Positions 1 through 33,220 of a stretch of 33,220 nt of DNA are shown piece by piece. The translations under genes were made by a program, and so were the position numbers. The stretch covers positions 1-33,220 of the forward strand of contig JANLHZ010000017.1 in the NCBI GenBank assembly GCA_024653775.1, given 5' to 3'. Every line of letters begins with the position of its first letter. The first letter of the stretch is position 1. This DNA is from Planctomycetota bacterium (GTDB lineage: Bacteria; Planctomycetota; UBA8742; JACQVU01; JANLHZ01). The notes below the pieces were generated by a model. That model was not told the DNA's origin, made no database searches, and saw only the letters and a list, made by a program, of their open reading frames with translations.

Positions 1-97
1 GCAAGCGACATCGATAATTCGGAGCCGTCAAACGAGACGTTTGACGGCTTTTGCGGACGAGGACGTCCGCGGTCCCAGGTGCCTACGATAGTTTCTA
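1..97 (+). repeat. Dispersed ~107-bp hairpin element, copy 1 (left end cut by window)
   Basis: This is the first of three copies of one repeat; the others are at 6892-6998 (same orientation) and 26142-26249 (inverted). Visible parts in order are a GACATCGATAATTCGGA block, a hairpin with 11-bp arms (GCCGTCAAACG / CGTTTGACGGC, 3-nt loop), a second hairpin GCGGAC...GTCCGC, and the right terminal sequence GCCTACGATAGTTTC. In complete copies this end is the inverted repeat of the left end. The left terminus lies outside the window. It contains no reading frame, so it is probably a non-autonomous, mobilised structured element. Confidence 0.85.
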
Positions 98-153
98 AAG
101 AATCGGCTGGACTAAAGATTTGTGATTCAGCGGGAAAGGAATTATTCTTGTGC

Positions 154-174
154 GTTCTGAATTCTGAGGTATGA
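154..174 (+). repeat. Short degenerate heptanucleotide array upstream of the TPR-like gene
   Basis: Three 7-bp units (GTTCTGA, ATTCTGA, GGTATGA) lie directly before the ribosome-binding region and start codon of the next gene. On its own this would be weak. It matches the stronger arrays at 12221, 21382, 24713, 24844 and 31256 in period, sequence style and position next to a gene end. Confidence 0.5.
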
Positions 175-180
175 GGCGGT

Positions 181-792
181 ATGTCCAAAGTTGTCGTAGT
201 CGATCGATTCCTGAAAAAACGGTACACGTTCACGATGCGAAAGGACGCGGAGATCGCGAGCGCGTTCGAACTCGCGGTGCTGGAAGTCGCGATGAAATTC
301 GCTCCGGACGACGTGAAGGTGCTGCGTCCGATAGTGGCGAAACTCGTTCAGGCGCGAAGAGTCGAGGAGGCGCTGCCGATAGCGGAGAAACTCGCCTTGA
401 TGGAGACGAGCGACGCGACGGTATGCTACAACCTTGCGTGCTGCTATAGTCTGCTCGGGAAAGTCGAGTCCGCGTTCGACGCGATCGAGAAGGCGTTCGT
501 CCTCGGGTTCAGGATGAATCTCGTCCACGAGGATTCGGATCTCGACAATATGAGGCTCGAAGACAAGCGCCGGTTCGACAAACTCGTGGAGAAATACTTC
601 GAGAGACCAAACCCAGGCCACGGCAAGTTCGGGCCGCTACCCGAAGGCGAGTTCCCCGACCTCGGCGAGGAGGATTTCGAGGACTTCGAGATGTTCGAGG
701 ATGACGACGAAGACGAATTCGACGAAAGTCTGCTCGACGAAATCGAGGAGGAAGAAGACGAAGATGAGGACGACGAAGGCGAGGAATTCTGA
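181..792 (+). CDS. TPR-like protein with a highly acidic C-terminal tail
   Basis: The 203-residue product has a helical N-terminal region (residues 1-130) with a recognisable tetratricopeptide-type helix pair around residues 75-110 (ATVCYNLACCYSLLGKVESA). It is followed by a capping segment of the kind that ends many bacterial TPR proteins (EDSDLDNMRLEDKRRFDKLV). From about residue 150 to the end it is almost entirely Asp and Glu. No signal peptide or membrane helix is visible, so it is probably cytoplasmic. TPR folds bind proteins; an acidic tail can bind basic partners or metal ions, but the partner is unknown. The ATG start has GAGG four bases upstream. It stands alone, convergent with purF and separated from it by only 36 bases with no clear terminator. 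Confidence 0.8.
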   Translation: MSKVVVVDRFLKKRYTFTMRKDAEIASAFELAVLEVAMKFAPDDVKVLRPIVAKLVQARRVEEALPIAEKLALMETSDATVCYNLACCYSLLGKVESAFDAIEKAFVLGFRMNLVHEDSDLDNMRLEDKRRFDKLVEKYFERPNPGHGKFGPLPEGEFPDLGEEDFEDFEMFEDDDEDEFDESLLDEIEEEEDEDEDDEGEEF

Positions 793-828
793 AATATTAC
801 CGCGGCCCCGTCGTTCTGAGAACCAGAT

Positions 829-2355
829 TCAAACCGTGGTGACGTGGGACGTCGTTCTGCCCTTGCGTTCGGAGGCGTGTTTGTCGATTCCGCCGACGAC
901 TTTCACGGGGTGTTTTCCGGTCCAGCAGCCGGTGCAGTAGCTCGTCTTCGGAAGCGACGCGCAGCCGAGCATTCCTTCGAGGCTGAGGTAGCCGAGGGAG
1001 TCGACTTGCAGCTCTTTCTTGATTTCTTCTGTGCCTAGCTTCGCTGCGATGAGGTCTTTCGCGTTCGGGAAGTCGACGCCGAAGTAGCAGGGCGCCACTG
1101 TGGGCGGGCACGAAATCCGAAGATGCACTTCCCGCGCGCCCGCCTGCTTAAGCGCGGTGACGCGGCGTTTGGCGGTGTTGCCCCTGATGATGCTGTCGTC
1201 CACCACGACGATTCGTTTGTCCCGGACGACGTTCTTGATTACGTTCAGCTTCATGTCGATGCTGAGCTTGCGCCCCTCGTCCGAGGGTTTAAGGAACGTG
1301 CGTCCGACGTAGTGGTTCCGGATGAAGACATCGTGGTACGCAATCCCGCTCTCGTGGGCGTACCCCTGCGCGGCGAAGGTTCCCGAGTCCGGGACAGGAG
1401 AGACGATGTCCGCCTCGATGGGATGCTCCCGCGCAAGCTGCCTTCCCATCTTCAGCCGCGACTCGTACACGAAATCGCCGAAGACCTTGCTGTCCGGCCT
1501 CGCGAAGTAGACGTGCTCGAAGAAGCAGAAACTCGGATTCTCGACCTTCGATAGACGCAGAGTTTTGAACCTGTGGGAATCCGGATCGTCGAACACGATC
1601 ACTTCGCCCGGCTCGACGTCGCGCTGGAACACCGCGCCTATCTGGTCGAAGGCGCAGCTTTCGCTCGCAACCACCCAGCCGTTGTCGAGGCGCGCGATCG
1701 AAAGAGGCCTGAACCCGCGAGGGTCCCGCACAGCGATCATTTTACGGGGGGTCAGGAACAGCAGGCTGTACGCGCCCTCGACCCTTTCAAGGCTTTCGCG
1801 GATTGCATCGACGATGTCCCGCTGCTCGCTTCGCGCGACGAGATGCAGGATGACTTCGGTGTCGTTCGTCGTCTGGAAGATCGCGCCCTTCATCCCCGCC
1901 TCCCGGCGAAGCTCGAGCGCGTTCGTCAGGTTTCCGTTGTGCGCCACCGCGATCGGACCGTAGCGATGAGTCTCTACCACGAGCGGCTGCGTGTTCTTAA
2001 CCGTCGGCGAACCCTGCGTCGAGTACCGCACGTGCCCGATGCTCATCTCGCTTTTGAGCGGCGCCATTTTATCGGGCGTGATCTGCTCGCCGACGGTCCC
2101 GATCCGAAGAAGCGTCGCGAGGTCGTTATCGACGCTCGAAACTATGCCGCAGCTTTCCTGCCCACGGTGCTGCTGCTGGAAGATTCCGACGAAGACCAGC
2201 TCGTGCGCGTTTCTGAGACCGTAGGCGCCGAAAAGCCCGCACGCCTCCCGCGGGCCTTCGAATTTGACGCCGCGAAGCACTGACAAACTCTCCTCCGGCG
2301 GGAACACGTCCCGAACGATCAGCGGAGGAATTGTCGTATCGATGTCGTCGGACAA
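829..2355 (-). CDS. purF: Amidophosphoribosyltransferase (glutamine PRPP amidotransferase)
   Basis: The product makes 5-phosphoribosylamine from PRPP and glutamine, the first committed step of purine synthesis. The Ntn-type glutaminase domain starts at Cys39 (ACGLFGAYG) and includes HRGQESCGI and GHVRYSTQG. The phosphoribosyltransferase domain carries FARPDS, VPDSG and the PRPP loop VVVDDSIIRGNT. Cysteines in NPSFCFFEH, PPTVAPCYFG and SYCTGC fit the Bacillus-type enzyme, which has a propeptide and a 4Fe-4S cluster. The catalytic cysteine would be freed by removing 38 residues, more than the 11 of Bacillus subtilis PurF. The start read here is TTG with AAGG upstream; no later start precedes Cys39. 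No other pur genes are nearby. The short AT-rich insertion at 2462 lies in its upstream region. Confidence 0.95.
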   Translation of the reverse strand: MSDDIDTTIPPLIVRDVFPPEESLSVLRGVKFEGPREACGLFGAYGLRNAHELVFVGIFQQQHRGQESCGIVSSVDNDLATLLRIGTVGEQITPDKMAPLKSEMSIGHVRYSTQGSPTVKNTQPLVVETHRYGPIAVAHNGNLTNALELRREAGMKGAIFQTTNDTEVILHLVARSEQRDIVDAIRESLERVEGAYSLLFLTPRKMIAVRDPRGFRPLSIARLDNGWVVASESCAFDQIGAVFQRDVEPGEVIVFDDPDSHRFKTLRLSKVENPSFCFFEHVYFARPDSKVFGDFVYESRLKMGRQLAREHPIEADIVSPVPDSGTFAAQGYAHESGIAYHDVFIRNHYVGRTFLKPSDEGRKLSIDMKLNVIKNVVRDKRIVVVDDSIIRGNTAKRRVTALKQAGAREVHLRISCPPTVAPCYFGVDFPNAKDLIAAKLGTEEIKKELQVDSLGYLSLEGMLGCASLPKTSYCTGCWTGKHPVKVVGGIDKHASERKGRTTSHVTTV

Positions 2356-2459
2356 TGGAATACCTTCGAAAAACGTGGCGTCACCAAGCGAAATCCATCA
2401 TACACGGACTCGGCCCGGTATCAAATGATTGTAAAGATGTGCTTCAGCTTTTGTTTTTA

Positions 2460-2502
2460 ACCCAATAGTGTTCGGCACGATCGACGCTAAACACTATTGG
2501 GT
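2460..2502. repeat. Sub-terminal inverted copy of the insertion end (13-bp arms)
   Basis: ACCCAATAGTGTT at the left boundary of the insertion is repeated inverted as AACACTATTGGGT 17 bases further in. The left end can therefore fold on itself, and the first 12-13 bases of the terminal repeat occur three times within the element. Such sub-terminal repeats are commonly transposase binding sites. Confidence 0.75.
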
Positions 2503-2909
2503 CGTCCCGGAAAACCAGGCGACCGGTTTCACTTAACACTCACGTCAAAATTGGAACGTTGGCATTTACGCCAACAAAGCTATATGTACTGTATTAGAGG
2601 CGCTATATATACAATTCATAATTAATCGTATATATAGCGCCTCATTACCATTACAATTCTATCTATAATCTGAATTATAATCCATTATTTTCATTGCCTA
2701 CAGGTTAACAAGAATATCGCCCGAATGCAATCATCTTTCCGTAAACTTCTTTCTGGTCTGGTACTGTGAACTTCCTATATCTCAGGTGGCATTGCCTTCG
2801 GGACGTATCATGATGGCGTTTAGATGTCATCATGTCAGGATTGACAGGCGATCTGAACAAAAACGCAAAAGACAAAATTCACCGCAGGATGCGTGCCGAA
2901 CACTATTGG
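2462..2909. mobile_element. 448-bp AT-rich non-coding insertion (MITE-like) with 17-bp inverted ends and 8-bp target duplication
   Basis: The ends are perfect inverted repeats: CCAATAGTGTTCGGCAC at the left and its exact reverse complement at the right. The eight bases immediately outside are identical on both sides (TTTTTAAC at 2454-2461 and 2910-2917), which is the signature of a target-site duplication. The interior is markedly AT-rich compared with neighbouring genes, has no ORF long enough to be a transposase, and holds several hairpins. It sits between the divergent purF and receiver genes. I read it as a miniature inverted-repeat element or an internally deleted insertion sequence moved in trans. 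I cannot name the parent family. Confidence 0.85.
2597..2643. repeat. Perfect 16-bp inverted repeat with 15-nt AT loop inside the insertion
   Basis: GAGGCGCTATATATAC is followed, after the loop AATTCATAATTAATC, by GTATATATAGCGCCTC. The stem is perfect. It has no run of T on either side, so it is not a standard intrinsic terminator. It could be a recombination or binding site, or the scar of a nested smaller element. Confidence 0.8.
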
Positions 2910-3035
2910 TTTTTAACCTGCTAATTTTCGTTCAGGCTTAGTGTTTCATAGATAGCAAATGTGTTATTATTTTCAGTGCATCGCCGCTTTTTCTTCTGAT
3001 CGAGCGCACTCAAGTATTGGTTGTCTGGCTGGTTT

Positions 3036-3419
3036 ATGGCGAAAATTCTAGTCTGCGAAGATTCTAAACCTATAGCTCTGACGATCCAGAAAATGCTGGT
3101 TCGCGAGGGCCACGAAGTCGAGGTCGTCCACGACGGCGAGTTGGCGTATCAGCGCGCATGTTCGCAGCTTTACGATCTCGTCACGATGGACATCAGCATG
3201 CCCGGAGTCGACGGCGAAGAAGCCATCTGCGCCATCGAGGTCGAAAATCCGGATCAGAAAATTCTCGTGGTTTCAGCGTCGAAGGACTCCGCGCTCAGAA
3301 AGACGCTGGTCGAAGATTCGCCTAACGTCGTCGGCTGGCTGGAAAAGCCGTTCGACTGGGGTAGCCTCACCGCCGCGGTGAAGGCCGCGCTGGAGCCGAA
3401 AATTGAATTCGACTCCTGA
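3036..3419 (+). CDS. Stand-alone CheY-like response regulator receiver protein
   Basis: The product is a single receiver domain of 127 residues with no output domain. The acidic pocket is E8-D9 in LVCEDSK, the phosphoacceptor is D52 in VTMDISMPG, the switch serine is in VVSASKD, and the conserved lysine is in EKPFDW. I chose the ATG at 3036 (MAKILVCED) because receiver domains normally begin about six residues before the acidic pair; an in-frame start 15 bases upstream is possible. Stand-alone receivers relay phosphate in chemotaxis, phosphorelay or adaptor systems; no histidine kinase is in the window, so the input is unknown. Its 3' end overlaps the next gene by 17 bases, implying co-transcription. 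Confidence 0.9.
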   Translation: MAKILVCEDSKPIALTIQKMLVREGHEVEVVHDGELAYQRACSQLYDLVTMDISMPGVDGEEAICAIEVENPDQKILVVSASKDSALRKTLVEDSPNVVGWLEKPFDWGSLTAAVKAALEPKIEFDS

Positions 3420-4428
3420 AAGCGACGCGCCGCTCGTGCGAATGTTTCCCGCGCTGCGAAGGACGCTTCCGGGGATCGGAACCCTTTCGAAAGTCACGTC
3501 CATAGTTCCGCTTTCGAACCTCGAAAGCGAGTTTCCGACCAACCGACTGTTCGTGAAACGCGAGGACCAGAGCGGCGAACTCTTCGGCGGGAACAAGGTC
3601 CGGAAACTCGAACTTCTGATCGGATTCGCGAAACGCTCTGGAAAAACGACGTTGGTCGCCTCCGCCGCGAAAACTTCCAACTGGGCCGCGGCGCTGTCGT
3701 TCTATTCGAAAATGTTCGGGATGGAAGCGGTACTGCACCTCTGGGACGTACCCGGAGGGCACGAAAATCCAGAGAACATCAGGATCGACCATTTATACGC
3801 AAGGGAGGTCCATTTTCATCGCACGACGATAGGCGCGATGATGAGGCCGATTTTCGATAGAATCGGAGAGACCCAGGAAAAACGTTCCCGGACCTGGATT
3901 CTTCCGCCGGGCGGGACGAGTCCGCTTTCTAGCATAGGCTACGTGAACTGCGCGCTCGAGATAGCAGATCAGGTGGCAAAAGGAATACTGCCCGCTCCGG
4001 ATTTCGTGGTGGTTCCGCACGGAACGGGTGGGACCGCCTGCGGTCTTGCGCTCGGTTTTGAAATAGCTGGCCTGAAACTGGAAGTGCTGTCCGTGCGCGT
4101 TACCGAGGCGATCGTTAGCAATTACATCGTATTGCGTTCATTGCTTGCGGGTACGTCCCGGCTGCTTCGAAAGCTTTCAGGCGGAGAGTCGCGCTACATC
4201 GTACCTTCCAACTGCAGGCTGGTTTCAGATTACCTCGGCGAAGGTTACGCGCAGCCGACCGGGAAGGGTATTGAAGCGATCGCGCGGGCGCGGGACGCCG
4301 AAGGGTTCAGGTTCGAGCCGACCTACACGGGAAAGGCGTTCGCGCACTTCCTCGACCTCGCATCGCGTGTCCGCGGCAAGACGCTGCTGTTCGTGAACAC
4401 CTTCAATTCGCGTGAGTCGGTGGCGTGA
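3403..4428 (+). CDS. PLP-dependent fold-type II enzyme of the ACC deaminase / D-cysteine desulfhydrase family
   Basis: At 341 residues this fits the ACC deaminase/D-cysteine desulfhydrase family, which releases ammonia (with pyruvate or a keto acid) from small amino acids. The signature FGGNKVRKLE gives the PLP lysine as K65. The usual cofactor-phosphate glycine-rich loop is visible as PHGTGGTACG. The substrate loop reads AAKTSNWAAA where relatives mostly have a Q-S-N-H/Q pattern, so the substrate may differ. The reading frame opens with TTG preceded by GGAG at good spacing and overlaps the receiver gene; an ATG at 3442 is the alternative and would still leave the fold intact. Pairing with a receiver is odd and not explained by any pathway I know. 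Confidence 0.8.
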   Translation: MNSTPESDAPLVRMFPALRRTLPGIGTLSKVTSIVPLSNLESEFPTNRLFVKREDQSGELFGGNKVRKLELLIGFAKRSGKTTLVASAAKTSNWAAALSFYSKMFGMEAVLHLWDVPGGHENPENIRIDHLYAREVHFHRTTIGAMMRPIFDRIGETQEKRSRTWILPPGGTSPLSSIGYVNCALEIADQVAKGILPAPDFVVVPHGTGGTACGLALGFEIAGLKLEVLSVRVTEAIVSNYIVLRSLLAGTSRLLRKLSGGESRYIVPSNCRLVSDYLGEGYAQPTGKGIEAIARARDAEGFRFEPTYTGKAFAHFLDLASRVRGKTLLFVNTFNSRESVA

Positions 4429-4445
4429 AGCTATACATTACATTA

Positions 4446-4526
4446 AATTCGTACCGTCTACGAATTTATAGTAATATTTTTTTGACGGCAACGAAATAGT
4501 ACAAATAATTCGTAGACGGCACGAAT
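4446..4526. repeat. Near-perfect 20-bp inverted repeat between convergent genes
   Basis: AATTCGTACCGTCTACGAAT is repeated inverted 40 bases later with one mismatch. Each arm is itself a small hairpin (ATTCGTA...TACGAAT). It fills the spacer between the stop codons of two convergent genes, so it may act as a bidirectional terminator. A related sequence (ACATTAAATTCGT followed by a short hairpin) occurs on the minus strand at 17848-17880, also just after a stop codon, which suggests a small dispersed element. Confidence 0.7.
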
Positions 4527-4530
4527 ATAA

Positions 4531-6039
4531 CTACGAAAATAGAATCAGCCCGATGACGAATACCGGCGCCGCGATGAGCATCAGGAGCGTCGTGTAGCCG
4601 ATGATCTGCCTTGCACGGAGACCCGTAATCGCAAGCAGCGGAAGCGCCCAGAACGGCTGGAGCATGTTCGTAAGCTGATCGCCGTAGCATACGCTCATCA
4701 TCGCGATCGATTTTGGAAGCCCAATCCGCTCTGCGCCAGCGAACGCGATCGGACCCTGTATCGCCCACTGTCCGCCGCCGGAGGGGACGAACAGATTCAC
4801 AACGGACGCGCTCAGAAAGGTCAGGACCGGAAATGAGTGGCGCGGGTCGATTCCGAGCGAATCATATCCCCACTGGCTTACAGAGGCGAAGCCGTTTGAA
4901 ATGCCAGAGACAAGTCCGGTGCCTTCCGCGGAGATGATCCCGAAAATCGCGAAGTAGAACGGGAACTGCAGAACGATCCCCGCCGCGCCGTTCGATCCGC
5001 GGGAGATAGCGTCCGAGTAGCTCTGAAGTCCCCCGTGAAGAAGGATTCCGAGGAAAAGGAAGATCGCGATGACGCTGCTAAGATCGATCCCCGCGGCGCC
5101 TTTGTCTTCGAAAAGCCCGAATAGCGCTACAACCGCCAGAATCACGAGAACCAGCGCAAGCAGCTTCGATCGGTTCAGACTCGTCGCGATGTTTTTCTTC
5201 TCGTCCAGACTGGCCGGAAGTTCCCGCGTCATCAGCGAGTCTGGAATCTGCGCGTCGTCGCCTCCGGAACCGACGAGCATCGAAAGCGTCCACGGAATCG
5301 CGAGCAGCAGGACGAAGTTTATCCCGAGGTTCATCGCGCCGAGTACCGATTCCGTGAACGGCACCGTAGCCGCCTCCTTGAGGGGTGCGCTTCCGGAAAG
5401 TCCGCCATGCCATACAAGGAGTCCCGCGTATCCAGCCGCGCCGAGAACGGGGTAGCTGACCCTGATCCCCCTAAGTTTGCAGCTTGTCGCGACCTCTTTC
5501 GCCATAATCGCGCCTACCACGAGTCCGAAACCCCAGTTGAGCAGCGCGGTGGTCATCGCGATGAGACTCACCATCCACGCCGCCTGCGCGGAACTCGTCG
5601 GGATGCCCGCGAGCCGATCGAGCAATTTTCTCACCGCGCGGCTTTCCGCGAGCGCGGTTCCCGTCACGAGCACGAGGCACATCTGCAGCGCGAAAGTCAT
5701 AAGTCCGAGGTTTCCGAAAAGGCCGCGATACCAGTAACCCGTTACGTAGACGAGTCTGTCCGTCAGTCCGACGAGGCTCGCGGGAAGAATCTTGACGACG
5801 TTCCTCGGGCCGCCTTCTTCCGTCGCGGGCATGATCGCGCTTTCGTCCATCGCGCGGATTTCCGCGATCTCCGCGTCCGTAAAACTCGCCGCGTCGATCT
5901 CCTTCGGAAGTTTGTACCAAGGCGCGAACAGCACAGCAGAGGCGAAAGTCACGAAAGTGAGAATTATCGCCAGAACGAAAGGATCCGGAACCAGCCGTTC
6001 CGACCATTTCGACGTGAAGTTTCCAAGTTTTGCGATCAC
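4531..6039 (-). CDS. Short-chain fatty acid transporter, AtoE family
   Basis: The 502-residue polytopic membrane protein opens with the family-typical segment SERLVPDPFVLAIILTFVTF and has many hydrophobic helices, including GLVVGAIMAKEVA and a conserved region FVPSGGGQWAIQGP near the C-terminus. The AtoE family is thought to carry short-chain fatty acids such as acetoacetate or butyrate. It is somewhat longer than E. coli AtoE; the extra length is a periplasm- or cytoplasm-facing loop after the first helix (about residues 48-85). Start is GTG with CGGAGA eight bases upstream. No acetoacetate-utilisation genes are adjacent, so the substrate is inferred from family alone. Confidence 0.88.
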   Translation of the reverse strand: MIAKLGNFTSKWSERLVPDPFVLAIILTFVTFASAVLFAPWYKLPKEIDAASFTDAEIAEIRAMDESAIMPATEEGGPRNVVKILPASLVGLTDRLVYVTGYWYRGLFGNLGLMTFALQMCLVLVTGTALAESRAVRKLLDRLAGIPTSSAQAAWMVSLIAMTTALLNWGFGLVVGAIMAKEVATSCKLRGIRVSYPVLGAAGYAGLLVWHGGLSGSAPLKEAATVPFTESVLGAMNLGINFVLLLAIPWTLSMLVGSGGDDAQIPDSLMTRELPASLDEKKNIATSLNRSKLLALVLVILAVVALFGLFEDKGAAGIDLSSVIAIFLFLGILLHGGLQSYSDAISRGSNGAAGIVLQFPFYFAIFGIISAEGTGLVSGISNGFASVSQWGYDSLGIDPRHSFPVLTFLSASVVNLFVPSGGGQWAIQGPIAFAGAERIGLPKSIAMMSVCYGDQLTNMLQPFWALPLLAITGLRARQIIGYTTLLMLIAAPVFVIGLILFS

Positions 6040-6155
6040 GGAAGTCTCCGGAGTTCGATTTCAGCACAGGGAGCGTAGAGATTGAATGCCTGTGGCGCTG
6101 GTAAGGTCCGCTCGTTATTATGCGCCCATCGCAACGAATAATTTAAGGAGATAAA

Positions 6156-6686
6156 ATGGTGAAGTCTGCTGCGAAAACGAAAACAATCGCGATTCTCGTC
6201 GCGCAGGATTTTCAGGACATGGAAGTCATGTACCCGTACTACAGGTTCAGGGAAGCCGGGTTCCACGTCGAAGTGCTCGGCGTGACCAAGGGTGAAACCT
6301 ACAAGGGCAAGTACGGCTATCCGGTGGTCGCGGACGTTTCCATCAAGGTCGCGAAGTCCGCGAGGTACGACGCAGTGATCGTCCCTGGCGGCTGGGCGCC
6401 GGATTTCATGCGCAGAGAGCCGCATTTCGCGAAATTCGTCGCGGAAATGAACAAGGCGGGCAAGCTCGTCGGCTCGATCTGCCACGGCGGATGGATCTGC
6501 GCGAGCGCCGACATTCTGCGCGGCAGAACCGTGACATTCTTCAGCGCGATCAGGGACGACGTTGTCAACGCGGGCGCAAAATTCGTCGATCGCGAGTGCG
6601 TCGTCGATGGCAATCTGATCACCGCGAGAAAGCCGGATGACATCCCCGCGTGGACGAGCGCGATGCTCGGCTTCCTCGGAAACTGA
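6156..6686 (+). CDS. DJ-1/PfpI family protein (class I glutamine amidotransferase-like)
   Basis: This 176-residue protein has the single-domain length of PfpI/YhbO-type proteins. The nucleophile elbow is SICHGGW with Cys109-His110, and an upstream acidic residue near DMEVMYP (E23) corresponds to the glutamate that pairs with the cysteine. The family includes proteins described as intracellular proteases, glyoxalase-III-type enzymes and protein or nucleotide deglycases; sequence alone does not tell which applies. The ATG has a strong AAGGAG eight bases upstream, so the start is secure. It is a lone gene, divergent from the AtoE-type transporter, and is followed by a repeat-rich spacer. Confidence 0.9.
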   Translation: MVKSAAKTKTIAILVAQDFQDMEVMYPYYRFREAGFHVEVLGVTKGETYKGKYGYPVVADVSIKVAKSARYDAVIVPGGWAPDFMRREPHFAKFVAEMNKAGKLVGSICHGGWICASADILRGRTVTFFSAIRDDVVNAGAKFVDRECVVDGNLITARKPDDIPAWTSAMLGFLGN

Positions 6687-6891
6687 CTTCCTGGGGAACG
6701 TTCAGCCGTCCCGGAACGCGCGGACGGGACGTGCCGGTCACTTCCGAAGTGCCCGGCACGCGATTATCGCGCGCTGCGCTCGTAGTGTGCCCGTGAGGGC
6801 ATCCGAACGACTTACGTCGTCACTACTAACTTGCCGCGGACGGGGGGACGGCTGCGCTCACAAAGGACAGCTCTTAGGACGTGCGTCCTTA
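6687..6891. other. Repeat-filled non-coding spacer
   Basis: No gene is visible. A strong imperfect hairpin follows the DJ-1/PfpI gene (6730-6760, CGTGCCGG...CCGGCACG with an inner CACTT/AAGTG stem) and may end transcription, although no T-run follows. The rest holds a REPIN-like unit (6782-6826), a block GGACGGCTGCGCT shared with 26111-26123, and a small hairpin AGGAC-GTGC-GTCCT at 6877-6890. Confidence 0.7.
6782..6826. mobile_element. REPIN-like element: GTAG-hairpin...hairpin-CTAC
   Basis: The order is GTAGTG, hairpin TGCCC-GTGA-GGGCA, spacer TCCGAA, hairpin CGAC-TTAC-GTCG, T, CACTAC. The outer GTAGTG/CACTAC can pair to close a three-way junction. GTAG at the foot of a hairpin, with an inverted partner ending in CTAC, is the layout of REP doublets (REPINs) mobilised by RAYT (TnpA-REP) enzymes. 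Compared with the copies at 29410 and 29495, both hairpin stems differ by paired, compensating substitutions while both loops are unchanged. Confidence 0.7.
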
Positions 6892-6998
6892 GAAACTATC
6901 TCGAGCAAGCGACATCGATAATTCGGAGCCGTCAAACGAGACGTTTGACGGCTTTTGCGGACGAGGACGTCCGCGGTCCATGTGCCTACGATAGTTTC
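6892..6998 (+). repeat. Dispersed ~107-bp hairpin element, copy 2 (complete)
   Basis: Ends are GAAACTATC at the left and GATAGTTTC at the right, with the two internal hairpins of copy 1 between them. The left inner terminus reads CTCGAGC where copy 3 has CGTAGGC, so this copy has lost some terminal pairing. TTA flanks both sides; the right-hand TTA is the complement of the TAA stop codon of the next minus-strand gene. Similarity to copy 3 continues leftwards to about 6846. Confidence 0.88.
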
Positions 6999-7373
6999 TT
7001 AGTTGTCGATCTTGACTTCGCCCTTCAGAATCTGCTGCTTCAGCGTGCTTATATCCTTCGGCGCGAGATTGTCCGCGAGAGTCTTCTTCAGAACGAAATT
7101 AACCGCCTCCGCGCGGCCCTTGAACTTCGAAAGCGACAGTTCCTTGAATTTCGTATAGCTGAGGCGGTCGTCCTCGAACGCGTCCCACACGTCGAGAGTC
7201 GTCCTGAGCGCGTCGTAGCGCTCCTTCACCGTCTTGACGCTGATGTCGAGTTCCTTCGCCGCGAACTCCATCGCTTTGGTTTCGTCCTTCGTTTCCGCGA
7301 ACTTCTTGTCGAACGCCGCTATGAGTTTGCAGAAATCTTCGACGGTCGTTTTCGATATTGCCATTTTTGCCAT
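6999..7373 (-). CDS. Small hypothetical protein, 124 residues
   Basis: I do not recognise the family. It is a soluble, largely helical, charged protein with no signal peptide or membrane segment. It contains a possible helix-turn-helix-like stretch around residues 30-55 (AAKELDISVKTVKERYDALR), which suggests DNA or RNA binding but is only suggestive. The start is an ATG eleven bases after the stop of the upstream lipoprotein gene; an alternative ATG lies nine bases downstream. The longer open frame upstream overlaps the lipoprotein gene out of frame and is rejected. The pair is probably one transcript. Its TAA stop codon is the first triplet beyond the dispersed repeat. Confidence 0.7.
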   Translation of the reverse strand: MAKMAISKTTVEDFCKLIAAFDKKFAETKDETKAMEFAAKELDISVKTVKERYDALRTTLDVWDAFEDDRLSYTKFKELSLSKFKGRAEAVNFVLKKTLADNLAPKDISTLKQQILKGEVKIDN

Positions 7374-7384
7374 TTTAGTATTGT

Positions 7385-7627
7385 CTATCGCAGTGGAACG
7401 ATTTCCTTCGTGGGATCGACCCCGGCGTTCTTGTCTCTCAGGAATAAGTTCAGATCCTTGAAATAGTTTTCCGAGAACCCCGTCTCGTAATTCCCGCCCA
7501 GAAGTTGTTCCCATTCGTCCCGGCTTTCGTCGTAATAGCTGATGCGCTTGCCTTCTGCGCAGGACGCGAGCGTCGCGATACAAATGATGCCGAGCGCGGC
7601 TTTAAACAGACGGCTGATGGATTTCAT
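7385..7627 (-). CDS. Small lipoprotein, 80 residues
   Basis: The N-terminus is a classic lipoprotein signal: basic MKSISRLFK, a hydrophobic stretch, and the lipobox LASC with the modifiable Cys at residue 23. The mature part is only about 58 residues, polar and without a recognised domain. The start ATG has AGGAA close upstream. It should be anchored in the inner or outer membrane. Function unknown; linkage to the following small gene (11-base gap) suggests a shared role. Confidence 0.8.
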   Translation of the reverse strand: MKSISRLFKAALGIICIATLASCAEGKRISYYDESRDEWEQLLGGNYETGFSENYFKDLNLFLRDKNAGVDPTKEIVPLR

Positions 7628-7792
7628 TTCCTGCCTTCCAGAATCCGGGAGTCAGCGCGCATTTTAGCAAAATCCTGCGCGACTACAAGTAATTGTTTTA
7701 CGGGGTCTTAGATCGTGTACATTGCGCCGGGCCTCGGTTATAGTTGGTTTCCCGATATCGAACCGCCGCGCGTCACCTTTCGGAAGTAAAAT

Positions 7793-9706
7793 ATGAGCGC
7801 AGAGAACAAAAGAGTCCTTTTCGTCTGGACGGACATCACTACCACCGACAATTTCCTTATCAATTTCGGAATCGCGAGCGTCGCGGGGTATCTGTCATCG
7901 AAGGGTGTCACATGCGACCTCATCTACCTGAAAAGTTTTCCGAACGAGCGCGAGTTTCTCGATCGCGTCAGGAGTTACAACCCGGACATGGTCGCGTTCA
8001 GCGTGTTCACTAACCAGTGGCACTTCGTCAAGCGCCTTGCGGGCGTCGTCAAGAGCGAAATGAGCGTCCCGACCATCGCGGGCGGAATCCATGCGACCAT
8101 GGCGCCGCAGGAGATCATGGACTCGAAGGTCTTCGACGCGGTCTGCGTCGGCGAGGGCGAATACTCGGTCTACGAATTCCTCGAAAGCCGCGCGGGCGGG
8201 AAGCCCGATCCGCTGCCTGCGATCGCGAACCTCTGGCAGATGAACGGAAGCGGCATAGTCAAAGGCGATCTCAAGCCTCGCATCAAAGACCTCGACGAGC
8301 TTCCGTATTATAAGGTCGATATTTTCGACGTCAACCGATTCCTCGCCGGGTGCAAGCACGAGATGCTCTGGATCGTAGGTCGCGGATGTCCTATGGGCTG
8401 CACGTACTGCAATCTCCCCGGCATAAACGAACTCTACGGCTTCGACAAGAAGGGAACGCTGCGCAGACAGTCGCCAAGGCGTGTCGTGGACGAACTGCTG
8501 CTCGCACTCGATCGCTGGCCCGCGATCGAGCGGTTTTTGTTCCACGATGAAATCTTCACGATGTTCCCGACGTGGCTGCGGGAGTTCAGGGATATCTACA
8601 CGAAAGAGATCGGCCTCCCATTCGGCTGTCAGACCCACGTCGAGACGATGTCCGACGAGGTCTTGCAGATCGTCCGCGACACTGGAGGCGACCTCCTCAA
8701 GATCGGCGTCGAGAGCGGAAACGAGTGGCTGCGCAGGGAAGTGCTCGACCGCAGGATGAAGAACGAGGACATCATCGACGCGTTCTACCGCGCGCACAAG
8801 CTCGGCTTCCAGACCCTTGCGTACACCATGGTCGGCTTCCCGCTCGAAACTCCGGAGATGTTCGAGGATACGCTTTCGCTGATACGCACCATCGAGCCGG
8901 ACGAGGTGATGGGCTTTATCTACTATCCGTATCCGGGAACCAAGCTCTACGACAGCGCGATACAGATGGGCGCGCTCTCGGACGAATGGGCGAGCGACAC
9001 TTGGGAAAAAACGATCCTCCACCTCGACACGTACTCGAAGGAGGAGATCAAGCGCGACTTCCACAGGTTGATCAACCTCGGCCTCGAAATCCGCGCGCGC
9101 AAGCATCTGGAGGGACACTTCGACTTCGCGGCGAATATGGACAGCGCGGTGATCGTGTCTGACGACCACACAACTACAGGAGTCGGCCATTTCTGCGCGA
9201 CTTACGAGCGCGACTGCTGGATCTTCATCGACGGCGAGGGTAGCGTAACCTGGACCATCGACATTCCGGAGAACGCGGTTCTGAGTTTCGACTACGGCAT
9301 GGCGCCAGAGACTTACGAACAGTGCGGCGACGGTCAAATCTACAAGGTATTCGTCGACGACGCGGAACTGTTCGGCGTGGAAATCGACCCGCGGAACACC
9401 GAAGCTGATCGCGGGCATCACGAAGTAAACCTCGACCTATCAGACTTCGCGGGCGAAAACCGACGAATCGAGTTCCGCACTGAAAAACCCGCGGGGAAGG
9501 ACCACTTCAACCTCCACGGCGGCTTCGGCAGACCCCGCATCGAAATCGCGAGTGGCACGGGTGGGCGTGGCACGGGCATCTTGCCCGTGAATTCTGCAAG
9601 TGGCCCGGGGGGCAACCTGCCCGTGAATTCCACGGACGGGACATCCGTGCCACATGCCAGCCCCGCGAGCGCGCAGATCCTCCGTCCGGAAAAGTACCAC
9701 TGGTAA
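7793..9706 (+). CDS. Cobalamin-binding-type radical SAM protein with C-terminal beta-rich extension
   Basis: Residues 1-140 form a Rossmann-like B12-binding-type domain (VAFSVFTNQW, TIAGGIHATMAP, VGEGEYSVYEFL). The radical SAM core follows with the cluster cysteines C199, C203 and C206 in RGCPMGCTYC, and the usual downstream GVESGNEWLRREVL and MVGFPLETPEMFEDT. This is the BchE/P-methylase-like architecture that methylates or rearranges unactivated carbons. Two further parts are unusual: a beta-strand-rich region of about 140 residues (roughly 442-584, DFAANMDSAV to GFGRPRIEI) resembling a jelly-roll or carbohydrate-binding-type fold, and a 53-residue low-complexity tail (from about 585) that is encoded by repeat DNA. 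Substrate unknown; no pathway genes flank it. Confidence 0.88.
   Translation: MSAENKRVLFVWTDITTTDNFLINFGIASVAGYLSSKGVTCDLIYLKSFPNEREFLDRVRSYNPDMVAFSVFTNQWHFVKRLAGVVKSEMSVPTIAGGIHATMAPQEIMDSKVFDAVCVGEGEYSVYEFLESRAGGKPDPLPAIANLWQMNGSGIVKGDLKPRIKDLDELPYYKVDIFDVNRFLAGCKHEMLWIVGRGCPMGCTYCNLPGINELYGFDKKGTLRRQSPRRVVDELLLALDRWPAIERFLFHDEIFTMFPTWLREFRDIYTKEIGLPFGCQTHVETMSDEVLQIVRDTGGDLLKIGVESGNEWLRREVLDRRMKNEDIIDAFYRAHKLGFQTLAYTMVGFPLETPEMFEDTLSLIRTIEPDEVMGFIYYPYPGTKLYDSAIQMGALSDEWASDTWEKTILHLDTYSKEEIKRDFHRLINLGLEIRARKHLEGHFDFAANMDSAVIVSDDHTTTGVGHFCATYERDCWIFIDGEGSVTWTIDIPENAVLSFDYGMAPETYEQCGDGQIYKVFVDDAELFGVEIDPRNTEADRGHHEVNLDLSDFAGENRRIEFRTEKPAGKDHFNLHGGFGRPRIEIASGTGGRGTGILPVNSASGPGGNLPVNSTDGTSVPHASPASAQILRPEKYHW
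9618..9704 (+). repeat. Direct repeat, copy 1: 3' coding end of the radical SAM gene
   Basis: These 87 bases match 10408-10494 with only two differences (9677 and 9679). Internally the sequence holds complementary pairs such as CACGGACGGGACATCCGTG. The block CACGGGCATCTTGCCCGTG just upstream (9571-9589) is similar in style and is matched with one difference around 10397-10420. In frame it encodes NSTDGTSVPHASPAS and ends EKYHW-stop. Confidence 0.9.
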
Positions 9707-9769
9707 CCGATTTCAGATTTTTATTCGCTCCCTCTGTTTCTGATGTAGGATTATTGTGAGGAGACCGAT

Positions 9770-10000
9770 ATGGACAAGAATCTGATATCTATCAATCCGA
9801 GGGTCTGCGGCGGTTCTCCTTGCATTGCGGGAACCCGAATAATGGTGTCGACGATCCTTAGCAGGATTTCTGGGGGAGATTCGCTCGACGACATAGTTCG
9901 CGCATATCCGCAGCTTTCACGGGAGCAAGTTGTAACCGCCGTCGACTACGCAATCTCGGTCGTGCGCGATGAAGAGGTCGAGGTGTTGTCGCAAGGATGA
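9770..10000 (+). CDS. DUF433 family antitoxin
   Basis: The 76-residue product has the DUF433 signature: NPRVCGGSPCIAGTRIMVSTIL, then DIVRAYPQLSREQVVTAVDYA. DUF433 proteins are small winged-helix-like DNA-binding antitoxins that pair with PIN-like toxins and usually repress their own operon. The ATG is preceded by GAGGAG. The stop codon overlaps the start of the next gene (ATGA), so the two are translationally coupled. The pair is inserted between the two direct repeats of the radical SAM 3' end. Confidence 0.92.
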   Translation: MDKNLISINPRVCGGSPCIAGTRIMVSTILSRISGGDSLDDIVRAYPQLSREQVVTAVDYAISVVRDEEVEVLSQG

Positions 10001-10374
10001 AACTGCTTCTCGACGAAAACCTGTCGCCTGAAACCTCGGAATTTCTGAAGAACCTGGGTCACGATGCAGAGACTGTTCGTGACGCTGGAATGTCCGGAAA
10101 AGACGACGAGGAGATAGCCGTCTATGCCGAGAAATCCGGAAGAATAATCCTGACACATAATTACGACTTCGCGGATTTGACATGCGCCTTCCCGAGGACC
10201 GTGCCCGCAATTATCAGGTTGCGCATCAAAGTTCAAACCGAAGCGATCGTTCACCCGATCTTGAAAAGATTCTTCGACACCCACGCAGAAGATCGAATAC
10301 TCGGTCATCTGGTAACCGTTTCCCCGGGAAAGGTGCGGTTCAGGAAACTCTCGGACATCGAGATCGATCGATGA
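9997..10374 (+). CDS. DUF5615 family PIN-like toxin
   Basis: The 125-residue product begins MKLLLDENLSPETSEFLKNLGHD, the hallmark of DUF5615/Mut7-C-type PIN-like proteins. A second acidic cluster (GKDDEEI) and a third (THNYDFADL) complete a probable metal-binding nuclease centre. The expected role is an RNase neutralised by the DUF433 partner encoded immediately upstream. All expected acidic positions are present, so the toxin looks intact. The ATG start overlaps the antitoxin stop codon. Confidence 0.9.
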   Translation: MKLLLDENLSPETSEFLKNLGHDAETVRDAGMSGKDDEEIAVYAEKSGRIILTHNYDFADLTCAFPRTVPAIIRLRIKVQTEAIVHPILKRFFDTHAEDRILGHLVTVSPGKVRFRKLSDIEIDR

Positions 10375-10407
10375 GTCATTCGAAAAACCGCGTTGACACG
10401 GTCATCT

Positions 10408-10494
10408 TGCCCGTGAATTCCACGGACGGGACATCCGTGCCACATGCCAGCCCCGCGAGCGCGCAGGTGCTCCGTCCGGAAAAGTACCACTGGT
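10408..10494 (+). repeat. Direct repeat, copy 2: orphan copy of the radical SAM 3' end
   Basis: This is 85/87 identical to 9618-9704, lies 790 bases downstream, and sits 33 bases after the toxin stop codon. It keeps the same reading phase ending EKYHW and then a TGA stop, but has no start codon or gene body of its own, so it is a coding fragment without a gene. Together the repeats bracket the toxin-antitoxin pair. Confidence 0.9.
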
Positions 10495-10515
10495 GAACCA
10501 TGTCGCGTTCGTAAC

Positions 10516-10527
10516 TGGAGCGCTCCA
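10516..10527. promoter_or_regulatory. 12-bp perfect palindrome, possible operator
   Basis: TGGAGCGCTCCA lies about 100 bases upstream of the decarboxylase-type gene. It is a simple dyad of operator length. No regulator is known, so this is only a candidate. Confidence 0.25.
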
Positions 10528-10591
10528 ATTTATCCGCCTTTGCTTTGCAGCGCGTTCGAAGTTGATGTACCGTGTTCGAATCACTTTCTGG

Positions 10592-10619
10592 CAATTGACA
10601 ACCGACTACCGACCACTAC
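10592..10619 (+). repeat. Heptanucleotide array directly upstream of the UXS-type gene
   Basis: Four 7-bp units occur in a row: CAATTGA, CAACCGA, CTACCGA, CCACTAC. The array ends three bases before the ATG and takes the place where a Shine-Dalgarno sequence would be expected. Confidence 0.65.
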
Positions 10620-10622
10620 GCC

Positions 10623-11567
10623 ATGCGCATCGCCATAACTGGAGCCTGCGGCTTTCTCGGAAGCCACCTCTGCGATTACTTCCTCGGGAAGGGCGCGAAA
10701 GTCATCGCCGTGGATAATCTCATCACGGGGTCGACGCGGAACATCGAGCACCTCGCGGGGAATCGCAACTTCCAGTTCCTCCATCACGACGTAACGAACT
10801 ACATTTTCATCGAAGGCAAGATCGACGCGATTCTGCACTTCGCGTCGCCCGCGTCGCCGCGGGATTATCTCGAACTCCCGATCCAGACGCTGAAGGTCGG
10901 AAGCCTCGGCACGCACAAAGCCCTCGGACTCGCGAAAGAGAAGGGGGCGCGGTTCCTGCTCGCGAGCACGTCTGAAGTCTATGGCGATCCGCTCGTCCAC
11001 CCGCAGCGCGAAGAATACTGGGGAAACGTAAACCCCGTCGGTCCGCGCGGAGTCTACGACGAAGCAAAGCGTTTCGCAGAGGCGATGACGATGGCGTATC
11101 ACAGGTTCCACGGAGTCGATACGCGCATCGTCCGAATCTTCAACACCTACGGCCCGAGAATGCGAATCCGCGATGGCCGCGCGCTTCCGAATTTCTTCGT
11201 CCAGGCGCTACGGAACGAACCGATAACCATCTACGGCGACGGCTCGCAGACCCGCAGCTTCGTCTACATCGAAGATGAGGTCGAGGGAATCGCCCGCGCG
11301 CTCGAAAACGGCGACAACGATCCGATAAATATCGGGAACCCGCAGGAAATCACGATTCTGCAGCTCGCGCGGGAAATCATCGAGGTCACGGGGTCGAGCA
11401 GCGAGATCGTTTTGAAGGATCTCCCCGAGGACGATCCGAAGGTTCGCCAGCCGGATATATCGAAGGCAAAACGACTGCTCAAGTGGGAGCCGAAGATTTC
11501 GCGGGCGGACGGCCTCGCGCGGACCTGCGAGTATTTCAAAAAGATGGTCGTGGAGGACGAGTTTTGA
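10623..11567 (+). CDS. UDP-glucuronate decarboxylase-type NAD-dependent sugar epimerase/dehydratase
   Basis: The 314-residue short-chain dehydrogenase has the NAD-binding motif [10 protein letters not shown] (G7, G10, G13), the decarboxylase-typical [11 protein letters not shown], the catalytic YDEAK tetrad residues, and TYGPRMR plus [12 protein letters not shown]. These match UDP-xylose synthase (UXS), which converts UDP-glucuronate to UDP-xylose; a related nucleotide-sugar reaction cannot be excluded. The start is ATG with no Shine-Dalgarno; a heptamer array occupies that position. The stop codon overlaps the TTG start of the following lipoprotein gene. The product probably feeds envelope glycan assembly, in line with the ArnC-like glycosyltransferase 13 kb away. 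Confidence 0.9.
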
Positions 11568-12220
11568 GAATCCGCAGGGCCACCTTCATCTTGCTTCTCG
11601 CGATGAGCGCGACGTTCAGCGGCTGCAAAGCATATCAGGAGCCGCTTTTCAACAGCAACTGGAATTCCGTCTCCTGCTGGATCGACAGCGGATTCATCAC
11701 CGGATACGTCATCGGCTTCCCGCTGATGATCGTCTGCGGAGTCGTCACGTATCCGATCTGGTGGGTCGGCGTGAACTACGTCGGACCAGCGGTCGGTCAG
11801 GACCCGGAGGATTACGCGGAAGACCTCGCGGGCTACACGGTCTACGCGCCCGCGCTGCTTCCGGCGCATCTTCTTTCCTGGGTCGTCGGAGGCCCACCTT
11901 ACGTCGTCAACTACATTGTCCGCGGCGAAAAGCCCGATCCCGTGCTCGACATTTCAGAGGAGGCGCAGGACAGGATGTGGCAGGACGCGATGGATCAGCT
12001 CGATCAGGCGACCCGGCCGGATGAGGACGAGGGCCGCGACGAAGTGCGCGAAGAGATGGAGGCTCGTAACGCCGCTCCTTCCGGTGAGACGCCATCAGGC
12101 GCGTCGGAAAGCGAAGGCTCCGCAGCGCCCGAATCCGCGGACAGCGCGGACTCGTCGGACTCCGGCGGCATCGACCTCGACTTCTCGCTCGAAATTCCAG
12201 AGGACGAGAACGCGGAATAG
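11564..12220 (+). CDS. Lipoprotein of unknown function, coupled to the UXS-type gene
   Basis: The 218-residue product starts at a TTG overlapping the previous stop codon (TTGA) with GGAGGA seven bases upstream. Starting there gives a clean lipoprotein signal: basic MRIRR, hydrophobic core, lipobox FSGC. The mature part has two moderately hydrophobic stretches ([20 protein letters not shown] and a region near [17 protein letters not shown]) and a C-terminal third rich in Glu, Asp, Ser and Ala. No known domain is recognised; the layout resembles small outer-membrane lipoproteins encoded near polysaccharide genes. A longer upstream frame would bury the signal peptide and is rejected. Confidence 0.8.
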
Positions 12221-12299
12221 TGGTGAGTGGTGAGTGGCGAGAAAATGCAGAAGTCAGAATGCAGAAGTTCAATCTGAAATCAAAAATCTGAAATCACCC
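12221..12299 (+). repeat. Eleven-unit degenerate heptanucleotide array starting at the lipoprotein stop codon
   Basis: Reading in sevens from the base after the TAG stop gives TGGTGAG, TGGTGAG, TGGCGAG, two transitional bases, then AATGCAG, AAGTCAG, AATGCAG, AAGTTCA, ATCTGAA, ATCAAAA, ATCTGAA, ATCACCC. The period is kept while the unit changes. It fills the whole spacer to the end of the convergent ABC ATPase gene. Confidence 0.85.
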
Positions 12300-12310
12300 G
12301 GAGCCGACGA

Positions 12311-13372
12311 TCAGAGTTCGAGCCGTTTCGTGGTTCCGGAATCGAAAAAGTGAAGGTGCGCCGGGTCCGCGGAGATGAAGATTTCTTCGCCGCGGTAAAA
12401 TCCGGAACTTGCCGGTGCGGACGCGGCGATCAGCTCGGTTCCGACGAGGATCGACAGCACGAGTTCGTCGCCGAGTTCTTCGATGACGTCGATGGTTCCA
12501 TTCACGCCGGACCCGCTCTGTTCCCTCGAAAGCCTGACGTTTTCCGGACGAAGGCCGATTACGAGGTTTCCGCGGTCGGGCCCCTCGACTTTCGCTATTT
12601 CGCCTGCGAGCCATCGGACCGAGCCGCCATCGACGCTCCCAGGGAAAATATTCATCTTGTTCCTACCGATGAATCCCGCTACGAATACGCTCGCGGGTTT
12701 CAGATACGCCTCCATCGGCGTGGCGATCTGTTCGACCTTGCCGTCCGACATTATGACGATGCGATCGCCGAGAGTCATCGCCTCGACCTGATCGTGCGTG
12801 ACGTAGATCATCGTCGCTCTGAGGCGCTGGTGCAGTCGCTTCAGTTCGACGCGCATCTTCGAACGCAGTTTCGCGTCGAGGTTCGACAGCGGCTCGTCGA
12901 ACAGAAATACTTGCGGCTCGCGGACGATCGCCCTTCCGAGCGCGACTCGCTGACGCTGTCCACCCGACATCGTCGCGGGCTTCTTGTCCAGAAGATCAAC
13001 GATTCCGAGCAGCGCGGCGGCCTCTGAAACCCTGCGCGCGATCTCATCCTTCGGGGTCTTTCGTATTTTCAGGCCGAACTCCATGTTCGCGCGGGCGTTC
13101 ATATGCGGATACAACGCGTAGCTCTGGAAAACCATCGCGACGTCGCGATCCTTCGGGTGGACGTTCGTCACGTCCCTTCCGGCGATTTGAATCCTGCCCT
13201 CCGTCACGGGTTCGAGGCCCGCGATCATCCGGAGCGTCGTGGACTTGCCGCAGCCGGACGGTCCGACGAGAACGATGAACTCCGAATCCGCAACGTCGAG
13301 GTCGAACCTGCTCACGGCCTCGAACCCCGAGGGATATACTTTTCTGACGGATTCGAGCGTTACTTTTCCCAT
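12311..13372 (-). CDS. ABC transporter ATP-binding protein, MalK/UgpC type (carbohydrate importer ATPase)
   Basis: It carries Walker A GPSGCGKST, a Q-loop VFQSYALYPHM, signature MSGGQRQR, Walker B VFLFDEP and an H-loop THDQ. The C-terminal regulatory domain has FIGRNKMNIFPG and GLRPENVRL, typical of the ATPases that energise sugar or glycerol-phosphate importers. No permease or binding protein is nearby, so it probably serves transporters encoded elsewhere, as MsmK/UgpC-type ATPases can. The start is the ATG eleven bases after the fliR stop (MGKVTLESV); a GTG or other start in the longer frame would overlap fliR and add an atypical Cys-rich leader. Confidence 0.93.
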   Translation of the reverse strand: MGKVTLESVRKVYPSGFEAVSRFDLDVADSEFIVLVGPSGCGKSTTLRMIAGLEPVTEGRIQIAGRDVTNVHPKDRDVAMVFQSYALYPHMNARANMEFGLKIRKTPKDEIARRVSEAAALLGIVDLLDKKPATMSGGQRQRVALGRAIVREPQVFLFDEPLSNLDAKLRSKMRVELKRLHQRLRATMIYVTHDQVEAMTLGDRIVIMSDGKVEQIATPMEAYLKPASVFVAGFIGRNKMNIFPGSVDGGSVRWLAGEIAKVEGPDRGNLVIGLRPENVRLSREQSGSGVNGTIDVIEELGDELVLSILVGTELIAASAPASSGFYRGEEIFISADPAHLHFFDSGTTKRLEL

Positions 13373-13382
13373 TTTACAGTCG

Positions 13383-14243
13383 TCACATTCCCGCGGGGTT
13401 TGTCGCAAATATTTTAAGCAGCATAAGCAGCATCGATGAATTTCCGGTCACGACCTTGTCGATGAGGATCGTGAGCACCTTGACGAAACTTTCTAGCGTG
13501 AGTCCGAGAAAAAGGAACCCGACGATGATCCGAGCCGCGAAACCGAGGATGAACACGTTCATCTCCGGCGCCGCGCGGGCCATGAATCCCATCGAGATGG
13601 TTACGAGAAAGACCGTCACCTCCACGGGCGCAACGAGAAGCAGCCCGAAGATCCAGAATTGACCGAATATGTCGACGATGAGATATTCCATCGCAAGGTC
13701 GGGGAACATCCCGCTGCGGGACGGAATCGTCGCCTCGAACCGTTGCACGAATGTCAGCACCGGAAGCACCCTGTAAGACATCACCATCAGTTTCAGCAGA
13801 ATGAGATGGCCGTTCAGTCCGAGAAACACGAAGAACGCGAGAAAGAATTTGAGCTGCGCGATGATGCTCACGTTCAGGTTCGAGATGGGGTCGATGACGT
13901 TCGCCAGCGAAATGCCGATGGTCATACTCGCGTGGGATCCGGCGAGCTGCACCGCGATGAATATCGTCTGGACCGCGAGACCAAAGATGATGCCGATCAG
14001 CAGTTCCGTCCCGCACGCGTAAAGGAACAGCCCCTGGTTCGCTGGGAAGTCGGGCATCGTCTCGCCGAGGACGGGGAACAGAACCGCCGCGATTCCGAAG
14101 GACAGCAGCGCGCGCACGTACACCGGCGCGAGTTCCGACCCGAAAAACGGCACTGCCATGAAAAAACCACTGAGTCTCAGCCACATCAAAATGAAGTGCT
14201 GGAACTCGACTCTGGCAAAATATATCCAGTCACCTGAAAGCAT
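13383..14243 (-). CDS. fliR: Flagellar biosynthesis protein FliR (type III export gate)
   Basis: The 286-residue membrane protein has the FliR/SpaR/EscT family pattern: an N-terminal FILMWLRLSGFFMAVPFFGS, then GIIFGLAVQTIFIAVQLAGSHASMTIGISLANVIDP, and C-terminal AAPEMNVFILGFAARIIVGF. FliR joins FliP and FliQ in the export gate of flagellar and injectisome systems. Here it is alone: FliP, FliQ and FlhB are not adjacent, and the following gene is an ABC ATPase. The ATG start follows a spacer of about 95 bases after hisE. A type III secretion homologue is the alternative reading. Confidence 0.9.
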   Translation of the reverse strand: MLSGDWIYFARVEFQHFILMWLRLSGFFMAVPFFGSELAPVYVRALLSFGIAAVLFPVLGETMPDFPANQGLFLYACGTELLIGIIFGLAVQTIFIAVQLAGSHASMTIGISLANVIDPISNLNVSIIAQLKFFLAFFVFLGLNGHLILLKLMVMSYRVLPVLTFVQRFEATIPSRSGMFPDLAMEYLIVDIFGQFWIFGLLLVAPVEVTVFLVTISMGFMARAAPEMNVFILGFAARIIVGFLFLGLTLESFVKVLTILIDKVVTGNSSMLLMLLKIFATNPAGM

Positions 14244-14337
14244 CGACGAAAATGTTTTTCGCGGTTCTATCGAATAGAGGACTGATTACTCTAGTCGATT
14301 ACCGGCTGAAGGAACAGATCGAACCGGCAAAAATTTG

Positions 14338-14625
14338 TCACTTTCTGCGCTTTTCGAGTTCCGCGAGCACCGAATCCAAAGAGACGCCGCGCGCGCGAAG
14401 CGCAACGAGCAGATGGAAAACGAGGTCCGCCGCTTCTTCACGGACGCGGACGTCGTCATTGTTCTTGCACGCCACGATGAATTCCGTGCACTCCTCCCCG
14501 ACCTTTTCGATGCACTTGTCGAGTCCCTTTTCGAACAGTTTCCCGACGTACGACCCTTCGGGCGGATTCGAATGCCGCTGGTCGATCAATGTAACGAGGC
14601 GCTCAATTATTTCGAGATGCTGCAT
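14338..14625 (-). CDS. hisE: Phosphoribosyl-ATP pyrophosphohydrolase
   Basis: The 95-residue product matches HisE, which hydrolyses phosphoribosyl-ATP to phosphoribosyl-AMP in histidine synthesis. The family pattern is GSYVGKLFEKGLDKCIEKVG followed by EECTEFIVACKN and EEAADLVFHLLVAL; the Glu/Asp residues of the MazG-like metal site are present. HisI is not fused and no other his gene is in the window. Its ATG follows directly on the TAG stop of the upstream Rpn-type gene with no base between, so translation is probably coupled to it. Confidence 0.93.
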   Translation of the reverse strand: MQHLEIIERLVTLIDQRHSNPPEGSYVGKLFEKGLDKCIEKVGEECTEFIVACKNNDDVRVREEAADLVFHLLVALRARGVSLDSVLAELEKRRK

Positions 14626-15609
14626 CTATCTGATCGAACCAAGTAGAGTTCTGAATTCAGCGATGTCCTTCGCTTTTCTAAGCGCATCCTGAACCTTGCC
14701 CAAAACCGAGATGTTCCTCGATTCTCGGATCGATGCGATGGAATCAAGACCTTCCTTTCCGAACCTTACTTCCACCGCGAGAACAAGTCCGCGTTCAAAT
14801 CCTTCCGCGAGTCCTTCCTCGCGTCCTTCCTCGCGTCCTTCCTCGAGTCCTTCCTCTTTTGCGGCCTGTCTAATTTTCTCGTAAGTGCTCATAACGACCT
14901 CGACTCCTCGTTCGAGTTTGGATTCTCTTGCTAACTTTACAACATCATCGGGCTCGACGTCCTCAACTTGCACGATGTAATTGATATGAAGCTGCATCTC
15001 TAAAGGCGAGCAGCCTCCAGCCAGAATTTCGAAAGCGGAACGAATTACCGATTTTCGGTCCGTTGCAGATCTCTGACTCCACAAGTATATCATAATGCGG
15101 AAACTCGGTTTTCCCACAACTTTCCCCATATCTACCTTTGACGCCTCGAATAGTTCGAATCTAAAATTCGGGAAATAGGGAATCACTTCGTCCGGAACCG
15201 GAATTCGTTCCCGGAGTTCGGTACCTGCGGACCATTCCTTCTCTCCGTGATAGACGACTACGCATACGAATGGCCAGCAGGGCACTCCGCAGCGGGAATC
15301 GCGTTGCCATACGTTTCCCATGTAGCGGTAGAGCTGAATCGAAACGTCTTTATCTTCGTAGCTCTTGTGCTCGTAAAGGTAGAGGACATTCAGCGAGCCT
15401 TCACCGTAAGGAGCTCTCACCAGCAAATCGGTGAATGAAGAAGCGAGGTCCGTGGACGCGATTTCGCCGGGAAGAACTTCAATTCCGGAGAGGTCAACGT
15501 TCGCGAGAATTTCTCCCGGCAGAATCATTTGCATCAGACTTCGGACGTTGTCTTCATCTGAGACCACTGCCTTGAATTGCGCGTCGTGAGGGTTGTTTGC
15601 ATCCGCCAT
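14626..15609 (-). CDS. Rpn/YhgA-like PD-(D/E)XK nuclease family protein
   Basis: The 327-residue product belongs to the recombination-promoting nuclease (Rpn)/transposase_31-like group. HDAQFKAVVSDEDNVRSLMQ opens the domain and the nuclease residues appear as D61 (SSFTDLLVR) and E80-H-K82 (YLYEHKSYED). The N-terminal half looks intact. The C-terminal third contains EEGLEEGREEGREEGLAEG, encoded by a 12-bp tandem repeat around 14808-14860; such repeats are typical of this family and vary in number. Characterised Rpn proteins cleave DNA and promote recombination. AGGAAA precedes the ATG. It lies in a close-packed minus-strand run with a retropepsin-like gene upstream and hisE downstream. Confidence 0.85.
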   Translation of the reverse strand: MADANNPHDAQFKAVVSDEDNVRSLMQMILPGEILANVDLSGIEVLPGEIASTDLASSFTDLLVRAPYGEGSLNVLYLYEHKSYEDKDVSIQLYRYMGNVWQRDSRCGVPCWPFVCVVVYHGEKEWSAGTELRERIPVPDEVIPYFPNFRFELFEASKVDMGKVVGKPSFRIMIYLWSQRSATDRKSVIRSAFEILAGGCSPLEMQLHINYIVQVEDVEPDDVVKLARESKLERGVEVVMSTYEKIRQAAKEEGLEEGREEGREEGLAEGFERGLVLAVEVRFGKEGLDSIASIRESRNISVLGKVQDALRKAKDIAEFRTLLGSIR

Positions 15610-15643
15610 TTGGTTTCCTGGCGCAAGTCCGCCAGCAGCAAGT

Positions 15644-16006
15644 TCATTTCAGACGGGCCGCCGGTAGGCGTTTGAGCTTCTGGCTTCGCGGGTCGATTTC
15701 GATGCCGACGGATTCAAGAGCGGTAACGCCGAGTATGGGTTCAGGATTTTCCGGTCCGAAGATTATCGTTCCCCATACAACGTCCCCCATGAATTCAATT
15801 TGCCCCCCCGCGACATCCAGTTTTACTTCAGAACCGTCGGCAAGCTCAAAAATCCGTGAGCCTTTCGGCTCAAGACCGATACTTCGAAGAGCATTCGCCG
15901 GAGCGAGGGAGTCCACAGCGCCAGTATCGACGAGAAACAAGCCCTCCCAGCTTTTTTCCAGATCGGCAGGATTTCTTATCGTTACTGTAACGTGCGTGGC
16001 TCCCAT
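15644..16006 (-). CDS. Retropepsin-like (clan AA) aspartic protease family protein
   Basis: This 120-residue single-domain protein has the active-site triad motif as LFLVDTGAVDSLA (Asp-Thr-Gly) and the C-terminal hydrophobic-Gly motif PILGVTALESVGIEIDP, as in bacterial clan AA proteases of the DUF-type retropepsins. Retropepsin-like enzymes work as dimers, one Asp from each chain. There is no signal peptide, so it is probably cytoplasmic. The ATG has AGGAGA at ideal spacing. In many genomes these small proteases sit near toxin or mobile genes; here it precedes the Rpn-type gene by 34 bases. Confidence 0.85.
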   Translation of the reverse strand: MGATHVTVTIRNPADLEKSWEGLFLVDTGAVDSLAPANALRSIGLEPKGSRIFELADGSEVKLDVAGGQIEFMGDVVWGTIIFGPENPEPILGVTALESVGIEIDPRSQKLKRLPAARLK

Positions 16007-16025
16007 TGAATCTCCTGTATCCGAT

Positions 16026-17747
16026 TCAGTCCCGGATGTCGATAATTTTGTGAACGCGTTTGTCCTGCTGCTGTGTGATTGCTCCGGGGTTTCCGCCGGG
16101 GAAGAGTCCGCCTAAGGGATTTGTCCCGCCTGCGAGACTGATTTGCTCGTAGGTGAACGAAAGCGCGTTCGACGTAGCTCCGTTCACCGTCACCGTGACG
16201 TCGACCGTCACCGGCCCTGAAAGAAGTCCGATAATGTTCGATGGAAGTCCGGGCGTGCAGGTGATCAGATTCGCGCTCGTCACGGTCACGTTGATCGCGG
16301 CGCTTCCGCCAAAATCGACTGTCGTTTCCCCCGCGACGGTGCTGAATCCAGCGCCGGCTATCGCGACTACGAGACCGCTGTCGATCGCGCCGCCGGTGAG
16401 GACGCCTGCGTTCAGCGCCATCGTATTCGGCGTAAGCGATATGATCGTCACGCCGCCTTCGCCCGGAATGATGCCTCCAGGGAGTTCCCCCATCGTGTAA
16501 GTGAACTGCTGCGAAAGAGTCGCGCTGTTCGACCCGACCGTCACGACGACATCCGCCGGATCGAATTCGAAGGTTCCCGCGAGCAGCGCGGAAAGCGATC
16601 CGAGAAGGTCCGACGGAAGCGGCGGATTCGGGATCGTGAGGCTGATCGCGTTCGCGGTGACGCTGCTGATCGTCGCGGCCTGCGTCCCGAACATGACCGA
16701 CGTCTGCCCGGAGACGAATCCGCTGCCCGTGATGATCGCGGTGGACGGATCTACCGATAGCGTGATCCCCGCGGTCAGATCTCCAGCGGCGCTGACTTTG
16801 GTCGCCATCGGAGTCATCCCGGAGAGCGTAATCGCGCCCGGAGTCGAAGTCGCGGTGGTGTACGTGAACGCGGAATTCAGTGTCGACGACGAAACCGTAC
16901 CGTTAGCGACTGTGACGTTCACCGCGCCGACGTTTCCGGCGGGAGTGAGAACCGAAAGACGGGTGCCGTCGGTCGAGACGCTGACGAAGGTCGCGCTTGT
17001 CTGCCCGAAGCTGACTGACGTGCCGTCTACGAATCCGCTGCCTGTGAGTTCGACAAGGGTTCCGCCCGACGCGCTTCCGGACGTCGGCGCGATGCTGACG
17101 AGCGACAGCGCCGGCGGCGAAACATACGTGAACCCGCCGCTCAGAGTTCCGGAGCCGATGCCGTTATCGACAGTGACGTCCTTCAGTCCCGAGGAGCTTG
17201 ACGACGCGGTCCTGCCGCGAAGTTCGACCAGCGATACCACCTCGACGTTCGTCAGCGACACTCCGCCTATAGTCGCGGTGCTCGCTAGCTGGAAGTTCGT
17301 CCCGCGGATCGTCACAGACGTGTTCCCAAGCGTGCTTCCAAGCGTGGGCGAAATGCTCGTCACCGTCGGCGGCGCGCTTTCGTTGATGAATCTGAACGCG
17401 TTCTGCATCGTCGCGCGTCCATTTTTCGTGATGACGCTGACGTCCGTGAGACCGCTGCTCGCAACCGCGGGCGTCGTCGCTTCTAGCCTAGTCCAGCTTT
17501 TCACCGTCACGCTAGTGGCAAGCTCTCCCGCGAATGTCACCTCGGTATCGTCTTTCAGGAATCCACTGCCGAGAATGACCACAAGATCGCCTCCCGTGGT
17601 TGAGCCGAAGTCTGTGACGAGCAGCTCGATCGCAGGCGCGTCGGTGGAGTTTTCGTCGAGGGAGGTTTCCGTCCCCATCGGCTCGCAGGCCGCGAAGAAA
17701 GCCGCGCACAACATGACAAGTGTGATGATATGTCTGTTCATTTTCAT
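16026..17747 (-). CDS. Lipoprotein with five IPT/TIG domains
   Basis: The 573-residue product has a lipoprotein signal with lipobox FAAC (Cys about residue 21), then an acidic-Ser/Thr linker, then five immunoglobulin-like IPT/TIG repeats at about residues 40-127, 129-212, 213-299, 303-422 and 430-540. The repeated signature is a Pro-x-x-Gly-x-x-x-Gly-Gly turn (PTSGSASGGTLVELTGSGF) with a GSGF and an F-x-Y end. Domains four and five carry insertions that lengthen them. It should be an extracellular, lipid-anchored beta-rich protein; IPT domains are common in surface and sugar-binding proteins. The ATG start is followed by an alternative ATG two codons in. Confidence 0.9.
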   Translation of the reverse strand: MKMNRHIITLVMLCAAFFAACEPMGTETSLDENSTDAPAIELLVTDFGSTTGGDLVVILGSGFLKDDTEVTFAGELATSVTVKSWTRLEATTPAVASSGLTDVSVITKNGRATMQNAFRFINESAPPTVTSISPTLGSTLGNTSVTIRGTNFQLASTATIGGVSLTNVEVVSLVELRGRTASSSSSGLKDVTVDNGIGSGTLSGGFTYVSPPALSLVSIAPTSGSASGGTLVELTGSGFVDGTSVSFGQTSATFVSVSTDGTRLSVLTPAGNVGAVNVTVANGTVSSSTLNSAFTYTTATSTPGAITLSGMTPMATKVSAAGDLTAGITLSVDPSTAIITGSGFVSGQTSVMFGTQAATISSVTANAISLTIPNPPLPSDLLGSLSALLAGTFEFDPADVVVTVGSNSATLSQQFTYTMGELPGGIIPGEGGVTIISLTPNTMALNAGVLTGGAIDSGLVVAIAGAGFSTVAGETTVDFGGSAAINVTVTSANLITCTPGLPSNIIGLLSGPVTVDVTVTVNGATSNALSFTYEQISLAGGTNPLGGLFPGGNPGAITQQQDKRVHKIIDIRD

Positions 17748-17847
17748 TCTCTATAATTATATTGTCAAAAGTGGAGTCGGTCTCACAATAATAACGTCCG
17801 GCCAAACTCTTTGTTTGACGAATCATCGACCAGTCAATAATTAGAAT

Positions 17848-17868
17848 AATTCGTGTCAGTCACGAATT
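17848..17868 (-). terminator. Hairpin after the unknown membrane protein gene
   Basis: On the minus strand AATTCGTG and CACGAATT form an 8-bp stem with a 5-nt loop, 11 bases after the stop codon and followed by an AT-rich run. It is a plausible but weak terminator. Its flanks (ACATTAAATTCGT) match the spacer element at 4446. Confidence 0.5.
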
Positions 17869-17879
17869 TAATGTATTGC

Positions 17880-18629
17880 TCAGGGTTTGAGCACGATCCG
17901 CGTGAAAAGATGATAACACACGAGGCAGATCGCGAGGAGGTAGCGCGTGACCATCATTCCGATGTACCACGGTTCGATGGCGTAAGCGCTGATGTTCGTC
18001 AGCGAAATGATGTCTGTAATGAAGTAAAGACTGATCGTGCCGAAGAATGCCCATGTGCCGATCTGAGAGCCGAGCCACATCCCGACGCAGGCAATAATCA
18101 GCAGAATCGTGTAAACGAACCCGAACCAGTACAAAACGTTCTTGTTCTCCGAAGACACTAGTGCAAGTTCGATACCGTAAATTGCGTCTCTCGCTGCGTT
18201 TACCTTCTCTTCGGCGTCGTCCAGTTGCTTCGTCTTCGACTCTGCATCGAGTGTTTCGTTCGATTCAACGTCTGCGAGTTCCTTCTCGATATTCGAAAGC
18301 GAAAGGCGAAGTTCCGGAATAGTGCCTTTCTGCTTCGAGAGGGCTAAAAGATTCGGATCGACGTTCTCCTCGTCCTCGATATCGGAGTTGTAACCATACG
18401 TACTGACAAGCACGAAGAAGTTTAGAATGAAGAACAGGATCAACGAAATCGGAAACGCATACGAAAAGAAACCTCGATCGCCCTCCGGATCGATGGTCTG
18501 GAGGAAAGCATTGAACCCGGATTCGGGCATGCCGCTATCGCTGAAAATATCCTCGGTGGCGGTGCCGCCGGAAGGTTGCGATCCGTTTCCATGCGTATCA
18601 TTTGGCGAAGAATCCACTTTCCTCTCCAT
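17880..18629 (-). CDS. Unknown membrane protein with four helices and a coiled-coil loop
   Basis: I do not recognise the family. The N-terminus is low-complexity and hydrophilic (Ser, Asn, Gly). One long hydrophobic segment follows (FPISLILFFILNFFVLVST), then a charged region of about 90 residues predicted to be coiled coil (QKGTIPELRLSLSNIEKEL onward), then three more hydrophobic segments ending near FTRIVLK. It is probably an inner-membrane protein with a cytoplasmic coiled coil. None of three in-frame ATGs (18683, 18656, 18629) has a good Shine-Dalgarno; I chose the last because it begins with the first polar segment. It ends in a weak hairpin. Confidence 0.65.
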   Translation of the reverse strand: MERKVDSSPNDTHGNGSQPSGGTATEDIFSDSGMPESGFNAFLQTIDPEGDRGFFSYAFPISLILFFILNFFVLVSTYGYNSDIEDEENVDPNLLALSKQKGTIPELRLSLSNIEKELADVESNETLDAESKTKQLDDAEEKVNAARDAIYGIELALVSSENKNVLYWFGFVYTILLIIACVGMWLGSQIGTWAFFGTISLYFITDIISLTNISAYAIEPWYIGMMVTRYLLAICLVCYHLFTRIVLKP

Positions 18630-18818
18630 AGAAATTAGCGGGAAGTCCCTTCCCATGTAATAATTCACGGGAAGTATTAACATAATTGTCAGGTCGTTGT
18701 CCTTGACTTTTTTTCTTAAAAACTAAATGATGGCAGTTCGAAAAAGGCGAAGGCTATCGAAGGCTCTGGAATCACCCTTTATCCCGGAACCTGTTACATC
18801 CTGTGCCAATATATAAGA

Positions 18819-20633
18819 ATGGCTGTTCCGATCAAGTGCAATCAGTGCGGTAAAGCTGGAGAGGTTGGCGACAACTTCGCCGGGCGCAAGATCAGGTGCA
18901 CATGCGGCGCGATCGTTCAGGTGCCGATGGCGGCGCCGTCGCCTTCGCCGTTTGATTTTCCGCCGCCGAAGAAGGCTGGTGGAAGCGGCGGATTCAGCGC
19001 GCCGCACCTCGGAGCCGGAAACAGCGCCTCGGTGACGATCATCGACGACTTCGGCGGATTCGGATCGGGGGACGCCACGATGCCCGAGACCGACCTCGGC
19101 TTTGGCGGTGGCAATCCGTTCGATTCGAATAATCTCCCGACAGCTACGAGCGCCGCGGCGACGATGATCGACACGCCGCTTTTTGCGGAGGACATTGCGA
19201 AATCCGGAGGGAAGGGTTCTGGCGAAGGCGGCAAGAAGAAGAAAAAGAAGAAAGGCGACACCGGAAAGTCGGGGAAGTCGGGGAAATCGAAGAAGTCGAA
19301 GAAAGCCGGCGCGTCGGGCAGGCAGAAGGCCGCGGATCCGGACGCATCGAACTTCGAGGTGAGTTTCATCGACGACGGCGAGGACTTCGGCTCGGTCGCG
19401 GGAGGGTTCAAGGCGTCGTCGCCCACTTCGAAGAGCGCGCGCCATCCCGCGGGAGAGATGCCCAAGGAATGCGACATCTGCGGCAACGAACTTACGGAAG
19501 GCGCGGGAGTCTGCAACATCTGCGGCGCGAAGGTGATGCTTCGTCATCCGGGCGCCAGCACGGGGAGCCTCAGCCTGGTGGACGAGAAGGACGACAACGG
19601 TCCCCGTGGCTACGATCCGACCATCGACGGTTTCGAGGATCTGAGCGACGCTCCAAAAAGCGGCAGGAAGTCCACTAAGAAAAAGAAGGTCAAAGGCAAC
19701 GTCTACGTCGAGATCGTGAAGTCGTTGCTGTATCCATACCAGGCTTTCGCATCGATTATGTGGATGATCGTCACGGCTTTCGTCGCGATGCTTGCCTTCG
19801 ATCTGTTCCTCAGCCTGCTTTTCGCGCTGCTCGAAACGAGGGCGGATTCGATGGAGCACCTCGAGTCTCTAGCCTGGACCGAGTTTATCGTCGTCTGCGT
19901 CGTGTGCTCGATCTTCGTCGGTTACATTTTCGAATTCGTGGAGAACGTTCTCAATACGGGGGCGACCGGCGACAAGAAATTTCCACCCGCTCCGGAATTC
20001 ATGGGACACATCATCGGATACGCCTTCAAGGGACTTCCCGTGTTCATAATGTTCATCGCGATCATCCTGATTCCGATGTTCGTCACGGCCGCGCTTTCGA
20101 TGACATCGAGCATGATGAACGCCGCGATATTCAGTTTCGACGCTTCGAGAAAGGCGGCGGCGCAGGCGGAGATACTCGGGTTCCTCGCTATAGGCGTCGG
20201 ATTCGCGTTCCTCAGCTCGTTCATCTGGATGATTCTCATGATGGCGAAGATGAAGTGCGGCGGCTGGCTCAACGTCAGATGGCTCCAGGTTCCTCAGGCG
20301 GTAATTTCATCAATCGGACCCGTCACGACAGCGTGGGGGCTGCAATTCGTAAACGCGGTGGTTCTGGCTTTGGTCTTATACGTACTGATGTACCTCTTCG
20401 ATCCGATACTCGGGTTCGTCTTCAGCATCGACCGCGGCGGCTTTGTCGGGCAGCTCGCGGTGAAATATCTTATGATGCTGATGTTGCAGATTCCGCTGTT
20501 CGTTTACGCGCTGGTGCTGAACACCGCGACGTTCCGCGGACTCGGACTCGTGATGCACTACGACAAACAGCCGTGGTCGCTCATCCAGCCCCGCGCTCTG
20601 ACGAAGAAGAAGCCGAAGCGCGAGCCGTTATAA
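18819..20633 (+). CDS. Zinc-ribbon, lysine-rich-linker multi-pass membrane protein
   Basis: The 604-residue product starts with a zinc-ribbon-like motif (CNQCGKAGEVGDNFAGRKIR, then CTCG). A second pair of CxxC motifs lies near residues 218-240 (CDICGNEL, CNICGAKV). Between them is a disordered linker with long Lys runs and GKSGKSKKS repeats. The last 320 residues hold about seven hydrophobic helices in an arrangement resembling DUF4013/Yip1-like membrane proteins. Zinc ribbons followed by membrane domains of this kind are frequent in planctomycete and related genomes, with unknown function. The ATG lies in an AT-rich upstream context. The last 53 coding bases overlap the convergent plsC-type gene. 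Confidence 0.8.
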   Translation: MAVPIKCNQCGKAGEVGDNFAGRKIRCTCGAIVQVPMAAPSPSPFDFPPPKKAGGSGGFSAPHLGAGNSASVTIIDDFGGFGSGDATMPETDLGFGGGNPFDSNNLPTATSAAATMIDTPLFAEDIAKSGGKGSGEGGKKKKKKKGDTGKSGKSGKSKKSKKAGASGRQKAADPDASNFEVSFIDDGEDFGSVAGGFKASSPTSKSARHPAGEMPKECDICGNELTEGAGVCNICGAKVMLRHPGASTGSLSLVDEKDDNGPRGYDPTIDGFEDLSDAPKSGRKSTKKKKVKGNVYVEIVKSLLYPYQAFASIMWMIVTAFVAMLAFDLFLSLLFALLETRADSMEHLESLAWTEFIVVCVVCSIFVGYIFEFVENVLNTGATGDKKFPPAPEFMGHIIGYAFKGLPVFIMFIAIILIPMFVTAALSMTSSMMNAAIFSFDASRKAAAQAEILGFLAIGVGFAFLSSFIWMILMMAKMKCGGWLNVRWLQVPQAVISSIGPVTTAWGLQFVNAVVLALVLYVLMYLFDPILGFVFSIDRGGFVGQLAVKYLMMLMLQIPLFVYALVLNTATFRGLGLVMHYDKQPWSLIQPRALTKKKPKREPL

Positions 20634-21336
20634 GGTCCGGAATCCTGTCGTAGCTACCGCGGACGACGTATCTGGACGCGTCGATCTCATTCCGTCCGAA
20701 TGCGTCGATAATCGGCCCGTTGATGATGCCCTTGATCCGCTCCATCGTCTCGTTCCGCCAGCCGTTGGACTTGACGTCCGAGAGCGGCACGTCGCTTAGA
20801 TGAATCGGCTCGTGGAGGATTATTTTCACCGGGTATGGCCGCGGGAACTTCTTCGACATATGCCACATGAAAAAGCTCCCGAGCATCGTGCAGGGGATCA
20901 CTGGCGCGTTCATCCTGTGCGCGATCCGGAGCGACCCTGGTTTGCAGTCCCCCATCAGCGGCCTCCACGATCTCCCCGCTTCCGGGAACACGCCGAAGAT
21001 TTCGCCGCGTTCAAGGCACTGGGCGGCTTTCTCGATAGTGTCTCTGCCTGTGCGTTCGAGGCTCACGGGGAACGCGCCCCACTTTGCCGCGAGCCTGCCG
21101 ATGGACGGATACGCCTCCCAGATCTTGTCCCACGCGACGAAGTTGACCCGCCTCGGAATCGCGGCGACCAGAAACAGCGGATCGAAGTACGAAGGATGGT
21201 TGCTGACGAGCACCGCGGGTCCGTCCGGAAGATTCTTCAGACCTTCGACGTGCAGACGGAAAACGATTCTGCATATCCCGCGGAACACGCTGCGAAATTT
21301 TTCTGTGGAAAAGAAGGGATGATCGAGTAAAGACAT
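20581..21336 (-). CDS. 1-acyl-sn-glycerol-3-phosphate acyltransferase (PlsC family)
   Basis: The 251-residue product has the PlsC acyltransferase core: the HX4D motif as H47-PSYF-D52 and the second motif as FPEAGRS, a variant of the usual FPEGTRS. GLKNLPDGPAVLVSNHPSYF and the substrate region IPCTMLGSFF also fit. It should add an acyl chain to lysophosphatidate or a related lipid at the inner membrane. The Ala in place of Gly-Thr in the second motif is a mild deviation. The 3' end overlaps the end of the preceding gene on the opposite strand by 53 bases. Confidence 0.9.
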   Translation of the reverse strand: MSLLDHPFFSTEKFRSVFRGICRIVFRLHVEGLKNLPDGPAVLVSNHPSYFDPLFLVAAIPRRVNFVAWDKIWEAYPSIGRLAAKWGAFPVSLERTGRDTIEKAAQCLERGEIFGVFPEAGRSWRPLMGDCKPGSLRIAHRMNAPVIPCTMLGSFFMWHMSKKFPRPYPVKIILHEPIHLSDVPLSDVKSNGWRNETMERIKGIINGPIIDAFGRNEIDASRYVVRGSYDRIPDLITARASASSSSERGAG

Positions 21337-21381
21337 ATTTCGGATTTCAGCCCCGCGCCCGCTAGGGCGCCAAGGTTATCG

Positions 21382-21444
21382 AGATTTCAGATTTCAGATT
21401 TCAGATTGAACTTCCGCATTCTGCATTCTGACTTCTGCATTCCG
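21382..21444 (+). repeat. Nine-unit heptanucleotide array upstream of the 461-residue protein gene
   Basis: Units are AGATTTC three times, AGATTGA, ACTTCCG, CATTCTG twice, ACTTCTG and CATTCCG, in unbroken phase. The array lies between the plsC-type gene and the next plus-strand gene, and TATACT follows shortly after its end (21458). Confidence 0.85.
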
Positions 21445-21505
21445 CGTCCAAGGTGTTATACTTCTTCCCTCGATATTCATTCCTCTGTTCGCTCAATTTC
21501 TTTTG

Positions 21506-22888
21506 ATGAACGGCTTCCTCGATCGACTTCGAACAATTTTCACGAGTCTCGGCTTTGGCGAACGCCTGACGAGCGGGGTCTTCGCGCGCGAGCGGAACCA
21601 TCGCGCTGCACCTGTACGACCAGGGAGCAGCGTGTTCCTCCAGACGGAGGCGGGCGACTCTCTCGAACTGATAACGAGACTTTCCGCGGAGCTTGTTCGA
21701 AGCGAAAATCTTCAGCCAGGCATGGCGCGAAAAGTGTTCGCGCTCGCGGGCGCGTTCCAGCCGGAGCATCTTCGCGCGCAGACGCGCGAGAAGAACGCAG
21801 TCCGGGCGAGCGCGGCGATCGTAGGCGGCAGCGCGCGCAGAACCCTGCTCGAAATGACGGTGCTCGCCCGGAGTCTTCTCGAAGGTCCAGCTCCGGTGGA
21901 GCTTAGCTTTTTCGATACGAAGTTTCTCGAATCGGCGTTCGACAGGTTCGAAGTCCCGAAGGGCAGCCGTGAGGACTTGCTGCTCGCGGTCCAGCAAGAG
22001 AGTTCTCCGGACGAAATCGGGGGCGAGACGTACAGCGGGCTTTCAGAGCTGCTTTCGAAAGTCGGTCCCGAAGAGCAGGCGAAGGCGGTGTCCGAGGTGC
22101 TAACGTCGATGAACGTGCGGTTTTTCGGAAGGAGGTCCCTCGCTGAGATCGCGGCGAGCGTGCGCGATCGCTCTGCGTCCGGAGAGCGCGTACCTGATCT
22201 GAGGAACCTGCTCTCAGCGGTTTTCGCTACGCTGAAACAAGGCGGCGAAGACGCTCTCGAAAACCTTCGCGGGATTATCGAAAGCGCGGGTATCGATCCG
22301 TCGTGTCTTGACGAATCGCGGGCAGCGCTCGAAGAAGTCCGCGCGTTGCTTCCGGAGAACGTCCGCGTAAGGTTTTCAACTATGGGCGCGGCGCTGGTCG
22401 ACCTCGAATCGAGGTTCACCCTGATCGCGAGCGAAGGAGGCCCAGGTGACTCGTGGCTGCAGATCGCGTCTATGGCGGACGGAGGCGATTCGAACCACGT
22501 CGCGACACTCGACGCGACGATCGTTCCAGACTTCGATGAGACCGCGAAAGGCGGAGCGTTCGTACTTGCGACCGACGAAGAAAGTTTCCGGGCCGCGTGC
22601 GAGCTTGTAATCGATCTGAAAAACGAGGCGTCGAAACAGGGCGCGAATCTGAGCCTTTGTCTCGAACCCGCGCAGCGTTCCGTCAAGACCGCGATGAAGT
22701 CCATCGCGAGGCGCGAAGGCTCCCACGTGATATTCGTCGGCGCGAACGAAGCCGCGGAAGGAAAGATCAACGTCAAGTCGATGGATTCGAGGGAGTCCCG
22801 CGAATTTGGGCGCGACGATCTTCACGGTGTGATAGACTTCCTCCGTGCGCCAGGGGACGGGAGAGCGGGAGAGAAAGATCGAAGCTGA
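21506..22888 (+). CDS. Unknown soluble protein, 460 residues
   Basis: I do not recognise the family. No signal peptide or membrane helix is visible. The N-terminal half is mixed helical (LLEMTVLARSLLEGPAPVEL, SLAEIAASVRDRSASGERVP); the C-terminal part looks like an alpha/beta domain with Asp-rich loops (VATLDATIVPDFDETAKGGA) and an ACELVIDLKNEASKQGAN helix. The start is ATG; a TTG one codon upstream is equally possible. It precedes the antiporter gene by 83 bases and may be co-transcribed with it, though an intervening heptamer array separates them. Confidence 0.75.
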   Translation: MNGFLDRLRTIFTSLGFGERLTSGVFARERNHRAAPVRPGSSVFLQTEAGDSLELITRLSAELVRSENLQPGMARKVFALAGAFQPEHLRAQTREKNAVRASAAIVGGSARRTLLEMTVLARSLLEGPAPVELSFFDTKFLESAFDRFEVPKGSREDLLLAVQQESSPDEIGGETYSGLSELLSKVGPEEQAKAVSEVLTSMNVRFFGRRSLAEIAASVRDRSASGERVPDLRNLLSAVFATLKQGGEDALENLRGIIESAGIDPSCLDESRAALEEVRALLPENVRVRFSTMGAALVDLESRFTLIASEGGPGDSWLQIASMADGGDSNHVATLDATIVPDFDETAKGGAFVLATDEESFRAACELVIDLKNEASKQGANLSLCLEPAQRSVKTAMKSIARREGSHVIFVGANEAAEGKINVKSMDSRESREFGRDDLHGVIDFLRAPGDGRAGEKDRS

Positions 22889-22938
22889 CCTCGCATCTCA
22901 TTCTCCGCTCGCTGCGGGTTCCGAAGAACGACTTGAAA

Positions 22939-22971
22939 ATTCCTAATTCCTAATTCCTAACTTCTAATTCA
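22939..22971 (+). repeat. Heptanucleotide array abutting the antiporter start codon
   Basis: ATTCCTA occurs three times, followed by ACTTCTA and ATTCAG; the next base starts the GTG codon of the antiporter gene. No Shine-Dalgarno sequence is present between the array and the start codon. Confidence 0.8.
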
Positions 22972-24711
22972 GTGTTTTTTCTATCGGGCTATCTCGATCA
23001 GATCGACTTCAGCGACTTCGGCTTTCCGCTGCAGATAGCGGCCGCGTTCATTGCGGCTCTGGTCTGCGGGATGGTCGCGAGCTTCCTGCACATGCCGCGG
23101 GTTGTCGGATACATCGTGGGCGGGCTTCTGCTTGGTCCGGACGTTCTGCGCGTGTTCAGTCGGGCCGAGTCCGGAGCCGACGATCCGTTTCGTCCGGCGG
23201 TAGACCTCGCGCTCGCGATTGTGATGCTAAGCGTAGGCGCCACGTTCTACTTTCCTTCCGTCAAACGGCTTGCGAAATCCGTACTCGGAATCGCGGCTTT
23301 CCAGAGCGCTGCGACGTTCGCCTTAGTCGGGCTGCTGACCTACCTCGCGCTGGACCAGGCGTCCTGCGAGGTCCCACTTATGCTCGGAATTCTCGCCATC
23401 GAAATCGCTCCGGCGACCACGCTGCTTGTCATGCGGGAGTACCAGAGCGAAGGTTCCGTCACTAAGCGCGTTCTAATTCTGATCGGCGTGGTGAACCTGC
23501 TCTGCATTGTCGCGTTCCAGATCGCGTTCTACGGATTCATGAACATCGTGGAACATGACGTCCATCCGGGGCTGATTATTCTTAAGAACCTCGGCGTGGG
23601 CGCGCTGCTCGGATTCGTGGGCGCGTTCCTTCTCGTCTTCGCGTACGAGCGCCTTGCGGGGAAGGAGCGCGCCGCCGCGTTCTTCGCGGTGCTCTTCGGG
23701 ACGGTCGCGTGCTGCGAATACTTCGAGCTGCCGACGCTGCTCGCTTTTCTATCGATGGGGATCGTGCTTACGAACATCTGCGACTTCGGCAAGGAAATCC
23801 TCGATCAGTACGACGGCATCGCGAAGCCGCTTTACGTTATGTTTTTCGTGATCGCTGGGTCGCAGATGCACGTCGAGGAGCTTCTACACCTTTCGCCCGA
23901 AGGGATGCTGCTGATGGGACTCTACATTTTCGGGAGATTCTCGGGCAAGATCGTCGGCGCGTGGTTTGGCGCGAAGATAACCGACGAAAGAGCAAGCATT
24001 CGCAGGTTCGTCGGACCCGCGCTGCTTTCCCAGGCGGGACTCGCTATCGGACTCGCGTATGAATGTCAGAAGCACAGTCCGGAGCTTGGGAACCAGCTTC
24101 TTTCGATCGTCCTTCCGAGCATAATTTTCTTCGAAGTTCTCGGACCTCTCGGAGTCAGATTCGCGGTCCTCCGCGCGGGCGAAGTCAAAATGCTCGCGCT
24201 GCTCGAAACCTCGCGCGTCGGCGCGCGGCCCGAAACGCTGCTACAGCTCGTCCGCAAACTTCTGACCAGCCTCGGCATCCTGAAGCGCAAGGTCGGAAAG
24301 AAGACCGAGGACATCGTGGTCGAAGACATAATGCGAAAGAGCGTCCCGACTCTGCGCGAGAACTCGAGGCTCGAAGGAATACTCGATTTCTTCGAAAACT
24401 ACCACCTGCCCGTTATTCCGGTGATCGACGCGGAAGGATGGTATCTGGGCGTGATCACTCAGCAGGAGATCAAGGAGTTGCTTTACGATCCGATGCTGAA
24501 CAACCTCGTGATCGCGCTCGAACTCACCAGGGACGAGGACCCGGCGCTGAGTCCCGATATCAGCGCGTCGGACGCGCTTTCGCTGCTCGCCCGCGCGAAG
24601 ATCGAAGCCGCGCCGGTGGTGATGGACGCTGGGGACGGCAGAAAGAAACTCGTCGGCTACGTGGATCAGCGCGACATCATCAGTCTTTTCGGGAGGGACC
24701 TCGCCACCTGA
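22972..24711 (+). CDS. CPA2-type cation:proton antiporter with C-terminal CBS domain pair
   Basis: The 579-residue product has a Na+/H+ exchanger-like (KefB/CPA2) membrane domain to about residue 400, opening with ALVCGMVASFLHMPRVVGYI and GGLLLGP. The acidic residue usual in the helix 5-6 region appears in GILAIEIAPATTLLV. Two CBS motifs follow from about residue 437 (VEDIMRKSVPTLRENS, SPDISASDALSLL), a regulatory pair that binds adenine nucleotides. It lacks the KefB/KefC RCK domain, so gating is likely by nucleotide binding to CBS. Start is GTG, directly after the heptamer array. Confidence 0.9.
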   Translation: MFFLSGYLDQIDFSDFGFPLQIAAAFIAALVCGMVASFLHMPRVVGYIVGGLLLGPDVLRVFSRAESGADDPFRPAVDLALAIVMLSVGATFYFPSVKRLAKSVLGIAAFQSAATFALVGLLTYLALDQASCEVPLMLGILAIEIAPATTLLVMREYQSEGSVTKRVLILIGVVNLLCIVAFQIAFYGFMNIVEHDVHPGLIILKNLGVGALLGFVGAFLLVFAYERLAGKERAAAFFAVLFGTVACCEYFELPTLLAFLSMGIVLTNICDFGKEILDQYDGIAKPLYVMFFVIAGSQMHVEELLHLSPEGMLLMGLYIFGRFSGKIVGAWFGAKITDERASIRRFVGPALLSQAGLAIGLAYECQKHSPELGNQLLSIVLPSIIFFEVLGPLGVRFAVLRAGEVKMLALLETSRVGARPETLLQLVRKLLTSLGILKRKVGKKTEDIVVEDIMRKSVPTLRENSRLEGILDFFENYHLPVIPVIDAEGWYLGVITQQEIKELLYDPMLNNLVIALELTRDEDPALSPDISASDALSLLARAKIEAAPVVMDAGDGRKKLVGYVDQRDIISLFGRDLAT

Positions 24712-24712
24712 A

Positions 24713-24740
24713 ATTACGAATTACGAATTACGAATTGCGG
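24713..24740 (+). repeat. Heptanucleotide array after the antiporter gene (ATTACGA units)
   Basis: Three perfect ATTACGA units and one ATTGCGG begin immediately after the stop codon. The units are the reverse complement of those in the second array 100 bases on, so the two form a 26-bp perfect inverted repeat (24712-24737 with 24842-24867). Confidence 0.9.
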
Positions 24741-24756
24741 TTGGGGTTGCTATACT
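24728..24756 (+). promoter_or_regulatory. Candidate promoter for the glycosyltransferase gene
   Basis: TTACGA and TATACT are separated by 17 bases, a fair sigma-70-type match, with the -35 box made by the heptamer array. A short hairpin with four T's follows at 24764-24783. The candidate is weak and rests on spacing alone. Confidence 0.3.
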
Positions 24757-24843
24757 CGCGCAGCCTCGATTTCCCGAGGTTTTGGCAGTTCACAGGACAA
24801 TCGAATTCGAAACGCGCTTTGATCGACAATCGAACCTGGATCA

Positions 24844-24877
24844 ATTCGTAATTCGTAATTCGTAATTCGTAATTCAA
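24844..24877 (+). repeat. Heptanucleotide array abutting the glycosyltransferase start codon (ATTCGTA units)
   Basis: Four perfect ATTCGTA units and a final ATTCAA end exactly at the ATG. No Shine-Dalgarno is present. The array is inverted with respect to the array at 24713. Confidence 0.9.
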
Positions 24878-25987
24878 ATGACCCCGCGTCTGACCATCGT
24901 CATCCCGATGCTGAACGAAGAGCTGAATATAAGGCCTCTGTTCGGACGGCTGTTCACGGTACTGGACGGCCTCGACCTCATCTACGAAGTGATATGCGTA
25001 AACGACGGAAGCAAGGACCGTACGCCCGAGATTCTCGCGGAAGAGGCGGAGTCGCGGCACCAGCTCAGGGTTATCAACTTCGCGCGAAACTTCGGCCAGC
25101 ACGCCGCGGTGATGGCGGGCTTCGATTACGCGAAAGGCGAATGGATAATCACGCTCGACGCGGACCTCCAGAACCCGCCTGAGGAAATCCCGAAGATCGT
25201 CGCGGAGTTCGAGAAAGGTCACGACCTTGTAAACACCATCCGCCAGGGAAGGCAGGACACCTGGTTCAGGAAGACCGCGTCGAAGATCGTCAACAACGTC
25301 ATGCGCAAATTTTCGGGAATCAATCTGAAGGACTTCGGGTGCATGCTCCGCGGCTACCACGCAAACGTCGCGAAGCCAATGTGCAAGCGCCGCGAGTTCC
25401 ACACGTTCATTCCCGCGCTCGCGACGCTCTACGCCGGGAATCCGGTGGAGATTCCAGTGGCGCACGCGGGTCGAGAACACGGCGCGTCGAACTACTCGCT
25501 GCGAAAGCTGTTCTCGCTCCAGCTCGATCTCATCGCGAGCTTTTCGCTCACGCCGCTCAGACTGCTTTTCACGCTCGGCGCGGGCATCGCGGTCTTTTCG
25601 ATTCTGTTCGCGTTTCTGCTGATCTGCGTCCGGCTGTACTTCGGCGCGACGTGGGCGGGGGAGGGCGTGTTCACGGTGTTCGCGGTGCTGTTCTTCCTGA
25701 TCGGCGCGCAGTTCTTCGCCTTCGGGCTTCTCGGCGAATACATCGGAAGGATCTATCAGGAGGTCCGCGACCGCCCCGCGTATCTCGTCAGCGAAATCGT
25801 CAGCTTCCGGCAAAGCTCCGTTCCGGACAATCGCGGCGATCGAGTCAAGCGCGCGACGGACGTCATTCCATCTGCCGCGATCGAACCCGAACGGGACGCA
25901 GGTAAGCGCCTTTCCGCGGAAGACAACTCGAGCTGGGTTCCGGACGAAGACACGTCGGACACGATCGACACCAAGGGATTCGAGTAG
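24878..25987 (+). CDS. Family 2 glycosyltransferase, ArnC/GtrB (polyprenyl-phosphate sugar transferase) type
   Basis: The 369-residue product has a GT-A nucleotide-sugar domain (TIVIPMLNEELNIRPL, the Asp-x-Asp-like ITLDADLQNPPEE, and FARNFGQHAAVMAGFDYA) and two C-terminal membrane helices (LLFTLGAGIAVFSILFAFLL and FTVFAVLFFLIGAQFFAFGL), ending in the family segment GLLGEYIGRIYQEVRDRP. Such enzymes move a sugar from a nucleotide onto undecaprenyl phosphate at the inner membrane. A tail of about 70 residues beyond the usual end is hydrophilic and of unknown use. The ATG directly follows a heptamer array. Donor sugar unknown. Confidence 0.92.
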   Translation: MTPRLTIVIPMLNEELNIRPLFGRLFTVLDGLDLIYEVICVNDGSKDRTPEILAEEAESRHQLRVINFARNFGQHAAVMAGFDYAKGEWIITLDADLQNPPEEIPKIVAEFEKGHDLVNTIRQGRQDTWFRKTASKIVNNVMRKFSGINLKDFGCMLRGYHANVAKPMCKRREFHTFIPALATLYAGNPVEIPVAHAGREHGASNYSLRKLFSLQLDLIASFSLTPLRLLFTLGAGIAVFSILFAFLLICVRLYFGATWAGEGVFTVFAVLFFLIGAQFFAFGLLGEYIGRIYQEVRDRPAYLVSEIVSFRQSSVPDNRGDRVKRATDVIPSAAIEPERDAGKRLSAEDNSSWVPDEDTSDTIDTKGFE

Positions 25988-26014
25988 ATCGAGGATCTAG
26001 GATCGAGTATCGGG
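25987..26014 (+). repeat. Heptanucleotide array after the glycosyltransferase gene
   Basis: Four 7-bp units (GATCGAG, GATCTAG, GATCGAG, TATCGGG) start at the stop codon. The spacer beyond holds only the shared block GGACGGCTGCGCT and the dispersed repeat. Confidence 0.7.
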
Positions 26015-26141
26015 TCGGGCGAGTACGACGCAGATATTGTTTTCATCGCGCCGAACGTTCACCATCTTCTGCGTAGACGAGGACATCCACACTCCCAGAA
26101 TGCTCAGTCGGGACGGCTGCGCTACAGCGAACAGACTCTTA

Positions 26142-26249
26142 GAAACTATCGTAGGCACATTGGACCGCGGACGTCCTCGTCCGCAACAGCCGTCAAACGT
26201 CTCGTTTGACGGCTCCGAATTATCGATGTCGCTTGCCTACGATAGTTTT
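26142..26249 (-). repeat. Dispersed ~107-bp hairpin element, copy 3 (complete, inverted)
   Basis: Terminal inverted repeats are well preserved: GAAACTATCGTAGGCA at one end and TGCCTACGATAGTTTT at the other. Inside are the same two hairpins as in copies 1 and 2. Just inside the ends, GTAG and CTAC echo the REPIN layout. It is flanked by TTA on both sides, and the right TTA is the TAA stop of the PDZ protein gene. Confidence 0.9.
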
Positions 26250-29180
26250 TTAATTCTTGTGCGCGACAACGTAATGGGTCTGCTCTTTGCCGTCGCGTTT
26301 GACGACGAATACGAAAACGTCGCCCGCGCTTGCGCCGCGAAGAAGCCGCGCGAAGTCGGCGCGCTCGTCTACCGTGACGCCGTTGATGCTGACGATCGCG
26401 TCGCCCGCAAGAAGCCCGGCGTTGGCGCCGCTGCCGCCCGCGGTTACGTCCTCGACGTAGCCCGATTTTGCCGCCTCGTCAAAGTTGAGACGCATCCCGA
26501 TCCTTCCCGGACCTCCGGTCTCGAGCTTTCCGTAGAGAACGAGCACCTGATCCGGCACCGGATCGCCGCCGAGCAGCTTTTCGAGGGTCTGCGGAATATC
26601 GTCGGTGAAGACTCCGTCGAGAGTCCTGCGCGCGTCCGCGCCTTCGCCGGAGAAGCCGAGGAGCTGGGTATGCAGTTCCGCATTCTTCCCGAAAATCTTC
26701 TCGAGTTCGTCCGTCGCGTTTGCGTTGTTGTAGCAGGTCTCGTTCAGCATCTGCGTAAGCGTGCGACCGCCGAGGAATCCTCCGAGCTGCTCCTGCACGC
26801 TGTCGGCCTGCGCGCCGAGCATTCCGCGAACCATCGCGGGAAGTTCGCCTGTGCGGAACGTCTCCTGCAGGATGTTAAGCATCATCTCTGGCGGCACGCT
26901 GACTCCTCCGAGTCCCTGCGGCTGCACGGGCTGCGCGGGTCCGCTGTTACCGGAACCCGTGCTTGAACTCTCGCTGGAATTTCCGCCGCTCTGCGCTGGC
27001 CGCGAAGGTCCGCCGTAGTGCTCGATCACCGGCCAGAATTTGTCGGGCATGTTTTCGCCGCCGAGGACGCGGTAGAGCGTGGTTCCGTAGTTCTCTTCGC
27101 TCATCGATTCCTGGAACTGCTTTTCGACGTCGCCCTGCAGGACGTCCGGACCGAGGAGCGCGCGAAGCTGCTCCTCGATGACTTCTCGCGATAGAAACTC
27201 GATGGCGAACTGTGCGCCGTCTTCGCCTCCCATATCGAAGAACGGCAGCAACTTGTCCGCGAGGGTTCCGTCTCCGAGGAAGTCCTTGAGCTGCTGTTCG
27301 ACTTCGTCGGCGCGCGCGCCGAGAACCGAGCGCGTCTCCGTGGGGAACGTGCCACCGTTATTAAGCGCGTAGGCGAGTCCGTCGATGAGATCGTTTCCAC
27401 CCGCGGCGGACGCGCCGGACTGGGATAGGAGTTGCTCGCCCAGACCTTCCATATTGGCGCCGTAGTGCTCGAGGACGGGGAAGAGCCTCGGATCGACGTC
27501 GTCGCCTCCGAGGAGGAGACGAAGCGTATCGCCGTAATGCTCCTTCGTGAAAGCTTCGTCGAGTTCAGCCTGAAGCGCGGGATCGTTCACCGTGCCGCCG
27601 GTTACGAGTTGTCCGAGCTGTCCCTTTACCGTTTCCGGATCGAGGAACTCGATGACGAACGCGGCGCCGTCTTCGCCTCCTGCCTCCATGAACTCGATGA
27701 GTCTGTCTGAAAGAGATCCGCCTCCGAGGAACCCTGAGATCTGCTCTTCCATCGCAGCGACGTCGCCGCCGAGACGCGTGCTGAGGCGTTCCGGGAACCT
27801 TCCGTTATTATTGAGCGCTGACGCGAGGTCTTCGCTGAGCGGGTTCGACCACGGTCCACCGCTGCTCGTGTTTGCGTCAGCAGAGCCGAGGCCGTTCATA
27901 TTCGCGCCGTAGTGTTCGAGGACGGGATAGAGCTTCGGATCGACCTTGTCGCCTCCGAGAAGGGCGCGGAGTGTGTCGCCGTAGTGCTCGGGTTTGAACG
28001 CCTCGTCGAGCTGGCCCTGAAGATTCGCGTCGAATGCGCCGGACTGGGATAGAAGCTGCTCGAGCTGACCGCGGATAACGTCCGGATTCAGGAACTCGAT
28101 AACGAACGCCGCGCCGTCTTCTCCGCCCGCGTCCATGAACTCGAGGAGTCTGTTAGAAAGGGTCGTGCCTCCGAGGAAGCCGTTAATCTGCTGCTCCATT
28201 TCGTCGGCCTGCGCGCCGAACTGGTTCCGAAGCCGCGGAGGGAACTTTCCGCCGTTATTCAGCGCGGACGCGAGATCCTCGATCAGCGGATTCGTCCAGG
28301 GGCGCGAGGAAGCGGATGCCTGCGCGTTCTGGACGGATGATCCAGAGGAAGCGGAACCCTGGTTCGCGACGCCTCCGGTGAGACCGTTCATATTCGCTTC
28401 GTAGTGTTCGAGCACGGGGAAAAGCCTCGGATCGACCTTATCGCCTCCGAGGAGGGTGCGGAGGGTGTCTCCGTAGTGCTCTGCGGTGAATCCTTCGTCG
28501 AGTTCCGCGGCGAGTTCGTCCGCGCTTGTTCCCGTATTCGCCGCGGAAGAGCGGATAAGCTGATCGAGTTGTCCCTTTACCACCTCCGGATTAAGGAACT
28601 CGATAACGAACGCCGCGCCGTCTTCGCCTCCCGCCTCCATGAACTCGAGGAGCTTATCCGCGAGGGTCGCGCCGCCGAGGAATCCCGCGACCTGCTCCTC
28701 GACGCCCTGCGTGTCGCCTCCGAGGCGCTCGCGAAGACGAGTCGGGAACTGTCCGGCATGGTTCATCGCGTAGCCGAGGTCGTCGATCAGCGGATTCGAC
28801 CATGGTTTCGATTGCGCGTTCGCGGAAGCGTTCGTGGACGGTGTCGTTCCACGAGCGAGGGCGCGGTCGATTTCCGCGAGAAGTTCATCCCGCACGGAAT
28901 CGACCTGCGAATCGACCTGCCTGCGGAGTCCGCCTCCTACCTGAGGCTGCTGCGCGCCCGGCGTCCGCGGCTCGATTCTTGGCGTTGTCTGTGCGGCGGG
29001 CGGCTCCGTCCTGCGCCCGAAAGCGTTATCGATCCGCTCCGTCAATTCCCTGCGTGCCCGCTCGATTCTCTCCTCCGCCGCGCGGCGAAGTCGTTCGACC
29101 GGATTTCCCTGATCCTGCGCCCTCGTTTCCGAAGAGAGAAGCGCTAGTAGCGCGATCGCGATGACAACTGCTTTTCTCAT
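26250..29180 (-). CDS. Secreted five-repeat protein with C-terminal PDZ domain
   Basis: The product has a cleavable signal peptide (MRKAVVIAIALLALLSSETRAQ). A charged region that may be coiled coil (about residues 27-115) follows. Then come five repeats of about 130-140 residues (126-267, 294-431, 443-580, 596-723, 759-886). Each reads NPL..DLA.ALNN.G.FP, then FLGG.TL..(K/R)LLEFM, GGEDGAAFVIEFL, EHYGDTLR.LLGGD and FPVLEHYGANM; the fifth is clearly diverged. A PDZ domain ends the protein (891-974). PDZ domains bind peptide C-termini. The repeat family is not known to me. The start is the ATG at 29180; the longer frame adds an atypical leader before the signal peptide. Confidence 0.85.
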   Translation of the reverse strand: MRKAVVIAIALLALLSSETRAQDQGNPVERLRRAAEERIERARRELTERIDNAFGRRTEPPAAQTTPRIEPRTPGAQQPQVGGGLRRQVDSQVDSVRDELLAEIDRALARGTTPSTNASANAQSKPWSNPLIDDLGYAMNHAGQFPTRLRERLGGDTQGVEEQVAGFLGGATLADKLLEFMEAGGEDGAAFVIEFLNPEVVKGQLDQLIRSSAANTGTSADELAAELDEGFTAEHYGDTLRTLLGGDKVDPRLFPVLEHYEANMNGLTGGVANQGSASSGSSVQNAQASASSRPWTNPLIEDLASALNNGGKFPPRLRNQFGAQADEMEQQINGFLGGTTLSNRLLEFMDAGGEDGAAFVIEFLNPDVIRGQLEQLLSQSGAFDANLQGQLDEAFKPEHYGDTLRALLGGDKVDPKLYPVLEHYGANMNGLGSADANTSSGGPWSNPLSEDLASALNNNGRFPERLSTRLGGDVAAMEEQISGFLGGGSLSDRLIEFMEAGGEDGAAFVIEFLDPETVKGQLGQLVTGGTVNDPALQAELDEAFTKEHYGDTLRLLLGGDDVDPRLFPVLEHYGANMEGLGEQLLSQSGASAAGGNDLIDGLAYALNNGGTFPTETRSVLGARADEVEQQLKDFLGDGTLADKLLPFFDMGGEDGAQFAIEFLSREVIEEQLRALLGPDVLQGDVEKQFQESMSEENYGTTLYRVLGGENMPDKFWPVIEHYGGPSRPAQSGGNSSESSSTGSGNSGPAQPVQPQGLGGVSVPPEMMLNILQETFRTGELPAMVRGMLGAQADSVQEQLGGFLGGRTLTQMLNETCYNNANATDELEKIFGKNAELHTQLLGFSGEGADARRTLDGVFTDDIPQTLEKLLGGDPVPDQVLVLYGKLETGGPGRIGMRLNFDEAAKSGYVEDVTAGGSGANAGLLAGDAIVSINGVTVDERADFARLLRGASAGDVFVFVVKRDGKEQTHYVVAHKN

Positions 29181-29703
29181 TTCGTCCCCTGTAATTGTTG
29201 TTGGCGTCTCCGAGGGCATGGTCCCTCGGCTGAGCAAATATTTCTTGAGTTGTAAGGATATTCGAAGTTTACGAAACGTTTGTGAGGTACTACAAGTAAA
29301 ATTTGGCTGAGAGTTTGACGAAGCGACTACGATCGTCTCGAAAGCCGGGTGGAAGATCGCGGTCTATAGCGGGAATCTGTTCGTAGTGTGCTCGTGAGAG
29401 CATGTTGCTCGTAGTGTGCTCGTGAGAGCATATTGGTGGATCAAAGAAACGCCTTACGGCGCTACTACGAACGCGAACTACCCCGTGAACTGTTCGTAGT
29501 GTGCTCGTGAGAGCATATTGGTGGATCAAAGAAACGCCTTACGGCGCTACTACGAACGCGAACTACCCCGTGAACTGTTACGAATATCGAAGAAGAGCGC
29601 GGAAGCGTAAGGAGGCTAAAATAAATAAAGTATTCAAAATCGCGCTCAGGTTTATGTCAGGTTCGCTTCGATCGAGGAAGTCAAAACGGAGTCGTAGCGA
29701 CGA
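29181..29703. other. Non-coding spacer with REPIN-like tandem repeats
   Basis: No gene is visible. The central part is the tandem repeat at 29378-29579. The parts on both sides are unremarkable; open frames across the repeats have no coding signature. Confidence 0.7.
29378..29579. mobile_element. REPIN-like element, 2.3 copies in an 85-bp tandem array
   Basis: Two perfect 85-bp units (29410-29494 and 29495-29579) follow a partial unit of 26 bases. Each holds GTAG, hairpin TGCTC-GTGA-GAGCA, a 19-base spacer, hairpin CGCC-TTAC-GGCG and CTAC, with CGTAGT/ACTACG able to close the structure. The relation to 6782-6826 includes compensating changes in both stems. Confidence 0.85.
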
Positions 29704-31335
29704 TCAGTTCTCTTCGGGTCGTTCGAGTTCCTGCTGGAGTTCGTTTCGCGCGGTGCCCAGCTTCGCCTTCTCGACGTCGAGGCTCAGCATTAGCGGACGA
29801 TCGCCGCGCTGCTTCGCAAGGCGGATTGCGTCGTCGAGATCGACCTGCGCGGAATCGATCAGCGCGCTTCTGGTCGATAGATCGGATTCAAGGTCGATCC
29901 GCGCGAAATTCACATTGTACGCCGCGAGGTAGCTTCTACCCGCTCTTTCTGGATCGTTCTGAGCGAGGAATCCTTCCGCCTGCTCGCGGTACTTCGACGC
30001 GACGTAGTCCTCGTACGCGGCGTGCTTCTTCCGGATTTCGCTGCGCTGCTCAGGGGGAAGATACGTCGCCGCGATTTCCGACGCGCGGCTGATCGTCGCG
30101 CCCGCGAGCGCATGCTCCTCGTCGATTTCGAGGCTAAGTCCGCGGTACGAATCGAAGCTGCGAAGATACAGATCGACCGCGCGTGCGTAATCCCCGTCCA
30201 GGTCCGAGACGAGGGCGCGATCGTGGAAGTCGTCCGCGATGGCGCGGGCAAGCAGGACGGTCTCCCGCTGAATCCTTTCAGCAAGTTCGGGATCGCGAAC
30301 CTCGGTTTCGCGGACGAGGGCGCGCGCCTCATCGAGATCGACCTTTGCGTGCACTAGCCTTCGCACGGTGACGTTCACGTAGTACGCGCGATGGAAGTAC
30401 GATATCGCCCGCGCGCTGTCCTTGTTCTCCCGGTGCGCGACGGCGAGGAAGTGCAGGTCCTCCGCGATCCCGACCTGGTTGCGCGCCTCCTGATCGAGGG
30501 CGAGCGCCTCGTTAAACCGTGCGATCGCCTCGACGTAGTTCTTGTCCTCGAAAAAGATCGAGCCGAGGGAGACGTACGCCGCCGCGGCCTGGACCTTGTG
30601 CGAATCGGCGGTGGAGGAATCGAAAAAGTCCTCGTGATAATCGATGCTGCGTTCGAAATTCGTTATCGCTCCATCCTTGTCGCCCTCCGCGAGCGCGAGC
30701 GCGCCGAGATTCGCAACGATCAGCGCGCTTTCGTTGTCCGGATCCTCGTTTTCAATCGCGTCGTAATGGGAAAGCGACGAATCGAAGAAAGTCTTTGCTT
30801 CGACGTACTTTTCTGCGCGCATCCGAAGTCCGCCCAGGTTATTCATCACGGCGCCCGCGAGAATGTGGTAGCCGTCCGCGAGCATCTCGTCGTCCCTCCG
30901 GAGCCTCGCGTCCGCGGGAAGCTGAAGGTCGGCGAGACCTTCCGGGTTGTAAAGGAACTCCTTCAGCACCTCGATCGCCTTCGTTAAAAATTCCTCGGCG
31001 GCTGAAATCTCGCCCGCGTCCGCGCGGAGTTCGCCGAGGTTTATGTACGCGTTCGCGACTCCAAAACGGGAATCGACGCCCTGATTCGCTTCGAGTGACT
31101 TGCGGAACGAAATCTCCGCCTTGTGCGAATCGCCGAAGTGCGCGGCGGAGACGCCGTCGAGATCGAGCTTCAGCGTGACGTCCGAAGGCTCCGGGACCGG
31201 AGTCGAGCCGCAGCCCGAAATCAGCATCGCCGCGAAAACGAAGGCGAGGCAGAGAAATGCAGAATGCAGAATGCTGAATGCCGTTCGTAATCCGTAATTC
31301 GTAATTCGTAATTCGTAATTCTCTTCGTAATTCAC
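29704..31335 (-). CDS. TPR-repeat lipoprotein with repeat-encoded N-terminus
   Basis: The 543-residue product begins at a GTG whose following A completes the stop codon of the upstream MlaD-like gene (GTGA), so the two are translationally coupled. Residues 1-25 come from heptanucleotide DNA (ENYELRITNYGLRTAFSILH). A hydrophobic core and lipobox LISGC with Cys42 follow. The mature protein has several TPR-type helix pairs (AYINLGELRADAGEISAAEEF, YVSLGSIFFEDKNYVEAIARF, and ALVSDLDGDYARAVDLYLRS). It should be membrane-anchored and facing the periplasm. With an MCE protein upstream it may belong to a lipid-transport assembly; that is inference from linkage. Confidence 0.85.
   Translation of the reverse strand: MNYEENYELRITNYGLRTAFSILHSAFLCLAFVFAAMLISGCGSTPVPEPSDVTLKLDLDGVSAAHFGDSHKAEISFRKSLEANQGVDSRFGVANAYINLGELRADAGEISAAEEFLTKAIEVLKEFLYNPEGLADLQLPADARLRRDDEMLADGYHILAGAVMNNLGGLRMRAEKYVEAKTFFDSSLSHYDAIENEDPDNESALIVANLGALALAEGDKDGAITNFERSIDYHEDFFDSSTADSHKVQAAAAYVSLGSIFFEDKNYVEAIARFNEALALDQEARNQVGIAEDLHFLAVAHRENKDSARAISYFHRAYYVNVTVRRLVHAKVDLDEARALVRETEVRDPELAERIQRETVLLARAIADDFHDRALVSDLDGDYARAVDLYLRSFDSYRGLSLEIDEEHALAGATISRASEIAATYLPPEQRSEIRKKHAAYEDYVASKYREQAEGFLAQNDPERAGRSYLAAYNVNFARIDLESDLSTRSALIDSAQVDLDDAIRLAKQRGDRPLMLSLDVEKAKLGTARNELQQELERPEEN
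31256..31318 (-). repeat. Nine-unit heptanucleotide array inside the 5' end of the TPR lipoprotein gene
   Basis: On the plus strand the units are AATGCAG twice, AATGCTG, AATGCCG, TTCGTAA, TCCGTAA and TTCGTAA three times. The array is translated as the N-terminal region of the lipoprotein, so here the repeat is part of a gene. Confidence 0.9.
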
Positions 31336-32714
31336 TTCCCGGTTCCCTCCGGATACGCGCTAGGCCTTGCGACGTAGCGAAGCGTCACCGATACTCTTGG
31401 CGACTCGCCCGCGATCGCGCTGATTGGCCAGGTGTTTCGAAGTCCGGAGACGATTTCCGTTGTGTCCTTCAGAAGGTCGTTCCCCGTTTTCGCCGCGCCG
31501 GGCAACTCGTCGAGCGCAAGCGCGACGTTGTCGATCATTCGCTCGATGCGCCCTTTGTCCGCCGCGATGACGCTCGCGATGCCGTTCGCGTGGGTGAGCA
31601 GCTCGTGGACGTCGTCCATCAGGTTTTCGGAGCGGACGATGAGTCCGTTTAAGTGCGCGTTGAACGTCGGGAACGTGACTTCGTTGAACTGCTTCAGCGA
31701 GGCCCGCAGCATCGGCTCGGTGCTGTCGCGGAACGTTCTCAAAAGGTCGTTTATCACCGGGAAGGTCTCGCGGTTGAACACGCTCCAGCTATGGTTGAGG
31801 TTTCCCATGGTTTCGCGCTCGATCTGCGCAAGGATTCCGTTCATCGCCGGAATGGTCTGCTCGGTGATCGCGCGTATGGTCTCGTCGACGCCTTCGATGT
31901 CGCGGAGCACGTTCAGCGCCTGCTCGACGAGACTCTGCTTCGGCCCGGCGGCGATCATCGACCCGCTTGCGATATTGTCGCCTTCCAGCTTTTTCGGCGG
32001 GAACACGTCCACCGACGCCGGGAGCGCGGGCGGGAATCCCTTGTTGTAGATGATCGCCGTTCCGTCTTTGATAAGATCGCAGTAGACCTTGCCGTCGATG
32101 CGGATCGTAACGCGTATCGCGGCGCCCTCGATATCCTCCGTTTCCTCGGGAAAGAGATTCATCCACTGTGTGGCGGTGTCGACCTGCTGCTCCAGGGGGA
32201 CGAAATCCGAATCGCCCGGAACAGGCCTCCCGCGCTGGCGCGCCGTGGGCTTCTCTTCCGGAGACTCCTCAGGAGTTTCGCCCAGCGCTTCCGCCTCCGT
32301 CGCCCTGATCGCCGCCTCGGTTGCCTCGGCTTCGTCCCGCTCGGCTTCTTTCTGGCGCTGTTCGATCTCGTAATCGATCTCCCGCTGAATCCTTCGAATC
32401 TGTCGGTCGCGGTATAGGTTGTACCTGCGCTGAACCTCGAGATGACGCCACTCGATTATCTCCTCGTCCTTCGCCGCGTCGTTCGGACTTATGAACTCGA
32501 CGCTCGAAACCGATCCCGCGTTGACCCCCTGAATAGTGACGGCGTCTCCGATTTTGAGTACTCCGCCTTCCGTCAGGTAGAAGTGGTAATACGCGCGGGT
32601 TTCGAAGAGTCCGACCATATCCTTGAACGCGAGAAAAACCAGCGACGCGATCGCGAACAGCACGAACACTCCTACAAGCTTCTCGCCGGGGTGGACTCTG
32701 ATTTTTTGGCTCAT
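31332..32714 (-). CDS. MlaD/MCE-domain protein
   Basis: The 460-residue product has an N-terminal membrane anchor (KLVGVFVLFAIASLVFLAFK), then an MCE domain (TEGGVLKIGDAVTIQGVNAGSV) that continues after a long charged insertion (about residues 85-195, Glu-Arg-rich, probably coiled coil) with RVTIRIDGKVYCDLIKDGTA. A long helical C-terminal part follows. MCE proteins form hexameric channels that carry lipids across the periplasm with an MlaE permease and MlaF ATPase, neither of which is in the window. The insertion in the MCE domain is unusual in length. A translationally coupled TPR lipoprotein follows. Confidence 0.85.
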   Translation of the reverse strand: MSQKIRVHPGEKLVGVFVLFAIASLVFLAFKDMVGLFETRAYYHFYLTEGGVLKIGDAVTIQGVNAGSVSSVEFISPNDAAKDEEIIEWRHLEVQRRYNLYRDRQIRRIQREIDYEIEQRQKEAERDEAEATEAAIRATEAEALGETPEESPEEKPTARQRGRPVPGDSDFVPLEQQVDTATQWMNLFPEETEDIEGAAIRVTIRIDGKVYCDLIKDGTAIIYNKGFPPALPASVDVFPPKKLEGDNIASGSMIAAGPKQSLVEQALNVLRDIEGVDETIRAITEQTIPAMNGILAQIERETMGNLNHSWSVFNRETFPVINDLLRTFRDSTEPMLRASLKQFNEVTFPTFNAHLNGLIVRSENLMDDVHELLTHANGIASVIAADKGRIERMIDNVALALDELPGAAKTGNDLLKDTTEIVSGLRNTWPISAIAGESPRVSVTLRYVARPSAYPEGTGK

Positions 32715-33220
32715 TGCCTTCTCTGGAATACAAACGTGGAATACGGTCGTGAATCGGTTTTCGGATATTCAAACATCGTGACTACGAAATGCAAAGATTT
32801 ACCAAACATTCTTTGATAACGCGGAAGAGGATCGAGGTTCGTTCAAGAACAGCCTCGGACGTTGAATACAGGACCGATGGCTTTCAAACTTGACAAGAAA
32901 AACGCAGCATCCGCCAGCGACAGTACGAATTGCAAAGTCCAATTTGGAGTCCAAATTGGACTTTGCAATTCGTACTGCTATCGGGTCGCGTTCCATGAAT
33001 CACGTCAAACGGCCGTCTCGTCTGTGGATTGGCTTCGTTTCTCAGCCGTCTCCGGCTCACGCCCAGGATGAACGTGCCAGGTAGCGCAGTCGTCTCCACT
33101 GAATGCAGGCGTGACGCCTAATCATACTACGCATCCCCGCCAGCGTTTATGACGCGCTCGCGCGGACGGCATTCTTTGTCATCCGGTCCTTTCGTTCTCA
33201 GCTTTTTTTCCTTCCCGCTC
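32715..33220. other. Non-coding end of window
   Basis: No gene is visible. The one clear structure is the long palindrome at 32921-32977. A small hairpin AGGCG-TGA-CGCCT at about 33107-33119 is followed after six bases by CTAC, reminiscent of a half REP unit. Nothing else is seen. Confidence 0.6.
32921..32977. repeat. Perfect 57-bp palindrome with 28-bp arms and one-base centre
   Basis: The left arm begins CAGTACGAATTGCAAAG and the right arm ends CTTTGCAATTCGTACTG; every base pairs except the central G. It lies in a gene-free stretch about 200 bases from the MlaD-like gene start. In DNA it could extrude as a cruciform; in RNA it would form a very stable rod. There is no T-run, so it is not a simple terminator. 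Confidence 0.95.

Follow-up and report, generated by a model that had tools for sequence, protein, structure and literature searches.

A dispersed heptanucleotide repeat probably translated at the start of a lipoprotein gene in a Planctomycetota bacterium

The window analysed here is a 33,220-nt stretch of DNA from a Planctomycetota bacterium (GCA_024653775.1, contig JANLHZ010000017.1, positions 1 to 33,220). Near its end, two genes on the reverse strand follow each other directly: a gene for an MlaD-like protein and an ORF for a TPR-repeat lipoprotein (Table 1). The lipoprotein ORF matched TPR_12 above the curated threshold (E = 7e-24; 84.3 bits versus a cut-off of 30.1), other TPR models matched as well, and its hexamer coding score was 241 in its frame. 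The MlaD-like protein matched PF02470 (E = 2.9e-5) with 24.7 bits, slightly below the cut-off of 25.1. As the sequence-only reading had described, the GTG start of the lipoprotein gene overlaps the stop codon of the MlaD-like gene; the overlap is 4 nt long (GTGA), and −4 was the commonest spacing among the co-directional gene pairs sampled in the genome. The start is preceded by a Shine-Dalgarno-like motif, and such motifs of at least four bases preceded 223 of 540 genes in the sampled part of the genome. Elsewhere in the window, a perfect palindrome with 28-nt arms (CAGTACGAATTGCAAAGTCCAATTTGGA) and a 1-nt centre lies upstream of the MlaD-like gene (32921-32977), and an intergenic region contains two identical 85-bp direct tandem copies (29409-29579) with a related 28-bp copy at 29381-29435.

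Table 1. Features of the lipoprotein locus, and further heptamer arrays in the window and in two conserved genes (L164, L185)
Feature	Position	Strand	Basis or remark
MlaD-like gene, 460 aa, upstream, co-directional	31332-32714	-	PF02470 MlaD match
GGAGGG, Shine-Dalgarno-like	31345-31350	-	9 nt before GTG, within the end of the MlaD-like gene
TPR-repeat lipoprotein ORF, 543 aa	29704-31335	-	ORF list; TPR profile matches; coding score
GTG start of lipoprotein ORF	31335-31333	-	sequence; overlaps MlaD-like TGA 31334-31332
AATTACG array, encodes NYEENYELRITNYGL	31286-31332	-	sequence
Second heptamer array, CATTCAG, 2 x CATTCTG, CATTT (AATGCAG family)	31255-31280	-	sequence
Predicted lipoprotein signal peptide, 41 aa	31213-31335	-	translation, by inspection; residues 2-26 repeat-derived
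Lipobox ISG-C, Cys42	31210-31212	-	translation, by inspection
AATTACG array	24712-24736	+	directly after stop of Na/H-exchanger gene 22972-24711
AATTACG array, opposite orientation	24843-24875	-	2 nt before gene 24878-25987
hisF	L185:16722-17561		arrays 17131-17201
NifS-type cysteine desulfurase	L164:17959-19305		arrays 18355-18600, in frame

Codons 2-26 of the lipoprotein ORF had been attributed to a single heptamer array. They are indeed repeat-derived (AATTACG, AAGAG, 4 x AATTACG, GATTACG, AACGG, CATTCAG, 2 x CATTCTG, CATTT), but they comprise two different heptamer arrays and a 5-nt interruption. The first array consists of one AATTACG unit, the interruption AAGAG (31325-31321), four perfect units (31320-31293) and one degenerate unit; its longest uninterrupted tract is therefore only four units. 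The second array, of the CATTCTG/AATGCAG type, encodes AFSILHSAF and extends into the h-region, and the hydrophobic core of the signal peptide starts within it. In the orientation found here, AATTACG is free of stops and yields NYELRIT in all three frames, whereas the opposite strand contains stops, which rules out read-through of this array in the reverse orientation.

The lipoprotein product begins MNYEENYELRITNYGLRTAFSILHSAFLCLAFVFAAMLISG, followed by the lipobox cysteine as residue 42. By inspection only, a hydrophobic core (AFLCLAFVFAAML) and the lipobox ISG-C are present. The preceding n-region is long and uncharged in the sense that its three Glu and two Arg leave no net positive charge, which is unusual. 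No in-frame ATG, GTG or TTG other than the initial GTG was found upstream of the hydrophobic core, and the next canonical start is Met37, only five residues ahead of the lipobox cysteine. The repeats at the start of this gene are thus probably translated, because no other ATG, GTG or TTG could provide the signal peptide. Judged from the sequence, the earlier proposal that the repeat is read as a lipoprotein signal peptide very probably holds, with the arrays forming the n-region and part of the h-region. The hexamer score in successive blocks of 20 codons from the start was −1.0, 3.5 and 10.4 and became coding-like after the arrays.

An alternative is that the array is an untranslated spacer, with translation starting near the core at CTG codon 23 or ATT codon 22, or at ATG codon 37 without a signal peptide. 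Non-canonical initiation at CTG codon 23 or at ATT codon 11 or 22 may occur, and two other array-bearing genes do start normally after the array (L062:13375 with GTG, MRAVLAGMLLVVSMTFAGC; L170 with ATG), so that not every array-crossing ORF is translated across its array. The non-coding-like score of codons 1-20 also fits a spacer, although a low score is expected of repeat-derived sequence whether translated or not. At the lipoprotein locus, however, such a canonical start is absent, neither the CTG nor the ATT is preceded by a Shine-Dalgarno motif, and a start at ATG 37 would sacrifice the hydrophobic, coding-biased core together with the lipobox. We therefore consider a spacer unlikely.

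The repeat at the lipoprotein start belongs to an abundant class in this genome. The repeat survey covered 2.0 Mb of the genome's contigs, and exact arrays were counted in the first 1.1 Mb. In that part, 68 exact arrays of period 7 were found versus 0-3 for each of periods 4-6, 8-11 and 13; period 12 gave 13 arrays, and the arrays of period 14 were mostly a double heptamer unit. Under relaxed settings, the 2.0 Mb contained 152 arrays of period 7 versus 0, 1, 1 and 0 for periods 5, 8, 10 and 11; a minority of the sampled regions had been picked for holding AATTACG, which biases these densities upward but leaves the contrast between periods unaffected. Coding sequence makes up 84% of the sample, yet 46 of the 68 exact heptamer arrays were entirely intergenic; the copy number was 3-4 in 64 of the 68. 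Many arrays begin a few bases from a gene end and some lie close to gene starts; they occur in both orientations relative to neighbouring genes and also within coding regions. Several heptamer families coexist, and a pattern of three AATTACG units is present on many contigs. Arrays of this family nearly always start in the phase (G)AATT (20 of 21) and mostly end with AATT or GAAT. This regularity suggests a defined unit with a set boundary rather than random slippage. In the window itself, two oppositely oriented AATTACG arrays bracket one intergenic region downstream of the Na/H-exchanger gene (Table 1).

Where coding sequence directly flanked an array on both sides, 18 loci in about 14 genes were read through in frame; in the remaining eight, which represent adjacent genes, the array contains or abuts a stop codon. 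Freely drifting unit numbers would put two thirds of the intragenic arrays out of frame; no frameshifted intragenic locus was found against 18 of 18 in frame, in assembled consensus sequences that record the majority state only. The clearest case is HisF, in which residues 1-133 and 159-276 align to solved HisF structures and the gap between them (134-158) is a 25-residue in-frame insertion encoded by two heptamer arrays (ITNCELRITN and ESKSEISNLKSQI). This array-bearing protein scores 353.9 bits against an NCBIfam hisF cut-off of 294.6. The NifS-type cysteine desulfurase has residues 125-212 where solved relatives have approximately 12; the approximately 75 extra residues, including REQGEGS... 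and SILDPRS... repeats, are almost all heptamer-encoded. The repeat thus breaks into conserved domains without losing the frame. Arrays were also found in purL, a CusA/CzcA-type pump, an FAD oxidoreductase, an Hsp70-like protein and others; the array in the CusA-type protein stands in for a variable loop of similar length. Two further repeats were observed in coding sequences. In a 1502-aa acidic ORF (L056:3405-7913, + strand), NYELRITNYELDKSAD recurs and the array belongs to a longer repeat within the protein, and another dispersed, coding-tolerated repeat (peptide LPPGEG...) appears in several proteins (L140, L150, L164:15075).

The lipoprotein is not the only exported product whose ORF begins at an array. 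Three exported or pilin-like ORFs (L046, L052 and L060) have no canonical start between the array and the hydrophobic segment, apart from start codons within the repeat or at its edge and, in L060, a GTG four codons past it. L046 carries a second copy of the composite array of the window, including the AAGAG interruption (26 of 26 bases identical); with the second array included, the two composites align over 98 bases at 80% identity (E = 3e-15). This copy opens the ORF of another secreted protein, and the first ATG of that ORF falls within the array. The unit number differs between the two composites, and arrays therefore change over evolutionary time. The search for relatives to compare brought up none from the genus or the family. 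A protein search with the lipoprotein gave distant TPR matches only, a protein scan of genome contigs gave no orthologue, and a synteny search based on the MlaD-like gene gave one weak match only.

The sequence-only reading had also proposed that the array is a possible phase-variable switch. In such a switch, the AATTACG tract would slip by one unit and thereby silence the lipoprotein, and the population would be mixed. The arithmetic of the proposal is correct: seven is not a multiple of three, and a change of one unit exchanges the ON reading frame for an OFF one. With two or one units fewer, or one or two more, no canonical start is left in the lipoprotein frame, whereas a loss or gain of three units restores the GTG frame. 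The change in array length between the two composite copies is compatible with a switch, as is the over-representation of prokaryotic short repeats near N-termini described by Lin and Kussell, as cited in PMC4692102. However, the tract is too short for frequent slippage, with just four perfect units and an interruption, whereas the known heptamer switch of Haemophilus hmw1A, (ATCTTTC)n, has been studied at 13-24 units (PMC8262952). The hmw1A tract resembles the lipoprotein array in being a 7-nt tandem repeat at the 5' end of a surface-protein gene, but it is untranslated, lies in the promoter and alters the transcript level rather than the frame (PMC8262952). Moreover, similar arrays stand in frame in hisF, purL and the NifS-type gene, where switching would be harmful; frequent slippage would disrupt the housekeeping genes that hold such arrays, and the proposed switch is unsupported. 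No enrichment of arrays for surface genes was apparent, and the lipoprotein is unremarkable among the many array loci. These findings make a phase-variable switch improbable. A role as a regulatory element, that is, a protein- or RNA-binding site in an mRNA leader or in intergenic DNA comparable to the TAACTGA repeats of Beggiatoaceae, is highly improbable: although arrays cluster a few bases from gene ends and starts, many share 3-4 copies, and translational regulation has been proposed for a similar repeat class (PMC4679880), they lie in either orientation with respect to adjacent genes and also within coding regions, and the array at the lipoprotein locus sits inside the ORF.

The AATTACG repeat extends well beyond this genome. 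A 21-mer of the array was present in five of 149 genomes of the phylum, and GTG followed by three units was found in 58 stretches from unrelated bacteria, including Cyanobacteria, Chloroflexi, Bacteroidota, Verrucomicrobia and Desulfobacterota, among others. A conserved start module made of GTG and the array was considered and rejected: at these 58 loci in other genomes, most GTG ORFs were shorter than 60 aa, and the GTG is therefore usually mere flanking sequence. In Pseudanabaena cinerea, a NYELRIT array is read within MnmE (L233:5710-7125, − strand), and the alignment goes on at both sides. In Candidatus Nealsonbacteria, such an array lies within leucyl-tRNA synthetase (L253:3-881, + strand), in the position of a variable linker of similar length. 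As the arrays in this LeuRS and in the CusA-type protein add no net length, they show translation rather than the size of an insertion. The Nealsonbacteria LeuRS also contains ELSVISYRSL, a string similar to LSVISYQ, the heptapeptide that TAACTGA repeats encode. A text search of the literature for the full heptapeptide strings gave no match.

Among known repeats, Rickettsia palindromic elements (RPE) are palindromes of approximately 100-150 nt that are inserted in frame within protein genes and translated. The arrays described here likewise place repeat DNA in frame inside coding genes and thus work alike, but they are tandem heptamers and not members of the RPE family. The repeat of the window is instead a dispersed heptanucleotide repeat of the STRR type, with an excess of period 7, scattered and mainly intergenic copies, and a patchy distribution across bacteria. 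It shares with the heptanucleotide STRR of cyanobacteria, (GGGAATC)n of Xanthomonas and GGGGA(C/T)T of Nostoc the 7-nt unit, the dispersed and mostly intergenic location, a copy number of around four units and the frequent position near stop codons of co-directional genes (PMC4692102). It differs from them in its unit sequences, in the coexistence of several families, and in the translation of the stop-free orientation in conserved enzymes. The TAACTGA repeats of marine Beggiatoaceae are also intergenic heptamers beside starts and stops with a patchy distribution across phyla, and some copies in reverse orientation encode LSVISYQ in ORFs, mainly at the protein periphery or in hypothetical ORFs (PMC4679880), whereas the present arrays split conserved domains (HisF, NifS-type) in frame. 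PARCELs are likewise coding repeat elements that are patchy over distant microbes and tied to membrane-targeted proteins, but they are palindromic coding repeats of 25 residues that lie in ORFs with no assigned function (PMC2996958). Dispersed heptamers are therefore a known kind of repeat, usually called intergenic; their translation in conserved domains and in a signal peptide is what differs here.

Considering these results together, we regard as likely that a dispersed and normally intergenic heptamer element is now translated at an operon-gene junction, where it is tolerated and its unit number is fixed by the frame. Such an element would have come to sit where the two operon genes meet. 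Ribosomes would begin at the GTG overlapping the MlaD-like stop, the sole canonical start, and reading through the two stop-free arrays would produce the unusual n-region and the early h-region of the signal peptide. Signal peptidase II would then cut off the repeat-derived peptide, and the mature TPR lipoprotein would therefore be unaffected. The array may be tolerated because signal n-regions are permissive, like the surface loops that host in-frame copies (hisF, NifS-type and others). Selection for the reading frame would effectively fix the unit number, without any use in switching, as the uniformly in-frame intragenic loci suggest. The dispersed heptamer repeat looks like a tolerated filler that supplies protein sequence wherever it is inserted in the stop-free orientation, rather than an on/off switch.

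More broadly, and with somewhat less than even confidence, we propose that heptamer arrays in a stop-free orientation are protein-coding insertions found across phyla, which would spread as composites and not by slippage alone, become fixed in frame in signal peptides and enzyme loops, and in some cases supply the start codon and n-region of exported proteins. Heptamer repeats have so far mostly been seen as intergenic curiosities or possible regulators, whereas here they are translated in conserved enzymes (in this genome, in cyanobacterial MnmE and in CPR LeuRS) and apparently at the starts of exported proteins. If this proposal is true, such loci would be misjudged by gene callers and by phase-variation screens, and the spread and frame-keeping of a 7-nt unit would become testable in culturable cyanobacteria. 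Bacteria would then gain novel protein sequence, and novel N-termini, directly from spreading repeats.
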